NCBI GenBank assembly: GCA_913061265.1
Contig: CAJXVS010000003.1
Span: forward strand, 496,001 to 560,000
Origin: an uncultured Halobacteriovorax sp.
GTDB taxonomy: Bacteria > Bdellovibrionota > Bacteriovoracia > Bacteriovoracales > Bacteriovoracaceae
DNA length: 64,000 nt
Reading direction: 5' to 3'
Under the pieces are notes generated by a model that saw nothing but the letters and a program-made list of their open reading frames with translations, ran no database searches and was not told where the DNA came from. Shown here in pieces: positions 1 through 64,000 of the stretch (positions within the stretch are counted from its first letter, which is position 1; every line of letters starts with the position of its first letter). The translations under genes and the position numbers were made by a program.

Positions 1-1547
1 GGTTCCAAAGATCTCTTTTCTTAGCAAGGCATTTTATAAAAAGAGCGGCGGGACATCAAATTGCAGTTGTTCTTTTTTCTGATACTCAAAAAAGGTTAGT
101 GCCCTTTACTGATGACATAGACCTTCTCGACGCAAGAGTTGCTGCTCTTGAAAAAATAAGTTTAGCTGATGGTAATTCAAATATTAACCAAGCCGTTAAG
201 GAATCCCTTCAGTATTTTAAGATTGATAATGATTCTGAAAAAATAACTGGAAACATATTGCTCTTTACTGACAGCGAGGAACACGGAGGGAATTTTCCTT
301 TAGACGAAGGGACCGATGTTAATATGGCAGTCGTAGGAGTGGGAACAGCGGCTGGTGCACCTATCCCCCTAAGGTCTAAGTCCGGTGTGTTTCTTAATTA
401 TAAGACTCATAAGGGGCAAAAAGTAACAACTAAACTAAATGAAAGTATAATCAAAGGAATGGGGAAAGACTTTAAGAATTTTAAATATTGGATTGCTACT
501 TCTTATATAATCCCGACAGATGACATCCTTCAGTTTTTTAGAGGAATTTATAAGAAGAAATTGGGGGAGACAGATATTAGGATCAGGCCTGTTTTTGGTC
601 ATTATATAGTTATTCTTGGGACTATTCTCTATTTCCTCTCTAGTTTACTTGGTTTAGGTAAATCATTCCAAAAACCTACAGTTCTTATGATTTTATTTAT
701 GAGTTTTTTTGGCATGAATGAAGTGAAAGCCAATGACTCAGAGGTAGGTGAAGAAAATAAAATAAAAGAAGAAAAGGTTTCTCCCATAGTAGCTAAGAGA
801 CAGGAGAATTTGAAGGCGGGAGTCGCAACTGCGGATGAAAAAAAATTCCTGGCTCAAGAGTATCTAAAAATTGGGAAACCTAAAGAAGCAAGTACTCTTT
901 ATGAAGAGATTAACGTGACACAAGCGAAAGATATCAACTCTATGGTTAATATGGGAACAGCATACGCTAGTGCTGGAAATATTAAAAAAGCATTAGATTC
1001 TTATGATAGTGCTGTCCAGATAATGCCAGAGGGTGAACCAAAAAGAAGATTACAGGATACCATGAGAAGTAATATTCTTATGGCCCTCAAAAAGGAAAAA
1101 CAAAAAAAGAAAGATCAACAGAAAAAGAAAGATAAGAAAAATAAAGATAAAGATAAAAAGAAGGATAAAAAAGACAAGAAGGATAAGAAAGATAAGTCAG
1201 GGGAAGGTTCCTCTGGAGATGAAAAGAAGAAGGATGATCAAAATAATAAGAGCAAAGATCAGAAAGAAAAAGAAAAGAAGAATAATGATAAAAAAGAAGA
1301 TGAGAAAAAAAATGATAAAGAGAAAGATAAAAAGAAGAAGGAAGAGGACCAGAAACAATCTGAGCAAGACCAAAGACCTTCTACCCTTGAGCAAAAAGAA
1401 GCAGATATAAAGAAGAAAAGAAAGCTTGTTAAAATTCCGGCGATGTTAAAGCAGATTATGGATCAAGACAGAAATTTACAAGAACAGTATTATAAGACGA
1501 ATCAAAAAAGAAAAAGAAACAATGATAATGAAGTTAAAGATTGGTGA
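1..1547 (+). CDS. BatB/BatC-like VWA-TPR protein (5' end outside window)
   Basis: The reading frame is open to the left edge (first full codon at base 3), so about 514 C-terminal residues are visible; the GTG at 99 is internal. The visible N-terminal part is the second half of a von Willebrand A domain (FSDTQKRLVPFTDDIDLL, then LLFTDSEEHGG). Two hydrophobic segments follow (bases about 600-665 and 675-730), then TPR-like helices (bases about 830-1090), then a very Lys/Asp/Glu-rich low-complexity stretch (1081-1345), and a basic C-terminus. VWA plus TPR next to BatD is the Bat (Bacteroides aerotolerance) arrangement, with BatB and BatC apparently fused. It is probably an inner-membrane protein with a periplasmic tail. 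The substrate is unknown; family assignment is good, function uncertain. Confidence 0.8.
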   Translation, partial: FQRSLFLARHFIKRAAGHQIAVVLFSDTQKRLVPFTDDIDLLDARVAALEKISLADGNSNINQAVKESLQYFKIDNDSEKITGNILLFTDSEEHGGNFPLDEGTDVNMAVVGVGTAAGAPIPLRSKSGVFLNYKTHKGQKVTTKLNESIIKGMGKDFKNFKYWIATSYIIPTDDILQFFRGIYKKKLGETDIRIRPVFGHYIVILGTILYFLSSLLGLGKSFQKPTVLMILFMSFFGMNEVKANDSEVGEENKIKEEKVSPIVAKRQENLKAGVATADEKKFLAQEYLKIGKPKEASTLYEEINVTQAKDINSMVNMGTAYASAGNIKKALDSYDSAVQIMPEGEPKRRLQDTMRSNILMALKKEKQKKKDQQKKKDKKNKDKDKKKDKKDKKDKKDKSGEGSSGDEKKKDDQNNKSKDQKEKEKKNNDKKEDEKKNDKEKDKKKKEEDQKQSEQDQRPSTLEQKEADIKKKRKLVKIPAMLKQIMDQDRNLQEQYYKTNQKRKRNNDNEVKDW

Positions 1548-1551
1548 TTAC

Positions 1552-3228
1552 ATGAAAAGTATTCTAATTTTATTTTTTATCCTATATTCATCCCTTGGTT
1601 TGGCTGAGATTGTTAGCCTAGAGGTTGCCCCTAATAGACCTGTTGTAGGGGAGACTTTTCAATTAATTTTTAAAATAAGCACATCAGATAGTGAAGACCC
1701 TTATATTAGCTTTGATAGGGGTACGGCTGATGTTATTGGCAAATCAAACCGTGGTGTAAGTATAAATACGAGAATCATCAATGGAAAATTTAGTACAACG
1801 AGAACTTTAACTTATGTTTATGAATTGGTTGCCACAAGGCAAGGGCCTTTAAGGATAAGCAATATTAAGGTTGAGATTGGTGGAAAAGAATATAAAGTTA
1901 AATCTAAAACTATCAATATATTAAGAGAGGCTGTTCGGGCGAAAGATTTTTTCCTTCAAGCGGAGCCATCAAAAACGGAAGTGTACTTAGGTCAGGGCAT
2001 TGATGTTAGGTATTACCTCTATACAAAGGTGCCTATTGTGAGTCAGGAGGTTAAGGCCTTCCCTAAGCTTGGAAGATTTATTAAGCGCTTTCATATGATT
2101 AACAGAGAAGTGACCACAACTGTAGAGTACATGGGAGAGATTTATAAAAAAGTTCTTAAGTACTCCGCTAGGGTTTACCCTGAAAAGGTTGGAAAAGCCT
2201 ATATAGATCCATTAAAGTTAAGAGTCCAATACTCTGACTCTACTCGAAATAGCCCATTTGGAGCCTTTGGTCTTAGGATGAGGCAATATAAAACAAGGTC
2301 CATTCAATCTAAAAAGATCGAAATCAAGATCATTCCAATACCTACTGAAGGTGTACCTAAGGACTTCACTGGGCTTATTGGGGATCATGATTTTGAGTTT
2401 TCTCTAAACAAGAAAAAGTACTTAGTAAATGAAGTAGTTGAAGGTAGGCTTGAGGTATCTGGTCCAGGTGCTCTAGAGAACTATGCTGCTCCTAAAGTCT
2501 TCACACATCCAAATTTAGAAGCATTCGATACTAAAGCCGAATTTTCAGAATTATCAAAAGTACTTGGAAAAAAAGTATTTGATTATACTTTCTTAGCCCG
2601 AGACAATTTTCTAATACCAGAGAGAGAGATGTCGTTTTCAATCTTTGATCCTAATTCTAAAAGCTTTGTCACTAAGAGGATACAATTGCCTTCTTTAGAA
2701 GTTCAGGGTGGTATTGTTAAACCCAATACGGGTGGCAATGCAGGAGAAAACAAGCCACAAGAACAAAAAATCCTTTCTATTAAAACAGTTGGACTAGTCG
2801 CACCGACTTTTATTTCGGATTCATTTTTTAAAAGAATAAATATATTTAGAATCTTAAATTACATACTTGGGATTTTAGCTCTGTTGCTTGTTTTTGTACC
2901 TCTTGGAAAAAAGGTGAAGGAATCATTTGAAAAAACTGAAATTGAGCATGAAATACAAACCTTAAAGAAGTCTGGGTTTAGTTATCATGGCCTTTATACA
3001 GTTCTCTCGAAGCTACCCTCAGAGAATGAAGAGTTTGATATCTATAAAAAATTAGAACAGAGTTCCCTCTCTAAAGAGGCCCAGGATTACTTTAAAGCCA
3101 GTTTAGAGAGTTGTGAAAAAGAAGATTTTTCTGGTATAAACGGCACGCAAAAGAAAAAGTTTCAGAACAGGTTTTTTGGCGAGCTGGCAAAAGCCGTAAA
3201 AGAGAATGGAATTGAAAAAAATATCTAG
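1552..3228 (+). CDS. batD: BatD family protein
   Basis: A signal peptide (MKSILILFFILYSSLGLAE) is followed by a long beta-rich periplasmic region, one transmembrane helix near residues 435-455 (ILNYILGILALLLVFVPLG) and a cytoplasmic tail. This is the BatD (oxygen tolerance) layout. The frame is open from an ATG at 1522, but I prefer the ATG at 1552: GGTGA at 1543-1547 is correctly spaced, and the protein then begins directly with the signal peptide. It lies immediately after the VWA-TPR gene (stop at 1547), so the two are translationally coupled. The biochemical role of Bat proteins is not settled; links to stress tolerance and envelope function are reported for the family. Confidence 0.82.
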   Translation: MKSILILFFILYSSLGLAEIVSLEVAPNRPVVGETFQLIFKISTSDSEDPYISFDRGTADVIGKSNRGVSINTRIINGKFSTTRTLTYVYELVATRQGPLRISNIKVEIGGKEYKVKSKTINILREAVRAKDFFLQAEPSKTEVYLGQGIDVRYYLYTKVPIVSQEVKAFPKLGRFIKRFHMINREVTTTVEYMGEIYKKVLKYSARVYPEKVGKAYIDPLKLRVQYSDSTRNSPFGAFGLRMRQYKTRSIQSKKIEIKIIPIPTEGVPKDFTGLIGDHDFEFSLNKKKYLVNEVVEGRLEVSGPGALENYAAPKVFTHPNLEAFDTKAEFSELSKVLGKKVFDYTFLARDNFLIPEREMSFSIFDPNSKSFVTKRIQLPSLEVQGGIVKPNTGGNAGENKPQEQKILSIKTVGLVAPTFISDSFFKRINIFRILNYILGILALLLVFVPLGKKVKESFEKTEIEHEIQTLKKSGFSYHGLYTVLSKLPSENEEFDIYKKLEQSSLSKEAQDYFKASLESCEKEDFSGINGTQKKKFQNRFFGELAKAVKENGIEKNI

Positions 3229-4123
3229 TTTAGAAGAAATTGATGAAGAGAAAGTCGCTATTACCATCGGGAACTTTGATGGTGTTCATATTGGTCATCA
3301 GTACGTTATTAATAAGATAAAGGAAAACAAAGAAGCCAATAGTAATCTAGTCGTTGTTACTTTTAATCCACATCCTACTGAAGTTCTTTCACCTAGGGAG
3401 AATTACCTTATAAATGATAATTCTGAAAAATTTCGTATGCTAGAAGCTCTAGGAGTTGATTACCTATTCGAAATTGAGTTTACGAGAGATTTAAGTACAC
3501 TGTCAGGTGAGGAATTTCTAGAGAGGTATTTCTCCACAGAAAATATGCATAAAAGCTTTTATCTTGGGTATGACTTTTCCTTTGGGGCCAATAAGAAAGA
3601 TGGAGTAGAGATAATAGAGAAGTTTTGCCTTCAGAATGGTTATGATTTTCTTGTTTTAGAGAGAAAAGAAGTAAGTGAGCTCTCTATTAGCTCAAGCCAG
3701 ATAAGGGAGTGTGTCCTCACTGGAAAAGTTGAAGAGGCGAATAGGTTGCTTGGGCGTGATTTTGCCATGTCTGGAGTGATTGTAAAGGGCGAAGGAAGAG
3801 GAAAGCAAATAGGGTTTCCCACAGCTAATCTAAAATATAAAATGACTAATCTCGTGCCTTCTAAGGGTGTCTACGAAACGAGTACTTTATATCAGGGTGG
3901 AGTTTACAAGAGTATAACCAATATTGGAGTTAAACCTACTTTTGAAGATGAGGCCGAGCTCACTGTTGAAACATTTATACTTGATTTTGATAAAGACATT
4001 TATGGAGAATCCTTTAATCTAGTTTTTCATAAAAAACAGAGAGATGAGAAAAAGTTTTCCTCAGTTAACGACCTCATTATTCAAATAGGCAAGGATGTCG
4101 ATATAAGAAGAAAAAATGCTTAA
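3206..4123 (+). CDS. ribF: Bifunctional riboflavin kinase / FAD synthetase
   Basis: RibF phosphorylates riboflavin to FMN and adenylates FMN to FAD. The N-terminal nucleotidyltransferase domain shows GNFDGVHIGHQ (residues about 22-32) and TFNPHP (about 52-57). The C-terminal riboflavin kinase domain shows GEGRGKQIGFPTANL and the NIGVKPTF...ETFILDF signature. At 305 residues it is full length. It overlaps the batD 3' end by 23 bases and the next gene by 8 bases, so it belongs to a tightly packed operon. No FMN riboswitch fits in this overlap. Confidence 0.96.
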   Translation: MELKKISSLEEIDEEKVAITIGNFDGVHIGHQYVINKIKENKEANSNLVVVTFNPHPTEVLSPRENYLINDNSEKFRMLEALGVDYLFEIEFTRDLSTLSGEEFLERYFSTENMHKSFYLGYDFSFGANKKDGVEIIEKFCLQNGYDFLVLERKEVSELSISSSQIRECVLTGKVEEANRLLGRDFAMSGVIVKGEGRGKQIGFPTANLKYKMTNLVPSKGVYETSTLYQGGVYKSITNIGVKPTFEDEAELTVETFILDFDKDIYGESFNLVFHKKQRDEKKFSSVNDLIIQIGKDVDIRRKNA

Positions 4124-4808
4124 ACTTGGATTGATCGGAAAAGACATATCTCACTCGAAATCCCAACAGATGTACCAAGATCTTTTAGGTAGAGAAATAG
4201 ACTATAGCTTATTCGATTATAATAATGAAAATGAAATACCCAGTCTAGATGAGCTCTTCAAGCAAGTTGAAGGCATAAGTATAACAGCTCCTTATAAGAA
4301 GTTTTTCACGGATAAAGTTAGTATTGTCAGTGAAATTAGTGAACTTGGAATCATAAACTGCATTAGAAAGTCGAAAGGAATTTACGAAGCGACTAATACA
4401 GATTTCTTAGTTGTTGATAACTTCTTCAAAACATCCAAATTATTAGATGACAGGAAAGTCGTTCTTCTTGGAAATGGATCAATGGCCGAGATAACAAAGT
4501 ATTCAGCCAAAGTTAATAATATAGATCTCCTTCAGTTTGCAAGGTCTATAACTAAAGACTTTGAGAGCTTAAACCTAAAAGATATTCAAAAAGATGTAGG
4601 TAAAAAGTTACTCGTTATCAATTCTTGTTCTAGAGAATTTGGCTATAAAGGTGAGACTTCTGATGATTTGATCTTTTGGGATTACAATTATGGCCACGAT
4701 TTTCACTTTAACCGTTTTAGTCTGTCCAATATTCAATACATCGATGGGATCGACCTCTTGAAGAGTCAGGCCTCCTTTGCCTTAAAGTTTTGGGATATAA
4801 AAATTTAA
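4116..4808 (+). CDS. aroE: Shikimate dehydrogenase-like protein (short)
   Basis: This is an AroE-family NADP-dependent reductase (3-dehydroshikimate to shikimate). It has GKDISHSKS at the N-terminus (the usual G-xx-xxHSxSP substrate motif), ITAPYK with the catalytic Lys, NTDF with the catalytic Asp, and a nucleotide loop GNGSMAE. At 230 residues it is about 40 shorter than typical AroE. The loop lacks the usual GAGGA form and SP is replaced by SQ. It overlaps ribF. The family is clear; a role as the main shikimate dehydrogenase is likely but not proven, and a divergent AroE-like paralogue is the alternative. AroQ of the same pathway is encoded at 18999. Confidence 0.78.
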   Translation: MLKLGLIGKDISHSKSQQMYQDLLGREIDYSLFDYNNENEIPSLDELFKQVEGISITAPYKKFFTDKVSIVSEISELGIINCIRKSKGIYEATNTDFLVVDNFFKTSKLLDDRKVVLLGNGSMAEITKYSAKVNNIDLLQFARSITKDFESLNLKDIQKDVGKKLLVINSCSREFGYKGETSDDLIFWDYNYGHDFHFNRFSLSNIQYIDGIDLLKSQASFALKFWDIKI

Positions 4809-4822
4809 TATCAAAGCTTTTC

Positions 4823-4850
4823 TAAACCTTCTGCTCAATAAATCCGATAA
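4823..4850 (+). promoter_or_regulatory. Possible sigma-28-like promoter for pilBTC
   Basis: TAAACCTT at 4823-4830 and TCCGATAA at 4843-4850 resemble the FliA consensus TAAAGTTT-N11-GCCGATAA. The -10 matches 7 of 8, but the -35 half is weaker and the spacer is 12 instead of 11. It sits 27 bases before pilB. No good sigma-70 promoter was seen in the 68-base gap. Confidence 0.4.
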
Positions 4851-4876
4851 CATAGCAAGTGAAATAGGATTTTAAT

Positions 4877-6547
4877 ATGTTTAGAAAACAATTTTCTGAT
4901 GTCATTAGTAAAACAGGTATGGTTCCAATTAAGGATCTAAGGCCTCTTTTATTGGATAAAGATCCAAATACAGTATCCGAGCTAGGCTTGCTTGAATTTG
5001 ATTTCTTTGATGATATTAAGTTCGCAAAGCAAGTCGCTGAAAAAAATAAACTAACATTTATTGATTTATCTAAAGCCAAGATTAAAGAAAAGACAATAAA
5101 ACTTATTAAGAAAAGTGATGTCATTAAGTACCGTGTCCTTCCTATTCAGAAAACAGCAAAAGCTGTAAGTGTGGCCATATTCGATCCAACTGTAGTGGAG
5201 CTTAGAAGTGAACTTCAAACAACATTTCAGCATCCGGTAGAATTTATTCTCACCAACCTTGCTTCTTGGAAAAAAATCTATGGTCGTGTAGAAGAATCCA
5301 TTGATGAATTATTAGATACGATTCATGAAGTTAGATCTGATGCAGGAAATGACGAAAATATAAAAGAAGATGAAATCGGTGAAGATATAATTAAGTATGT
5401 GAATAAAGTTCTTGCTGAAGCATTTATTAAAAAAGCGAGTGATATCCATATTGAACCATATGAAAATTCAGCAAGAATCCGATTTAGAATTGACGGAACA
5501 CTCGTTGAAATGGAAAGACCACCGAAGAAACTCTTCCTACCTTTGGCATCAAGGATGAAAATCCTAGCGCAAATGGATATCTCCGAGAAAAGGAAACCTC
5601 AAGACGGTAGGATTAAGTTATCGGTAGGGGGAAAGCCAATTGATTATAGAGTTTCTTCCCTTCCAACTCTCTTTGGTGAAAAAATTGTTCTCCGGCTTCT
5701 CGATTCTTCTAACCTCGAATTGGACATGACAAAGCTAGGCTTTGAAGCAAAGCAGTTAAAGGTTTTCCAAGATGGTATTCATCAGCCTTATGGCATGTGT
5801 CTAGTAACGGGCCCTACGGGTTCTGGTAAAACGACAACTCTTTACTCTGCCATGGCAGAATTGAACCAAATTGGGACAAATATTTCGACAGCTGAAGATC
5901 CGGTTGAATTTAACCTCGAAGGTATTAATCAGGTTAACGTAAAAAAAGACGTAGGGCTTACTTTTGCAAGCGCGCTAAAGGCTTTTTTGAGACAAGATCC
6001 AGATATTATTATGGTTGGGGAAATTAGAGACCTTGAAGTTGGAGAGATTGCAGTTGAGGCCGCACTTACCGGCCATATGGTTCTCTCTACACTTCATACC
6101 AACGATGCTCCAGCAACTGTAACGAGATTATTAAATATGGGAATAGAGCCTTTTCTAGTGGTTGGTTCTCTTAATGTAGTTGTTGCCCAAAGACTCTGTA
6201 GACGAATTTGCATTGAATGTAAGGTTCAAGCTGAAACTTCGATAGAAGAGTTGGTTGCCTGTGGAATAGCACCTAGTTCAGCAGAGAAAATAAAAGTTTA
6301 TAAGGGTACTGGTTGTGAATATTGTAATAACACTGGTTATAAAGGCAGGGTTGCAATCTACGAAGTGATGGGAATGAGCACAATGCTTAAGGAAGTTATT
6401 CTTAGAGAAGGCTCTGCTGACGATATAAAAAGGCAGGCCATTAAAGATGGAATGAAGACGCTTCGGATGTGCGCACTTACAAAAGTCGCGCAAGGACTTA
6501 CTACTCTAGACGAAGCTGTGATGAATTCAAGCTCTGATAAGTTATAG
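4877..6547 (+). CDS. pilB: Type IV pilus extension ATPase PilB
   Basis: Cytoplasmic AAA-like ATPase that drives pilus polymerisation. The order is an N-terminal MshEN/T2SSE-N-type domain (about residues 50-150), a linker, then the secretion ATPase core with Walker A GPTGSGKTTT (about 311), the Asp box, and the Walker B region IIMVGEIRD. The C-terminal zinc motif has paired cysteines (CRRICIEC and CEYC), typical of PilB. At 556 residues it is full length. The ATG follows ATAGGA. It is the first gene of pilB-pilT-pilC. Confidence 0.97.
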   Translation: MFRKQFSDVISKTGMVPIKDLRPLLLDKDPNTVSELGLLEFDFFDDIKFAKQVAEKNKLTFIDLSKAKIKEKTIKLIKKSDVIKYRVLPIQKTAKAVSVAIFDPTVVELRSELQTTFQHPVEFILTNLASWKKIYGRVEESIDELLDTIHEVRSDAGNDENIKEDEIGEDIIKYVNKVLAEAFIKKASDIHIEPYENSARIRFRIDGTLVEMERPPKKLFLPLASRMKILAQMDISEKRKPQDGRIKLSVGGKPIDYRVSSLPTLFGEKIVLRLLDSSNLELDMTKLGFEAKQLKVFQDGIHQPYGMCLVTGPTGSGKTTTLYSAMAELNQIGTNISTAEDPVEFNLEGINQVNVKKDVGLTFASALKAFLRQDPDIIMVGEIRDLEVGEIAVEAALTGHMVLSTLHTNDAPATVTRLLNMGIEPFLVVGSLNVVVAQRLCRRICIECKVQAETSIEELVACGIAPSSAEKIKVYKGTGCEYCNNTGYKGRVAIYEVMGMSTMLKEVILREGSADDIKRQAIKDGMKTLRMCALTKVAQGLTTLDEAVMNSSSDKL

Positions 6548-6556
6548 GAGAGATAC

Positions 6557-7681
6557 ATGTCGGAAAAAACGGTTACTAAAACTAAACAGGCTGGAGTTGG
6601 AGAGAATGTAAAGATTCAACAACTCTTTAAGCTTATGGTTGATAGTGGTGGTTCTGATTTACATCTTACTGTAGGTTCGCCTCCAGGTTTAAGAGTTAGT
6701 GGTGAAATCGTACGGGTGAAGATCCCCGCACTCAATGCTTCAGATGCAAAAAGATTGGTTTATCAAATCTTAACAGAAGAGCAGAAAAACGAATTTGAAA
6801 AAAACTTGGAACTAGATTTCTCTTTTGGGATTAAAGGGCTTGCTCGCTTTAGAGCGAATGTCTTTTATTCAAAAGGTGGGGTAGCAGCAGTATTTCGTCA
6901 GATTCCAAGTATCATTCCAGATTTTAAGTCACTAAATCTTCCAAATGTTCTTATGGAGATGTGTGATGTTTCAAATGGTTTAATTCTTGTTACAGGACCA
7001 ACTGGTTCAGGTAAATCAACAACCCTAGCTTCTCTTATTGATAGATTAAATGAAAATGAATCGGGGCATATTATAACATTAGAGGATCCAGTAGAATTTG
7101 TTCACCCACATAAATCTTGTATTGTTAATCAGAGGGAGATTGGAACAGATTCACTTAGTTTTCATAATGCTCTGAAAAGTTTACTACGTCAGGATCCTGA
7201 TATCGTTCTTGTTGGTGAACTAAGGGACGTGGAAACAATTGAGGCTGCACTGACTGTGGCAGAAACAGGTCACCTTGTTTTTGGTACACTCCATACTAAC
7301 TCTTGCGTTCAGACGATTAATAGAATTGTTAACGTTTTTCCGGCTGATCAACAGTCTCAAATTCGAACACTTCTTAGTTTCGTTCTTCAGGGTGTTGTTT
7401 CTCAACAACTACTGCCGAAATCTTTTGAATCAGGTCGTTGTTTGGGAATGGAGATTTTAATCCCTACTCCTGCGATAAGAAACTTAATTAGGGAAGATAA
7501 GATTCACCAGATCTATTCTCAAATGCAAATTGGTCAAGAAAAATCAGGTATGATGACGATGAACCAAAGCATTAGGCGTCATGTAGATTCAGGGCTGATT
7601 AATACAGATACAGCAATGAGTTACTCAACGGCTCCAGAAGAACTAGCGAAGCAATTAGGCGTAAAAGGAAAAGGATATTAG
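6557..7681 (+). CDS. pilT: Type IV pilus retraction ATPase PilT
   Basis: Retraction motor ATPase. Walker A GPTGSGKSTT is at about residue 147, the Walker B region reads IVLVGELRD, and the conserved TLHTNS and AIRNLIRE motifs are present. It lacks the tetracysteine zinc motif seen in PilB, which separates the two. At 374 residues it is slightly longer than typical PilT (about 345) because of about 20 extra N-terminal residues. GGAGAG precedes the ATG. It lies 9 bases after pilB and 13 before pilC. Confidence 0.97.
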   Translation: MSEKTVTKTKQAGVGENVKIQQLFKLMVDSGGSDLHLTVGSPPGLRVSGEIVRVKIPALNASDAKRLVYQILTEEQKNEFEKNLELDFSFGIKGLARFRANVFYSKGGVAAVFRQIPSIIPDFKSLNLPNVLMEMCDVSNGLILVTGPTGSGKSTTLASLIDRLNENESGHIITLEDPVEFVHPHKSCIVNQREIGTDSLSFHNALKSLLRQDPDIVLVGELRDVETIEAALTVAETGHLVFGTLHTNSCVQTINRIVNVFPADQQSQIRTLLSFVLQGVVSQQLLPKSFESGRCLGMEILIPTPAIRNLIREDKIHQIYSQMQIGQEKSGMMTMNQSIRRHVDSGLINTDTAMSYSTAPEELAKQLGVKGKGY

Positions 7682-7694
7682 GTTATAATAAATT

Positions 7695-8909
7695 ATGGCA
7701 TTTTATACATGGGAAGGTCTTAACAAAGACGGTAAACGAGACAGTGGTAAAGTAGAAGCTTCTAATGAAAAAGAGGCCCGCCGTATATTGAGAACTTTAG
7801 GTGTAAGACCTAAAAAGATTAGTCCGCCCTCCCTTCTTGAATTTGATATTGGCGAATGGATGGTGGATAAGGGTATTGCTGCTCCGTTTGGTCCTAAAGA
7901 ATTAGCTAATTTTACAAAACAACTATCTATTATGATCAATGCTGGGGTTCCGATCATTCAAGCTCTAGAAATTCAGTATAAATCGGAAAAACATCCCCTT
8001 CTTAAAAAGTCGATCAAAAAGATTGCTAGTAGTGTAGGTGAAGGTAAGACAGTTTCAGAAGCTATGTCGACTCAAAAAGGTTTTGATAAGCTTTATTGTA
8101 GTCTTGTAAAAGCAGGGGAAGCCGGTGGTATCCTGGACATTATTCTATCGAAGCTATCTATACATATGGATAAACAAGAAAAAACAAAGAAGCAGATCAA
8201 AAGTGCTCTTTCTTATCCTTTTATTGTTTGTATGGTTGGGGCAGGTGTTATTTGGGGAATGATGGTTTTTGTTGTACCTCAATTTATTGGTATGCTTGCA
8301 GATACAGGTCAAGATCCTCCTTATATTACTCAACTTGTAATTGATATTTCCAATTTTCTGTCTGAATACACTTTAATGACAATTCCTATAGTCTTTATAT
8401 CGGCTATCTTTATACAAAGTTATATAAAGACACCTACTGGGAAAAAGCAATTTGATATTATTACGATGAGGATGCCAATCTTTGGTGGAATTGTCATAAA
8501 GGGAAATCTGAGTTCTTTTTCAAGAACACTTGCAACTATGCTTACGTCAGGGGTCTCGTTAATCGATGCGTTGGATATCTGTATTGAAACACTAGATAAT
8601 CAAGTCATCTCTGAAGATCTCAAAGTAGTAAAGAAGAAGGTGGTAGAAGGTTCAACGTTAACAGAGCCTCTTTCTAAGATTGAATATTTTCCAGATATGG
8701 TTTCTCAGATGATTCGAGTTGGTGAACAGACCGGTGAAGTTGATGGGATGTTAGAGAAGGTAGCTGATGTTTTCGAAGATGATGTTAACACCTTGATTGA
8801 AGGTGCTACTAAGCTCATAGAGCCTATAATTATTGTCGTTTTAGGGGGTCTCATCGCCGGCATCCTAGTCGCAATGTATCTTCCAATGTTTATGTCAGCA
8901 GGTGGATAG
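7695..8909 (+). CDS. pilC: Type IV pilus inner-membrane platform PilC
   Basis: Polytopic platform protein on which PilB and PilT act. It has two T2SSF repeats, the first starting at LANFTKQLSIMINAGVPIIQAL and the second at FSRTLATMLTSGVSLIDAL. Hydrophobic helices lie near residues 175-195, 215-240 and 375-400. At 404 residues it is standard for PilC/GspF. It is the last gene of pilB-T-C; a 282-base gap with the pilA promoter and leader follows. Confidence 0.96.
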   Translation: MAFYTWEGLNKDGKRDSGKVEASNEKEARRILRTLGVRPKKISPPSLLEFDIGEWMVDKGIAAPFGPKELANFTKQLSIMINAGVPIIQALEIQYKSEKHPLLKKSIKKIASSVGEGKTVSEAMSTQKGFDKLYCSLVKAGEAGGILDIILSKLSIHMDKQEKTKKQIKSALSYPFIVCMVGAGVIWGMMVFVVPQFIGMLADTGQDPPYITQLVIDISNFLSEYTLMTIPIVFISAIFIQSYIKTPTGKKQFDIITMRMPIFGGIVIKGNLSSFSRTLATMLTSGVSLIDALDICIETLDNQVISEDLKVVKKKVVEGSTLTEPLSKIEYFPDMVSQMIRVGEQTGEVDGMLEKVADVFEDDVNTLIEGATKLIEPIIIVVLGGLIAGILVAMYLPMFMSAGG

Positions 8910-9003
8910 TAAGGCTTAATATATTGAAATTATTGAGCATATAGTAAAATAAATTAAGTAGCTAGTTAAATAACTCAAGTTAAAAAGGAAGAAGTTCGAA
9001 ACG

Positions 9004-9012
9004 TGTTATAAT
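9004..9012 (+). promoter_or_regulatory. pilA promoter (extended -10)
   Basis: TGT followed by a perfect TATAAT (9007-9012) forms an extended -10. The -35 region (about 8984) is poor. Transcription would start near 9019 and give a leader of about 170 bases. No sigma-54 GG-N10-GC element was seen, although PilR/sigma-54 control of pilA is common elsewhere. Confidence 0.55.
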
Positions 9013-9018
9013 TAATTT

Positions 9019-9191
9019 AGTTTAGACCAACCAATAAATAGAGCTTCTTAACAGTTTTATGGAGGGGTGGGTTTAGGTTATTTTTTTATGCGTAAGCTAG
9101 TAAATGGAGCTCTCAACGTTCTAGTAACTAGTAAAGAAAACCTTTCAATGGTTTTAAACAAAAGCTCTCTTAATGAGCAAAAGGAGTAGTA
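9019..9191 (+). promoter_or_regulatory. Long 5' leader of pilA
   Basis: The leader is unusually long for this compact region. It contains an imperfect direct repeat (AATAAATAGAGCTTCTTAAC near 9031 and GTAAATGGAGCTCTCAAC near 9101), a small stem AAAACC...GGTTTT near 9138-9156, and a 33-codon open frame at 9088-9189 that ends inside the pilA ribosome-binding region (AAGGAG at 9181-9186). A role in controlling the abundant major pilin is inference. Confidence 0.35.
9088..9189 (+). CDS. Possible 33-residue leader peptide before pilA
   Basis: An ATG at 9088 opens a 33-codon frame (starting MRKLVNGALNVLVTSKENL) whose TAG stop at 9187-9189 lies two bases before the pilA ATG. The pilA Shine-Dalgarno AAGGAG is inside its last codons, so its translation would couple to pilA. 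Its own ribosome binding site is weak (TAGG about 9 bases upstream). No family is recognised. It may be a chance open frame. Confidence 0.25.
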   Translation: MRKLVNGALNVLVTSKENLSMVLNKSSLNEQKE

Positions 9192-9749
9192 ATGAAGAAG
9201 TACTTAAAAAGTGACGGTTTCACGTTAGTGGAACTGATGGTTGTTGTTGCGATTATCGGCATTCTTTCAGCTGTAGCAATTCCTAATTTTAAAAAGTATC
9301 AAGCAAAATCAAAAACATCTGAAGCTAAGCTACAACTGGCCTCTGTTTATTCTGCAGAGACAGCTCTAATGAGTGATTGGGATTCCTTTGGATCATGCCT
9401 TGTTGATGCTGGTTATGTTGTCGCAGCGAGAGGCTATTATATGGTAGGTTTTTCAGCAGTTGCAGCAGTAAACGCAGATATTAATACTAACGCTGGGGTG
9501 ACTGTATGTGCTTCTACTTTTCAAGTTCAACCAGCTCTTGTTGTGCAGGTGAAAAGTACAGGTCTAGCAGCTACAAATATTGCTACTGCCGCTGGCGATA
9601 ACCCAATTGTTGCAGCAGACGGCTCTACATTTATAGCTCAAGCCAGGGGTCATATATCTCCAGATAAGGTTGCTGCTACAGCCACAGATAATGATGTTTG
9701 GCATATTGATGAAAATAAAACATTGGGGCCACAGCAAATTGGATACTAA
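9192..9749 (+). CDS. pilA: Type IVa major pilin PilA
   Basis: Structural pilin with a short type III signal MKKYLKSDG cleaved before FTLVELMVVVAII, which includes Glu at +5 and the long hydrophobic N-terminal helix. The rest is Ala/Val-rich with two cysteines (SCLVDAG and TVCAS) that could form the pilin disulphide loop. The mature length is about 176 residues. A strong AAGGAG lies just upstream. The peptidase would be PilD (12260). The stop overlaps the 3' end of the opposite-strand gene by 4 bases. Confidence 0.96.
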   Translation: MKKYLKSDGFTLVELMVVVAIIGILSAVAIPNFKKYQAKSKTSEAKLQLASVYSAETALMSDWDSFGSCLVDAGYVVAARGYYMVGFSAVAAVNADINTNAGVTVCASTFQVQPALVVQVKSTGLAATNIATAAGDNPIVAADGSTFIAQARGHISPDKVAATATDNDVWHIDENKTLGPQQIGY

Positions 9750-10552
9750 TTTTTCTTTTTTAACATAATCTTAGAAAGGCTCTTGCTTGTTAGGTAAGAG
9801 CCTTTTTTCTTTTGATAAGGCTCTCCAGAAAAATCATTTCTTTCACAATTAACTGGATTAGGTCCATTAAGGCATTTAAGGTCTCGTTTCGCTTTAAGAG
9901 TGTAGAGTGTATTAAAGAAGCGTAGTTTAAACTTAGAGTCATCTGCTAGACTATCATATACATCTTTTAGACCAGAGAATGCTGAGTTTAAGTCTCCATT
10001 CTCTACTCTTAACTTCGCTAGAATTGAAGGTAATAAGGGAAATCGACTAAGTATCTCTTTATTCTGAGACAGCTTTTCATATGAAGAAATAGCCTTACTT
10101 ATATGATTAGCCTCAAAGTAATAATGAAAGCCGGCGTGATAATTTAATTCAAAATCATCTGGGTAAAGCTTTAAACCTTTATCGTAAATAAAAGTCGCTC
10201 CACTGATATCATCTTTTATAATGCTCAAGTATTGTCCGCCGAAGCGATAGTTTTCATAAAAAAGGGGATCATAGATAGTAATGGAGTTAAACCTATGGAA
10301 CATCCAAGAGTTACCATCTTTTGATTTATAATGTTCAATATCACCTTCTAGTAAGGTTAAGACCCATGTTATGGCCCCAATAAAGCGCCCATGACCAAAA
10401 GTTGCAAGTCTTGAGAAAGACTCATTGAAATTGATAGATGAATCTTGCTTTGATATTTTTATCTTGGGCTTAATAAAAGAAGCCCCAATAAATGCTTGAG
10501 CAAAAAAGAGAGTCACTAATAAGAGAAATTGAAGTCTGTTGATTATTTTCAT
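9746..10552 (-). CDS. Membrane-anchored TPR-like protein in the pilG position
   Basis: I prefer the ATG at 10552 (MKIINRLQFLL...), giving 268 residues; a TTG at 10558 is also in frame. A signal anchor (residues about 7-25) precedes a soluble region with TPR-like helices (ISGATFIYDKGLKLYPDDFELNYHAGFHYYFEAN...) and a very basic C-terminus with a CLNGPNPVNC pair. In Myxococcus xanthus pilG lies between pilA and pilH; this gene has that position but the opposite strand. Equivalence to PilG is inferred from position only; I cannot show homology. It is divergent from pilH with a gap of about 40 bases. Confidence 0.7.
   Translation of the reverse strand: MKIINRLQFLLLVTLFFAQAFIGASFIKPKIKISKQDSSINFNESFSRLATFGHGRFIGAITWVLTLLEGDIEHYKSKDGNSWMFHRFNSITIYDPLFYENYRFGGQYLSIIKDDISGATFIYDKGLKLYPDDFELNYHAGFHYYFEANHISKAISSYEKLSQNKEILSRFPLLPSILAKLRVENGDLNSAFSGLKDVYDSLADDSKFKLRFFNTLYTLKAKRDLKCLNGPNPVNCERNDFSGEPYQKKKGSYLTSKSLSKIMLKKKN
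9775..9808 (+). terminator. Intrinsic terminator of pilA
   Basis: A 10-bp stem AAAGGCTCTT / AAGAGCCTTT (9775-9784 and 9796-9805) with an 11-base loop is followed by a T run. It lies inside the 3' coding end of the opposite-strand gene, so the same bases serve as terminator and as its C-terminal codons. Confidence 0.85.
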
Positions 10553-10559
10553 TTGCAAG

Positions 10560-10569
10560 TATAATTATA
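10560..10569. promoter_or_regulatory. Overlapping divergent -10 elements (pilG-like / pilH)
   Basis: The near-palindrome TATAATTATA holds TATAAT on the plus strand (10560-10565, for pilH, start 10594) and TATAAT on the minus strand (for the gene starting at 10552). The minus-strand transcript would start almost at its ATG, making it near-leaderless; that gene has no visible Shine-Dalgarno. The -35 regions are weak. Confidence 0.45.
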
Positions 10570-10593
10570 GTACAAATTGCAGGAGAAGCTATA

Positions 10594-11493
10594 GTGATAA
10601 TTTTTAACGAAGTTACAAAAGACTTTAAGACGGACTTTTGGGAAAAACCTTTTAGGGCCCTAGATAAGCTATCGTTTGAATTAAAACAAGGCAATATCGT
10701 AGGTTTTTTAGGTGCCAATGGTGCTGGTAAAACAACAGGTATTAAGACTCTACTTAAATTTATTAAACCAACTTCTGGATCTATTGACTATCACCAGGTA
10801 CTCGGGAAAAACGATAGAGAGGTTTTTAAAAATATAGGATACTTGCCCGAGAGACCATATTTTTATCCCGACCTTACAGGTAGAGAGTTACTTACTTATG
10901 TTGGACAAATCAATTCCATTCAAAAATCGGTTATAAAGTCAGAGTCCCTTAAGTGGTCTGAGTTTCTGAAGATTGATTTTGCCCTAGATAGAAAACTTAG
11001 GTTTTACTCAAAAGGAATGCTTCAAAGAATAGGATTTGTATCTGCTTTAATAAAAAACCCTAAACTTCTTATTCTAGACGAGCCATTGGCGGGTCTTGAT
11101 CCTATGGGTAGGAAAGAATTTAAAGATGCTATGAATATTCTAGTAAAAGAAGGAAAAACAATATTCTTTAGTAGTCACATTTTAAATGATGTTGAAGAAG
11201 TGAGTAAGGATGTTGTTATTCTTAAAACTGGAAAACTGATATATTCTGGAAACGTTTTGGAATTAATTAAAAACAAATCTAGTAACAAATTCGACCTGCT
11301 TGTAGAGCCATATAACTCAGAATTGTTAAGCGACTTTGAATCAATAGAGCAAGGTGGTTTCAAAAAGATCAGTATAGAGGAAGATCAATTACAAGAAATG
11401 CTAAATAGATTAGCATCTAACAATATAAAAATAGAGAACATCCGTAGGCAAACCCCGTCGTTAGAAGATATTATTTATAGGATCGGAATATGA
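10594..11493 (+). CDS. pilH: ABC transporter ATPase of pil cluster (PilH-like)
   Basis: Standard ABC nucleotide-binding protein of 299 residues: Walker A GANGAGKTTG (about 41-50), signature YSKGMLQRIG, Walker B LLILDEPLAGLDP, and an H-loop FFSSHIL. It starts with GTG at 10594, eight bases after AGGAG. It overlaps the permease gene by 4 bases. A PilH/PilI ABC pair between pilA and pilD matches the Myxococcus pilGHI arrangement, which is reported to be needed for pilus assembly there. The transported substrate is unknown. Confidence 0.88.
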   Translation: MIIFNEVTKDFKTDFWEKPFRALDKLSFELKQGNIVGFLGANGAGKTTGIKTLLKFIKPTSGSIDYHQVLGKNDREVFKNIGYLPERPYFYPDLTGRELLTYVGQINSIQKSVIKSESLKWSEFLKIDFALDRKLRFYSKGMLQRIGFVSALIKNPKLLILDEPLAGLDPMGRKEFKDAMNILVKEGKTIFFSSHILNDVEEVSKDVVILKTGKLIYSGNVLELIKNKSSNKFDLLVEPYNSELLSDFESIEQGGFKKISIEEDQLQEMLNRLASNNIKIENIRRQTPSLEDIIYRIGI

Positions 11494-12263
11494 AAATATC
11501 TAAGATTTTAATAGTCAGTAAATTTACCTTTCTGGAAATTTATAAATCCAAAATAATGATAAACATTTTTTTATCAGGAGCAGTCCTTGCAATACTTTGT
11601 TATATTGTTTCGGAGTTTTCTTTTGGTAATCCCTCTAAAGTCGCATTAGATGTAGGCCTCGGGCTACTTTCGTTAACAACTAAGGCGATAGCCATTTTTT
11701 TCGGTGCTAACTTACTAAAAAAAGAAATTGAATCGAGAACCATATATTTAATTTTATCAAACCCTATTTCGAGGCCTGAGTTTTTTGTCGGAAAAACACT
11801 AGGTCTCTTTATGATATTACTTTTAAATACAGTTATTCTCGGTGTTTTTACTACAATTTTTTATTACTATTGGGATGGTGTTTGGAGTGATTTGATCTTC
11901 TGGTCAGGAGTTCATATATTTTTAGAATCAATTTTAATATTAGTAATTGTCCTTTTCTTTTCATTAATTACTAATCTTAATCTAGCGATTATTTTTTCTA
12001 TAAGCACTTATATTTCAGGTTATGCAATAAGAGGTGTCCAGGAAATAGGTCTTGTAAAAAGTAGTCCAATTCTAAGTAAATCCTTGAGCTACATATCATA
12101 TATAATACCTAACTTTTCTCTATTCAATTTAAAGAATGAGGTACTCTATCAACAAGCTTTACCTCCAACTTACATTATGAAAAGTTTGGTCTATTCCCTG
12201 GTTTATAGTTCCTTTGTCGTTTGTGGAGCTATAATAATTCTTAACCAAAAGGATTTAGATTGA
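11490..12263 (+). CDS. pilI: ABC-2 type permease of pil cluster (PilI-like)
   Basis: A hydrophobic 257-residue protein with about six transmembrane helices (e.g. MINIFLSGAVLAILCYIV, FFVGKTLGLFMILLLNTVIL, ILILVIVLFFSLIT). The motif KEIESRTIYLILSNPISRPEF is typical of ABC-2 permeases that pair with single ABC ATPases. ATG overlaps the pilH stop, so expression is coupled. The role in pilus biogenesis is inferred from position and the Myxococcus precedent. Confidence 0.85.
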   Translation: MKISKILIVSKFTFLEIYKSKIMINIFLSGAVLAILCYIVSEFSFGNPSKVALDVGLGLLSLTTKAIAIFFGANLLKKEIESRTIYLILSNPISRPEFFVGKTLGLFMILLLNTVILGVFTTIFYYYWDGVWSDLIFWSGVHIFLESILILVIVLFFSLITNLNLAIIFSISTYISGYAIRGVQEIGLVKSSPILSKSLSYISYIIPNFSLFNLKNEVLYQQALPPTYIMKSLVYSLVYSSFVVCGAIIILNQKDLD

Positions 12264-13030
12264 TCTTTCTTCTCTATTTTTTGATATTTATGATAGGAGC
12301 ATCTTTTGGTAGCTTTTTGAATGTTGTCATTTATAGAGTTCCTCTAGGGAAGTCTGTTATAAAGCCTCGATCCCAATGCCCTAAGTGTGAAAAACCAATC
12401 TATTGGTATGAAAACATTCCCATTTTTAGTTGGATCCTTCTCAGAGCAAAGTGCGCCAACTGCAAAGTGAAAATTTCATCAGAGTATCCAATTGTTGAGA
12501 GCCTATGCGGTTTTGTGACATTGTTCTTCTTCAAAGACCTGTTAGATTTGAATCACTTTCACTATGCATTTTTTAGAACAACAATCTTTTACATATTTCT
12601 GGCTCACTTTGTCATAGACCTTAAGCACAAGATACTGCCAGATTCTCTGAATATTTATTTAGGTTTTGTATTGCTGATTTATTCCTTCTTTCAATTTAAC
12701 TATATTCATATTGGGTTAGGCTTCCTGATAGGTGGCGGGTTTCCTTATCTTATAACTTGGCTCTTTTATAAAATTAGAGGTCAAATTGGATTAGGCGGAG
12801 GAGACATAAAGCTCTATGCGGTACTGGGTCTGTACTTAGGCCCTTTGGATATTATGTTAACAATTTTTTTGAGCTGCTTTCTTGGTGCTGTTGTGGGTGT
12901 TTTCCTTATCGCCACGAAGTTTTTAGACAGAAACAATCCAATCCCGTTCGGTCCTTTTATTTTAATAGTTGCGGCTATCCAAATTTTCTTTCCCGAGTTA
13001 TTTAATCAGATAAAAAACATAATTCTTTAA
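12260..13030 (+). CDS. pilD: Prepilin peptidase / N-methyltransferase PilD
   Basis: Polytopic aspartyl peptidase that cleaves and N-methylates prepilins. GASFGSFLNVVIYR is followed by the zinc-binding cysteines CPKC (about 40-43) and CANC (about 65-68). The catalytic Asp motifs DLKHKILPD and GGGDIKLYA are intact. It has 256 residues and about seven helices. Its TTG start (12260) overlaps the pilI TGA, a TTGA start/stop overlap. It presumably processes PilA; the Flp locus carries its own peptidase. Confidence 0.95.
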   Translation: MIFLLYFLIFMIGASFGSFLNVVIYRVPLGKSVIKPRSQCPKCEKPIYWYENIPIFSWILLRAKCANCKVKISSEYPIVESLCGFVTLFFFKDLLDLNHFHYAFFRTTIFYIFLAHFVIDLKHKILPDSLNIYLGFVLLIYSFFQFNYIHIGLGFLIGGGFPYLITWLFYKIRGQIGLGGGDIKLYAVLGLYLGPLDIMLTIFLSCFLGAVVGVFLIATKFLDRNNPIPFGPFILIVAAIQIFFPELFNQIKNIIL

Positions 13031-13056
13031 ACCTACTTGTTTGGTGCATTAATTCC

Positions 13057-13086
13057 TTGAATTTAACTACTTAGACTAGGTATAAT
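13057..13086 (+). promoter_or_regulatory. pilMNOP promoter
   Basis: TTGAAT (13057-13062), an 18-base spacer, then a perfect TATAAT (13081-13086). The predicted start is near 13093, about 34 bases before the pilM ATG. This is one of the best sigma-70-type promoters in the window. Confidence 0.7.
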
Positions 13087-13126
13087 TTACCTTGCAGAGG
13101 TTTAATTCTGAGGTCGGTAAGCATCA

Positions 13127-14239
13127 ATGGAAATGGATAGTAAAAAATTTTTGAGTGGCTTTATTAATTCAATGAAGGACACGCTTAAAATAGGAAACCG
13201 CACAATCGTTGGTATTGATGTGGGTTTATCTGCCATTAAGATTGCACAGATCGAAGGCAATAAAGAAAGTAATGAATTTAAACTCTTGAGTTATGCTTCT
13301 ATTCCGCTTCCGGAAGGAGCTATCATTGAAGATGAAATTCAAAATGAAGAAGAGATTATTGATGCTTTAAATAAAGGTTTGGCAAAGATTAAGTCTCCAA
13401 CAGATCTAGTATGCCTTGGTGTATCCGGACCAAATACGGTTGTTAGAAGATTGCAATTGGCCGGTGGTACTGTAGAGGAAATTGAAGATCAGGTTATTTG
13501 GGAAGCAGAACAATACCTACCTTTTGAAATTGAAGAATCATCTGTTTCATTTCATATCATGGGTGAAAATGAGGGGGGCGGGGTAGATGTTCTTGTCGCT
13601 GCTGCAAAAAACACAGTCCTTGAACAATATAAAGCCATTATGGAAAAGGCTGGACTCCGAATCAAAATTATAGACCTCGGTATAATTTCAGTAATCAATG
13701 TATTTGAACTATGCATGGGGGATAAATTAGATGAACCCGGTCAGTCCTTCCTTGTTGTTGATTTAGGTGCACAGAAAACAGAATTCATTATTTATAAAAA
13801 TAACATGATTGTTTTTTCAAAAGAAATCGCTGTCGGTGGAATCATGATTACGGAAGAGATTCAGAGACAGATGGGTGTTAATTATTACGAAGCTGAAGAT
13901 TTAAAGATTACAGGGGATGAAAATGGTAATCTCCCTGAAGAGATATTAGAAATTATAGACGATGTGATTGAGGCCTTCTTTTCAGAGATTAAGAAGACGA
14001 TCGACTTTTATGTCAGTTCAACTTCTGATGAGTCTTTAGTTGCATGTTATGTAACAGGTGGCAGCTCTCTTATCCCGGGTATTATCGAAGGTCTTGAGGC
14101 GCTGCTTGGTGTTGACGTTGGAGTTTTAAATCCATTTGATGGGATTGGCTACAATGAAAAGAAGTTTACCGAACAAGAGATTAGCGAAATAGCTTATCGT
14201 GGAGTTACGGTGCTAGGTCTTGCAATGAGAGAATTATAA
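13127..14239 (+). CDS. pilM: Type IV pilus assembly ATPase-fold protein PilM
   Basis: Cytoplasmic actin-like protein that binds the PilN N-terminus. It has the nucleotide-binding GIDVGLSAIKIAQ (about 28-40), the phosphate 2 motif VVDLGAQKTEF, and YVTGGSSLIPGI near the C-terminus. 370 residues. An internal ATG at 13133 is possible. It is followed without a gap by pilN (14240). Confidence 0.96.
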   Translation: MEMDSKKFLSGFINSMKDTLKIGNRTIVGIDVGLSAIKIAQIEGNKESNEFKLLSYASIPLPEGAIIEDEIQNEEEIIDALNKGLAKIKSPTDLVCLGVSGPNTVVRRLQLAGGTVEEIEDQVIWEAEQYLPFEIEESSVSFHIMGENEGGGVDVLVAAAKNTVLEQYKAIMEKAGLRIKIIDLGIISVINVFELCMGDKLDEPGQSFLVVDLGAQKTEFIIYKNNMIVFSKEIAVGGIMITEEIQRQMGVNYYEAEDLKITGDENGNLPEEILEIIDDVIEAFFSEIKKTIDFYVSSTSDESLVACYVTGGSSLIPGIIEGLEALLGVDVGVLNPFDGIGYNEKKFTEQEISEIAYRGVTVLGLAMREL

Positions 14240-14854
14240 ATGATTGAAATCAATCTTCTTGAACAGAAAAAACAGTTTAAGATGCCGCCAGTTTTGGGGA
14301 TCGATTTTAACACGATTAATTTTAAAATGTTATTTGTGGCAATACTCTTCGCTTATATACCAGAAATTTTTCTAGAAAAACATTTTGAAGATGAAAATAA
14401 GAAATTAGCCGAAGAGTTAAAAACCGTGAATACTACATTGACGAAACTCAGAAAAGATTTAAAAGGCAATGGAAAGATAAAGGATCAGCTCCTAGCATTC
14501 GGCAGACAGGTTGAGAAACTTAAGAAGAGATCTGAGCAAGTGGATAAGATTATTAAGCAGAAAACTAATCCTAAGAAAATTCTAGAAAAAGTAGCCCGAA
14601 GTGTCCCGGAGGATCTCTGGTTTACGAAGATGTCGATTGGGGAAGACAAGAGCTTTTCTATCCAAGGCGGGGCAAATTCTTATAAAAGCATTGGTAACTT
14701 TATTTCATTAGCTAACAATGCAGTTTTTTTTGGAGCTTCTTTAACCATGGCTGACTCCAAAACAGAAACAGAAAAGAATGGGTCTCGTGAAACTAGAATC
14801 GAGACATTTACCATAAAAGGTAAAGTTTTAACTTTTGATCCGGAGACGAAATAG
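14240..14854 (+). CDS. pilN: Type IV pilus alignment protein PilN
   Basis: Bitopic inner-membrane protein. It starts MIEINLLEQKK, the conserved PilN N-terminal peptide (INLLP-like) bound by PilM. One transmembrane helix lies at about residues 30-45, followed by a coiled coil (about 50-110) and a ferredoxin-like periplasmic domain. 204 residues. It abuts pilM, and its TAG shares a G with the pilO GTG. Confidence 0.94.
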   Translation: MIEINLLEQKKQFKMPPVLGIDFNTINFKMLFVAILFAYIPEIFLEKHFEDENKKLAEELKTVNTTLTKLRKDLKGNGKIKDQLLAFGRQVEKLKKRSEQVDKIIKQKTNPKKILEKVARSVPEDLWFTKMSIGEDKSFSIQGGANSYKSIGNFISLANNAVFFGASLTMADSKTETEKNGSRETRIETFTIKGKVLTFDPETK

Positions 14855-15510
14855 TGAGTAAAATTGCTGCAAATCTCCATTGGTTTATCATTCTCTATAT
14901 TTCTTTCAATCTATATTTGAACTATGAAGAAAAGATGGAAGCTATTGAAATTAAAAAATCTAGTATTCCTGCTATTAGAATGCAGATTGCAAAAAAGCGT
15001 AAAGAGAAAAAACAACTTAAGCAATATTTTAAGGATATTGAAAATGCAAAGCAAAAGATTGAAAGAGTGGCTGCGGAAGTAGAATCGTTGCAGAAACAAC
15101 TCCCAAATCGTATTTCAGATACTGAGAACCTTACATTAATAAAAGGATTAGCTGAGGGCCTTAATATAAAGAATGTATTCCTAACTCCTGGTACTGAGGA
15201 GAATAAAGGTTTTTATATGGTTAAAAGGTATGAATTCGCTGGGACTGGTACCTTCTTACAGTTTTTGATTTTTTTCGAAAAAGTTGCTGAGAGTGATAGG
15301 CTCTTGAATGTAACTTCTTTAGAAATGTCTAAGACTGATAAAAAGCAAAGAGGCCGATTCCAGTTAGTAAACTGTAAGGCGAGTATTATCGCTTATAGGT
15401 ATAATCCAAATCATAAAGAAGATCGCGGAATAGACTTAATCGAAAAAGAATTCGATGGAAAAAAAGCTCCTCTAAAGAGGAAGCGTAAGAAACGAGCCAA
15501 AAAGAAGTAA
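14854..15510 (+). CDS. pilO: Type IV pilus alignment protein PilO
   Basis: Bitopic partner of PilN. A short N-terminal cytoplasmic part and transmembrane helix (LHWFIILYISFNLYL) are followed by a coiled coil and a periplasmic domain ending in a Lys/Arg-rich tail (RKRKKRAKKK). 218 residues with a GTG start. Its position between pilN and pilP decides the assignment; sequence conservation of PilO is low in general. Confidence 0.92.
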   Translation: MSKIAANLHWFIILYISFNLYLNYEEKMEAIEIKKSSIPAIRMQIAKKRKEKKQLKQYFKDIENAKQKIERVAAEVESLQKQLPNRISDTENLTLIKGLAEGLNIKNVFLTPGTEENKGFYMVKRYEFAGTGTFLQFLIFFEKVAESDRLLNVTSLEMSKTDKKQRGRFQLVNCKASIIAYRYNPNHKEDRGIDLIEKEFDGKKAPLKRKRKKRAKKK

Positions 15511-15516
15511 AAAAAT

Positions 15517-16029
15517 ATGAAAAACTTTAAAACTCTTATCCTATTTCTTACAATGCTAACCTCGGTTGGGCTAAATGCTCAGGAGGATAAGCGTGAAGAA
15601 GTTACCTCGAAAGTGAAGGGCCCAAAAATTTTTCAAACAGCAAAAACAAAGATCTCGAAACCACTTGAACTCAGAGACCCATTTAAAAGGAAAAATAAAA
15701 GAACGGGTTCAAGAACAAAGGGTAATAGTAAGAAATTAAGAGATGGTTTCTTTTCTAACGCCCAAACAATCGATGATCAACCGCTTGATTCTATCCGGAT
15801 AGTAGGTGTCCTTATTGGGAAAGAGAGAAGGGCAATTGCAAAACTTTTTGTTGGGGATATTCTTAGTGAAGAAAGTTATATTCTCAAGGAAGGTATGACG
15901 TTAGGAGAGAATAATGCTGAAATAAAGGCAATTCTTCCTGGTGGAGTTGTACTGGTTGAAAAGATTAGAAATGTTTATGATCAAGACGAATATTTAGAAA
16001 CTGTATTGCCTGTGGTTAATCGTTTTTAA
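15517..16029 (+). CDS. pilP: Type IV pilus pilotin-like protein PilP
   Basis: A 170-residue secreted protein linking PilN/O to the PilQ secretin. Signal peptide MKNFKTLILFLTMLTSVGLNAQ, then a disordered basic linker and a C-terminal HR-type beta domain (SIRIVGVLIGKERRAIAKL...GMTLGENNAEIKAILPGGVVLVEK). There is no lipobox cysteine, unlike the PilP lipoproteins of Pseudomonas and Neisseria, so it may be soluble in the periplasm or held by an uncleaved helix. Confidence 0.93.
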   Translation: MKNFKTLILFLTMLTSVGLNAQEDKREEVTSKVKGPKIFQTAKTKISKPLELRDPFKRKNKRTGSRTKGNSKKLRDGFFSNAQTIDDQPLDSIRIVGVLIGKERRAIAKLFVGDILSEESYILKEGMTLGENNAEIKAILPGGVVLVEKIRNVYDQDEYLETVLPVVNRF

Positions 16030-16061
16030 GTAAAACACTCAGGTAAAAAACTGTAAAAAAA

Positions 16062-16070
16062 TGGTATAAT
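16062..16070 (+). promoter_or_regulatory. pilQ promoter (extended -10)
   Basis: TGG plus a perfect TATAAT (16065-16070), an extended -10, lies 27 bases before the pilQ ATG. The -35 is weak. It would let the secretin be transcribed separately from pilMNOP. Confidence 0.5.
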
Positions 16071-16097
16071 AAATTAACTCCCAAGATAGGTATCAAT

Positions 16098-17903
16098 ATG
16101 AAAAAAGGATTTTTTCAAATATTTAAAAGGCTCTTGATCTACAGTGCGGTTTTCTCAAGCTTCGCTTATGCTCAAGAAGGAAAACTTTCTGAATTAAAAT
16201 CAATTGAATTTAAGCAAGCAGGAGAAGTCTCTCAACTTTTCTTAACTTTTGACTCTAACGAAGTTCAAGCCAGTAAGTTTCATGTAACTGAAGATAAACA
16301 AATTATAATTGATCTCAAAAATGTAACATCAACCGAAAGAGTGATGAGGGCCTTCGATACCTCTGAGTTTTCAGGAAGTATAGTTTTTGTATCGTCTTAC
16401 AAGAAGCCAAATGATCCAAAATCATTAAGAATTGCTCTTCAGCTCAGAGATAATGTACGAAGCTTTCTGAAGAGACTGCCAAACAGAGTTATTGTTGAAG
16501 TAGAAAACAGATTTGGAGTATTTACTCAGAAAACAGTTAACGAAAACCAAAGCTTTGAAGAAAAAACAGAAGAAGCTGTTAAAGCAGTAGGAAAACTTCT
16601 AGTACCAAAGTCTGAATCAGTTGAAGATATTCTAGAGAATTTAACATTAAGCGGACGTAAAAAATATATTGGGAGAAAAATATCTTTCAACGTAAAAGAT
16701 GTATCAGTTGAAGACCTTCTTAAGATGATTGCAGACTCTTCAGGCTTTAATATTATTATTACTGATGAAATAAGAGAATTAAAGAGCTTAACGCTTAACC
16801 TAACTAGTGTTCCATGGGATCAAGCCCTAGATACAATTCTTGGTCTTAATAAGTTAGTAGCAACTAAAAATGGAATTATTTTAATGGTTCAAACATTAAA
16901 GAAAGCTACTGAGGACAAACGGATTGAAGTAGACGCTAAGCAACTAGCTCAAAAAGAGGAACCTTTAGTTACAAAAGTGTTTCCTATTAGTTATGCAACT
17001 ACAATTGAGATGAATAATATTCTTAAAGAGTATGTAACTGTAGGTAGAGGGAAAATTTCATTGGACGAAAGAACCAACTCTCTGATCATTAAGGATACTG
17101 CTGATGTCATTGAAAAAATGAGAAAAATCATTGAAGTTCTTGATACTCAAACACCACAAGTACTTATTGAATCTAAAATTGTAGAGGTTAATGAAAGTTA
17201 TTCAAAAGAAATAGGACTTAGAGAAGGAATCAGTTTCGGGTACGACCCTATCGGCTCAACTGATGGAACGACTGATGTAGGAACAGGGTTCACATTTAGT
17301 TCTGCACCAACACAAGGTGGAAATATCTTTGGAGTAACAGTCGCTAGGTTTAATAGACTCCTCAATTTAAATTTTCAACTTCAATTAATGGAAAGTGAAT
17401 CAAAAGGGAAGGTTGTCTCAAGTCCGAAAGTCATTACACAGAACAAAAAAGAAGCAACCTTGGGAAGTAAACTTACCAGTTCTTATGCAAAAGTAACTGG
17501 TACAGGTGAAGATAGAGAATTATCTTTCGAAACTATTCAAGCTGAACTTTCTCTTAAAGTAACTCCACAAGTGACAAACGAGGGCTCAATAGCCTTGCAG
17601 ATTGATTTAAGAAGAGAAGTCTTTGGACAGAGACCACAACCTGATGCTCCACCAAATATCACTGAAAGATCTGTCAAAACTAATGTTTTAGTTGAAAATG
17701 GTTCAACAGTTGTTTTAGGTGGTCTTTATCAATACACGAAACAAGAAAACCACTCGGGTGTTCCCTTTTTAAAAGATTTACCATTAGTCGGTTGGCTTTT
17801 TAGAACAGTTTATAATCCAGCGACTACTAAAGAAGAATTAGTGATCTTTCTTACTCCAAGAATTATCAATCAAGAAAGTGCTGGCCTATCGGATAGGAGT
17901 TAA
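16098..17903 (+). CDS. pilQ: Type IV pilus secretin PilQ
   Basis: Outer-membrane secretin pore. A signal peptide (to about residue 25) is followed by one AMIN domain (about 30-130), a secretin/TonB short N-terminal domain (about 190-270: KISFNVKDVSVEDLLKMIAD), an N1-type domain, then the secretin core ending in VENGSTVVLGGLY and FLTPRIIN. 601 residues, shorter than Myxococcus PilQ and with fewer AMIN repeats. AAGATAGG precedes the ATG. Confidence 0.96.
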   Translation: MKKGFFQIFKRLLIYSAVFSSFAYAQEGKLSELKSIEFKQAGEVSQLFLTFDSNEVQASKFHVTEDKQIIIDLKNVTSTERVMRAFDTSEFSGSIVFVSSYKKPNDPKSLRIALQLRDNVRSFLKRLPNRVIVEVENRFGVFTQKTVNENQSFEEKTEEAVKAVGKLLVPKSESVEDILENLTLSGRKKYIGRKISFNVKDVSVEDLLKMIADSSGFNIIITDEIRELKSLTLNLTSVPWDQALDTILGLNKLVATKNGIILMVQTLKKATEDKRIEVDAKQLAQKEEPLVTKVFPISYATTIEMNNILKEYVTVGRGKISLDERTNSLIIKDTADVIEKMRKIIEVLDTQTPQVLIESKIVEVNESYSKEIGLREGISFGYDPIGSTDGTTDVGTGFTFSSAPTQGGNIFGVTVARFNRLLNLNFQLQLMESESKGKVVSSPKVITQNKKEATLGSKLTSSYAKVTGTGEDRELSFETIQAELSLKVTPQVTNEGSIALQIDLRREVFGQRPQPDAPPNITERSVKTNVLVENGSTVVLGGLYQYTKQENHSGVPFLKDLPLVGWLFRTVYNPATTKEELVIFLTPRIINQESAGLSDRS

Positions 17904-17908
17904 TTGAT

Positions 17909-18925
17909 TTGAGCGATGTAGGAATGTCTCCATTAATTGAAAAGTATAGTAGTGCCTTTGAAAAAGACCCTACCTCAAGGGTGTTTGCTCCTTTGGCAGA
18001 AGGTTATAGGAAAGCAGGGCTCGCGACAAAAGCGATGGAGATACTTAAGATAGGGATTAGAAATAACCCAAGTTATCTACAAGGCTATATTTCATTAGCA
18101 AGTTGCTATACCGATCTTGGCGAATACAACCTCGCCTACACGACTTTAAGACCACTAATATCAGAAAATAGAGATAATATTCGTCTACAAAAGCTCTTCG
18201 GAGAAAATTGTGTAGAGTTAGGCCATCATGAAGAGGCATTAGAAAGTTATAAATACCTTCTTTTTCTGAACCCAAAAGACCAAGAAGTTTCAAAAATGGT
18301 CTCTAAGATTGAAGATAGTTATTTACCAACTGTAGAACCTCAAATAATTGAAAATGAACTCTTTGAAATAGATGAGATCGATGTTCTACCCGAGAGATCT
18401 AAGAATAGTTTGGATGAATGGATAAAAGTTGATCTAAAAAAAGAATCAATTTCAGAAGAGATATCAAGTGACGATAATGACGACTGGAAGGTTGAAAAAA
18501 TAGAGAAGCTAGGGCCGACATTAGTTCTAGATCCTGAACATGAATCTGAGATTGAGGAAGTAGAGGCTAAAGAGGCTAGTAATAATGAGAACGATGAAGC
18601 ACCCGTTATAACTCATAGCCTTGTAGATCTTTATATCAATCAGGGCTACCTAACAAAAGCCAAAGAACTACTTTTAAAGATTATAGAGCTAAACCCCACT
18701 GAGGAAGCTTCTCAAAAGAAACTTCAAGAAGTTTTAGGTCTTGAAGGGAAAGTACGTCTTGAAGCAGAGGATGAAGAAGATGGTCATCAAAGACTAAAAG
18801 ATTCTCTGGATGCGAAACTTGGAAGGCTTCATAAAGTAGCAAAACCAGACCCTATCATTGGTCTTCAAAGCTTTCTTGATGCGATACAAGAGCGCTCTGA
18901 GTTGAAGAAAAATCAACTGTTATAG
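17909..18925 (+). CDS. TPR protein downstream of pilQ
   Basis: A 338-residue cytoplasmic protein (no signal peptide). N-terminal TPR units (residues about 10-130: YRKAGLATKAMEILKIGIRNNPSYLQGYISLASCYTDLGEYNLA...) are followed by an acidic linker and a further TPR (DLYINQGYLTKAKELLLKIIELNPTEE). The TTG start at 17909 follows AGGAG; an ATG at 17924 is possible. Its position five bases after pilQ suggests a pilus-related or scaffold role, which is inference. The specific family is not recognised. Confidence 0.85.
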   Translation: MSDVGMSPLIEKYSSAFEKDPTSRVFAPLAEGYRKAGLATKAMEILKIGIRNNPSYLQGYISLASCYTDLGEYNLAYTTLRPLISENRDNIRLQKLFGENCVELGHHEEALESYKYLLFLNPKDQEVSKMVSKIEDSYLPTVEPQIIENELFEIDEIDVLPERSKNSLDEWIKVDLKKESISEEISSDDNDDWKVEKIEKLGPTLVLDPEHESEIEEVEAKEASNNENDEAPVITHSLVDLYINQGYLTKAKELLLKIIELNPTEEASQKKLQEVLGLEGKVRLEAEDEEDGHQRLKDSLDAKLGRLHKVAKPDPIIGLQSFLDAIQERSELKKNQLL

Positions 18926-18998
18926 CCCCTCTTCATTATAGTAAAATCTTTACAATTCAATATTGCATTGGTATTTTGACGCACCGAGGTGGTTAACA

Positions 18999-19430
18999 AT
19001 GTCTTCACTTAAACTATTGATTATCAATGGACCAAATTTAAATTTACTGGGTTCGAGAGAACCCGAAGTTTACGGTTCTGATACATTGGAAGTCATTCAG
19101 AATGAAACTACATCTTGGGCAAAAGCTAAGAACGTAGCTACTGAATGGTATCAATCAAATATCGAAGGTGAAATTGTCTCTAAGATTCAAGAGGCAAGAG
19201 AAGCTAACTTTGATGGTTTGATCATTAACCCAGCGGCCTATTCACATACGAGTGTGGCCATTTTAGATGCCCTAACTTTATTTGAAAAACCGATAATTGA
19301 AGTTCATATTTCTAATACAAATAATAGAGAAGAATTTAGGAAAACCAAATTGACCGCTAGAGCATCAACTTCTTTATTGGAAGGTTTTGGTAAAAAAGGA
19401 TATATTCTAGCGATTGAGTCGTTTTTATAA
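18999..19430 (+). CDS. aroQ: 3-dehydroquinate dehydratase, type II
   Basis: Converts 3-dehydroquinate to 3-dehydroshikimate. The type II signature is clear: LIINGPNLNLLGSREPEVYG with the catalytic Tyr, NPAAYSHTSVAILDAL, and EVHISNTNNREEFR. The start is ATG 18999 after GAGGTGG; an upstream in-frame extension from 18963 adds unconserved residues. 143 residues, standard for AroQ. It starts the aroQ-efp-accB-accC group, a common neighbourhood for efp and acc genes. Confidence 0.96.
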   Translation: MSSLKLLIINGPNLNLLGSREPEVYGSDTLEVIQNETTSWAKAKNVATEWYQSNIEGEIVSKIQEAREANFDGLIINPAAYSHTSVAILDALTLFEKPIIEVHISNTNNREEFRKTKLTARASTSLLEGFGKKGYILAIESFL

Positions 19431-19439
19431 GAGGAAATT

Positions 19440-20009
19440 ATGTTTCAAACTACAGATTTAAAAAAGAACTTAAAGATTGAATTAGATGACAAAGCTTGGG
19501 TAATTCTAAAAGCTGATCATACAAACCCTGGGAAAGGATCTGCATTTGTAAAATGTAGAATTAAGAATTTAGAAACAGGTCAAGTGATAGAGAGAACATT
19601 TAAGTCAGGTGTAACAACCAATGCATCAAAACCAGATTTAGACTCTAGAGAAGTAGAATATATGTATTCAGATCCAGATGGTTTTAATTTTATGGATCAA
19701 GATAATTTCGAAACGATCCATGTCAATACAGATCATGTTGGTGACTCGAAGGATTTTCTTCAAGAAGGAATTAAGTTATTCATTCTTTATTATAAAGGTA
19801 AGCCTATCTCTATAGAATTACCGAATTTTGTCACTCTAGCAGTGACAGAAACCGATCCTGGCCTAAAAGGTGATACAGCAGCCGGCGGGATGAAGAAAGC
19901 AATCATGGAAACGGGTGTTCAAATAAATGTTCCACTATTTATCAAAGTGGGGGAAGTGTTAAAGATTGACACGAGAACAGGCGATTATGTTGAAAGAGAT
20001 AAAGGATAA
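19440..20009 (+). CDS. efp: Translation elongation factor P
   Basis: Relieves ribosome stalling at polyproline. Three OB/KOW-like domains in 189 residues. The modified-tip motif reads NPGKGSAF with Lys32, equivalent to the lysine that EpmA or other enzymes modify in some bacteria. The C-terminal GDTAAGGMKKAIMETG and TGDYVERDKG signatures are intact. Good GAGGAA upstream. Nine bases after aroQ. Confidence 0.97.
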   Translation: MFQTTDLKKNLKIELDDKAWVILKADHTNPGKGSAFVKCRIKNLETGQVIERTFKSGVTTNASKPDLDSREVEYMYSDPDGFNFMDQDNFETIHVNTDHVGDSKDFLQEGIKLFILYYKGKPISIELPNFVTLAVTETDPGLKGDTAAGGMKKAIMETGVQINVPLFIKVGEVLKIDTRTGDYVERDKG

Positions 20010-20013
20010 AATA

Positions 20014-20457
20014 ATGGAAATCAAAGACGTTGAAAATTTTATTTCACTAGTAAAAGACAATGGCCTTGCTGAACTTAGTTATAAATCAAAAGATGGTTCA
20101 GAGATTAAAGTGAAGATGATTAATTCTTCGCAGCCAGTTGTTACTAACTTTAGTGCTCCAGTTGAAATGAATAAAAATTCTGTTTCAGAGGCAGCTAAAG
20201 AAACAAAAGTTGATCCGAACCTAAAAGAAATCACATCTCCATTTGTGGGAACATTCTATAGATCAGCTTCTCCAGAGTCAGAAGTTTATGCAAAAGAAGG
20301 ACAAAAAGTAAGTAGTGGCCAAGTTCTTTGTATTGTTGAAGCTATGAAAATTATGAACGAAATCGAATCAGACTTTTCTGGCGAAATCGTAGAAGTTTGT
20401 GTTGAGAATGAAACTTACGTCGAATTTGGGCAAGTTTTATTTAGAATCCGAGCCTAA
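20014..20457 (+). CDS. accB: Biotin carboxyl carrier protein of acetyl-CoA carboxylase
   Basis: Carries biotin between AccC and the carboxyltransferase in fatty-acid synthesis. The N-terminal MEIKDVENFISLVKDN helix, a linker, then the biotinyl domain with EAMKIMNEIE and biotinyl Lys112. ATG 20014 is chosen because AAAGGATAA precedes it and the upstream extension overlaps efp. 147 residues. Confidence 0.96.
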   Translation: MEIKDVENFISLVKDNGLAELSYKSKDGSEIKVKMINSSQPVVTNFSAPVEMNKNSVSEAAKETKVDPNLKEITSPFVGTFYRSASPESEVYAKEGQKVSSGQVLCIVEAMKIMNEIESDFSGEIVEVCVENETYVEFGQVLFRIRA

Positions 20458-20458
20458 G

Positions 20459-21808
20459 ATGGGAAATAAAAAACCATTTAAAAAATTATTAATAGCTAAT
20501 AGAGGTGAGATTGCCGTTAGGATAATGAGGTCTTGTAGAGAGCTTGGAATTCAGACAGTTTGCGTCCATTCGACAGCAGACGAAAGCAGTCTTCATGTTA
20601 AATTAGCAGATGAATCTGTTTGTATTGGCCCGCCTAAGCCAGCATTAAGTTACTTAAATATTCCCGCTATCCTGTCTGCAGCTGAGATAACTGGGGCTGA
20701 AGCCATTCATCCTGGTTTTGGGTTCTTGTCTGAAAATTCAGAATTTGCCTCAATGTGCGAGAAATGGAAGATTGAATTCATAGGCCCTTCTGTAGAATGT
20801 ATCAGAAGTATGGGCGATAAGATTCAATCCAAAATTATAGCTAAGGAAGCTGGGCTTCCTGTCTTAGAGCCAATAGAAGTTAATACACTTTCCGATAATG
20901 AAATCATCAGAGAAGTTAAAGAAATGGGTTTTCCTGTTTTAATAAAAGCTTCTGCAGGGGGTGGTGGTAGAGGAATGAAAAGAATAGATGAAATGGAAGA
21001 TGTATTACCTTCAATTTCACGTTTAAAGACTGAGGCTAAGTTAGGCTTTGGGGATGATACGCTTTTTATTGAGAAGTATATAACGAACCCACGCCATGTT
21101 GAGGTTCAAATATTATCTGATAAGCATGGTAATGTTGTTCATTTGGGTGAAAGAGACTGCACCATTCAAAGGCGCTTTCAGAAAGTTATTGAAGAATCAC
21201 CCTGTCCTGTCTTAAGCGAAGAGAAAAGAATAGAAGTATGTGCTTCCGCCGTTAGGCTTGCTAAGCATGTTAAATATGACTCAGTTGGAACAGTTGAATA
21301 CTTATACGATCAAGATACTGAGAAGTTTTACTTCATGGAAATGAATACTCGTATTCAAGTAGAGCATCCTGTCTCCGAATTAAGAACCGGAATTGACTTA
21401 ATTAGTGAGCAAATTAAATCTGCAGCCAACTTTGAATTAGAAATTAAACAAGATGATATTAGTTTTTATGGTCATTCTATGGAATGTAGAATTAATGCTG
21501 AAGATCCTATTACATCAGCTCCATGCCCGGGTGAAATAGTCCATTACCACAGACCAGGTGGAATTGGTGTACGTGTTGATGACTTTATCTATTCTGGCTA
21601 TACAGTTCCACCTTTTTACGACTCTATGTTAGCGAAAGTACTAGTCCATGCCCCTACGAGAGAGGCTACTCTTGCTCGTATGGAAAGGGCCCTTGAGGAA
21701 ACAGTAATCGAAGGAATCAAGACTAATAAGGACCTCCATTTAAGCATAATTAAGGACCCAGATTTTAGGGGAAATAATTACTCAACTAATTTCCTTTTAA
21801 GAAAATAA
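20459..21808 (+). CDS. accC: Biotin carboxylase of acetyl-CoA carboxylase
   Basis: ATP-dependent carboxylation of biotin on AccB. Starts KKLLIANRGEIAVRIMRS, contains the ATP-grasp glycine loop GGGGRGMKR and the active-site segment EMNTRIQVEHPVSE. 449 residues, full length. The ATG (20459) comes one base after the accB stop. Confidence 0.97.
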   Translation: MGNKKPFKKLLIANRGEIAVRIMRSCRELGIQTVCVHSTADESSLHVKLADESVCIGPPKPALSYLNIPAILSAAEITGAEAIHPGFGFLSENSEFASMCEKWKIEFIGPSVECIRSMGDKIQSKIIAKEAGLPVLEPIEVNTLSDNEIIREVKEMGFPVLIKASAGGGGRGMKRIDEMEDVLPSISRLKTEAKLGFGDDTLFIEKYITNPRHVEVQILSDKHGNVVHLGERDCTIQRRFQKVIEESPCPVLSEEKRIEVCASAVRLAKHVKYDSVGTVEYLYDQDTEKFYFMEMNTRIQVEHPVSELRTGIDLISEQIKSAANFELEIKQDDISFYGHSMECRINAEDPITSAPCPGEIVHYHRPGGIGVRVDDFIYSGYTVPPFYDSMLAKVLVHAPTREATLARMERALEETVIEGIKTNKDLHLSIIKDPDFRGNNYSTNFLLRK

Positions 21809-21840
21809 AGTAAAATTTAAGTATATAACTCCTTAAAAAT

Positions 21841-21857
21841 AAAGGCTTTTTGCCTTT
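21841..21857 (+). other. Small stem-loop between accC and the TPR gene
   Basis: AAAGGC-TTTTT-GCCTTT forms a 6-bp stem 14 bases before the next ATG (21871). There is no T run after it, so it is not a standard intrinsic terminator. It may reduce read-through or affect initiation of the next gene. Confidence 0.4.
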
Positions 21858-21870
21858 AGGGCTATGTACT

Positions 21871-23412
21871 ATGGAAAAATATAGAACAGCTAAAATTCTT
21901 TATTCTGAAAACAAGTTCGACTCAGCAATTCAGTACTTCAAAGACTCATTTAATAATGAAGTCTTGAATGAAAATGAAAAGATAGATTGCTTAAATCAGA
22001 TCATAAAAATACAAAAAATCTTGAATAAAACTCATGATTCAGTCCAAGTTGAAATTGACCTAGCAAATTTTCTCATTCAAAAAGAAGAATTTAATAATGC
22101 CTCAATTGTTTTAAAGAACTTAGTTGAAAGAAATGAAAACTATGAACTTTGTTTTAAATTAGTTGAGACTTTAGTTAAGCAAGGAGACTTGAGAGAAGCT
22201 GAAGTAAGAGCCATTAAGTTATTTAAATATCTCTATAGAAAGAAGAATTACTCCAAGACATCTACATTCTATTCGTTTGTTACAAGTGTCTTTCCAGAGA
22301 ATTCAAAATTTGAAGCCTTTAATCTTTTAAGCCTAATTCAAACAGGAAACATAAAGGAGTTAGAAGCCTTAAAGGTAAAAAACGATAATCAAATAGTTTT
22401 CGAATCTCTTTTATCTACGAATTTTAATCACTGGAGGCATAGTTCGACTTTTAAAGAACTTGTATACTTTAATTGCTTGGTTCCGGGTAATTATGTTTTA
22501 AACAAACTTGCCGTAAAACTCACTTTAGAACTCTTAGTTCTATCAAAGGATTTGAACAAAACGGACATTGAGTTCCTTCTACTATTCTTCATTAAACAGA
22601 GCCGTAAGACCATATCGAGACTCCTATGTAATTATGCGGAATCGATTTCAATTGAAATAGATGAGGCCATATCCTATAGAATTGATTCTCTACCTGAAGA
22701 TAATGAAATTGATACCGATCTGGACATGGGAGACGACCTCTTTTCAGATGACGGTTCTATCGAAAACTCTGAATTGAATAGCCTCTTAAGAGAGTACGAA
22801 CTACTTAATAACCTTGGAGAAGATAAAGATGCTGAAAAGCTTCTCCTTAAGATTAAAAAGCTTGCGCCGGATCATAGACTGTTTGCCAAAGAGGTAACTG
22901 GAACTAAATTAAAGAAAAAGCAAATTACAATTGATGATCTTGAGGAGGAGTGGAGTTCTCATCGTTTCCAAGAAGAGAGTGATCAAAGTAGATTAGAGAC
23001 GAAAGCTAAAATGACAATAGTTAGTCTTAGTGACGAGGACTTCTTAAATAGTTATAAAGACTTAGTTGTTTGTTTTAATATGATGGAACTTTATGATGCG
23101 AGCTATCAGGTTTTTAAACGTTTAAATAACTTAGTCAAATTAGATGATCTAGAATTAGATCTTGATTCACTTTATCTAAAACTTAAAACGATGATTTCAG
23201 CAAAGGACTATTTCAAGGCTTATGACTTAGTTACAAATATAAATGGTGCGCTACCTTTACAAAATGAAAATAGGATAGAATTTCTCTATCTTCAAGGTGA
23301 GGTTGCCAGAAAGCTTGGAAGAGTTAAGGATGCAATAAAAAGTTATATGATCGTTAAAGAGATAAATCCCAATTATCGATTAGTGAAACAGAGACTAAAT
23401 AGCTTTGGATAG
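21871..23412 (+). CDS. Large TPR-containing cytoplasmic protein
   Basis: 513 residues from ATG 21871 (an in-frame TTG at 21850 is less likely). Repeated TPR-like helix pairs cover residues about 1-130 (AKILYSENKFDSAIQYFKDSF) and 430-510 (YLQGEVARKLGRVKDAIKSYMIVKEINP). The centre has an acidic segment (DTDLDMGDDLFSDDG). No signal peptide or catalytic motif. It overlaps the TamB-like gene start (23405), so it may belong to that outer-membrane module. Function unknown. Confidence 0.82.
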   Translation: MEKYRTAKILYSENKFDSAIQYFKDSFNNEVLNENEKIDCLNQIIKIQKILNKTHDSVQVEIDLANFLIQKEEFNNASIVLKNLVERNENYELCFKLVETLVKQGDLREAEVRAIKLFKYLYRKKNYSKTSTFYSFVTSVFPENSKFEAFNLLSLIQTGNIKELEALKVKNDNQIVFESLLSTNFNHWRHSSTFKELVYFNCLVPGNYVLNKLAVKLTLELLVLSKDLNKTDIEFLLLFFIKQSRKTISRLLCNYAESISIEIDEAISYRIDSLPEDNEIDTDLDMGDDLFSDDGSIENSELNSLLREYELLNNLGEDKDAEKLLLKIKKLAPDHRLFAKEVTGTKLKKKQITIDDLEEEWSSHRFQEESDQSRLETKAKMTIVSLSDEDFLNSYKDLVVCFNMMELYDASYQVFKRLNNLVKLDDLELDLDSLYLKLKTMISAKDYFKAYDLVTNINGALPLQNENRIEFLYLQGEVARKLGRVKDAIKSYMIVKEINPNYRLVKQRLNSFG

Positions 23413-26400
23413 ATTAAACCGAATCCTGATATTGTTTTTTACTCTACTCGCTTTTAGTTTGGGTGGAGTCATTCATTTGATTCAAACAGAAAAGTTTGCA
23501 TCTATCGTTTCGGAAAAAATTAAAAAAAGAGCTCATCAGGAATTAGGATTAAAGTTAAGCTTTCAAAGAATTGAAGTTAAGTTGTTCCCTCCGGCAACAT
23601 TATTGAAAAATGTTAGTCTTGAGTATCCTAGCAAATCAATATCTATTTCTATGTTTGGCGAGGAGCTTGGGCTTTATTTTAGTTTTTTTGACTTTTTCTC
23701 GAGAAAATTTCAAGTAGATACTGTAAAGCTTAATTCTTCAGAAGTTATTATAAAAACAGGCAGAGAGAAGAATAAACCATTTAACTACAAAGAGAGTTTT
23801 TCTAGCTATCAAAAAATAAGAAAAGAGCTCAATTTTATCGTGAAGAATGTTGAATTATCGAATGTTGATTTAGCTCTTGATGATATAGAACTCGACGTAG
23901 GTAATATTAAAACTAGCTTCCATAAAAGCTTATTAGTTTTTCAAGGTAATATTAGAAAACTCTCATCAGAAGAAATCACAAAAAAATTGAATACTTTTGA
24001 CTTAGATTCTTTAGAGTTCTTAATTCATAGTTCTAAAACTATGTTAAACGTAAAGAAAGTAAATATTCGTTCAAAACTTGATCAGATTGCTACATCAGGA
24101 AGAATTAATTATTCTGGAGATGAAGAAGAACTCAACTTAACGGTAAAGTTAAAAGCTGGGATACGTTCCCTTGCAGCAAAGCTAGGTTATCAAAAAGAGA
24201 TCGATGAATACCCAGTTGATGGATTCACAAATTTTGATCTAGGAATAACGGGAACATTCAAAAAGCCCGAGTTCAAATTGAAAAGTTTTATAGAGGATAT
24301 CGTATCAGAGTACGCAAAAGCTGATCTCGTTAATTTAGAGTTGAGTAAAATTAAGGATCAAATCTGGCTTGATAGTTTACAGTTATTTAAAGGCGATTCA
24401 GAAGTTACTTTGAAGAATAAGCTACCATTCTACAATATTGAAAAAGATCAAATCGTTTCAAATGAAGCATTCTTTATCGCAAAAGAAGTACACACCAATG
24501 ATGCACTTTATATCCTAAGGGAATATTTGGATATCTTAAAGGCTAAGCTAAGTGGAGAGCTTAAGATTGGTTGGAATAAGAAAGGAATATACTTTGTGCC
24601 GTCTCGTGGTTTTGAAGTAAGAAACTTGAAATTATTCAGTCCAGACTATAGCGGGCATATTTTAAGTAACAATGGTTTTACGTTTAGTAAGGCTTTTATG
24701 CTTTTAACATATGACTTAAAGTTCAAGTTTAAGACCCATTTAAAAATGGGCGAAACTAATCTTTTTGGCGAAGGTGTTTTTGGACCAAACCGAATGGATA
24801 TAAATATATTCGACTCATTTGTTAATCTAGAAGAGATCGGCCCAATTGTAGGTCTTGGTATTAAGGCTAAGGGGACTTTGAAAGGTTCAGTTAAAGGAAA
24901 GTATGAAGATATTAAATTCTCTTTTTCTCCAGAGTTAAATGATCTAAAAATCCTTGATTTCAACCTAGGAAAAATAAAGGGAGAAGTTGATTTTTACTTG
25001 AAAGATTTAATCTTGGATATAACTAAGACTAAGGGGAAGTATGAGAGTACAGAATATTCAGGTGGAGCAGAGTTTAAATTTGAAAAAGATGAATATTCTT
25101 TAGATATCAATGTCCCTAGAGCTACCTTTTTGGATGCTAGAGCTATGATACCAACTCTAATAGGAATGATTTACAAGGAAGATATTGAGCTCGACTTTAA
25201 TCTCTCTGGAGACTTAAAGTACAAGAGTGACTTTAGTTCAAAAAATATTTTTATGAAAAGCAATTTTAAAGGAGAGAATGTTAATTTTTTAGGAGAAAGA
25301 ATTGATTCATTTAGTGGTTCAATTTCACTAATAGAACATGATCTTAAGGTTCCAAACTTTAGAATAAAGAAAGGTCAAGGTGACCTTAATGCCAGTGGAA
25401 GTATTAATATTAAAAAGAATGAGTTTAAATACAAAGGAAACTTAACCAATCTTGGACTAAAGGATTTTGACTCTTATAGTGCTCTTAATATGGGGTTGAA
25501 TGGAAAGGTTAGGGGAGATTTCTATGGTGAAGGAAAATTTTCGGACTTCACTTCAAGGAATCAGTTTCGCCTAGAGAAATCTGAGATTGGTAGTCGATCG
25601 GTACCAGACTCAATTTTGACTATTTATAATAAGGGCTCAGAAGTTTTCCTGAGCGCTAATATCTTTGAAGGAGTTTCTATTTCAGAAGGCTATATTTCAA
25701 CCGATAAGAAAACTCGAAAAAAATCTTATATAAATACTCGTTTATATTCCACTAAACCATCGCTTCTCGCTGGCGTTCTTTCCGAACATAACTATATATC
25801 CCAATCGTTAATGGGAAATTTGGATCTTCGGGCAGAACTTGGATTTTATCTGTATGAATTAGAGGATTTTGACTTTGACCTTTCTCTTTCAAAATTGGAA
25901 TTAGAATTTCTTAATGAAAAAGTAACGGTGAATGAAAATAAAAACATATTAAGAGTGAGAAAGGGAATTATTCAGGATTGGAATCTATATGTAGATATCG
26001 GTGAAAAAGGATATCTCGAGTCCTTAGGTAAAGGGGATATTTCTAAAAGCTTCCAAGTTAACTCAAAGCTGAAAATAAACCCCATCTTTTCGAAATTAGT
26101 TACTCCTAAAGTCCTATCAGCGACAGGTAGTATTGAAGCGAGTAGTATTTTACTTCGAGAAAAAGATGAGTTCTCATTTCACTCAGAAACAATAGGCAGT
26201 GACATTGATCTTAAGTTAGATAAGATTCCCGGAGCTTTGAGAGATATTGATTTCAAAATAGTCAGCGAAGGCCAAGATGTATTACTAGAGAAACTAAAAG
26301 GAACTTATGGAAAAGGGACAATTAGTGCTGATGGTAATATTAAGTTAAACATTCCCTTTCCAATCGTAAATCTTAACGGAAGTATAAATAGCTCTCAAGT

Positions 26401-27427
26401 AGCTATAACTGATAAGACTTATCTTGTTATTAGTGGCAATGCTACTTTAAAAGGAAATAGTCTACCTTATACTCTCGATGGAGGCATATCAGTACTACAT
26501 GGTGAGGTTCTTAATGAATATGAAGACTTTTCTAAAATGATTGGTCTATCTGAAGGATATCTCAGATATATCCCGAACTCTGGAAGATTAAGTAAACTGG
26601 ACCTACTTAACTATGATTTAGATTTCGATATTTTTAATCCTATTCAAGTTCGAAACTCGATATCAGATTTAAAATTAGATGGTAGTTTGAAAATTCGAGG
26701 TGGCCTTCTAAAACCGTTAATTTCAGGCGACTTAAATGTCTTGCCCAATGTTTCAAAGATTTTCTTTAAAGGAAATGAATTTGTTTTATCAGAAGGACGA
26801 ATGTCATTCCTTGATGTTAATAAGAAAGAGGTACCAGAGATAAAACTGGCTGGTCTGGCTCAGATTGATCGTTATGAAGTTGGTCTCGCCGTAGATGGAC
26901 GAGTTGATAAATTTGGGCTCAAACTCACATCAAATCCTACTCTCGATCAAGGGCAGATCCTATCGTTATTAGTCCTTGGGGTTCCAGAGGATATAAATAA
27001 AGAATTGAATGACTCTGAAAGAGAGCAAATCGCAGTTCAAGGCGGAGTTGGGCTAATAGTTGAGCGTTTTAAGTTGGTGAAGCCCATAGATTCTATGCTT
27101 GGTTTAAAGTTTAGCGTAAGCCCTGAATTCCAAGAAGATGACTCTAGTTTGCTAGAGGGACGATTAAATTCTGGTGATGCTGGTGCAAGTCGTTACAAAT
27201 CAGGTACTAAAATAAAGGTCCAAAAAAAGATCCTCAAAAAAGTAGATGTTAGTTTCTCAAGTACAGTTGGTGGAACGGTAGAGGAGACTAAAGAGATGAA
27301 TGTGAACTATAATATAAATAAGAATTTGAGTTTAGAAGGGGTTTACGAATTAAGATCAGCGGAAGAAGACACCGAAGAAAATCCTGATTCAATTGGTGCC
27401 GACTTTAAATGGAAGTTTTCATTTTGA
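23405..27427 (+). CDS. tamB: TamB/AsmA-like envelope protein (DUF490 C-terminus)
   Basis: A very large (1340-residue) periplasm-spanning protein. One N-terminal transmembrane helix (ILILFFTLLAFSLGGVIHL), an AsmA-like N-terminal region, and a long beta-rich body of repeating short strands fit the groove-shaped TamB/AsmA lipid-transport fold. The C-terminus carries the TamB signature (GRMSFLDVNKKEVPEIKL, ...LTSNPTLDQGQILSLLVLG). The TTG start overlaps the previous stop. It is followed directly by an Omp85 gene, the usual TamA/TamB pairing. Known roles are outer-membrane protein assembly and phospholipid transport. Confidence 0.85.
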   Translation: MDRLNRILILFFTLLAFSLGGVIHLIQTEKFASIVSEKIKKRAHQELGLKLSFQRIEVKLFPPATLLKNVSLEYPSKSISISMFGEELGLYFSFFDFFSRKFQVDTVKLNSSEVIIKTGREKNKPFNYKESFSSYQKIRKELNFIVKNVELSNVDLALDDIELDVGNIKTSFHKSLLVFQGNIRKLSSEEITKKLNTFDLDSLEFLIHSSKTMLNVKKVNIRSKLDQIATSGRINYSGDEEELNLTVKLKAGIRSLAAKLGYQKEIDEYPVDGFTNFDLGITGTFKKPEFKLKSFIEDIVSEYAKADLVNLELSKIKDQIWLDSLQLFKGDSEVTLKNKLPFYNIEKDQIVSNEAFFIAKEVHTNDALYILREYLDILKAKLSGELKIGWNKKGIYFVPSRGFEVRNLKLFSPDYSGHILSNNGFTFSKAFMLLTYDLKFKFKTHLKMGETNLFGEGVFGPNRMDINIFDSFVNLEEIGPIVGLGIKAKGTLKGSVKGKYEDIKFSFSPELNDLKILDFNLGKIKGEVDFYLKDLILDITKTKGKYESTEYSGGAEFKFEKDEYSLDINVPRATFLDARAMIPTLIGMIYKEDIELDFNLSGDLKYKSDFSSKNIFMKSNFKGENVNFLGERIDSFSGSISLIEHDLKVPNFRIKKGQGDLNASGSINIKKNEFKYKGNLTNLGLKDFDSYSALNMGLNGKVRGDFYGEGKFSDFTSRNQFRLEKSEIGSRSVPDSILTIYNKGSEVFLSANIFEGVSISEGYISTDKKTRKKSYINTRLYSTKPSLLAGVLSEHNYISQSLMGNLDLRAELGFYLYELEDFDFDLSLSKLELEFLNEKVTVNENKNILRVRKGIIQDWNLYVDIGEKGYLESLGKGDISKSFQVNSKLKINPIFSKLVTPKVLSATGSIEASSILLREKDEFSFHSETIGSDIDLKLDKIPGALRDIDFKIVSEGQDVLLEKLKGTYGKGTISADGNIKLNIPFPIVNLNGSINSSQVAITDKTYLVISGNATLKGNSLPYTLDGGISVLHGEVLNEYEDFSKMIGLSEGYLRYIPNSGRLSKLDLLNYDLDFDIFNPIQVRNSISDLKLDGSLKIRGGLLKPLISGDLNVLPNVSKIFFKGNEFVLSEGRMSFLDVNKKEVPEIKLAGLAQIDRYEVGLAVDGRVDKFGLKLTSNPTLDQGQILSLLVLGVPEDINKELNDSEREQIAVQGGVGLIVERFKLVKPIDSMLGLKFSVSPEFQEDDSSLLEGRLNSGDAGASRYKSGTKIKVQKKILKKVDVSFSSTVGGTVEETKEMNVNYNINKNLSLEGVYELRSAEEDTEENPDSIGADFKWKFSF

Positions 27428-30294
27428 TAAAATATTTAGGCCTATTTTTACTATTTATAATCTCTCCTCGTCTTCATGCTTTTGATGTCGTAGTGGAGTG
27501 CCGCGATGGATTCAATTGTGATACATTTTCTGAAAAACTTAAAAAATCATTAAAAACTAAAAATCGTAAAGAAGAAATTGTTGAAAACATTAGATTCTTT
27601 CTTTTAGATGAGAGCATCAAGGACCTAGAGTTTGAGTTTATTGAATCTAAGTTAGTCGTTAAGTTTTCTCAGAAACCAATTATTAAGGATGTTGATCTAA
27701 CAGGTGACATAAATTTCAATGAAAATATAGTTAAGAAAACTCTTAGGCTTGCTGAAGGGGGATACTTTAATCCTGAAATGCTAGAAAAAGGAATTTCTAG
27801 GCTTAAGCAATATTATAAAGATAGAGGTTTCGAAGAAGTAGTTATAAAGCCGAGTATAAAGAATCTTGAAAATGGGGTTGTGTTAAGTTTTGACATTGAT
27901 ACTGGAGCATCAATTATAGTTAAAGAAGTCGAAGTCGTCTCAGAAGATAACTATGTTGTAGATTATGTTCAATCTAAGCTTAGAAAGTTTAAGAAAAAGC
28001 CATGGAATTTAGTCGAGATTAAGATACTGCTAGATGCTTTAAATAGAGAGCTTTTTAGTAGAGGCTATTTCTTTTCAAATATTAAACTCATAGAAACACC
28101 AGCCAAAGATGGCTTTAGAGATTTAAGAGTTGGACTAAGTTTGGGTATGCTCTATAATTTTAACTTTAGAGGAAACCTGATCATTACTCGGGGAGAATTC
28201 TTAAATGAGCTTAAAGAATTTCTTTTAAATAACTTTGAGAAAGTAACTCCTGAATTAATAGTAAAATCTATTGAGAAAAGTTATCTAGATCGAGGGGTAT
28301 ATAAAACTAAAGTCTCATTTAGACAATTTGATGGGAAAACTAAAACCGGTGAAAAATTTAGAAATATTTATTTCGAAGTAGAAGAAGGCCAGAAAATTCC
28401 AGTTCGAAAACTCGTCATTAAAGGTGCCGAAGGTATCTCAAAGGCAAAGATACTTGAATATTTTTATGAAAATGCATCTACTTTAGCTTCAAGAAACTAT
28501 TTAGATGAAAAGTATCTTAAAGAGTTTCCCGCGCTCGTTAAAAGAATTTATTTACAAAAAGGTTTTCTCTTCATTGAATCAAGTGAACCAATTATAACTT
28601 ATTCTCCTGATAGGAGCTTTTGTAATGTGACTTTTCAACTTAATGAAAGGCAGCAAAGCATCTTAAATGACATTGAAATACCAGGGATACCTAAAGAGCT
28701 CTATAAAAAAATTGCTAAAAAGCTTGTAAACAAAGTGGGCAAACCACTAAATATTGTAAACTTAGAAGAAGATTTAAATTCGGCCTTAGCTGAGATTAAA
28801 GATGAGGGGTATTATTTTGCTAGATTAAATTCTAGTGACCCTACTACGATAATTGAGCATCAAAATAATTATAATAGATCAAAGATCGTCATTGATATCG
28901 ATTTAGGCAAGAAAACTTTATTTGAATCTGTTTTAGCCACCGGACAGGTTGTTACTCTTCAAAAAGTAATAGCTCGCGAGCTACGCCTAGAAAAGAATGA
29001 CATCATTACCCCAAGGAAGATTCAGGAAATTAAAGAGAGGATCATCGCACTTGGGCTATTCTCTCAAGTTAAAATTACACCTTTTGTAACCAATAGAGAT
29101 TCAAATGATGAAAACTACTTCGTAAACTTACTTATTCAAATCTCTGAAAAAGACTTCGGAAGCGGGGAAGTGGCTCCTGGTTATCGAACCGATATTGGCT
29201 TTAAGGTGTCAACGAAGATCGCTTATAACAACCTTTTAGGGTTGAACCACTCCGCTTCAGTTAAAGCTCAAACCAATCTAAGAGATAACTTAAATAGTTT
29301 AGATGCTAGACGAAAAACAGAGAACCGGAACCTTCAAGAATACCTACTAAGACTAAACTATACATGGCCTTTTGCTTTCCCAAGTAGATGGAAGGCTTTG
29401 CACAATACTGAACTCTCATTTTCGACTTCAATCGAGCAAAGAAGGCTATTTAGTTTCGATGCGAAAATTCAAAAGGTCTCCCTTACTTTAAGCAAAGATA
29501 TTACTGATAAATTAAGCGCGTCTTTAAAATACCAATATGAAAGGATATCTCAGTTTGATTCCAGTACTATTGATAATGACGGAACTTTTATTATTGGAGG
29601 CCTTACGCCTTCACTGAATCTAGACTTAAGGAAGAGAAACAATTCTTATAGTCCGACTAGTGGAGCATTCTTTGGGCTAAGCATGGAGTTTGCGAACCCA
29701 ACCTTAGGATCATTAGCTAGAGATGATTTAGAAATAAATTTCTGGAAGATTGTATCTAGAAATAAGTTTTACTATCCTCTAACTAGAAACTGGACACTTG
29801 CTCTATCAATCTCAACTGGTATCCAGAAAAATCTTGAGAAAACAGTGATTCTCGATAGTTCAGGATCCCCGGTTCAAAACGAGAATGGAATCAATCAGAC
29901 CTTGGGATTTATTCCTAGTATTAAGGTATTTCGTCTCGATGGTCCTGATGCTGTGCGTGGATTTGCGACTAGTGAAATTAACAGGCTTGATAATGAAAGC
30001 GATATCTCTCAGGTTAGAATCCAGGATCGAGTCTACTTTAGTAACATCAAATTTGAGCCAAGATACATATTGAGTGATTCAGTAATGATAGGCCCCTTTT
30101 TTGATGCTGGGCGTCTCTATGTTAATAATTTTAAGCCTTTGGAACTGAGAACTTCAGCTGGGCTTACCTTGAAATTTGTAACTCCTGCGGGGACATTGGA
30201 CTTCGACTACGGCCTAAAGTTGAAGGGTCGAAAATTGTCTGACGGAGGTAAGGAAGGCTTTGGGCGATTCCATCTCTCGATTGGCTTCTTTTAG
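27409..30294 (+). CDS. Omp85-family outer-membrane protein (BamA/TamA-like)
   Basis: A signal peptide (to about HAFD), several POTRA domains (residues about 90-560; DVDLTGDINFNENIVKKTLRL is a typical start), and a C-terminal 16-strand barrel with the VRGF loop-6 motif and a final Phe. At 961 residues it has more POTRA sequence than canonical TamA. ATG 27409 overlaps tamB; a TTG at 27424, overlapping the tamB TGA, is an alternative that still gives a good signal peptide. Paired with TamB it is probably the TamA-type partner, but BamA cannot be excluded from this window alone. Confidence 0.88.
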   Translation: MEVFILIKYLGLFLLFIISPRLHAFDVVVECRDGFNCDTFSEKLKKSLKTKNRKEEIVENIRFFLLDESIKDLEFEFIESKLVVKFSQKPIIKDVDLTGDINFNENIVKKTLRLAEGGYFNPEMLEKGISRLKQYYKDRGFEEVVIKPSIKNLENGVVLSFDIDTGASIIVKEVEVVSEDNYVVDYVQSKLRKFKKKPWNLVEIKILLDALNRELFSRGYFFSNIKLIETPAKDGFRDLRVGLSLGMLYNFNFRGNLIITRGEFLNELKEFLLNNFEKVTPELIVKSIEKSYLDRGVYKTKVSFRQFDGKTKTGEKFRNIYFEVEEGQKIPVRKLVIKGAEGISKAKILEYFYENASTLASRNYLDEKYLKEFPALVKRIYLQKGFLFIESSEPIITYSPDRSFCNVTFQLNERQQSILNDIEIPGIPKELYKKIAKKLVNKVGKPLNIVNLEEDLNSALAEIKDEGYYFARLNSSDPTTIIEHQNNYNRSKIVIDIDLGKKTLFESVLATGQVVTLQKVIARELRLEKNDIITPRKIQEIKERIIALGLFSQVKITPFVTNRDSNDENYFVNLLIQISEKDFGSGEVAPGYRTDIGFKVSTKIAYNNLLGLNHSASVKAQTNLRDNLNSLDARRKTENRNLQEYLLRLNYTWPFAFPSRWKALHNTELSFSTSIEQRRLFSFDAKIQKVSLTLSKDITDKLSASLKYQYERISQFDSSTIDNDGTFIIGGLTPSLNLDLRKRNNSYSPTSGAFFGLSMEFANPTLGSLARDDLEINFWKIVSRNKFYYPLTRNWTLALSISTGIQKNLEKTVILDSSGSPVQNENGINQTLGFIPSIKVFRLDGPDAVRGFATSEINRLDNESDISQVRIQDRVYFSNIKFEPRYILSDSVMIGPFFDAGRLYVNNFKPLELRTSAGLTLKFVTPAGTLDFDYGLKLKGRKLSDGGKEGFGRFHLSIGFF

Positions 30295-30322
30295 TTATCC
30301 ACATTTAAGCTTGTCTAACAGC

Positions 30323-30352
30323 TTGACTATGGGCCCAATAATCCGTTATAAG
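30323..30352 (+). promoter_or_regulatory. rplM-rpsI promoter
   Basis: TTGACT (30323-30328), an 18-base spacer, TATAAG (30347-30352). The predicted start is near 30359, leaving a 50-base leader. Its near-consensus -35 fits a ribosomal protein operon. Confidence 0.65.
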
Positions 30353-30408
30353 GAACCTCACTAAAAACGTGAAAAAGCTTAAAATTTAACAATTTGGTTG
30401 GTGATTAA

Positions 30409-30846
30409 ATGTACACGCAAAAAACTTTCGCTCTCAAGCCCGCTGACGCTGATAAAAAATGGTTCATAGTCGATGCTACTGATAAAGTAGTTGGACGACT
30501 TGCTACTGAATTAGCAGACGTACTTAGAGGAAAAAAGAATCCTAAATATACTCCAAACACTGATTCAGGTGATTTCGTTGTTGTCGTAAATGCTGACAAG
30601 GTGAAGTTCACTGGAGCCAAGTGGGACGATAAGATATATTATTCTCACTCAGGTTATATGGGTGGAATGAGTCAAAGAACTGCTAAAGAGCAGTTACAGA
30701 GACATCCGGAACTCATTCTTATGAATGCTGTAAAAGGGATGCTTCCTAAAACAAGTTTAGGTAGAAAACAATTAACAAAACTAAAGGTCTTCACAGGTTC
30801 AAATCATGAGCATGAAGCCCAAAAGCCAGTAGCGCTAGAGTTATAA
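30409..30846 (+). CDS. rplM: Ribosomal protein L13
   Basis: Large-subunit protein. The conserved WFIVDATDKVVGRLATELA and GDFVVVVNADKVKFTG motifs and MLPKTSLGRKQL are present. 145 residues. It forms the standard rplM-rpsI pair, 17 bases before rpsI. Its ribosome binding site is a modest GGTGAT. Confidence 0.98.
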   Translation: MYTQKTFALKPADADKKWFIVDATDKVVGRLATELADVLRGKKNPKYTPNTDSGDFVVVVNADKVKFTGAKWDDKIYYSHSGYMGGMSQRTAKEQLQRHPELILMNAVKGMLPKTSLGRKQLTKLKVFTGSNHEHEAQKPVALEL

Positions 30847-30863
30847 TTAGGTAGGAAGAAGTT

Positions 30864-31265
30864 ATGGCAAAAGGTAAAACATACGATTCACAAGCTGTAG
30901 GAAGAAGAAAGAGTTCTGTAGCCAGAATTTATCTTGCAAGTGGAAAAGGTACTATCACTATCAATAAAAGAGAGATTAAGGATTACTTCCCAAAAGGAAC
31001 TAGTCGTTATGTGGTAAACCAACCACTAAGTCTTTTAAAACTTACTGATAAGTACGATATCAATATTAACGTTAAGGGTGGCGGTACAACAGGTCAGGCT
31101 GGTGCATGTCGTTTAGGAATTGCTAGAGCAATACTTAAACTTGACCCAACTCTAAGAGGCGAGCTTAAAAAAGCTGGTTTTCTTACTAGAGATTCTAGAA
31201 AAGTTGAAAGAAAGAAAGCTGGTCTTGCCGGTGCTCGTAAGAAGTTTCAATTCTCTAAACGTTAG
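30864..31265 (+). CDS. rpsI: Ribosomal protein S9
   Basis: Small-subunit protein. [14 protein letters not shown] at the N-terminus, [19 protein letters not shown]-type centre and the basic tail ending KKFQFSKR, whose C-terminal residues contact P-site tRNA. 133 residues. GGTAGGAAG precedes the ATG. A terminator follows. Confidence 0.98.
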
Positions 31266-31292
31266 ACAACTTATAAAATTCTTTATTATGAG

Positions 31293-31318
31293 AGCCCATC
31301 CGATAGGATGGGCTTTTC
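31293..31318 (+). terminator. Terminator of rplM-rpsI
   Basis: AGCCCATCC / GGATGGGCT (9 bp, loop GATA) followed by TTTCATTATT. 28 bases after the rpsI stop. Confidence 0.85.
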
Positions 31319-31336
31319 ATTATTAGGGGAATATTT

Positions 31337-33910
31337 GTGTCAAAAGCTAAATTCAATAAGATTACTATTGAGGGTGCGAGGACAAATAATCTCAAAAATA
31401 TCAATCTCAATATCCCCTTAAATAAAATTACCTGTATTTATGGTCCATCAGGATCTGGAAAGTCTTCCTTAGCTTTCGGCACCCTAGTCGACGAATCTAA
31501 AAGAAGATTTATAAACAGCCTCCCCAATGACATTAAATTCTTGTGGAATATTCCACCTTCAGCAGATGTGGATCTTATTGAGCCGGTTCTCCCTGTTTGG
31601 TCTCTTTCACAAATCAATCCGGTTATAGGCTCAAGACCTGTAGTCGGCGATTTACTTGGAGCTACAGAATTACTTTCTAGAGTCTTTTATTTATTTGGCG
31701 AAAAGCGCTGCTCTGTCTGTCATGGGAAGATCATTAAGTCTTCTTTACAAGAATCAATGGAAAAGTGGGTAAAGAAACAGCCTGAAGAAGCGGTCATTCA
31801 CTTTCTTATTCAAAAGAGTATCTATGAGGCTATCGCTCCAATTGCTCATCCGGTTAGAGGGGCGAAGTCCGAAAAAGGAATGGTTAAGGAATTTGAAGAA
31901 GATTTTGAGTTTTGGGAAGTAAATAGAGCGAAAAAGAAAAGCTACTTAAAAGGTATTAAGAAATTAGAAGAGTTCTTAGGCGCCCATAAACCTCTTATTG
32001 TTATAAAATCGGGTAACAGTAGGTCGGCTTTTAAGTATCAGGCTTCAGGTAGTTTTTGCTCAAACTGTGAAACGACCTTTGATATTGGAGACTTTAGAAC
32101 AGAGAATTTTAATCCTTTATTGGCCTCTGGGGCTTGTTCTGACTGCGATGGTTTCGGCCAAAAGTTGGAATATGACTTAAGTAAGATTGTTAAAAATGAA
32201 ACTCTCACATTAGAGGAGGGAGCGATCCCACTTCTAACTTATAAGCAGTTTTCACATTTATTAGGGGACTATAAGAAAGATCTAAAACAAAAGAAGATTG
32301 ACCCTGATCAAACCTTTTCAAGTATGCCTAAATTAAAATGGGAGTTACTCGAGAAAGGTGGGAAACACTTTTGTGGCCTTGGTGAAATTTATTCTTACTT
32401 TGAGAGAAAAAAATATAAGAGAAGTATCAGAATACTTTCAAGAAGACTTAAAACAGAAAGCGAGTGCACAACTTGTCATGGTTCACGATTAGCTTCCAAT
32501 AAAATTGCTCTACTTGTGAATGACGTACCCTTTAAAGAGGTTTTAAAGGGGAAGGTTAGAGATATTTTAGAACTCGTAAAAGGTTATGGAATTGCCCCAG
32601 ATCTTTCATTTAATAAATTAGTTTTCACTTTAGAGGTCGCCTGTGAACTGGGGCTTGGTAACTTAGTTCTTAGCCGAAAGGTTAAGTCTCTCTCTTCAGG
32701 GGAATATCAAAGACTACTTCTTGTTAAAATACTGGCTCAACAAGGAACGGGAATGTTATTTGTTCTAGACGAACCTTCAAGAGGGTTATCTTATGAAGAG
32801 CAAAAAAAATTAATGGAAAAGATTAATGCTCTCAAAGATCAAGGAAATACTATAGCTCTAGTGGATCACTCTGAATTTGTTCAAAAAGCTAGCGACTACT
32901 TAGTCAAAATGGGACCTGGTGCAGGAAACCTAGGTGGCCAAGTTGAGTCTATAGAAAAGAATACAAAAAAGAATCTTAAATTACCTAAGATTATAGAGGT
33001 AAAACTTAATTCTAAAACTTATCTTGAAGTTATAAATGGAAAAGTACTTGATAGAGAGTTTGGAAATATCCGTTTACCTCTAAATGCAGTTACATGGGTC
33101 TTAGGTGATTCCGGATCAGGAAAGTCCCTCTTTTTTAAACATCTTCTCTATAATGATCTTGAATTAAAGCATACTGGCATTAGACTCTTTGATCTGCCTT
33201 ATAGTTATAGAAAGTTCCATTCAACTAGTGTGGTCAAGAAAGTAAACTACTTTGATCCTGAGTTAAGGACTTCAAGTTCTAGGTCAACGGTAGGTACCTA
33301 TCTCGGTTTTTCTGAAATAATCAGAAAGCATTACTCCTTATTACCGATTTCTAAAGCCCTTGGGCTTGGAACAGGTCATTTCTCTCCAAATTCTGAGCTA
33401 GGTAAATGTACAACTTGTGATGGTCGAGGAATGCTTGAAGTTGATATGCAATTCTTAGAGAACTTAAAGATTATTTGCGAAGACTGTGATGGAAAGAAAC
33501 TAAAGCGTGAAGTCTCTAATATTAGTGACGGAATATTTATGGTAGATGAGGCTTACAACCTCCCTCTTATCGATGTGCTTAAGAACTACAAACTAACACC
33601 AAAGTTTTTTAAACTTTTTGAATATACCAAGACACTAAATCTTTCTCACTTATCGTTATCTAGAACTTTAAAAAGCCTCTCTGGTGGAGAGAGGCTAAGG
33701 CTCCAGTTTTTAAAAAACTTAAATCTAAAAGCTAATGGTGAAATCTTCATCTTTGATAACTTATCGATTGGCCTTTCCTCTCATGAGTTACGTGGTATTT
33801 GCGAAATCATTGAAGAGTTAAAGAAGAAAAGAAATACCGTTGTGATTATAGATTCAAACCCCTATTTCTCTAGCCTGTCGGATAATACTATAAATTTCAA
33901 TAACTTATAG
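31337..33910 (+). CDS. Divergent UvrA-like ABC ATPase
   Basis: 857 residues with the UvrA layout: Walker A GPSGSGKS (36-43), cysteine pairs for zinc (CSVC; CSNC...CSDC), signature LSSGEYQRLLL, Walker B FVLDEPSRGL (Asp478, Glu479), then the second half with Walker A GDSGSGKS (about 590), zinc module CTTC...CEDC with the VDMQFL stretch, signature LSGGERLRL, and Walker B IFDNLSIGL (Asp807). The catalytic Glu of the second site is Asn808. It is shorter than canonical UvrA (about 940) and poorly conserved around the sites, so I call it a paralogue and not the main excision-repair UvrA. GTG start after AGGGGA. Confidence 0.85.
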   Translation: MSKAKFNKITIEGARTNNLKNINLNIPLNKITCIYGPSGSGKSSLAFGTLVDESKRRFINSLPNDIKFLWNIPPSADVDLIEPVLPVWSLSQINPVIGSRPVVGDLLGATELLSRVFYLFGEKRCSVCHGKIIKSSLQESMEKWVKKQPEEAVIHFLIQKSIYEAIAPIAHPVRGAKSEKGMVKEFEEDFEFWEVNRAKKKSYLKGIKKLEEFLGAHKPLIVIKSGNSRSAFKYQASGSFCSNCETTFDIGDFRTENFNPLLASGACSDCDGFGQKLEYDLSKIVKNETLTLEEGAIPLLTYKQFSHLLGDYKKDLKQKKIDPDQTFSSMPKLKWELLEKGGKHFCGLGEIYSYFERKKYKRSIRILSRRLKTESECTTCHGSRLASNKIALLVNDVPFKEVLKGKVRDILELVKGYGIAPDLSFNKLVFTLEVACELGLGNLVLSRKVKSLSSGEYQRLLLVKILAQQGTGMLFVLDEPSRGLSYEEQKKLMEKINALKDQGNTIALVDHSEFVQKASDYLVKMGPGAGNLGGQVESIEKNTKKNLKLPKIIEVKLNSKTYLEVINGKVLDREFGNIRLPLNAVTWVLGDSGSGKSLFFKHLLYNDLELKHTGIRLFDLPYSYRKFHSTSVVKKVNYFDPELRTSSSRSTVGTYLGFSEIIRKHYSLLPISKALGLGTGHFSPNSELGKCTTCDGRGMLEVDMQFLENLKIICEDCDGKKLKREVSNISDGIFMVDEAYNLPLIDVLKNYKLTPKFFKLFEYTKTLNLSHLSLSRTLKSLSGGERLRLQFLKNLNLKANGEIFIFDNLSIGLSSHELRGICEIIEELKKKRNTVVIIDSNPYFSSLSDNTINFNNL

Positions 33911-33943
33911 CTGTGCCACCCTTTGAATACCCTATCTTTTTAG

Positions 33944-33970
33944 TAAAGTTATCTTATTTTTATCCGATAA
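33944..33970 (+). promoter_or_regulatory. Sigma-28 (FliA) promoter of the matrixin operon
   Basis: TAAAGTTA (33944-33951), exactly 11 bases, TCCGATAA (33963-33970). This is 7 of 8 in each half of the FliA consensus TAAAGTTT-N11-GCCGATAA. The start codon is at 33983, so the mRNA leader would be only about 5-7 bases. This is the best sigma-28 match in the window. Confidence 0.7.
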
Positions 33971-33982
33971 GAACAGTAGGAT

Positions 33983-34705
33983 ATGAAAAATCAACTACTG
34001 AAACTAGCTATTCTCGTCTTTACACTTTTTGCTACTCAAGCATTCTCTACAATATATATTCCTACTCCACTTGCCGATCAAATTGAAGATTCTTATGGAG
34101 TAGTTAGAGGAATTTATAAAGGCAAAGATTACAAAAAAAATAGTACCGGTGAAATTATCACTGAAGCATCTTTCTCCTTACAGGAAACTTCTGGATTAAA
34201 GCCAGGAGATATAATTAATAAAAATAACTTTAAAGTGACTTTTCCTGGCGGCATTTGGCAGGGGATAAATCATAAGTATTCAGGGTCACCAGAATTCAAA
34301 GATAATGAAGATGTCGTACTTCTTATTCATAGAGGGCCAAATGGTTTTCATCTTTTAAACTTTGGACTTGGTAAGTACAGTGTTGTTAAAAAAGATAATG
34401 AATACGTACTTCAAAGTAGCATCTTTCCGAAAAACTCTAAGATTAGTGGAATACGTCTTAAAGATTTTCAAAAAATCGTTTCTAGTAAATTTGGACATCC
34501 CTTAAGTCAGAATAAAGGTGATAAGTTTGTTTACACTCCTTCAAGAGTAAAAGATCAGAAGAAATTCTCCAGGTCTCCAGCTTCGATTGATGATACAGGT
34601 TCTGAAGATGAAATCCCTTCGAGAAATAGAACAATGTTTTGGTTAATGTTAATTTTATCAGGCCTAGGAACTCTTTCTTATCGACTCTTTAATAGGAAGG
34701 GATAG
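33983..34705 (+). CDS. Secreted/anchored protein paired with a matrixin protease
   Basis: 240 residues. Signal peptide MKNQLLKLAILVFTLFATQAFS, a beta-rich extracytoplasmic domain (residues about 25-150) with VVRGIYKG, FPGGIWQG and the GSPEFKDNEDVVLLI segment, a polar linker, and a C-terminal membrane helix (FWLMLILSGLGTLSYRLF) ending in RKG. I do not recognise a named family; the FPGG...G.P.F...E.V.L pattern resembles small secreted domains found beside matrixins, which is recollection and not a search. It lies eight bases before the protease gene and shares its promoter. Confidence 0.75.
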   Translation: MKNQLLKLAILVFTLFATQAFSTIYIPTPLADQIEDSYGVVRGIYKGKDYKKNSTGEIITEASFSLQETSGLKPGDIINKNNFKVTFPGGIWQGINHKYSGSPEFKDNEDVVLLIHRGPNGFHLLNFGLGKYSVVKKDNEYVLQSSIFPKNSKISGIRLKDFQKIVSSKFGHPLSQNKGDKFVYTPSRVKDQKKFSRSPASIDDTGSEDEIPSRNRTMFWLMLILSGLGTLSYRLFNRKG

Positions 34706-34713
34706 TTTTCTTT

Positions 34714-36447
34714 ATGAAATATATTATTACTCTTCTTTTCTTTCTAACTACGGAACTATTTGCTTACACAATTAGTAGAGGTAGCTTTGGCGAAGAACTT
34801 TATTGGAGTAATACAAATCAAATCGTCTATCTAAATACCGCAAACTCAAGTTTAGTTACCAGCACTAATATGAATGCAATTGTTACAGCATCAGCAAGTG
34901 AATATGCTTCGACGGGAATTAATATAACGAAAGTAGAGACTAGCTCTGGTCCGTCTAATGGTCGAAATGATATCTATTTTACCAATAGTAGTTCCGCCTT
35001 TGGTGGAAATAGTGTTCTTGCTTTGACTAAAGTATCTTTCGCTGAGAGTACAGGTATTATCCAAGAAGCTGATATCTTGATAAATGATGCTATTTTCTTT
35101 AGCTCAACAAAAGGTTCTGGGAACTATCTAGGCGACTTAATTAGTCATGAGCTTGGGCATTTTGTAGGACTAGGTCACAGTCAGGTCCATGGATCAACAA
35201 TGTTTTTCTCAATATTTAATGGCCAGGACACTTTGCATTCAGATGATGAAGCAGCAGTTAAACATATTTATTCATCAACAACTGAGCTCTCTGGAACGGT
35301 TGCCGGTGGCGCAGGAATTGGAATCTTTGGTGCTCATGTTCAAGCTATTTCATCTACAGATGGTGAAGTAAAAGCATCTACTGTAAGTGAAGCAGATGGA
35401 TCATTTGTGATTTCCGGCTTATCAAATACTGATACCTATTACGTATACGTTGAACCACTTGAGGCCATAGAAAATCATTCGAGTTTTTATAGTACAGCAA
35501 GAAGAAACTTTTGCGTTTCTCAAACAAGTTATAGAGGTTCTTTTCTAGAGTCTTGTAGAAAATCCGAAGAAGGAAAGCCTCAAGGTGTTGTCATGAACGG
35601 AACAAGCCGAAATGTAGGAACAATCACTATTGGTTGTGACCTTTCTGTTCCCGTTTCCTACATGCAAAATAAACCGAGTACTCTTAATCAACTTAATATT
35701 GTAGATGTCTTTGGAAATACAGGTGAAGCTACGACTGGATACTTTACTTCAACTCAAGCGACTAACAACGAATTTGATGAATACGAAATAGATTTATCAA
35801 ACTACGCAGTCCCAACAGGTGACATTTACCTAGATATAAAGTTGGTGTCTCAAAAGCTTTACTCGCCAGTACGAGTAAGCTTGTCATCGGTTACAGAAAC
35901 AATTGAATATGAAACGGTTGCTGATGGTAATGGGTTAAGGTTTGATAGCGATGGAAATATTGATCTTGATATTGTTGGAAGAATAAAGCTCTCAGCAGTG
36001 TCAGCTAACAACATATTTCGATTCAAAATTACTCCTGAAGCTTTATCTGACTTTATTGTTGGAAAACCATACTCAGTTGATAGTTTTTTACCAACAAGTA
36101 GTTTTTATAAGGACGATCTGAATTTCTATATGATGATCATGACTGTTAGTAAAAAAGAGTTAGGGGTCTTTACGAAGGTTTCTGAAAAAAAATACAACTA
36201 TCAAAGCAATGACACCTGTCTTGATGGACCAGCTTCATATTCTGTTGCACAAGGTACTCAGACAAAATCTACTGCTCTTCAAGAATTGGAAAAGAGAAAG
36301 AATAAAGAGGATCCAACAGTTTTAAGCTGCGGCACAGTAGAGTACCCAAAAGGTCCTGGTTCTGGCGGAATGAGCTTTATCTTCGCTTTTGCTATCGGAC
36401 TTATGGCCGCATCTGTCTTAAGAGGTTTTAAGTCACAAGATTTTTAG
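34714..36447 (+). CDS. Secreted matrixin-type zinc metalloprotease
   Basis: 577 residues. Signal peptide (MKYIITLLFFLTTELFA), then a matrixin/M10-like catalytic domain with the zinc motif HELGHFVGLGHS (from residue 145) followed by the Met-turn candidate STMFF. Next is a carboxypeptidase-regulatory-like beta domain (about 195-260: LSGTVAGGAGIGIFGAHVQA...GSFVISGL). Further beta-rich regions lead to a C-terminal GPGSGG plus hydrophobic helix and short basic tail, like a surface-sorting or anchor signal. Probably exported and cell-surface attached. A predatory role is inference. Confidence 0.88.
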   Translation: MKYIITLLFFLTTELFAYTISRGSFGEELYWSNTNQIVYLNTANSSLVTSTNMNAIVTASASEYASTGINITKVETSSGPSNGRNDIYFTNSSSAFGGNSVLALTKVSFAESTGIIQEADILINDAIFFSSTKGSGNYLGDLISHELGHFVGLGHSQVHGSTMFFSIFNGQDTLHSDDEAAVKHIYSSTTELSGTVAGGAGIGIFGAHVQAISSTDGEVKASTVSEADGSFVISGLSNTDTYYVYVEPLEAIENHSSFYSTARRNFCVSQTSYRGSFLESCRKSEEGKPQGVVMNGTSRNVGTITIGCDLSVPVSYMQNKPSTLNQLNIVDVFGNTGEATTGYFTSTQATNNEFDEYEIDLSNYAVPTGDIYLDIKLVSQKLYSPVRVSLSSVTETIEYETVADGNGLRFDSDGNIDLDIVGRIKLSAVSANNIFRFKITPEALSDFIVGKPYSVDSFLPTSSFYKDDLNFYMMIMTVSKKELGVFTKVSEKKYNYQSNDTCLDGPASYSVAQGTQTKSTALQELEKRKNKEDPTVLSCGTVEYPKGPGSGGMSFIFAFAIGLMAASVLRGFKSQDF

Positions 36448-36531
36448 CAAAATCGAGCTTTCTGCTTGGAAATCCCTTACTGAAATCACATAATTAGATA
36501 GTTATCATAAACGAGAATGGAGTCTTGCGTC

Positions 36532-37008
36532 ATGAGAATTATTATTACATTAATGCTTCTATCAATTGGGTTCAACCAAGTCAGTGCGCAGGATCTACTC
36601 GGTGAAAGAATAAGAAGAATTACTTCAAGAAAAAAATCGATATACCTTGATAAAGGAATCTTCCATAATGGTGGGCCGACAGTTCAAAGTACTCTTAAAA
36701 CCGTTAGGCATAATTATAATAAAAGACTGGGCTACGAGAGAATTGTCTTTGATTTTAAAACACCTAAGATTCCAAAAGTTTATGGGCATATTAACTCTTC
36801 AAATAAGAACCTCTATGTAGATCTCTTTGATACTCAAATAGAAAAAACTGTTGGTTCATTTGGGAAAACTCAGTTTGTTGATTCAATAAACTTCTTTCCG
36901 ATTTCAAGAGATACACTTTCAGTTGAATTAAAATTTAAAGAAAAAGTTAGCGTCGATATATTTTACTTGGAGAACCCTGGTAGATTAGTAATCGATATCA
37001 AAAGATAA
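36532..37008 (+). CDS. Small secreted AMIN-like protein
   Basis: 158 residues from ATG 36532 (an upstream ATG at 36517 lies before the signal peptide). Signal peptide MRIIITLMLLSIGFNQVSAQ. The C-terminal half (YERIVFDFKTPKIPKVYGHI...NLYVDLFDT...VDIFYLENPGRLVIDIKR) has the strand pattern of AMIN domains, which bind peptidoglycan and occur in PilQ and amidases. It lies 18 bases before lon. Assignment by pattern only. Confidence 0.7.
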   Translation: MRIIITLMLLSIGFNQVSAQDLLGERIRRITSRKKSIYLDKGIFHNGGPTVQSTLKTVRHNYNKRLGYERIVFDFKTPKIPKVYGHINSSNKNLYVDLFDTQIEKTVGSFGKTQFVDSINFFPISRDTLSVELKFKEKVSVDIFYLENPGRLVIDIKR

Positions 37009-37026
37009 TAAAAAAAGAGGTTTCTT

Positions 37027-39453
37027 ATGTCCGATCTAGAGGGCGAATATCAAGTACAAATTAAAACAAACGATAGTGAAGACACGTCAGATATTCCAGA
37101 CGAAGTAGTCATTATTCCTATTATGAACTCCCCGATTTTCCCAGGGATGATTGCACCAATCATTCTGACTGAAGAGAAATTTACTCCTGAGTTAGATAAC
37201 TTTCTTATGACTAGTGGTTATGTCGCTTTAAACTTAGTTAAGTCTGATCTTAAAGATGAAAATGGAAAGTTTCTTGATGAAGAAGCTATCGATCTTGAGA
37301 ATAGAGAGATTAAGCCTGCTGATATTTATAAAGTAGGTGTTCTTTGCAAGGTTGTAAAAAAACTTAAACTTCCTGATGGATCTGTAAATGTTCTTGTACA
37401 TGGAGTGAAGAGATACCGTGCTTTTGAATACATTCAAGACACTCCACTTCTAAGAGCCAAATTTGAGGTCTTCGATGATATTTTAGAAGCAGACGCAGAG
37501 CTTGATGCTTATACGAGAAGTGTTATCAATCAAGTTAAGCGCTTAAGTGAAATTAATCCATATTTTAACGAAGAGATGAAGCTTGCAATGCTAAATTCGC
37601 CATCTCCAGGAGCTCTTGCAGACTTAGTAGCATTTGCTATTTCACTAGATATACCTGAAGCACAGGACTTCTTAGAGACTCTTGTTGTGAAAAAGCGTTT
37701 TGCAAAACTTCTTGTTTATTTGAAGCGAGAAAAAGACGTAGCTGATATTCAGAAAAAAATATCTGATGAAGTTAATGATAAAGTTAATAAGTACCAGAGA
37801 GAATATTTCCTTCGTGAACAATTGAAAGTTATTAGAACTGAACTTGGAATGGATGATGATGAGAAGTCTCGTGATCTAAATAAAATGCAAGAGAAGTTAG
37901 AAAACTGTGGGATGCCTGAAGCGGCCTTGAAATCTGCAAAAGAGGAAATGGAAAGACTTGAGGTTATTCCTGACTCTAGTCCAGAGTACAATGTCGCCAG
38001 AACTTATTTGAATTGGATGTTAGACCTTCCATGGGCTAAGTCGTCTGAAGACAAAGTGAATATTGATATTGCGAGAAAGATATTAGAGAAGGATCATTAC
38101 GGATTAGAAAAAGCTAAAGAAAGGATCTTAGAGTTTCTTGCAGTAAGAAAATTGAAGCCAAATTTCGATGGTACTATTCTTTGTCTTAGTGGGCCTCCTG
38201 GTGTTGGTAAGACATCTATGGGGAAAAGTATTGCTAAGTCCTTAGGTAGAGAATTTTATAGGTTCAGTCTAGGTGGTATGAGAGATGAGGCTGAGATCAA
38301 AGGCCACAGACGAACATATGTCGGTGCTATGCCTGGAAAGATAATCCAAGCTCTAAAGAGAGTGGAAGTTAACAATCCTGTTATCATGCTAGATGAAATA
38401 GATAAGCTAGGTTCATCTCATCAAGGTGATCCTGCTTCTGCTTTACTTGAAGTCTTAGACCCTGAACAAAACTCAACATTTATTGATAGTTATTTAGATG
38501 TTCCTTTTGATTTATCGAAAGTTCTCTTTATAGCTACAGCTAATTATATTGGTAATATTCCAGAGCCCTTAATGGATCGTATGGAAGTTATCGAACTTAG
38601 TGGTTATACAATTGAAGAGAAGGTATCGATTGCTAATAAATGGGTTGTCCCAAAACAATTAGAAAAACATGGGATTGATAAGAAAGAATTTTCTTTATCA
38701 GCAAAAGTGTTAAAAAAGATAATTACTGATTACGCTAGAGAACCAGGTGTAAGAGTAATGGAGCAATTCCTTGCTAAACTTTGTAGAAAAGCAGCGCTTG
38801 AAAAAGTTTCAACAAAAAGAAAGAAGAAATTCTCTCCTGGTGTTGAGCAGCTTGAAGATCTTTTAGGTCCAGCAAGGTTTCAAAGTGAATTAGCAGGGAA
38901 AGCTTTCAATCCCGGCATAGTTACAGGATTAGCTTGGACTTCTTTTGGAGGTGAAATACTCTTTATTGAAACACTTCCTTTAAAAGGAAAAGGTCTCAAG
39001 TTAACTGGCCAGCTAGGGGACGTAATGAATGAGTCTGCTAACTTAGCCTATAGTTATGTTAGAAGCCTTCTTCAGAAAACAGGTAAGACAGTTGAAGATG
39101 AATTCTTATCAAACCATGAGGTTCACCTTCATTTACCTGCAGGAGCTACACCTAAAGATGGACCAAGTGCTGGGATTACAATGGCCTTGGCCCTTTATAG
39201 TTTAGCTAGCAATAAGAAAGTTAAATCAAGCTTGGCCATGACCGGTGAGCTTAGTTTAACTGGAAAGGTATTACCTGTTGGAGGGATAAAAGAAAAAGTT
39301 TTAGCTGCTAAGAGAGCAGGGATTAAGACAATCATGCTTCCAGCTCAAAATGAAAAAGACCTACAAGAAGTACCAGAGAGGCATAGAAGAGGTATGAAGT
39401 TCTTCCCTGTCTCGCACTTTGATGAAGTTCTAAAAATAGCCCTTTCAAAATAA
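37027..39453 (+). CDS. lon: ATP-dependent protease Lon
   Basis: Cytoplasmic AAA+ protease of 808 residues. N-terminal substrate domain (about 25-220), coiled coil, AAA+ module with Walker A GPPGVGKTS and Walker B VIMLDEIDKLG, then the protease domain with Ser in KDGPSAGITMALAL and Lys in VGGIKEKVLAAKRAG. All key residues are intact. An acidic N-terminal extension of about 20 residues precedes the domain. The next element is a bidirectional terminator. Confidence 0.98.
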   Translation: MSDLEGEYQVQIKTNDSEDTSDIPDEVVIIPIMNSPIFPGMIAPIILTEEKFTPELDNFLMTSGYVALNLVKSDLKDENGKFLDEEAIDLENREIKPADIYKVGVLCKVVKKLKLPDGSVNVLVHGVKRYRAFEYIQDTPLLRAKFEVFDDILEADAELDAYTRSVINQVKRLSEINPYFNEEMKLAMLNSPSPGALADLVAFAISLDIPEAQDFLETLVVKKRFAKLLVYLKREKDVADIQKKISDEVNDKVNKYQREYFLREQLKVIRTELGMDDDEKSRDLNKMQEKLENCGMPEAALKSAKEEMERLEVIPDSSPEYNVARTYLNWMLDLPWAKSSEDKVNIDIARKILEKDHYGLEKAKERILEFLAVRKLKPNFDGTILCLSGPPGVGKTSMGKSIAKSLGREFYRFSLGGMRDEAEIKGHRRTYVGAMPGKIIQALKRVEVNNPVIMLDEIDKLGSSHQGDPASALLEVLDPEQNSTFIDSYLDVPFDLSKVLFIATANYIGNIPEPLMDRMEVIELSGYTIEEKVSIANKWVVPKQLEKHGIDKKEFSLSAKVLKKIITDYAREPGVRVMEQFLAKLCRKAALEKVSTKRKKKFSPGVEQLEDLLGPARFQSELAGKAFNPGIVTGLAWTSFGGEILFIETLPLKGKGLKLTGQLGDVMNESANLAYSYVRSLLQKTGKTVEDEFLSNHEVHLHLPAGATPKDGPSAGITMALALYSLASNKKVKSSLAMTGELSLTGKVLPVGGIKEKVLAAKRAGIKTIMLPAQNEKDLQEVPERHRRGMKFFPVSHFDEVLKIALSK

Positions 39454-39482
39454 AAAAAGGCCCTCGAAAGAGGGCCTTTATA
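39454..39482. terminator. Bidirectional terminator between lon and rpoZ
   Basis: A 10-bp stem AAAGGCCCTC / GAGGGCCTTT with a GAAA loop (39456-39479). The minus strand has a run of seven T after the stem, so it is strongest for rpoZ; the plus strand has a shorter T-rich tail for lon. Confidence 0.88.
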
Positions 39483-39503
39483 TTTCAAAATGTATTTAAA
39501 ATT

Positions 39504-39716
39504 CTAGAATTCGTCTGAATCGTACTCAGAAACAGGAGCATGCTTAACCTTTCCGTCAGCAATTTCTCTTAGAGCCGTTACGATATCTTTATTCTTGCTG
39601 CTGACTAGTCTGTCGGCACCGTCACGAAGTTGCTTAACTCTCTTAGTAGCTAAATGAACTAGTTCATATCTGTTATCAACTCTTTCAAGACAATCTTCTA
39701 TGGTAATTCTGGCCAT
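39504..39716 (-). CDS. rpoZ: RNA polymerase omega subunit
   Basis: 70 residues. [30 protein letters not shown] is the conserved RpoZ N-terminus, followed by [17 protein letters not shown]. Helps assemble the polymerase through beta-prime. CGGAG lies before the ATG on the minus strand. Confidence 0.97.
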
Positions 39717-39900
39717 AATTTACTCCGATAAATGATAGGAATGATTTTTATAAGTTTTAAGGCATGGAATGTCAAAATTTCAGTATCTTAGAGGGCTAAA
39801 GTCTTTTTGAATTCCCATTATTCTAGATAGTTAGCTTTTTGGCTGATGACTAGGGTTGCAATACTAAGCAATGGGTTTGGTTATCATTATTAGTAAATTT

Positions 39901-40113
39901 ATGCGGATTGGGCGATGCGAAAATGAAGGTGTTTTAAGCTACTCTGGTTTTATTTGTGGAGTGAAGATTAAGAAAATCGTAGTACTTGAAATCTTTGAAA
40001 CTATTGAAAAAGATGCAATATATCTTGTTACTTTAAAAAGGGCTAGAATAAAGGAAAGGGTTCTCTATGGAGAACTTCTAAAAATAAAAAAGCTTCAAGA
40101 GGTTTGCTTCTGA
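39901..40113 (+). CDS. Small basic protein coupled to a DHp-like protein
   Basis: About 70 residues from ATG 39901 (or 80 from ATG 39871). No recognised family; beta-strand-rich and Lys/Arg-rich (VKIKKIVVLEIFETIEKDAIYLVTLKRARIKERV). Its TGA overlaps the next ATG as TGATG, so the pair is translationally coupled, the main reason to believe it is real. The start is uncertain. Confidence 0.5.
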   Translation: MRIGRCENEGVLSYSGFICGVKIKKIVVLEIFETIEKDAIYLVTLKRARIKERVLYGELLKIKKLQEVCF

Positions 40114-40343
40114 TGGATGAAAAAATGGGAAATGATGAGGAAAGAAAATTTCTTCATGATATAAGTAATCAGCTTTTAGTTGCTCATGGAATGGGAACTT
40201 ATGTGAATAAGGTTTTAAAAGAAGCATATGCTGAAGACTCAAAAGAGTTTCAGCGTTCTGAAAAAACTATGATTGCTATCAATAAGATTATTGAAATGGT
40301 TAAAGAGAGAAGAGACGCTGTTCACGCTTCAATGGATACCTAG
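40113..40343 (+). CDS. Small protein with histidine-kinase dimerisation-like H-box
   Basis: 76 residues. ERKFLHDISNQLLVAHGMGTYV resembles the H-box of HisKA/DHp domains (F-x-H-D-x-x-N-x-L), followed by a second helix (EFQRSEKTMIAINKIIEMVKERRDAV), so it looks like an isolated two-helix phosphotransfer or dimerisation hairpin without an ATPase domain. It could act in a phosphorelay or as a kinase-binding adaptor. No signal peptide. AAGAGG lies upstream. Function is inference. Confidence 0.65.
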   Translation: MDEKMGNDEERKFLHDISNQLLVAHGMGTYVNKVLKEAYAEDSKEFQRSEKTMIAINKIIEMVKERRDAVHASMDT

Positions 40344-40744
40344 TTAAGGTGCACGCTAACTTCGTCGCCTATCATAAGGTTCTCGATTTCTAAGAGAGCA
40401 TCATCTTTCCCATCTTGAATCAATTCCATGGCACCAATTGCTGCATTATCTTCAGAGTGAACAACCTTTAATTGTCCAACCTTAACTTTATAGTTGTAGC
40501 GCTTCTTTGTAGCGTAAGGATCGACTCGTGAAATTGTGCGGTAAACGTCTAGAGTAGCGCCCTTATCAATTCCCTGCTCTTTACCCATATTTATGTAGTA
40601 GTTCTTTTTAACAAGCTCATTTGGCTCACCCATAGGGAGTTCTTGTACAATACTATAAATGATATAGTCCCTCGCAAAGGCCATAGATGCCGTTAGCAAG
40701 AAAAGTCCCATGACCAGAATATGCATAGAGCGGTTTGTTTTCAT
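40340..40744 (-). CDS. Small secreted protein, FlgT-C-like beta domain
   Basis: 134 residues from ATG 40744 (frame extends upstream without conservation). Signal peptide MKTNRSMHILVMGLFLLTASMAFA. The mature part (NMGKEQGIDKGATLDVYR...VKVGQLKVVHSEDNAAIGAMELI...IGDEVSV) has the SH3-like strand pattern seen in the C-terminal domain of FlgT and similar envelope proteins. The match is by pattern only. Its 3' end overlaps the opposite gene by 4 bases. Confidence 0.7.
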   Translation of the reverse strand: MKTNRSMHILVMGLFLLTASMAFARDYIIYSIVQELPMGEPNELVKKNYYINMGKEQGIDKGATLDVYRTISRVDPYATKKRYNYKVKVGQLKVVHSEDNAAIGAMELIQDGKDDALLEIENLMIGDEVSVHLN

Positions 40745-40831
40745 AAGTAATCCATTGTTGCAGGTTGAGCTTCCTAAAAGGCTCGTCAATAGACCAATCG
40801 TCATAAAAACAGGCTAACTTGATTTTTGGAG

Positions 40832-40860
40832 AACCACTAGGCAAGATCTGCCTAGTGGTT
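40832..40860 (-). terminator. Perfect 12-bp stem-loop after the oligopeptide-binding gene
   Basis: AACCACTAGGCA / TGCCTAGTGGTT with loop AGATC lies 10 bases past the stop of the minus-strand gene at 40871. No T run follows on that strand, so it is either a non-standard terminator or an mRNA-stabilising 3' hairpin. Confidence 0.5.
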
Positions 40861-40870
40861 GAGGGTGTGG

Positions 40871-42604
40871 TTATTGAATATTTAGATACTTAAGATTGTT
40901 ATAGATCAAATCTGAATGTCTATAATTTCTAAGTCTTTCATTAAAGAGGATATAGTTTCTAGAGTAGTACTGCATTACCCAAGGTAAATCCTTGTGTATT
41001 ATAGCTTCCATTTTTTTCATGAGTTCAAATTTTTCTGGTCCATCTTGAAGAAGCTTAAGTTTAGCAAAGAGCTTATCAAATTCCTCGTTTGCATAGAAGG
41101 TTGAGTTTGGTCCAGGGCTATGGTTTTTAGTTACAAGAAGTTGAAGGCTGTTTTCAGCATCCGGATAATCCATCGCCCAACCATCTTGCCAAAATTGAAG
41201 GGTTCCTTTTCTGGCTTTTTCTAAGAAACCAGGGAAAGTATTAAGTGCTTCTGTAATTTTGATACCAATCTTAGCTAACTCACTTTTAACAAAGTCAGCT
41301 TGCTGTCTATTAGTAGCGGAGTTTCCTCTAACATCATAAGTTAGAACTTCTAATCCTTTTCCTTCTGGGTAACCCGCTTCAGCTAAAAACTTTCTAGCTT
41401 TTTCTAAGTTATACTCATAAGGAAGTTCTGCAGCTGCATCATATCCTGGAATACCTGGAGGGTAGATTGAGTTAGCCCTTTGGCCCGTATTGTTTGTAAA
41501 TAATTCGATATAACGGTCCACATCAATAGCATGAGCGATCGCCAATCTTAGGTTACGGTTCTTACCTAAGATTGGATCTTTCATATTAAATGAAAGCCAC
41601 CAGTAGGTTAAGGTAGGGAAGGTTTGTAATTTTATACCCTCTTTTGAGAGGTCACTCGTAATCTTTCCAGAAGGATCAATCGCCGTTCTAAAGTTATCTT
41701 TTGGAACTATCAGTAGATCGATCTTTTTTGAGCGAAAATTAAGCCATCTCGTCTGGGCTTCTTTTATAACGTGATATTGAACTGTATCTAAGAAAGGTAT
41801 TTGTTTCCCGGCATCTTCAAGAAGATTTCTTGAGTTTGCCATTCTATCACCCTGTCTCGGATAAAAGGCCTCTCGGTATTTTGGATATCTTTTTAGAGTT
41901 AGCCTTGAACTAGCTTTCCATTCATCTAAGCGAAATGGACCGGTTCCGACGATCTTTGTATTTAATCTATTCTCATATTTCTCTACCACTTCCAAAGGAA
42001 CTGGAGAAGTAAATGACATAGCCAATGTATAGATCATTTGTGGGTAAGCTTCTATTAAATCAATAACAAGAGTGTGATCGTCTTTAGCTGTAAGGCCTTC
42101 AATCTTAGTTGTTTTAAACTTTTCAAAATCGCTCCCGACTGTCTTTCTAAAATCATTTAGTCCTTTAATCTTTCCATCAAAGAGCCACCAGCCATTACTT
42201 CTTGTGGGAAGAAAAGCAAGCCTTTTAATTTGAGTGATAAAGTCTTGGGCTTTAACAAATCTCTCTTTGCCACCGAAGGCAGGATCATCATGATAAGAGA
42301 CGCCTTTCTTGATCTTAATAATATAGCGTTTTCCATTGTTTTCAACTTTAGGCATTCCATCAGAAAGAAGAGGTTGAAGCGTATAAGGTCTTTTAAGATA
42401 ATGATACTCAAACAACTGCTCATAGCATTGATATACAATTGAGGCCGATATTGTGTCGTAAGAATTGGCAGGATCAAGAGTTGATACTTCCCCTGAGAGT
42501 GGAACATTAAGGATGCCATCTCCATTTGTTTTAGGTTTCTTGCAGCTGCTAACTGCGAAGAGAATAGAGATAATAACTAATGTTATAGATCCAAAGTTTT
42601 TCAT
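40871..42604 (-). CDS. ABC transporter substrate-binding lipoprotein (peptide type)
   Basis: 577 residues, SBP_bac_5 (OppA/DppA) family. Lipoprotein signal with lipobox VSSC at about residues 18-21. The family core is clear: LNVPLSGEVSTLDPANSYDT, ITDGVIP-type lobes, the signature GTGPFRLDEWK, and NLRLAIAHAIDVDRYIE. It captures oligopeptides in the periplasm. No permease or ATPase gene is adjacent; its start overlaps the alaS stop by 4 bases. Peptide uptake fits a predator but also many heterotrophs. Confidence 0.92.
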   Translation of the reverse strand: MKNFGSITLVIISILFAVSSCKKPKTNGDGILNVPLSGEVSTLDPANSYDTISASIVYQCYEQLFEYHYLKRPYTLQPLLSDGMPKVENNGKRYIIKIKKGVSYHDDPAFGGKERFVKAQDFITQIKRLAFLPTRSNGWWLFDGKIKGLNDFRKTVGSDFEKFKTTKIEGLTAKDDHTLVIDLIEAYPQMIYTLAMSFTSPVPLEVVEKYENRLNTKIVGTGPFRLDEWKASSRLTLKRYPKYREAFYPRQGDRMANSRNLLEDAGKQIPFLDTVQYHVIKEAQTRWLNFRSKKIDLLIVPKDNFRTAIDPSGKITSDLSKEGIKLQTFPTLTYWWLSFNMKDPILGKNRNLRLAIAHAIDVDRYIELFTNNTGQRANSIYPPGIPGYDAAAELPYEYNLEKARKFLAEAGYPEGKGLEVLTYDVRGNSATNRQQADFVKSELAKIGIKITEALNTFPGFLEKARKGTLQFWQDGWAMDYPDAENSLQLLVTKNHSPGPNSTFYANEEFDKLFAKLKLLQDGPEKFELMKKMEAIIHKDLPWVMQYYSRNYILFNERLRNYRHSDLIYNNLKYLNIQ

Positions 42605-45192
42605 ATAAGTTCCTGTACTTTTTTATCGAGAAGGGAGAGGTCTATACCTGTTTCTCCCGAACCTTGGGCCATGTCTGGCTTTCCACCACCACGTCCGTTG
42701 ATTAACTCTAAGACTGACTTTAAGCTATTAGAGCAATTGAAATCTTTTACTTCCTTACCTTTTCTAATAAGAACTGTTGTCTTTGGTCCATTTTCTAGAA
42801 CAGCTGTAAGAATCCCACTTGGATATTTCGCTACAAATGTATCACTCATCTTACGGAGGTCTGAACCCTTTGGAGCTGTGAGAAATAAGTATTGGAAGCC
42901 CTTTAAAGGGATAGTGTTTTCAAAAAGGTTTTGGCTTTGAGAAGATTGAATCTTGTCGTTAAGCTTTTGCAATTCTTTTGATTTCTCTTTTACTTCTTGT
43001 AAGAGAGACTCAACTCTCAAGACTAAATCACTGCCTTTGGTTTTAAGCGTTTTTTCTATACCTTCAAGAGTTGCACTTCTTTGCACTAAACGATCGATAG
43101 CATTATCTGAAGTTACGGCCTCTATTCTTCTTACTCCTGAAGAGAGTGAAGCTTCTGAAGTAATATTAAAGAGACCAATCTCTGAAGTATTCTGAACATG
43201 AGTTCCTCCACAAAGTTCTGTAGAAAAAGAACCCATTTGAAGAACTCTTACATCATCTCCATACTTTTCACCAAATAAAGCAAGGGCTCCAGCTTTAATG
43301 GCCTGATCCATGTTCATCTGAGTGGCTGTTACTTCTAACTCTTCATTTATTTTTTGATTAACTATGAACTCTACCTGAGTAAGTTCAGCAGGTGTTAACC
43401 CCTTCATATGAGTAAAATCAAAACGTAACCTTTCGGAGTCAACATGCGAGCCAGCTTGTTTAACATGGCTTCCGAGGACTTCAATAAGGGCGGCTTGTAA
43501 TAGGTGAGTCGCTGAATGACTTCTTGTTGTTAACTTTCTTGCACTAGAAGAAACCTTAAGTTGGTAGGACTGTCCTATCTTTAGAGATTCAGCATCTTTA
43601 GAAAAGTGAACAAATAGATCTTCAACAGGCTTCTGAGTATCTTCTATCGTTGCTAACTTTTGACCATCAACCCAAACTTCTCCTTGGTCGCCAGCTTGAC
43701 CACCAGATTCTCCATAAAAAGGAGTCGTATTAAAGATTAAGGCTGAGAGCCCACCCTCTAAGTCTATCTTACTTAAAAGTTTTGAGTCTGATTCAAGGGT
43801 TGTATATCCAGTGAACTTTGTCTTTCCATGAGTTTCTTTTTCTTTATGATAAAGACTAAGGTCAATTCCTTGACCACCTTTCCATGATTTCTTTGATAGT
43901 TCCTTTTGTCTATTTAGAGCTTCTTCAAAACCATTCGTATCCAACTCAATGCCTTTTTCTCTGAGAATTACTTCGGTTAAATCAAAAGGGAACCCATAAG
44001 TATCATAAAGCTTAAAAGCTGCTTCACCAGAGAAGACATTATCCTTAACTTCCTTTTTTATAGCATCCTTTAAGAACTTTAAACCTTGATCAAGAGTCTC
44101 TAGGAATTTCTCTTCTTCAAGCTTTAAAAATTCTTCAGCAAGAGAGCTGTTAACTGCATTCTGAGGATACTCTTTTCCTAGTGATTCAAAGACTGAAGGA
44201 ATGAGTTTGTAAAAAGATGAAGGAGGTGCACCGAGCTCTTTAAGGTTTCTAATGGCCCTTCTGATAATCCTTCTAAGGACGTAGCCTCTTCCTTCATTTG
44301 AAGGAATAACCCCATCAGTGATTAACATAGTACAACTTCTTATATGATCAGCTATGACTCTGAAAGGTCCTTCATATTTCTTATCGCTATATTTCTTTCC
44401 GGTTAAGCCTTCGATTGCATTTAATATAGGCTCGAAGATATCACTATCGTAATTCCAGTACTTCCCCTGAAGGGCCGCAGCGATTCTCTCTAAACCAGCA
44501 CCAGTATCAATTGATGGTTTAGGTAGATCTAATCTGCCTTTAGCAGTCTTTTCATATTGCATGAAAACGAGGTTCCATATTTCTACGTATCGACTTTCAT
44601 CATCAAGAAGATCTTGATCTTTTGTAGGTGTAAACCCTGGAGTTGAAAAAGCTTCACCGTGGTCAAAGAAGATTTCACTGCAAGGACCACATGGACCAAA
44701 TTCACCCATCTCCCAAAAGTTGTCTTTATCTCCCTTCTTAAAAATCTTTTCAAGTGGAATTCCAACTTTTTCATTCCATATCTTTAGAGCTTCATCGTCC
44801 GAATCATGGACCGTCACGAATAACTTTTCTTTTGGAATCTTTAATTCAACCGTTAAGAATTCCCAAGCATAATTAATGGCATCCTCTTTAAAGTAATCGC
44901 CGAAAGAAAAGTTTCCAAGCATTTCAAAGAAAGTATGATGCCTGGCCGTGAAGCCAACATTTTCTAAATCGTTATGTTTTCCACCAGCTCTAACAACTTT
45001 TTGAATTGTGACTGCTTTCGTATCAACGGCTTTTGCTTGCCCAGTAAAAAAATCTTTGAATTGGTTCATCCCTGCATTTGCAAAAAGAAGCGTGTCATCA
45101 TTTTGAGGAACAAGAGGACTTGAAGCCATTTTTACATGACCTTTATCTTCAAAGAATTTAGTAAATTTTTCTCTAATGTCGTTTGCTTTCAT
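42601..45192 (-). CDS. alaS: Alanyl-tRNA synthetase
   Basis: 863 residues from ATG 45192 (MKANDIREKFTKFFEDKGH). Class II catalytic core with motif 1-3 regions (ASSPLVPQNDDTLLFANAGMNQFK is the conserved start), an editing domain with HSATHLL and CGGTHV, and a C-terminal DHHA1 region ending RGGGKPDMAQGSG. All expected motifs are intact. Confidence 0.98.
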   Translation of the reverse strand: MKANDIREKFTKFFEDKGHVKMASSPLVPQNDDTLLFANAGMNQFKDFFTGQAKAVDTKAVTIQKVVRAGGKHNDLENVGFTARHHTFFEMLGNFSFGDYFKEDAINYAWEFLTVELKIPKEKLFVTVHDSDDEALKIWNEKVGIPLEKIFKKGDKDNFWEMGEFGPCGPCSEIFFDHGEAFSTPGFTPTKDQDLLDDESRYVEIWNLVFMQYEKTAKGRLDLPKPSIDTGAGLERIAAALQGKYWNYDSDIFEPILNAIEGLTGKKYSDKKYEGPFRVIADHIRSCTMLITDGVIPSNEGRGYVLRRIIRRAIRNLKELGAPPSSFYKLIPSVFESLGKEYPQNAVNSSLAEEFLKLEEEKFLETLDQGLKFLKDAIKKEVKDNVFSGEAAFKLYDTYGFPFDLTEVILREKGIELDTNGFEEALNRQKELSKKSWKGGQGIDLSLYHKEKETHGKTKFTGYTTLESDSKLLSKIDLEGGLSALIFNTTPFYGESGGQAGDQGEVWVDGQKLATIEDTQKPVEDLFVHFSKDAESLKIGQSYQLKVSSSARKLTTRSHSATHLLQAALIEVLGSHVKQAGSHVDSERLRFDFTHMKGLTPAELTQVEFIVNQKINEELEVTATQMNMDQAIKAGALALFGEKYGDDVRVLQMGSFSTELCGGTHVQNTSEIGLFNITSEASLSSGVRRIEAVTSDNAIDRLVQRSATLEGIEKTLKTKGSDLVLRVESLLQEVKEKSKELQKLNDKIQSSQSQNLFENTIPLKGFQYLFLTAPKGSDLRKMSDTFVAKYPSGILTAVLENGPKTTVLIRKGKEVKDFNCSNSLKSVLELINGRGGGKPDMAQGSGETGIDLSLLDKKVQELI

Positions 45193-45296
45193 CTGAATAC
45201 CTTTCACGTCAATAACGGACTAAAACTAGCATAAATAGCCTTTAATTTGAATTTAGAGTTTTAAGAATTCTTGTTTGATGCAGGCAGTTATTCGTT

Positions 45297-45746
45297 TTAG
45301 AGGAATTCTTTTAAATCTTCCCAGTTATGCCCCTTTGAGTGAACAAAACGAATCAATTTCGCCTTATTTTCTGGGAGCTTATAGTCTTCGTCTTGCCAGT
45401 TGTGAGAAATAGACTTCTTTCTAATAAGGTTTTCAATTTGATCAAACTTATTAAAGCCCCACTCTTCAAAGATTGAGTTAATCAACTCTTCTGAGGCGTA
45501 GGCTTCTTCTTCGTTGAGCTTCGACTTGATATAGCTAGGGGAGTAGTTTTTCTTCATCATCCCCTTAATGCGAGCCTCAATATAATATTCTTCTCTTAAG
45601 AACTTCTTTTGGACAAGAAGATCGATGAGTTCGTCAGCAATATCTTCATAATCGCGGGCGACTAACTTTAATCTTAGCTTTGCTCTCGAGTAATCCTTTT
45701 TTGAAAGGATTCTTATTGAATATTTATAGGCGGGGTGGTCTTCCAT
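45297..45746 (-). CDS. recX: RecA regulator RecX
   Basis: 149 residues of three-helix RecX repeats (YSIRILSKKDYSRAKLRLKLVARDY; EEYYIEARIKGMMKKNYSPSYIKSKL...). Modulates RecA filaments. It lies downstream of recA on the same strand, with a terminator hairpin in between that also contains its ribosome binding site. A fourth repeat-like C-terminus is present but weak. Confidence 0.92.
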   Translation of the reverse strand: MEDHPAYKYSIRILSKKDYSRAKLRLKLVARDYEDIADELIDLLVQKKFLREEYYIEARIKGMMKKNYSPSYIKSKLNEEEAYASEELINSIFEEWGFNKFDQIENLIRKKSISHNWQDEDYKLPENKAKLIRFVHSKGHNWEDLKEFL

Positions 45747-45750
45747 AAAT

Positions 45751-45776
45751 AAAGCCCTCTCTTAGAAAGAGAGGGC
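45751..45776 (-). terminator. recA-recX attenuator/terminator hairpin
   Basis: A 10-bp stem GCCCTCTCTT / AAGAGAGGGC with loop AGA (45754-45776), followed on the minus strand by TTTATTT and then the recX ATG. The 3' arm (GAGAGGG) is also the recX Shine-Dalgarno. Confidence 0.85.
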
Positions 45777-45787
45777 ATTTAAAAATC

Positions 45788-46930
45788 TTATTGGATTGTT
45801 TTCTTTTTTCTAGTTGTCTTAGCGGGAGCTGCCTCTGGAGTGGCCATTTCAGCTGCATCCATCTTGATCTCACCAGTCTCTTCGTTGATAACTTCTGGGT
45901 TATCACCAAGGCCATTTTTTGCTAGCACTTTATTACGAATCTCATCGCAAATTTCGGGGTTTTCCTTAAGGAAAGTCTTAGAATTTTCTCTTCCTTGTCC
46001 TACTTTTGCATTGTTGTATGAGAACCAAGCACCAGCCTTTTCAACGATACCATGAGTAACTGCTAGGTCTAGAATATCTCCTTCTTTAGAAATACCTTCA
46101 CCATACATAATATCAAATTCAATTGTTTTAAAAGGAGGAGCCACTTTGTTTTTAACGACTTTAACTTTTGTTCTGTTGCCGATGAATTGGTCACCATCTT
46201 TGATGGCCCCGATTCTTCTAATATCTAATCTAACTGAAGAATAGAATTTAAGAGCGTTACCACCTGTAGTTGTTTCAGGGTTTCCAAACATAACTCCGAT
46301 CTTCATTCTTAGTTGGTTGATAAAGATAACTGTTGTGTTTGATCTTGAAATTGACCCTGTAAGTTTTCTTAGAGCTTGAGACATAAGTCTTGCTTGAAGA
46401 CCCATATGGCTATCGCCCATGTCTCCTTCTAGTTCTGCTCTAGGTGTTAGTGCCGCAACAGAGTCGACAATAAGAAGATCAACAGCGCCTGAACGAACAA
46501 GCATGTCAGTGATCTCTAGGGCCTGCTCACCACTGTCTGGTTGAGAGATAAGAGTATTAGGGATATCAACACCAAGGTGTTGAGCATAGGCTGTATCAAG
46601 AGCATGTTCAGCATCAACGAAAGCAACTGTTCCGCCATCTTTTTGGCATTCAGCCGCAATATGAAGAGTTAGTGTTGTCTTACCTGAAGATTCTGGACCA
46701 TAAATCTCAATTATTCTTCCCTTTGGGATACCGCCAACGCCTAGGGCGAGGTCAATTCCAAGAGATCCGGTTGAGATTGCAGGGATCTTGTCACCCTTTT
46801 TTGAACCATCTAGCTTCATAATGGCACCCTTACCGAATTGTTTTTCGATAGATGATAGAGCCATGTCTAATGCTTTAGTTTTGTTTGTTTCGGTGGATAC
46901 TACTTTTGTTACTGTTTTTGAAGCTGCCAT
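45788..46930 (-). CDS. recA: Recombinase RecA
   Basis: 380 residues. Walker [13 protein letters not shown]-loop L1 region [21 protein letters not shown]2 region [16 protein letters not shown]. The C-terminus has an extra tail ending in [10 protein letters not shown], basic instead of the usual acidic tail. Central to homologous recombination and the SOS response. GGGAGAAG precedes the ATG. A 405-base regulatory gap lies upstream. Confidence 0.98.
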
Positions 46931-47335
46931 TTTCTTCTCCCTCTTATAAAGACGTATTTATGGTGTGTGCCATGAATGATGAAAACTAATTAAAAAATAT
47001 CATTTCCATTCAGTCTTGGCACATTGTTTATCCAATTACTGTTTCCATTGACGCGGTCATAAGTGGTTTTAAACTTAGACAGCGTTTGTCTGCTAAATGA
47101 AAAAACTGAACAATGAAGCGTAAGTTTTAATCATATTTGCGTAAGTTTAGTTTCTGCGTAAGTTGTGCGCAAGTCAAGCCCTATTTGTGTAAAAAATGTG
47201 CTTAATCGAAAATTTAATATTTGGTAAAAAATTTTTCCCTAGGTTTTCTAGTCATTTGCGTACTGTATGTCGGACTATGTCAGGGCTAGAATTGCGGGAA
47301 GAATGTGGATAACTATGGCAAAATGGGGGATAACT
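46931..47335. promoter_or_regulatory. Long intergenic region upstream of recA
   Basis: 405 bases without a gene. It holds the recA ribosome binding site (46931-46945), a 15-bp palindrome AGACA-GCGTT-TGTCT (47077-47091), and a cluster of direct repeats GCGTAAGTT (47118, 47139, 47156) with a variant GCGCAAGTC (47167) and a further GCGTACTG (47258). An AT-rich stretch lies at 47205-47240. I see no tRNA, small ORF or clear sigma-70 promoter. All of it is upstream of recA and downstream of pgpA. Confidence 0.6.
47118..47174. repeat. GCGTAAGTT direct repeats upstream of recA
   Basis: Three exact GCGTAAGTT copies (starts 47118, 47139, 47156) and one two-mismatch copy GCGCAAGTC (47167). Spacings 21, 17 and 11. 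The regular direct orientation suggests a protein-binding array. Confidence 0.6.
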
Positions 47336-47833
47336 TTATGACAGGATACCTGTTGCGTTAATACCCAAGTAAACGACTCCGGCATAAACTCCACTTATTA
47401 TGTCGTCTAATATAGTGCCAGATCCGTGATGAACTTTTTGATCGAAATAGGTCGCAGGCCATATTTTGAAAATGTCGAATACCCTAAACAAAATAAAGGC
47501 TAGGCCTAAATGGAGGAGATTTTGCTCCTGTAGAAAGAGCCAAGTAACGCTCATACCAAGGACTTCGTCTATGACGATCCAGCCTGGGTCATGGGTCTTA
47601 TATTTGCGCTGCGTATAGTCCGCTATAAAGCATGAGATGAAAGTGAAGACGACGATCAGGGGGATAAAGATAATAAACGGGGCTTGCATTTGACCGGCAG
47701 CGTAAAGAAAGGGAAGCGTTGCGATTGTTCCAAAAGTCCCCGGAGCTTTGGGGGCAAAGCCCACGCCAAAGAAGCTCAAGAATAAGACCTCTGGATTTTT
47801 TAGACTTAGTGCATTTTTCTGTTCAACTACCAT
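47336..47833 (-). CDS. pgpA: Phosphatidylglycerophosphatase A
   Basis: Membrane phosphatase making phosphatidylglycerol. 165 residues with about four helices and the PgpA motifs FGVGFAPKAPGTFGT, DPGWIVIDEVLGM, RVFDIFKIWPATYFD and GTILDDIISGVYA. Divergent from the next gene with a gap of about 48 bases. Confidence 0.93.
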   Translation of the reverse strand: MVVEQKNALSLKNPEVLFLSFFGVGFAPKAPGTFGTIATLPFLYAAGQMQAPFIIFIPLIVVFTFISCFIADYTQRKYKTHDPGWIVIDEVLGMSVTWLFLQEQNLLHLGLAFILFRVFDIFKIWPATYFDQKVHHGSGTILDDIISGVYAGVVYLGINATGILS

Positions 47834-47881
47834 TTGCTATAAAACTTGATCTGATTGTTTCTCATAGGCTATAAAAAATTA

Positions 47882-49141
47882 ATGGATAGACCAACTTATT
47901 TATCAAAATATCTTTTCGACTGGGAACTACTAGATGTAGTGATCGGTGGGAAGTCGGCATTAGACTCTAAGTTCTTTGTCGGGCAGATGTACGATATAGA
48001 GCAAGTAAATCAATTCCTTAAGGGTTATGGCCTTGATGCGAGTGACCCTGTCAGTAGAGCAGAGCTTTTTGGTAACTTTCAAGAAGCGTTACAATTCATA
48101 AAAAGATATTTTTTAAAAGAAGGAAACTCTGAAGGTTTAGATATATCGATTCCTAATAGCATTTATATGATCACCGATATAACTGACTTGTTTCTTATGG
48201 CCACTGGAAATAAAGAAGGCGCTAATGTTGAAGACACGCTTTGGGCCGAAGTTATTTTAAAAGTCATTCATACAATTCTTCATACTGATAAAGATTTAAG
48301 ATCAAACTATTTTAATATAGTGCAAACTCAAATCTTTGATAGGTTCTATAAATATCTCTATAGAGATAAAGACAATAAATTATTCTTAGGTGTAAAAGGT
48401 AAGAAAAGTGGACTTCCACTAGTTGAATTTGAAACAAAGTCAAAGAAGACTAGAGATTCCACAATCATCAAGCTTCTTCATAAAGCCGAGAATGTAGCAG
48501 AAGAACTTTTTGATAGAGTTGGTGTTAGGTTTATTACGGGAAACAAATTTGATTCTTTAAGAGTTATTAAGTTTTTATTAGAAAATAATATTGTTATTCC
48601 CCATAATATAAAACCGAGTCGTTCTGTTAATACAATTATTGATACTGAAAAATTCAAAGTTAAGCATAATAACTTAATTAAAATGGCTATCCGGAATAAC
48701 TTATCTGAAGATAGATTCTTACAGGCAATTGAAAGAGAAGCTAATGAATGCCGAAAGTTTAAAGATGGCGATGAAAAGAATGAACATTCTCTAGCTGACT
48801 ATCAATCGATGCAGTTTACCTGTCGTCAGTTGATTAAATATAAGAATCCATTTCTAAATGAATTTAATGATTTAAGAAAACAGGCTAAAGAAGGGACTAG
48901 TGATGAGAGTTTAGCTAAGAAGATCTTGGCCCTTGATGTTTCTCTTATTGCTAGAGATATCAGGTTCTTTTACCCGTACGAACTGCAAATCGTTGACCTA
49001 GAGTCCCATGATAACAACACTAGTGGTGAAGCTTCTCATATAGAATACAAAAAATCACAAGTCATAAGCGCGATGAATAGAGTCTTTAAAACCTTAATTG
49101 AATACAAGAATCTAAGCGGTCATAATATTACTAAAAAATAA
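47882..49141 (+). CDS. RelA/SpoT-like fold protein (TIGR04552-type)
   Basis: 419 residues from ATG 47882 (upstream extension from TTG 47855 is not convincing). The central segment (KKTRDSTIIKLLHKAENVAEE...DRVGVRFITGNKFDSLRVIKFLLENNIVIP) follows the spacing of the RelA/SpoT nucleotidyltransferase fold, including a GVRFIT strand, but the HD domain and several synthetase residues are not evident. I associate it with the uncharacterised TIGR04552 family of predatory and myxobacterial genomes, from memory. Synthetase activity is not shown. Its 3' end overlaps the opposite gene by 30 bases. Confidence 0.7.
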   Translation: MDRPTYLSKYLFDWELLDVVIGGKSALDSKFFVGQMYDIEQVNQFLKGYGLDASDPVSRAELFGNFQEALQFIKRYFLKEGNSEGLDISIPNSIYMITDITDLFLMATGNKEGANVEDTLWAEVILKVIHTILHTDKDLRSNYFNIVQTQIFDRFYKYLYRDKDNKLFLGVKGKKSGLPLVEFETKSKKTRDSTIIKLLHKAENVAEELFDRVGVRFITGNKFDSLRVIKFLLENNIVIPHNIKPSRSVNTIIDTEKFKVKHNNLIKMAIRNNLSEDRFLQAIEREANECRKFKDGDEKNEHSLADYQSMQFTCRQLIKYKNPFLNEFNDLRKQAKEGTSDESLAKKILALDVSLIARDIRFFYPYELQIVDLESHDNNTSGEASHIEYKKSQVISAMNRVFKTLIEYKNLSGHNITKK

Positions 49142-50002
49142 TTGAATTCTTTCATTAATATTCTTAGGAAAATCGACCTGTGGAACATGGCTTCCATCTT
49201 TTATTATATAGAGCTTTGAATCTTTAAGCCTTGAATGAAGAATCTCTTGTAAGTAATTGGGGATGACTTTATCTTTATCGCCACCAATGACTAGGGATGG
49301 AGAGGAAATAGATTCTAGATTCCCAATGATATTATGTTTTTTCATTTCATTAAATAGTTGGTGAAAAACTTCAGGCTCTAACTCACCAATCTTCTTTAAA
49401 TAATGTTCAACAAACTCTTTAGGAACGGTTTTTGTATTAAATCCTCCCCTGTGAATCAAATCTTGAAGAATAGGGTTCTTGTGACTTTTTTTCCATACTT
49501 CAGAAAAAAGACTTGGAAAAGCTCTTGTTACCCACTGAATTGTTGGCGTTGCTAGCTCCATTAGGTTTGTATCAAACATAATATCGTGTGGAGGAATAAC
49601 TGTTCCAGAGATAAGAACCATACCAAGAGGGGAGTTATCAAATCGATGTGCATATTCAAGGGTGACATTAACGCCCATACTGTGACCGAGCATGTACATT
49701 CTTGGAAGCCCGAGCTCTTTAAGGATCTCGTGTAAGTCCTGAGCAATATTTTCAAAAGTTAAAGAGTCTATAGGCGCATTGAGTGCTGATTCATAATGCA
49801 ATCTATAATCATGAATCAATATTGGGTAACCAAGATCGTTAAAGAAAGGTAGTTGTTCTTGCCAGTGTGCATTGTTGCAAACGAGTCCATAATTAAAGAC
49901 TAATAATGGTAATTTGCAGTCTTTGATCTCTTCAATATCTTTGTTGAGTGAGAAAGAGATATTATAGCCGTCTAGTGACTTTACAGAATTCTTTTTAAAC
50001 AT
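49112..50002 (-). CDS. Alpha/beta hydrolase
   Basis: 296 residues, single hydrolase domain without signal peptide. Nucleophile elbow GHSMG (about 104-108), acid-containing loop GGDKDKVIP, and His in DGSHVPQ complete a catalytic triad. LLVFNYGLVCNNAHWQEQLPFF near the N-terminus fits the oxyanion region. The substrate cannot be told. It overlaps the FHA gene start by 8 bases. Confidence 0.9.
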   Translation of the reverse strand: MFKKNSVKSLDGYNISFSLNKDIEEIKDCKLPLLVFNYGLVCNNAHWQEQLPFFNDLGYPILIHDYRLHYESALNAPIDSLTFENIAQDLHEILKELGLPRMYMLGHSMGVNVTLEYAHRFDNSPLGMVLISGTVIPPHDIMFDTNLMELATPTIQWVTRAFPSLFSEVWKKSHKNPILQDLIHRGGFNTKTVPKEFVEHYLKKIGELEPEVFHQLFNEMKKHNIIGNLESISSPSLVIGGDKDKVIPNYLQEILHSRLKDSKLYIIKDGSHVPQVDFPKNINERIQLFFSNIMTA

Positions 50003-50417
50003 CTTTCTGACTTTCTAGATGAATAAGTTCTTTTTGAAGTTGAACTATTAATGATTCAACATCAGGTCTCGCTTTTGTCGTTTCTTGGTATAGCTCGCCA
50101 AAACTTCGTGAAAGATTCTTAAATTCTAGGTTCTTAATTTCTATAGTTGTCTCGCCAACTTTTAACTCATCGCCAATCTTATGGAGCTTGGCCCCTTTAA
50201 TCTTCTTTCCGTTAGTAAAGTAAAAATTTGAATTGGTTGATTTAGATAAGAGACCATCTTTATTATGAACAAAAACTAAGTGAAGATCATCAATAGCATT
50301 GTCTTCGATTAGGATGTCTGTTTTTCTATTGCTCCCTAACGTGAAGTTTTCATAGAAGACCTTAATTTCTCCAATTCTTTCAACGTCTGGGGATGACTTT
50401 ATTTCAAAGATTATCAT
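49995..50417 (-). CDS. FHA-domain protein
   Basis: 140 residues from ATG 50417. The strand pattern FTLGSNRKTDILIEDNAIDDLHLVFVHNKDGLLSKSTNSNFYFTNGKKI matches a forkhead-associated phosphopeptide-binding domain (G-S-x-x-x-x-D-I...), although the second usual Ser-x-x-His is DDLH here. A C-terminal helix follows (YQETTKARPDVESLIVQLQKELIHL). Possible partner of a Ser/Thr kinase, not present in the window. Coupled to the hydrolase gene. Confidence 0.75.
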   Translation of the reverse strand: MIIFEIKSSPDVERIGEIKVFYENFTLGSNRKTDILIEDNAIDDLHLVFVHNKDGLLSKSTNSNFYFTNGKKIKGAKLHKIGDELKVGETTIEIKNLEFKNLSRSFGELYQETTKARPDVESLIVQLQKELIHLESQKDV

Positions 50418-50455
50418 ACCTAAATTTACCATTCTTATGGAAAATGTGAAATAGG

Positions 50456-52561
50456 TTAAATTGTGGTGTGTACCAGGGTGTCTTGAGAAGCCATTTTAAG
50501 GTATTCCTGAAATTCCATTGTATTGGACTCAGACATTTTAAGCAGCACTTCTCTTGCTTTTACTAAGAGTGGGTAATGGATGATAGGATTGGCAATCTTC
50601 TTAAAACCATCTGAACCCGATTGATTCTTACCAAGTAGATCGCCTTGGCCTCTGATTCTTAAGTCTTCTTCAGCAATAGAAAAACCATCTGAGGTTTGTT
50701 CAATGAACTCAAGGCGTGCCATAGCCTCTTTGGAGATTTTATTTTCTGCAACGAGAAAACAAAACCCCGTTTTTTCACCTCTACCGACGCGGCCTCTTAA
50801 TTGATGAAGAGAGCTAAGCCCGAAGCGTTCTGGGTTTAGGATCGCCATAATTGTAGCATTTGTAACATTAATCCCTACCTCAACAACACTTGTGGCTATA
50901 AGAACATCAATCTTGCCTTCTTTGAACTTTAAGAAAGAGCTTTCTTTTTCTTCGGGAGATAGTTTTCCATGAAGAGGGCAAATTACTGAATCAGGAAAGA
51001 ACTTCTTAAATTTTTCAAAGACTTCCTTCAAATTATTTATGTCTAGTTCACTCTCTTCTATGGCCGGGACAACAATATAGACCTGTTCGTTTAAACTTAG
51101 CCTGGTTTTAACAAATGAGAGGAACTTTGAAAAAGTTTCTTCAGATACAATTCTTGTTTTATAACCACTTCTATTTTTAGGTAAAGACTTTATAGTAGAG
51201 ATATCTAAATCTCCATATTGAGATAAACTTAAGCTTCTCGGTATTGGCGTAGCAGTCATGATAAGACAGTGAGCTCCATCACCTTTTTCAACAAGCTTAA
51301 TTCTTTGTTCAACACCAAATTTATGTTGTTCATCAATAACAGCTAGACCTAGTTTCTTAAAAGAAAGTTCTTTTTGAATAAGGGCGTGAGTTCCAATAAC
51401 AAGATGAACATCTCCGATTGAGATGGACTCATAAATTTTTTTCTTCTCAGATGCCTTCATCCCACCTAAAAGAAGGGCTACCTTGATACCCTTTTCTGAA
51501 AAGAGGCTTTCGGCTTCAGTATAATGCTGTCTAGCTAAACTTTCTGTAGGGCACATAATGGCGCTTTGATAACCCTCTTTAATTGAGTGTATACAAGAAG
51601 CAAAGGCCACCCAGGTTTTTCCACATCCAACATCACCTTGAACCATCCTCATCATAGGATGTCCGGAGCAAAGATCGTTCTTAATTTCTTCAAAGACTGA
51701 TCCCTGATCTTCAGTAAACTCAAAAGGAAAGAGGGAAGAAATCTGGTGCTCATTGTTTTGAATAATGAGGGCTGTAGGGGTCTTAAAGTTCTTTCTCCTT
51801 ATTAAGAGCTTTGTTTGCTCGAAGAAGAACTCTTCAAATATCAACCTATCCTTGGCCTTCTTAAAATCAGCTTCATTTGTTGACGACCTGCCATGAAGCA
51901 CCTTAAAACTCTCTGAAAGATTCAAAAAGGAGTTGCTCGAAAGATCTGCATCACTTAAAAGGTCGTTAACTTGATCCCAGAGTTCTTCTGGAAGACCTTC
52001 TAATAGTTTCTTTATAGTACCATTTTTTGTTTTATTTACAGTAGGGTAGCCAACCTTTAGATCACTCTCTCCGCCAACCTTCACTTTGTCGACTTCAGAT
52101 TCATGGATCATCTGAAACTCAGGGTTCACTATCTGTAGTTCATTATTAAATGTTTGGACCTTACCAAAGAAGAGAAGAAACTCAGATTGCTGAACCTTTT
52201 TAATCGTAGAAGGATAAGTATTAAACCATTTAAGTGAGAGGAAGCGGTCTGAGTAAAAATCTTTAATATGAACCGTAAGGTTCATTAAGGGGGCTTGGCC
52301 TTTGCCTTTGAGTTTTGGATTTATTCTACTTTGAACATCTCTAATCGTGGCGAATCCTCTAAAGTAGCCACCAACGTTAATCTTTGAAAAATTATCTAAT
52401 GCGGGAATCTTTTCAACATGAAGAGGTAGGACCCAAAGAAGGTCATAGACCGTTTTTATTCCCGCTTGCTTTAAGTTCTCTAGCGTCTTGTTCTTCTTTG
52501 TTTTAAAAAGAACTTCAATTGAAGAGTCTAAGTTAATTTTTTGGGAACTCGAAAGATTCAA
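50456..52561 (-). CDS. recG: ATP-dependent DNA helicase RecG
   Basis: Branch-migration helicase of 701 residues. N-terminal wedge/OB domain, then helicase motifs: I GDVGCGKT, II DEQH, III TATPIPRSL, and VI QLRGRVGRG. All are intact. Start at ATG 52561 overlaps the greA 3' end by 29 bases. Confidence 0.97.
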   Translation of the reverse strand: MNLSSSQKINLDSSIEVLFKTKKNKTLENLKQAGIKTVYDLLWVLPLHVEKIPALDNFSKINVGGYFRGFATIRDVQSRINPKLKGKGQAPLMNLTVHIKDFYSDRFLSLKWFNTYPSTIKKVQQSEFLLFFGKVQTFNNELQIVNPEFQMIHESEVDKVKVGGESDLKVGYPTVNKTKNGTIKKLLEGLPEELWDQVNDLLSDADLSSNSFLNLSESFKVLHGRSSTNEADFKKAKDRLIFEEFFFEQTKLLIRRKNFKTPTALIIQNNEHQISSLFPFEFTEDQGSVFEEIKNDLCSGHPMMRMVQGDVGCGKTWVAFASCIHSIKEGYQSAIMCPTESLARQHYTEAESLFSEKGIKVALLLGGMKASEKKKIYESISIGDVHLVIGTHALIQKELSFKKLGLAVIDEQHKFGVEQRIKLVEKGDGAHCLIMTATPIPRSLSLSQYGDLDISTIKSLPKNRSGYKTRIVSEETFSKFLSFVKTRLSLNEQVYIVVPAIEESELDINNLKEVFEKFKKFFPDSVICPLHGKLSPEEKESSFLKFKEGKIDVLIATSVVEVGINVTNATIMAILNPERFGLSSLHQLRGRVGRGEKTGFCFLVAENKISKEAMARLEFIEQTSDGFSIAEEDLRIRGQGDLLGKNQSGSDGFKKIANPIIHYPLLVKAREVLLKMSESNTMEFQEYLKMASQDTLVHTTI

Positions 52562-53015
52562 TTTCGTACTCTACTTCTCCTTTAGGAGCGTTAAATAGAA
52601 CTGTATCACCTTCTTCTTTACCAATAAGAGCTCTGCCTAAAGGGCTTTTAAATGAAATCTTTCCCTTTTTAGTGTCTGACTCATCTTCACCTACAATCTG
52701 ATAGGTCACTTTAACGTCTTTATCCACATCGAGAAGATTAACTTTGGCACCAAATACAACCTTGTCGCTCTCAATTGTAGAGGGGTCGATTATCTTTGCG
52801 CTGGCAACGATTGCTTGGAGTTGTGAAACGCGTCCTTCGATCAGGGCCTGCTTTTCCTTAGCGGAATGATATTCAGCATTTTCTTTTAAGTCGCCGAGCT
52901 CTCTTGCTTCAGAAATAGCAATCTTGATTTCTTCACGTTCAACTTTTATTAATTGTTCAAGTTCTTCACTAAGTCTTTTGTAGCCTTGTGGAGTAATGGG
53001 AGATTCTTGATTCAT
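52533..53015 (-). CDS. greA: Transcript cleavage factor GreA
   Basis: 160 residues. N-terminal coiled coil with the acidic tip ARELGDLKENAEYHSAKEKQ and the C-terminal domain KISFKSPLGRALIGKEEGDTV. Rescues backtracked RNA polymerase. Standard length. Followed by recG with overlap. Confidence 0.97.
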   Translation of the reverse strand: MNQESPITPQGYKRLSEELEQLIKVEREEIKIAISEARELGDLKENAEYHSAKEKQALIEGRVSQLQAIVASAKIIDPSTIESDKVVFGAKVNLLDVDKDVKVTYQIVGEDESDTKKGKISFKSPLGRALIGKEEGDTVLFNAPKGEVEYEIESFEFPKN

Positions 53016-53024
53016 AATTATTCC

Positions 53025-53324
53025 TTAACTTTTAAAAAGAGCATTGGCAGCATCTGCTTCGTTACCAGATCCGCTATTATCATCACTACCTTTTAAAACA
53101 AAGTAGTCGCAAAAGTTGGCCATCTCTTTGTCTACGATTCTATCGGCAGATGGTTCTTTGCATTCGTTATAAGCATTTTTGTCATAGAAGTGGCACATCT
53201 TACATGAGTGGACGCTTCCGTAGCAATCAGGACATTCTTCACTTCTCATGACCTTATCGCCAGGACTTAGGTCAAGTTCTTTGGAGCAATTGAAACATTT
53301 GATCTTATTGTTAAAAATTTCCAT
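53025..53324 (-). CDS. Small cysteine-rich zinc-ribbon-like protein
   Basis: 99 residues with CxxC pairs: CFNC (10-13), CPDC (about 31-34), CKMC (about 41-44), plus further Cys (NEC, FCDYF). This would bind one or two zinc ions. The tail is acidic and Gly/Asn/Ser-rich. No named family recognised. It sits between greA and a secreted protein gene with one-base spacing, same strand. Confidence 0.7.
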   Translation of the reverse strand: MEIFNNKIKCFNCSKELDLSPGDKVMRSEECPDCYGSVHSCKMCHFYDKNAYNECKEPSADRIVDKEMANFCDYFVLKGSDDNSGSGNEADAANALFKS

Positions 53325-53828
53325 TTAATAGCTCCAGCTTTTCCCAAGTCCGACTTCGTAGCCAGATGGGTTCCGTCCCTCTCGTCCTTTAGGAGAGAAA
53401 TAGATCTTTGGAAGATTCCTTTTATTATATTCATCGATCGCGTTAGATAAATTCTTTTCGTTTGCTGAGGCCAAGGTTTTTGCCACTAAGAAATTGATAG
53501 CGATTAAAGTAGCCCCGCCAATGAGCAGAGACTCTTTAGATTTATCATTACTATTAATTAAGAAACTTGATAGGACCAGTCCAGTACCAACACTTCCTAA
53601 TAAAGAGTTTTGCCATCTAATTTGAGAGCTTTCTTGGTATTTATCTAAAAACTCTTTTGCGACTTCATCTTTCTCTAAGTGATACCTAAGCCCTTCTCCA
53701 CGCTGAGTTGAATTAGTATCAACTAATACCTCTTGGTAATTAATAATAGCAATCCTTGAACAGGACTCCGCCGCAAAGGCCGAGTTGTGCATAACGATAA
53801 ATATCAAAGAGATTACAAGTTTTTTCAC
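53325..53828 (-). CDS. Secreted protein with two hydrophobic segments
   Basis: 167 residues. Signal peptide MKKLVISLIFIVMHNSAFAAESC, a helical region, two hydrophobic stretches (LLGSVGTGLVLSSFL and LLIGGATLIAINFLVA), and a C-terminal FSPKGREGRNPSGYEVGLGKSWSY. No family recognised. Abuts the previous gene. Confidence 0.7.
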   Translation of the reverse strand: MKKLVISLIFIVMHNSAFAAESCSRIAIINYQEVLVDTNSTQRGEGLRYHLEKDEVAKEFLDKYQESSQIRWQNSLLGSVGTGLVLSSFLINSNDKSKESLLIGGATLIAINFLVAKTLASANEKNLSNAIDEYNKRNLPKIYFSPKGREGRNPSGYEVGLGKSWSY

Positions 53829-53918
53829 CCAATATGTTTACCACAATTAATTCAGCCTGTTTGACAAAAAGCGCAATGAGGATTTCCAAACAATTGAGAG
53901 AAGGACTACAATTAAGGA

Positions 53919-55637
53919 ATGGACATTGTAAAAACCGGACGCGGAATCACTAATACGATACGAAATGTTAATCGACTCAAAGAAATTGTACTTATCTTCA
54001 CAAGGCACGGCTTTGATGAATTTATTACGCTAGGAGTTACTTCTAAGATCCCTAACTTTGTTCTACCAAAGTCCAGGCGTTCAATTAAGAAAGAGATGAG
54101 CGAAGTCGAAGAAAAAGACTGGTCTCAAGTAATCGGTTTTAGGCTTAGAAAATGCTTTGAAGAGCTAGGTCCTGCCTTTATTAAATTCGGTCAACTGCTA
54201 AGTTCTCGCGAAGATATATTTGATGCTTCCTTTATTGAAGAGATGAAGATTCTCCGCGATAGGGTTAAACCGATTGAATTCTCTGATGTTCGAGAGGAAG
54301 TTGAGCAATCACTTGGAAGGCCCATTAGTGAAGTCTTTGAATCAGTGGATGAAAGCCCTATTGGTACCGCCTCTATTGGCGTTGTTTATAAAGGGACTTT
54401 GAAAACTGGTGAAAAGGTAGTTTTAAAAGTTAGAAGACCAAATATTGTAAAAGAGATGAATACTGATTTTTCAATCCTTCTTTTCTTGGCCACACAAGTC
54501 GAAAGAGCGAGTGAAGAGTTAAGGTACCTTGGAATTTCAAGACTAGTTAATGACTTTAGTATCACTCTTCAGACTGAGCTTGATTTTCATATTGAAGCTT
54601 TAAATTGTGAAAGATTTAAGAAGAATGTTGAAGTCCATGATACGAAAAAAATTCTTTATATTCCTAAGATGTACACAGAGCTTTGTTCAGAAAGATTCTT
54701 AGTTATGGAACTCTTAGATGGAATCCCATTTAGTAATAAAGCGGGAATTTCTCCAAGACTAGACGAACTAAAAAGTAATCTTACTGATGCCCTACAGATC
54801 TTTATTAAGACGTTTTTGATGGATGGTTTCTTTCATGGAGATCTCCATGGTGGGAATTTCTTTCTGATGAAGAATGATCAGATTGGAATTATTGATTTTG
54901 GTCTAATGGGAAGATTGAGTAAGAAGGGGAGAAAGAATTTTGTTGCGATCCTTTACTCTCTTATCACTTATAACTTTGAAAATCTTGTTTATGAATTCTT
55001 AGACGTCGCTGACTACGAAAAGATTCCAGATGTAGATGAACTAATAGCCGATGTTAGAGACGGTATCTCTCCTTTTATAGGTCTTACCGTACAGCAGACC
55101 AATTATACTCATCTGTTTCAGGTTATTATTGAAACCCTTAGAAGGCATAAGCTATTTCTTCCTAGGGAATGGTTTGTTGTTTTTAGATCTTTGATGACTC
55201 TTGATGGAGTTGGGAAGGATATGGAAATAGATTTTGATATCTTCTCTATGGTTGAAGATGATCTACAAGAAATTATTAAAGAGAGCTATAACAAAGAAGA
55301 GATTATAGAAGAAGCTATCTGGACAGGAAGAGATTTCTTGTCTTCAAGTAGAATGTTTCCAAGGCACCTTAGATGGTTCTTAAGAGAATGGTCCAGAAAG
55401 GGTTATGCTTTTGAGATTATTCATAAAGGGCATGAAAAGCAAGTCAAAGATATTACAAGTTCGATAATCTTCTTGGGCTATATTCTTTTAGGAGCAGTTT
55501 TCTTTGTTAGTGGTGTTTCCTTAATTTCAGGAATGAATATAACTCACTGGTCTCATATCCCTACTTTATGCTGGATCTTTTGGGTGATTGGATTGCTCTC
55601 ACTACTTAAGGGAAGCTTAACTGTTCGAAAACTTTAA
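53919..55637 (+). CDS. UbiB/ABC1-family atypical kinase
   Basis: 572 residues. KFGQLLSSREDIF (the KxGQ motif), an A-rich-loop equivalent (GTASIGVVYKG), ATP-binding Lys in VVLKVRRP, catalytic FHGDLHGGNF and metal-binding IIDFGLMG. Two C-terminal transmembrane helices anchor it. Family members act in ubiquinone synthesis and membrane lipid homeostasis; which of these it serves cannot be told, since no ubi genes are adjacent. Confidence 0.9.
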   Translation: MDIVKTGRGITNTIRNVNRLKEIVLIFTRHGFDEFITLGVTSKIPNFVLPKSRRSIKKEMSEVEEKDWSQVIGFRLRKCFEELGPAFIKFGQLLSSREDIFDASFIEEMKILRDRVKPIEFSDVREEVEQSLGRPISEVFESVDESPIGTASIGVVYKGTLKTGEKVVLKVRRPNIVKEMNTDFSILLFLATQVERASEELRYLGISRLVNDFSITLQTELDFHIEALNCERFKKNVEVHDTKKILYIPKMYTELCSERFLVMELLDGIPFSNKAGISPRLDELKSNLTDALQIFIKTFLMDGFFHGDLHGGNFFLMKNDQIGIIDFGLMGRLSKKGRKNFVAILYSLITYNFENLVYEFLDVADYEKIPDVDELIADVRDGISPFIGLTVQQTNYTHLFQVIIETLRRHKLFLPREWFVVFRSLMTLDGVGKDMEIDFDIFSMVEDDLQEIIKESYNKEEIIEEAIWTGRDFLSSSRMFPRHLRWFLREWSRKGYAFEIIHKGHEKQVKDITSSIIFLGYILLGAVFFVSGVSLISGMNITHWSHIPTLCWIFWVIGLLSLLKGSLTVRKL

Positions 55638-56647
55638 ATACTTTCTATCCCTGTGATCCACAGGGGAGTAGGCGTCATCAAATCACTTGGTAGCAAGATG
55701 AGGTTTAAGAAGTCTTGGTGCCCAAGAGCAATCTTCTTTTCGTTTTGGGTGAAGCTAACTTCTTCTTCATCTATTTTTACAACTTCGATTTGATCATTGC
55801 TTATATCTCTTACTAATTTCTTAAAGAGTGCTTTATCAGAAATTCTAAAGATACCTAAAAAGAAGCTATTCTCTACAGTAGCGGGAATTATTTCCTCTAT
55901 AGAAGGAAGCCAAAGCTTTGAAGGGTAAAGCTTGGAAAGGATCTCTTCTTGATCCTTTAAGTTGGAAAACCCGATCTCATGGATAACAGTGGGCATATCC
56001 ATTCCTTTACCTAAAAAGAGATAGGAAACTAATTGATCATCCTTTGAGTATGTATAAAACTTGGCACTCTTTATATTAAGAATCTTGTTCCAGTGCTCTT
56101 GATCCCTCTTTATAAGAAGGATGTCTTTTCCGAAAGGACTTTGGTAACAGGTCTCTAGTTCCTTGGTGCCTATATACTTTGATAAATCCGACAGTTTGTA
56201 TCCTATTGCTATAAGATCCTTATCAGTGGCTCTAGTAGATCCTGTTTGAATGATCTCTCCAGCTTCGTGGAAACAAAATTTCTTATAGAGCCCATCAAGA
56301 TCAGACCATAAGACCATGAGGGCAACTTTATCTTTATAGTTGTTAATAACCCGGGAAAATAATTCTTTGAAATGGCCTTGGCTTTTATAGATTGGGTTAA
56401 CGACGATTCCACCTATAAAGAGAATAGGGCAGCCGTTAGTAAGCTTAAGAAGCCTAGTGCCTACATGGGCAATGATTTCGTCTTCATCAGAGATAAGTAA
56501 ATGAAGGTTTTCCCAGTTCGACTCTTCTACTAAGAGATAGAAGTCCTCTTTATAAGAGTACTGTTCTTCATAACCGAAGCCAGACTCAATAAGTTTCATG
56601 AGATCTTCAAAGTAATTAGGTTTTTCTCTTAGGTTTACGTATTTCAT
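55634..56647 (-). CDS. GNAT-family acetyltransferase
   Basis: 337 residues. The N-terminal half is a GNAT fold (IIAHVGTRLLKL...ILFIGGIVVNPIYKSQGHFKELFSRVI, with an acetyl-CoA loop resembling QxxGxx). The C-terminal half (about 170-337) is a second domain that may be a degenerate GNAT copy. Substrate unknown. 3' end overlaps the UbiB-like gene by 4 bases. Confidence 0.8.
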   Translation of the reverse strand: MKYVNLREKPNYFEDLMKLIESGFGYEEQYSYKEDFYLLVEESNWENLHLLISDEDEIIAHVGTRLLKLTNGCPILFIGGIVVNPIYKSQGHFKELFSRVINNYKDKVALMVLWSDLDGLYKKFCFHEAGEIIQTGSTRATDKDLIAIGYKLSDLSKYIGTKELETCYQSPFGKDILLIKRDQEHWNKILNIKSAKFYTYSKDDQLVSYLFLGKGMDMPTVIHEIGFSNLKDQEEILSKLYPSKLWLPSIEEIIPATVENSFFLGIFRISDKALFKKLVRDISNDQIEVVKIDEEEVSFTQNEKKIALGHQDFLNLILLPSDLMTPTPLWITGIESI

Positions 56648-56780
56648 ACTTACTAAATTGAATAATAATTAGTCGATATAGGCCATTAGCGTATTAAATT
56701 ACTAAAGTATTGAACGCCATTTCAATAGATTAAAGCCTACATTGGAACTTCTTTCCTGTCTGAATATTAGACAATAAATT

Positions 56781-56807
56781 TAAAGAAATTTGCTGGGAGG
56801 GCGAAAA
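56781..56807 (+). promoter_or_regulatory. Sigma-28 promoter of flagellin 1
   Basis: TAAAGAAA (56781-56788), 11 bases, GGCGAAAA (56800-56807): correct FliA spacing, 6 of 8 in the -10. The start is near 56815, giving a leader of about 83 bases. Confidence 0.6.
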
Positions 56808-56852
56808 GGTAGATGAAGGAATTTCATTAGCCCCTCGGGCAAATGTAGTTCA

Positions 56853-56892
56853 CCAGTGACAGGACGTTGTTGGAACCCAAATATCAAGGAGG
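56853..56892 (+). promoter_or_regulatory. CsrA-like leader hairpin of flagellin 1
   Basis: CCAGTGAC (56853-56860) pairs over 8 positions (with G-U pairs) with GTTGTTGG (56866-56873), presenting AGGAC in the loop. A second AAGGAGG (56886-56892) overlaps the Shine-Dalgarno. This is the two-site layout of CsrA-controlled flagellin leaders. Confidence 0.45.
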
Positions 56893-56897
56893 ATACC

Positions 56898-57746
56898 ATG
56901 GGACTTCGTATTAATACGAACGTTGCCTCGTTAAACGCTCAGAGAAATCTGAGAGGAACACGACTGCAATTAAACAAATCGCTTGAGAAATTGTCTTCAG
57001 GACAAAGAATCAATCGTGCCGGCGACGATGCTGCTGGTTTGGCCATTTCAGAGAATCTTAAAGCTCAAGTGAGAGGTTTAGGACAAGCTGAAAGAAACGC
57101 AGAGGATGGCATCTCATTAGTTCAAATTGCTGAGGGTGCCCTTAGTGAGGTTTCAAACATTCTGATCAGACTTCGAGAACTCGCCGTACAGGCCGCCTCG
57201 GATACCATCGGGCCAACAGAAAGAAAGTTTCTTAATGTTGAATTTGAACAACTTACTTCAGAAGTAGACAGGATTGCTAACTCAACTGAGTTCAACCGCG
57301 TTCCTCTTCTAAATGGTACTGGTGCTGTATTTGATATTCAAATTGGTACACGTAACGATCCTATCGCTGACCGTTTAACATTCGATGCTTCAAGCGCTGA
57401 TGTTAACGTTGCTGCTCTTGGATTAAACCTGGCTTCAGTTGCCGATAAGATTTCTGCACAGAACTCTTTGGCCTCAATTGACCAGTCTATTATTTCGGTT
57501 TCCGGAATTCGTGCCGACTTTGGTGCACTCCAAAACCGTTTGCAATCAACCATTAATAACATTGCTGTAAGTATTGAAAACTTATCTGCAGCAAACTCTA
57601 GGGTAAGAGACACTGACGTCGCTGCTGAGACTGCCAATCTGACTAAGAATAATATTCTCATGTCGGCCGGTACATCGGTATTAGCGCAAGCGAACTCTTC
57701 AACCAAGAACGCCCTATCACTAATCCAAGCCGCGGCTCAGGGTTAA
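56898..57746 (+). CDS. fliC: Flagellin 1
   Basis: 282 residues from ATG 56898 (MGLRINTNVASLNAQRNL), after a perfect AAGGAGG. Conserved D0/D1 helices at both ends (LEKLSSGQRINRAGDDAAGLAISE; DVAAETANLTKNNILMSAGTSVLAQAN) with a very short centre, as in sheathed-flagellum species. Codon use is richer in C/G-ending codons than its neighbours, consistent with high expression. Structural filament protein. Confidence 0.97.
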   Translation: MGLRINTNVASLNAQRNLRGTRLQLNKSLEKLSSGQRINRAGDDAAGLAISENLKAQVRGLGQAERNAEDGISLVQIAEGALSEVSNILIRLRELAVQAASDTIGPTERKFLNVEFEQLTSEVDRIANSTEFNRVPLLNGTGAVFDIQIGTRNDPIADRLTFDASSADVNVAALGLNLASVADKISAQNSLASIDQSIISVSGIRADFGALQNRLQSTINNIAVSIENLSAANSRVRDTDVAAETANLTKNNILMSAGTSVLAQANSSTKNALSLIQAAAQG

Positions 57747-57813
57747 TAGGTAGTTATTGGGAATGGTTAAGGCGAATGCGCCAGTTGCAAACTTTTATTT
57801 ACAGGAGAGTACT

Positions 57814-57840
57814 ATGTTGGATTACGAAACAGACGGATAA
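57814..57840 (+). CDS. Possible 8-codon minigene between flagellins
   Basis: ATG-TTG... encodes MLDYETDG and stops at 57838-57840. It follows AGGAG at good spacing. It lies 67 bases after the flagellin 1 stop and before the flagellin 2 promoter candidate. It may be chance. Confidence 0.2.
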   Translation: MLDYETDG

Positions 57841-57898
57841 ATATACGAGAACAGTTGATTACACTGCAATGGTCGATTGTTCTAAAAAAAATTAACTA

Positions 57899-57925
57899 TA
57901 AAAACATTGTGTAACTAAACGAGAA
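57899..57925 (+). promoter_or_regulatory. Weak sigma-28-like promoter of flagellin 2
   Basis: TAAAAACA (57899-57906), 11 bases, AACGAGAA (57918-57925). Spacing is right but the -10 is only 5 of 8. Confidence 0.35.
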
Positions 57926-57956
57926 AAAAAAGAAAAACTAATATTAATGATTGAAA

Positions 57957-58005
57957 GGACAGGAGTCCGGCAGTTTTTACAGGAGGTAAGGTATGTTTGA
58001 AGGAG
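57957..58005 (+). promoter_or_regulatory. CsrA-like leader of flagellin 2 with minigene
   Basis: GGAC-AGGA-GTCC (57957-57968) is a perfect 4-bp stem with an AGGA loop. AGGAGG follows at 57981 and drives a possible 5-residue ORF (MFEGD, 57993-58010), and AGGAG at 58001-58005 is the flagellin ribosome binding site, inside that ORF. Confidence 0.4.
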
Positions 58006-58012
58006 ATTAACT

Positions 58013-58846
58013 ATGGGACTACGAATTAACACGAATGTTAGCTCGCTAGCAGCACAGAGAAATTTGGGAATTAGTTCTCGGAATTTACAAGATAACTTTA
58101 GAAAATTATCTTCCGGGGAGAGAATTACCCAGGCAGCTGATGATGCAGCAGGATTAGCAATTAGTGAAAACTTAAGAGCGCAAATAAGAGGCGGCAGACA
58201 GGCAAAGAGAAATGCCGGTGATGCAATCTCACTTATACAAACAGCAGAAGGTGGATTGAATGAAGTTTCCAATATTATTATCAGACTTAGGGAACTATCC
58301 ATTCAAGCAGCTTCGGATACTGTTGGAGAAACAGAACGTGGATTTACTGATATCGAATTTCAGAAACTTAAAGAGGAAATCGACAGAATCTCAAAGTCAT
58401 CAGAGTTCAATGGAACTAAGTTGCTTGATGGTTCTACCGGACTACTCGAGTTTCAAGTCGGAATTCATAACGACCCACTTCTCGATCGATTGCGCTACGA
58501 TGGCACACAGAACACGGCAACGCTTGCAGCCCTTGGGCTTTCAGCAGAGTCTGTTGCGACTAAAGATGGTGCCCAGCTTTCTCTTAAGAAACTGGATGAT
58601 GCTTTGGTCAATATTAACGGAACTAGGTCAGAATTGGGTGCGACCCAGAACAGACTTTCTTCGATTATCAATACTTTGGGCATTAGTGATGAGAACCTTA
58701 GTGCAGCAAAGTCAAGAATTAGAGATGTCGATGTGGCAGCTGAAACAGCTGATCTCACTCGAAACAACATCCTTGTTCAGTCGGGAACGTCAGTACTATC
58801 GCAAGCAAATCAGGCGCCTAATTTAGCGTTAAAGTTACTCGGATAG
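58013..58846 (+). CDS. fliC: Flagellin 2
   Basis: 277 residues, close paralogue of flagellin 1 (MGLRINTNVSSLAAQRNL; FRKLSSGERITQAADDAAGLAISENLRAQ; DVAAETADLTRNNILVQSGTSVLSQANQ). It ends in LKLLG instead of the SLIQAAAQG of flagellin 1. The short central region is typical of this group. Arises from tandem duplication. A strong terminator follows. Confidence 0.96.
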   Translation: MGLRINTNVSSLAAQRNLGISSRNLQDNFRKLSSGERITQAADDAAGLAISENLRAQIRGGRQAKRNAGDAISLIQTAEGGLNEVSNIIIRLRELSIQAASDTVGETERGFTDIEFQKLKEEIDRISKSSEFNGTKLLDGSTGLLEFQVGIHNDPLLDRLRYDGTQNTATLAALGLSAESVATKDGAQLSLKKLDDALVNINGTRSELGATQNRLSSIINTLGISDENLSAAKSRIRDVDVAAETADLTRNNILVQSGTSVLSQANQAPNLALKLLG

Positions 58847-58864
58847 AAGACACAATAAGTTTTT

Positions 58865-58900
58865 AATGCCCATTGCTTTGTATGAAGCATGGGCATTTTT
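58865..58900 (+). terminator. Terminator of flagellin 2
   Basis: AATGCCCAT(T)GCTT pairs with AAGCATGGGCATT (one bulged base) and is followed by TTTTT-type sequence. 19 bases after the stop. Confidence 0.88.
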
Positions 58901-58907
58901 GCGTTTA

Positions 58908-59031
58908 GGAAGCCGTAGGCGGTGAACGTATGCCGAGCGAAGGCAGGAGCCGAAGCCGGCGAAGAAAGAATCTAAGATGGAATGGAAAGATCGTCAGTAA
59001 GGCAGGAGCCGAAGCAGACGAAGAAAGAATC
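58908..59031. repeat. GC-rich direct repeat downstream of the flagellins
   Basis: Two 33-base copies (58940-58972 and 58999-59031) differ at two positions; core GGCAGGAGCCGAAGC. The first is preceded by further GC-rich sequence (GAAGCCGTAGGCGGTGAACG from about 58910). The composition is unlike the surrounding AT-rich DNA. No coding frame is evident. It may be a dispersed extragenic repeat. Confidence 0.6.
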
Positions 59032-59085
59032 GACTTTATCCCCCACCCAACAACAAAACCCAAAAAAATCTGCTAAAATAAACCC

Positions 59086-60084
59086 ATGCCAAACGAACAA
59101 GAAAATGAAGAAGTCACAGAGAAAACAATCCTAATAATAGGGATTAGCTCCTTCGTAGGAAGCAACCTGGCCCAGTATTTAAAAAAATATTACAAAATCA
59201 TAGGAACCTACTACCAAAACCCAGTAAAAGTAGAGGGCATCCTAACTTTACCCATGAATATTAAAAATAAAGATGAAGTTCAAAGAGTTATCTTCTCTTT
59301 TAAACCAGACTATACAATCTATTGCGCAGGGGTGAACAGTATCTCGGAATGCGCATTAAACTCTGATCGAAGTGATTCACTAAATACAAATGGATTGATT
59401 ACAGTTTCTGAATATTGTCAGAGGTATAAATCTCAAATTTGCTACTTATCATCGAGTCATGTTTTTTCAGGTGAAGAAAAGAAATATATTGAAATGGATA
59501 TTCCAGATTCAAATACTGCTTACGGAAAGTCTCAGGCAGCCGCGGAGTTCTATATTCAGAAAACAAGTCTAAACTATATTATCTTTAGAACTTGTAAGCT
59601 TTATGGACGAAGCTTAAAGATGTCCAATCCTAATGTTTTTGAAAACTTTCAAAAAGAATTTCATCAAGGAAATTCTGTTACTTGTGATAATCACGTGGCG
59701 ACAGGCTATTTAGATATTTACTATATGGCGGCCATGATTAAGATCTGCTTTGAAAAAGAAGTTAAGAATAGGCTTTTTCAAGTTAGCACAAAAGATATTA
59801 TGACCCCTTTCGAATTTGCTAACGCTTATTGCGAAGTCTTTCATCAAGATAAATCAAATATTTCTAAGGGAAAATGGAACTATCCTCTTATGAAAGGAAT
59901 GAGCGGTGCCACGGGTGTTGATAAGTTCTTTCTTCAGATGGATATCTCTAATCTTGAAGGGTTTCTTAGCATTAAGCTTCCTTCTATTGAGGAATCATTG
60001 GCGTTCACGTTTAAGAGGCTTAATGGTTCTGTTTCTAAAGAGAATAAGAAAGAGAGTAAGGGTGAGGGAATTCAGTTTATTTAA
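59086..60084 (+). CDS. RmlD-like NAD(P)-dependent sugar-nucleotide reductase
   Basis: 332 residues, extended SDR of the RmlD/dTDP-4-dehydrorhamnose reductase type. Nucleotide loop GISSFVGSNLAQYL, CAGVNSISECALN (the RmlD NAxxxVDxAE-like segment), SSSHVFSGEE, and AYGKSQAAAE with Tyr146. The expected catalytic Lys of YxxxK is Gln150, so activity is uncertain. No rml neighbours. Possibly involved in surface polysaccharide or flagellin glycan modification because of the flagellin neighbourhood, which is inference. Confidence 0.82.
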   Translation: MPNEQENEEVTEKTILIIGISSFVGSNLAQYLKKYYKIIGTYYQNPVKVEGILTLPMNIKNKDEVQRVIFSFKPDYTIYCAGVNSISECALNSDRSDSLNTNGLITVSEYCQRYKSQICYLSSSHVFSGEEKKYIEMDIPDSNTAYGKSQAAAEFYIQKTSLNYIIFRTCKLYGRSLKMSNPNVFENFQKEFHQGNSVTCDNHVATGYLDIYYMAAMIKICFEKEVKNRLFQVSTKDIMTPFEFANAYCEVFHQDKSNISKGKWNYPLMKGMSGATGVDKFFLQMDISNLEGFLSIKLPSIEESLAFTFKRLNGSVSKENKKESKGEGIQFI

Positions 60085-60089
60085 TGACT

Positions 60090-60133
60090 CAAGGAAGCGT
60101 TAGCGCCCGCCGAGACACGCGGAGTATCTCTCT
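60090..60133. repeat. GC-rich element after the RmlD-like gene
   Basis: A short GC-rich stretch (GGAAGCGTTAGCGCCCGCC, GAGACACGCGGAG) in the convergent gap, similar in flavour to the 58908-59031 repeats but not an exact copy. It may act as a non-standard terminator. Confidence 0.3.
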
Positions 60134-60148
60134 TATAAACCAAAACTT

Positions 60149-60679
60149 CTAACGCGCAGACTGCTTCAAAAACTCAGCAATATAATGCTTAACCATAGCA
60201 TCAACATCAACCGCCTCACCTTGAAAGTTCCAAGTGATCTTATTGAAAGCACCAACGTGGGCACGAACTTCGTGAGCTGTTTCAGCACCAGGGTTTTGTT
60301 GAGAATTTAAGCGAGGGCTCAGAAGATCGTTACCATTAGAAAGAAATCCGATAGTGATAAGATCATTCGCTTTTCTAGAAAAAATAATACGAAGGCTATT
60401 TCTGAAAAGCATAAAGTCATTAACAGTATTTGAGATCTTAAAGATCTTAACTTGATGACCAGAGTTCATACTTGATCTGTACTGATTAAACTTACAAACG
60501 AAGAGTTCAACTCGATCTCGAATTTGATCAAGGAACTCAATACTGGCTTCTTCAAGAAGTTGATAAGTATCTAAGTGTGAGTCCATATTGATAACACCAG
60601 ACTCATCCATATTTATCTCTTCGAGAGCTATGTTTTCAATCCAGGTCGTATCAATGTTTTCGAATGTAGTAGTTTCCAT
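60149..60679 (-). CDS. Conserved-looking protein of unknown function
   Basis: 176 residues, no signal peptide. An acidic N-terminus (METTTFENIDTTWIENIALEEINMDES), then an alpha/beta pattern (FLDQIRDRVELFVCKFNQYR; VKIFKISNTVNDFMLFRNSLRIIFSRKANDLITIGF). No family or catalytic motif recognised. It faces the RmlD-like gene convergently and lies downstream of the 6S RNA on the same strand. Coding character is good (few rare codons, balanced composition). Confidence 0.7.
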   Translation of the reverse strand: METTTFENIDTTWIENIALEEINMDESGVINMDSHLDTYQLLEEASIEFLDQIRDRVELFVCKFNQYRSSMNSGHQVKIFKISNTVNDFMLFRNSLRIIFSRKANDLITIGFLSNGNDLLSPRLNSQQNPGAETAHEVRAHVGAFNKITWNFQGEAVDVDAMVKHYIAEFLKQSAR

Positions 60680-60772
60680 ACTTTAATGATGAATTTGTGA
60701 GGGTGATGTGTCAATGGAGAGTTAACAAAGAGCTCTTGAATTAGGTTCGAAGCGGCTAAGAGCTTTGAAGAA

Positions 60773-60958
60773 AAAAAAGGTGGGTCTTGGAAGGCTTTTC
60801 ATGGTTCCGCCCGTCAATCGAAAGGTGGCTGCAGTTAGTAATCACTTTAGGCTTCTCAATCCGGGATTAACCGTCTGAGCTTGCACACCGTGACCAGGGA
60901 CCGCTCCCATTAATAAAATTTGTAGGGCGAAACTTAGTTTGCCAACTACAAGACCCAC
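60773..60958 (-). ncRNA. ssrS: 6S RNA
   Basis: About 185 bases on the minus strand, the length of E. coli 6S RNA. The ends pair perfectly: GTGGGTCTTG (60958-60949) with CAAGACCCAC (60789-60780), followed by a run of T. Read 5'-3' the interior contains GGTGTGCAAGCTCAGACGG and GATTGAGAAGCCTAAA...CTGCAGCCACC, which parallel the conserved GGTGAGCATGCTCGGTCC and GAGAAGCCTTAAA...CTGCGACGACAC segments of E. coli 6S. 6S RNA binds sigma-70 holoenzyme and down-regulates transcription. An open frame overlaps it but shows no coding features. Confidence 0.85.
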
Positions 60959-60962
60959 ATCC

Positions 60963-60992
60963 ATTATAGCGGCCTTCGTGGCAACCACTCAA
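60963..60992 (-). promoter_or_regulatory. Promoter of 6S RNA
   Basis: A perfect TATAAT (60968-60963 on the minus strand) lies about 6 bases before the 5' stem of the RNA. A TTGAGT -35 lies 18 bases upstream. Confidence 0.65.
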
Positions 60993-61138
60993 GGCAAGAG
61001 GAAAAACTAGGTAAACTACCAAAATCACGTAAAAACAGGGGTTTATATAATAAATATTGCATCGCATCACGAAAAATAGTAAAATAAGAGAATAATAATT
61101 AGTTAACCGAGCAGTTAGATAAGGTTTTGCTTTTTTCC

Positions 61139-61165
61139 TCAAGTAATTGAGTAAAGAGCCGATAA
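61139..61165 (+). promoter_or_regulatory. Sigma-28 promoter of the Flp/Tad locus
   Basis: TCAAGTAA (61139-61146), exactly 11 bases, GCCGATAA (61158-61165). The -10 is a perfect FliA match and the -35 is 5 of 8. The start would be about 20 bases before the flp ATG, with GGGAG between. Confidence 0.65.
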
Positions 61166-61193
61166 ATACTGGTGACTAATTAGGGAGAATAGT

Positions 61194-61379
61194 ATGAAAA
61201 ATTTTATGACTTATCTTAAAGACGAAAGTGGGCAGACTTCTACTGAGTACATTCTGTTAGTAGCAGTTGTGGCGGCAGTTGTTTTCAAGTTCAAAGGCGT
61301 CATTATGGAAAAGCTAGTTGGTGACAACGGGCTTGTAGGAAAAGTTTTTGATAAGGCTGATGGTCTCTTAGAAGAGTAA
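61194..61379 (+). CDS. flp: Flp-type IVb pilin
   Basis: 61 residues. Class III signal MKNFMTYLKDESG cleaved before QTSTEYILLVAVVAAVV, with Glu5 and Tyr6 of the Flp motif. Likely the major Tad pilus subunit. Good GGGAG upstream. It is separated from the rest of the locus by a hairpin, which allows higher expression of the pilin. Confidence 0.92.
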   Translation: MKNFMTYLKDESGQTSTEYILLVAVVAAVVFKFKGVIMEKLVGDNGLVGKVFDKADGLLEE

Positions 61380-61429
61380 TCGTAGCTTTTTCGATAATTT
61401 AGCCAATAAAATAATATCCGATCTAATTG

Positions 61430-61455
61430 GAGGGGAATTTCTTTCCCCTCTTGAG
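61430..61455 (+). terminator. Partial terminator/attenuator after flp
   Basis: GAGGGGAA / TTCCCCTC (8 bp, loop TTTCT) then TTGAGTATTTT. The tail is only partly T-rich, so partial read-through to the next pilin-like gene is likely. Confidence 0.6.
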
Positions 61456-61484
61456 TATTTTCGCGCATTTACTAATCTAAAACT

Positions 61485-61703
61485 ATGCTAAAGCAACTTC
61501 GAAATAAGGGGCAGGCGACTATTGAGTATATTCTACTTTTTAGTTTTCTCGCTTTTATATTAGTGAACTTCGTTAACTCCCTAGGAAAGATGGTGGGGAC
61601 CTCTGTGGGAAGTTTAGGCTATGCCTTAACCCAGCAACTGTCGGTCGGTGTCTGTGCCCAGTATTGCTACTATGATGGATATCAGAACAAAGGCGCACAG
61701 TAG
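61485..61703 (+). CDS. Second Flp/TadE-like prepilin
   Basis: 72 residues. MLKQLRNKG | QATIEYILLFSFLAFILVNFV has the processing site, Glu5, Tyr6 and hydrophobic helix. The longer tail with paired Cys (VCAQYCYYDGY) distinguishes it from the first Flp. Its TAG shares a G with the next GTG. Confidence 0.82.
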   Translation: MLKQLRNKGQATIEYILLFSFLAFILVNFVNSLGKMVGTSVGSLGYALTQQLSVGVCAQYCYYDGYQNKGAQ

Positions 61704-62203
61704 TGCCTTGGTATATCTACTCTTTAGTTTTTCTCGAATTGGCTTTCGTGGCCTGGATTGATTTTAAAACATCTATAATCTCAAATTATTGGTTTCTAGT
61801 AAACGTTCTGGCTTTTGTTCTCTTCTCAATTTTTCTCCCTGATGTTTATGTATTTGGTATTAAGAACTTCTTTCTTCCCTTAGCTTTTATTTTTGTAGGC
61901 TATATGTTGTTTACTTTAAATATTATGGGAGCCGGGGATTCAAAGTATTTATTTTCGCTGTTTATCTTGATCCCTTATGAATCTCAAGATTATATGCTTT
62001 ATACATTGATATACTCGACTGTTGTTGTCGGGGGTATGTCGTTTTTTATTAATATTTACCAGAATATTCAAAAACTAAAACTCGCTTTTGAAAATAAAAA
62101 TGTAGAATTGATCAAAGGGATCTTTGGAAAAAAGTTTACCTATGCACCGGTAATCCTTCTTTCTTGGATTTGGTTTGGCTACTTAGTGAGAGTTTGGGAA
62201 TGA
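61703..62203 (+). CDS. Prepilin peptidase of Tad locus (CpaA/TadV type)
   Basis: 166 residues with about five helices. The two catalytic Asp motifs are WIDFKTSIISNYW (Asp20) and GAGDSKYLFSL (Asp79). It lacks the N-terminal zinc methylase region of PilD, as usual for TadV/CpaA. Dedicated to the Flp-type proteins around it, while PilD probably serves PilA. GTG start. Confidence 0.88.
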   Translation: MPWYIYSLVFLELAFVAWIDFKTSIISNYWFLVNVLAFVLFSIFLPDVYVFGIKNFFLPLAFIFVGYMLFTLNIMGAGDSKYLFSLFILIPYESQDYMLYTLIYSTVVVGGMSFFINIYQNIQKLKLAFENKNVELIKGIFGKKFTYAPVILLSWIWFGYLVRVWE

Positions 62204-62493
62204 AGGTTTTAAACCAGCGTGGACAAACAATGATTGAATACGTACTTCTGCTAGTGGTTGTTTTGTCATTAGCAGCGGCCTTCATGAATAGTGATACTTA
62301 TAAAAAGTTTGTCGGAAAAGACTCTTTGCTCATGCAAAGATTAGTTAAGCAAATGTCTTATGCTTATAGACATGGTAGGCAGGGTAGAGGTGAGGACGAT
62401 CTTTCGAACTACTCTACTGACCATGATACTTATTATAATAGAGATGAAGGGCGATCGCGCTTCTTCACTCCTATTGAGGCTTATCCCCCATGA
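62200..62493 (+). CDS. Third Flp-like prepilin with charged tail
   Basis: 97 residues from ATG 62200, which overlaps the peptidase TGA as ATGA. MKVLNQRG | QTMIEYVLLLVVVLSLAAAFM has the Flp processing site with Glu5-Tyr6. The tail is long, basic then acidic (YRHGRQGRGEDDLSNYSTDHDTYYNRDEG), unlike a normal Flp pilin. Confidence 0.8.
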   Translation: MKVLNQRGQTMIEYVLLLVVVLSLAAAFMNSDTYKKFVGKDSLLMQRLVKQMSYAYRHGRQGRGEDDLSNYSTDHDTYYNRDEGRSRFFTPIEAYPP

Positions 62494-63026
62494 GAAGTAG
62501 CAAAAAGATCTTAGGCGATGAAGGTCAATCCTCAGTAGAATTCATTATTAGTTTTATTGTCGTAGTGGGCTTTGTTTTTATGTATGTAAAAGTTGCTATG
62601 AATTTTACCAATGGCTACGTGGTTCATTACGCAAATTTTATGGCAAGTAGGGCTATGCTTGTTTATGAAGGGAATAATAACACTCCTGATGGAGGCGATG
62701 GCGCAGCGAAAGCTAGGGCCCTTGAAGTCTGGAAAAATTATAATATTGAAGGAGTCCTTGGAAATGCAGCAGGGAGCCTTTCATTAGAGCAGAGACTTCC
62801 TGGTTCTGTGGCAAATACATTGTTTGTAGGAACGGTTGCGACTTATCAAGATCGATTTACCATCTTTGGAAATGTCGGCAGTACAGAAAAACTAACTTTT
62901 AAATCTGAATCTTTCTTAGGCCGTGAGCCTAGTATCGCTGAATGTGTTGAGAGAACCTGTGAATCCTTTAAAGAACTTGGAATAAGCTGCGGAAAGAATA
63001 CAACAGTGAGTGATAATGGCTGCTGA
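62490..63026 (+). CDS. TadE-like pseudopilin
   Basis: 178 residues. MRSSKKILGDEG | QSSVEFIISFIVVVGFVFMYV has the site with Glu5-Phe6, then an extracytoplasmic domain (GSVANTLFVGTVATYQDRFTIFG) with four Cys in the last 35 residues (SIAECVERTCESFKE...ISCGK...NGC). Minor pilin of TadE type. Overlaps its neighbours by 4 and 11 bases. Confidence 0.82.
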   Translation: MRSSKKILGDEGQSSVEFIISFIVVVGFVFMYVKVAMNFTNGYVVHYANFMASRAMLVYEGNNNTPDGGDGAAKARALEVWKNYNIEGVLGNAAGSLSLEQRLPGSVANTLFVGTVATYQDRFTIFGNVGSTEKLTFKSESFLGREPSIAECVERTCESFKELGISCGKNTTVSDNGC

Positions 63027-63516
63027 TAAAAAAGACATTCTAGAAAATGAAGAAGGGCAGGCGATCTTTGAGTTGATTCTCTTTATGCCTTTTCTTGTTT
63101 ATTTTGTGACTCTTCTTTTTACAGCAGGGAATGCCATTAACGGATCGATCAATCAGCAGAAATCTACAAGAGGATATTTTTATCATATTTTAAAAGGAAA
63201 CTCTCTTCTTCCCGTTCGCTCGGATTTAAATGCCTTTAAAGCGAGTGGGATCACAGCGGTTAGTGCCGCGTCTCTAGGTTGGGCCTCAAAACGTCCTGAT
63301 GATCTAAACTATGGGACCTGCTACAAATTCAGCACTCTCTATTCTGCGTCAGAGGAATTATGCGACGAAAAAGCTCCAGAACCAAACACGACTATTTTTG
63401 TCAGGCCTTTCACTTTTTACGGAGTTTGTAGCGCTACCTATGTAATGCAGGCAGATGGCGAGTATTACCTCGATTTAACCGTAGCTGCCTCAGAAAACTG
63501 TAGGATGGTTATGTGA
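63016..63516 (+). CDS. TadE/TadF-like pseudopilin
   Basis: 166 residues from ATG 63016 (in-frame GTG at 63010). MAADKKDILENEEG | QAIFELILFMPFLVYFVTLLF has the site with Glu5, then an extracytoplasmic domain with Cys (GTCYKF, LCDEK, GVCSATY, NCRMVM). Together with the previous gene it forms the usual pair of minor Tad pseudopilins. Confidence 0.8.
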   Translation: MAADKKDILENEEGQAIFELILFMPFLVYFVTLLFTAGNAINGSINQQKSTRGYFYHILKGNSLLPVRSDLNAFKASGITAVSAASLGWASKRPDDLNYGTCYKFSTLYSASEELCDEKAPEPNTTIFVRPFTFYGVCSATYVMQADGEYYLDLTVAASENCRMVM

Positions 63517-63623
63517 GAAAAGTCCTAAAAACCCTCTAAATAGCAGGAATAAGTTTCCGCGCATTAATCTAATCGAAAACCCTGATAAAATTTAATAAAT
63601 CCAATAACTAACGGTGGTTCCTT

Positions 63624-64000
63624 ATGAATACGCGTGCGTTTACTTTAGCTCTTATCATCGCATCTATCGCGGCCTTTATGGTCCACACTTATATTGGTGA
63701 TAAAGAATCAGAAATGACTGGAAAGTATGGAACAAAAACGACAGTAATTATCGCCAAAGAAGATATTGGTGAACTCGAACTTATTGATGATTCAAAAGTC
63801 ACAATTAAATCAGTCCCAAAGAATTTTAAAATGCCAGGTGCCTTTTCTAAAATGACTGAAGTAGAAAATACAGTTGCAACTGTTCCTATTTTGAAAGGGG
63901 AGCAAATCACTAAGCCTAGAATTACTCACCCAGGTGCAAGAACCGGTTTGGCTAGACAGGTCTCTGTTGGTAAGAGGGCCGTTGCTATTCAGATTACGGA
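63624..64000 (+). CDS. cpaB: Flp pilus assembly protein CpaB/RcpC (3' end outside window)
   Basis: An ATG at 63624 opens a frame that runs off the right edge (about 125 residues visible). Starts MNTRAFTLALIIASIAAFMVH (signal anchor), then KTTVIIAKEDIGELELIDDSKVTIKSVP, the SAF/CpaB domain, and GEQITKPRI. CpaB is a periplasmic partner of the Tad secretin CpaC, which should follow. It continues the Tad locus after a gap of about 110 bases with no recognised promoter. Confidence 0.9.
   Translation, partial: MNTRAFTLALIIASIAAFMVHTYIGDKESEMTGKYGTKTTVIIAKEDIGELELIDDSKVTIKSVPKNFKMPGAFSKMTEVENTVATVPILKGEQITKPRITHPGARTGLARQVSVGKRAVAIQIT

Follow-up and report, generated by a model that had tools for sequence, protein, structure and literature searches.

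A FliA-type promoter upstream of a conserved gene pair for a predicted TIMP-fold protein and a matrixin-family protease in Bacteriovoracaceae

A FliA-type promoter sequence precedes two adjacent genes for exported proteins in the window, the whole 64-kb stretch of DNA from an uncultured Halobacteriovorax sp. analysed here. All features lie on the + strand. The -35 element TAAAGTTA (33944..33951) and the -10 element TCCGATAA (33963..33970) each match the sigma-28 consensus at 7/8 positions, scored against an E. coli sigma-28, TAAAGTTT-N11-GCCGATAA-like sequence. Their spacing of 11 is exact, just as a preliminary description of this DNA had read it. The site occupies a 72-nt gap behind a same-strand UvrA-like gene (stop at 33910), and no sigma-70-like site at 9/12 lies on the + strand between 33911 and 33983. 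The first gene, ORF1 (33983..34705), encodes a TIMP/NTR-like anchored exported protein of 240 aa, and the second, ORF2 (34714..36447), a matrixin-family (MMP-like) protease of 577 aa. Together they form the two-gene exported unit that the preliminary description had placed behind the promoter.

The predicted transcript begins close to the start codon. The ATG of ORF1 at 33983 comes 12 nt after the -10 box, and the usual -10 to +1 distance puts the predicted transcription start at 33976..33978. A start 6–8 nt after the -10 box would therefore leave a leader of 5–7 nt, as first proposed. The genus-invariant AGTAGGAT (33975..33982) abuts the start codon, with AGGA one base from the ATG of this very short leader. 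All three members of the genus share both the 12-nt distance and AGTAGGAT. Outside the window's genus the distance is mostly longer, and the near-leaderless arrangement does not carry over there; the predicted near-zero leader is peculiar to the window's genus.

ORF2 is predicted to be an MMP-type protease without a propeptide. In the predicted model, a signal peptide (residues 1–17) is followed by an MMP-type catalytic domain (residues 18–190; 34765..35283) that carries the zinc motif HELGHFVGLGH (residues 145–155; 35146..35178), confirming the intact motif ascribed to this matrixin earlier, and the Met-turn residue Met163 (35200–35202). A CarboxypepD_reg-like domain comes next (35287..35454; PF13620, E 1.8e-6, just under the curated cut-off), and a predicted TM helix spans residues 553–573 at the C-terminus. 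The sequence matched matrixin PF00413 at 3.6e-8, and the model scored Z 16–18 against MMP catalytic domains, among them MMP-8 (18.1) and karilysin (17.9–18.0). Structure alignment pairs ORF2 Tyr18 with Phe79 of MMP-8 and Tyr35 of karilysin, the residues at which those enzymes begin once mature. None of 21 ORF2 relatives departs from the zinc motif or the Met-turn methionine. The position equivalent to residue 18 is Tyr, Phe or His in 18 of the 21 and lies 12–14 residues from a conserved Trp in every aligned member, and no Cys precedes the zinc motif in 20 of them. Because the signal peptide runs straight into the catalytic domain and this cysteine is missing, ORF2 is predicted to have no cysteine-switch propeptide and would probably be active once its signal peptide is removed. 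In an arrangement reminiscent of C-terminal sorting signals, the matrixins (window 36300–36447 and relatives) close with a conserved Cys-Gly-(Ser/Thr), then residues rich in Gly and Pro, a TM helix, and finally a short tail that is often basic. The nearest NCBIfam model for ORF2, a weak one, is NF041905, a myxosortase-dependent metalloprotease family.

ORF1 is predicted to adopt a TIMP/NTR fold. Its layout comprises a signal peptide (residues 1–22), an NTR-fold domain (residues 23–172; 34049..34498), a flexible linker (residues 173–213) and a C-terminal TM helix (residues 214–238) whose basic tail completes a predicted anchor, as in ORF2. The model has a mean pLDDT of 89, with values of 52–59 at linker residues 181–210, and shows an NTR/OB-type barrel with packed terminal helices. 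Foldseek searches of the PDB with this model returned TIMP or NTR domains for all of the best 15 matches, at E-values of only 1e-3 to 1e-2. Z scores (VIA) were 11.1 to agrin NtA (3i70), 11.0 to N-TIMP-3 (3cki_B, 2.9 A over 119 residues), 8–11 to other NTR chains and below 7 to unrelated OB folds. Since NtA ties with TIMP in these scores, fold alone does not say 'inhibitor'. The signal peptide and C-terminal TM helix bear out the original view of ORF1 as an anchored secreted protein, which had missed the TIMP-like fold. That fold shifts the meaning of the operon from a protease to a protease plus probable inhibitor.

The mature N-terminus of ORF1 is predicted to fall where TIMPs begin. TIMPs start with CxCxP and bind zinc through the amine and carbonyl of residue 1. 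Alignments of ORF1 to TIMPs mostly open with ORF1 residue 23 paired to TIMP residue 1. At position 22, 56/56 homologs have Ala, Ser, Gly or Cys; 44/56 have Pro at position 27, and the consensus following residue 22 reads TTFxP. The signal peptidase-type residue 22 and the TTFxP behind it thus predict a signal peptidase cut at the very position where TIMPs start; in TIMPs, this N-terminal segment sits in the active site (PMC7277161).

By its predicted model, ORF1 is TIMP-like in fold and is not a TIMP. The domain contains no Cys in 56/56 homologs, so the TIMP cysteines (CxC, six per domain) are missing and the family cannot be called TIMP. Searches of Pfam, NCBIfam and the PDB with the ORF1 sequence gave no match, neither a TIMP/NTR profile nor a TIMP chain. 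Like animal TIMPs, ORF1 has an NTR fold and an N-terminus in the zinc-binding place, both as predicted; unlike them, it has no cysteines, no detectable sequence similarity and no C-terminal TIMP domain, and carries a membrane anchor instead. The same comparison for ORF2 gives an MMP-type catalytic domain in common with animal MMPs, from which it differs in its predicted lack of a propeptide. A lipobox Cys at the cleavage column is missing in 55/56 aligned ORF1 members. By tblastn, phages and plasmids yielded no ORF1, and comparison of the ORF1 model with viral models by Foldseek gave poor OB-type matches only.

ORF1 and ORF2 form a conserved pair across the family. ORF1 relatives occur at E <= 0.001 in 108 of the 129 family genomes, and both genes in 97 (Fisher p 6e-11). 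In 96 of these 97 the two share a contig and strand and are separated by -3 to 303 nt; in the last, the pair is split over two contigs. Only three genomes appear to hold the protease by itself. One has a divergent ORF1 relative that overlaps the protease start by a few bases (G022, L179), and in the other two (G058, G027) the contig ends. The protease therefore stands behind an ORF1 relative wherever upstream DNA is present. Conversely, about nine genomes (genus g16, G073, G103 and G121) have ORF1 without a neighbouring protease, most of them with the promoter. Short matrixin-like genes of other kinds are found in every family genome.

The pair occupies a chromosomal, syntenic locus and seems to be older than its FliA control. 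The order is rpsI / UvrA-like ... AMIN-lon, and the UvrA-like protein (857 aa, two ABC halves; window 31337–33910) belongs to the neighbourhood that several genera conserve. Loci that lack the matrixin gene and keep ORF1, AMIN, lon and a FliA-like site were seen in g16 (L068, L073, L082, L084, L085), G073 (L081) and G103 (L182). In other families of the phylum, weaker ORF1 relatives followed by a matrixin were present in 13 of the 20 loci read, some of which are incomplete. A FliA-like site accompanied one of these 20 (L160, 13/16), and the rest were at chance level. Promoters there may lie further upstream or differ; if none further upstream was missed, the pair would appear to predate the sigma-28 motif.

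The gene distribution fits an enzyme and its antidote, and we regard inhibition of ORF2 as the most likely role of ORF1. The main rival account, which we consider less likely, keeps the promoter FliA-dependent and makes ORF1 an NTR-fold substrate, adaptor or adhesin, with the matrixin cutting the linker so that the released domain becomes the effector. Against it, the predicted signal peptidase site falls exactly at TIMP residue 1 in 56/56 homologs, and a protease never seen without an upstream ORF1 relative where that DNA is present is the asymmetry that enzyme and antidote would produce. The account draws on the structural tie between TIMP and NtA, a laminin-binding NTR domain, on the low-confidence linker between domain and anchor, and on the Listeria protein Tim, which is cleaved by Mtz and shed (PMC8235301). 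It also draws on the roughly nine genomes with ORF1 and no matrixin: an ORF1 kept without its neighbouring protease needs a further function or a different protease as its target.

The promoter upstream of ORF1 is conserved across the family. We scored the best site within 130 nt upstream of ORF1 at 70 ortholog loci, using 1,666 equal-length windows from the same loci as controls. Sites scoring at least 12/16 were found at 86% of the 70 loci compared with 2.3% of control windows, and sites of at least 13/16 at 59% compared with 0.12%. The mean upstream score was 12.8, and dinucleotide shuffling of that DNA lowered it to 9.7; the preliminary description had named equal motif frequency in shuffled or coding sequence as grounds for rejecting its proposal. 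A site of at least 12/16 was present in all members of 27 of the 35 genera, and overall in 27–29 of the 35. The -35 and -10 columns carry 1–2 bits of information and the mid-spacer is near random; the -35 element is kept upstream of orthologs and the CCGATAA core of the -10 is family-wide. Two spacings, 11 and 12, were seen among these promoters. At the protein level these orthologs are mostly 25–40% identical to the window's ORF1, so the motif has persisted as the sequence around it diverged. Judged by this conservation relative to control windows, the promoter site is under selection.

The named ORF1 relatives, recovered at 8 loci, are Halobacteriovorax sp., Halobacteriovorax marinus, and Bacteriovoracaceae or Halobacteriovoraceae MAGs; a scan of the genome contigs with the ORF1 sequence alone gave no match. 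The window's genus shares 64% protein identity with two records labelled Halobacteriovorax sp., and predation by the source organism is presumed from kinship.

Genome-wide, the best matches to the motif sit where promoters should. The 3.97-Mb genome holds 12 sites with up to two mismatches to the full sigma-28 motif, and TAAAGTTA-N11-TCCGATAA is the sole such match in the 64-kb window. A 15-base form, in which the first -10 base is free, gave 9 matches with at most one mismatch, compared with 3 for the reversed pattern used as control. All nine are intergenic and lie 7–56 nt before a correctly oriented ORF, for which the base rate at random window positions is 1.8%. At up to two mismatches there was no excess (32 matches, 34 for the reversed control), and 9 of 21 two-mismatch sites examined were still in a promoter-like position. 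Of the nine best sites, one precedes a flagellin, one a cupredoxin-like gene with cpaF (Tad pilus) behind it, and one the ORF1–ORF2 operon; several more precede genes whose products begin like signal peptides or lipoproteins. Good matches thus tend to precede secreted or lipoprotein genes; the preliminary description had suggested checking for enrichment there.

Several of these sites mark candidate members of a FliA regulon. The cupredoxin-like gene plus cpaF lies behind L003 (G000:C5:56898-56924), and L006, L007, L009, L010 and L012 precede genes for a Cys-rich protein of 76 aa, two exported proteins (one Lys/Arg-rich, one large) and two lipoproteins. The genome encodes its own FliA (TIGR02479, 265.8 bits, cut-off 189.6), and FliA scores above the curated cut-off in 120 of the 129 family genomes. 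G071, which is 99% complete and has no FliA over the cut-off, has an upstream score of 11/16; other FliA-less genomes, which are incomplete, score 12–14/16. In several genera (g13, g17, g21, g22) a second sigma factor of the FliA/WhiG class also exceeds the family cut-off. Family-wide conservation, correct position, an encoded FliA and the same motif at the flagellin and Tad operon together make a FliA-type promoter upstream of ORF1 well supported, in agreement with the original assignment.

We think it quite improbable that the pair is real and its FliA control minor or absent, with transcription arriving by read-through from the UvrA-like gene or from an unrecognised promoter and the motif surviving as a relic. 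The short same-strand gap, in which no terminator was detected upstream of ORF1, would permit read-through, and both the unexceptional count of two-mismatch motifs and the distant families that keep the pair without the motif are compatible with a relic. Against this stand -35 and -10 elements held strongly beside a near-random spacer in at least 27 genera, and the persistence of the promoter where the matrixin has been lost. That the motif is a functionless chance match has almost no likelihood: its count in the window at up to three mismatches is unremarkable (3 matches, 1.15 expected), and the conservation and positional statistics all run contrary to chance and refute it as far as sequence can.

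The reading we favour, and hold to be probable, is a FliA-driven, inhibitor-first protease/TIMP-like pair, in which a genuine sigma-28 promoter serves a two-gene operon and ORF1 inhibits ORF2. Its computed support is the motif, its conservation, synteny, co-occurrence, the predicted folds and the positions of the N-termini. In the scheme that we infer for FliA dependence, attack-phase timing, inhibition, zinc-binding mode, trigger and substrate, FliA, active in the flagellated cell, would transcribe ORF1 and ORF2 together. Signal peptidase I would cut residues 1–22 off ORF1, leaving a free Thr23 N-terminus at the edge of the NTR/TIMP-fold barrel, and the C-terminal helices of ORF1 and ORF2 would each tether their protein in a membrane. 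ORF2 would be exported as a propeptide-less MMP-type protease, in all probability active from the moment of signal peptidase cleavage. ORF1, made first, would most likely bind the ORF2 active site in the manner of a TIMP, with its free N-terminus on the zinc, and ORF2 would stay latent until released at or in prey. More tentatively, the pair may be an ancient bacterial one carried by Bdellovibrionota, a tethered Cys-free TIMP-like inhibitor on a born-active protease, to which Bacteriovoracaceae/Halobacteriovoraceae added flagellar sigma control, so that the predator would arm and guard its protease during the hunt alone.

The link with attack phase is by analogy and comes from Bdellovibrio. 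In Bdellovibrio bacteriovorus, TTAAG-N16-CCGATA occurs in 92 of 140 mapped attack-phase promoters, and proteases are among the FliA targets (PMC3627812). FliA also drives the Tad operon, in predators that follow two strategies (PMC5430801). These studies suggest attack-phase use of the ORF1–ORF2 operon. Both cases share the motif class and a flagellar sigma factor acting on non-flagellar exported proteins, proteases included. The ORF1–ORF2 pair belongs to a different family, and its promoter is deduced from conservation, whereas the Bdellovibrio starts were mapped. The literature searched contained no account of a TIMP-like/matrixin pair from Bdellovibrio or related organisms.

Two other bacterial systems place comparable genes side by side. 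Listeria mtz-tim encodes an adjacent secreted metzincin and a predicted TIMP-like protein, Tim, which is cleaved by Mtz rather than shown to be inhibitory, and its authors found no previous record of TIMP-like proteins from bacteria (PMC8235301). Both loci pair a metzincin with a membrane-anchored TIMP-like protein. In Listeria the protease gene leads, Tim is anchored as an N-terminal lipoprotein, and the locus is associated with phage and under CI/Cro control; here, the TIMP-like gene leads, its product has a predicted free N-terminus and a C-terminal anchor, and the locus is chromosomal and syntenic with a FliA-type promoter. The potempin/KLIKK operons of Tannerella forsythia are inhibitor-first protease operons (PMC7296668). 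The ORF1–ORF2 pair resembles them in having a gene at the inhibitor position directly upstream of the protease, a likeness in gene order only, and karilysin is among the structures closest to ORF2. Potempins, in contrast, are small lipoproteins, and ORF2 ends in SQDF without a KLIKK C-terminus. PotA, from the PotA-karilysin structure (PDB 8b2q), was not among the matches listed for the ORF1 model, which were TIMP/NTR chains.

FliA control of non-flagellar exported genes was known from transcriptomic work on Bdellovibrio; these findings extend it to a second family on evolutionary evidence and name the ORF1–ORF2 pair as a concrete, predicted family-wide FliA target. The pair is also a well-conserved addition to a barely known class, bacterial TIMP-fold proteins encoded beside MMP-like proteases. 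TIMPs have been described as eumetazoan in origin (PMC10755359). Because they are treated as an animal invention, a Cys-free bacterial TIMP-like protein with a free N-terminus at the zinc place would, if true, bear on the origin of TIMP-type inhibition. For the organism, the locus suggests a protease produced along with a built-in safety catch, probably for use in the swimming phase.
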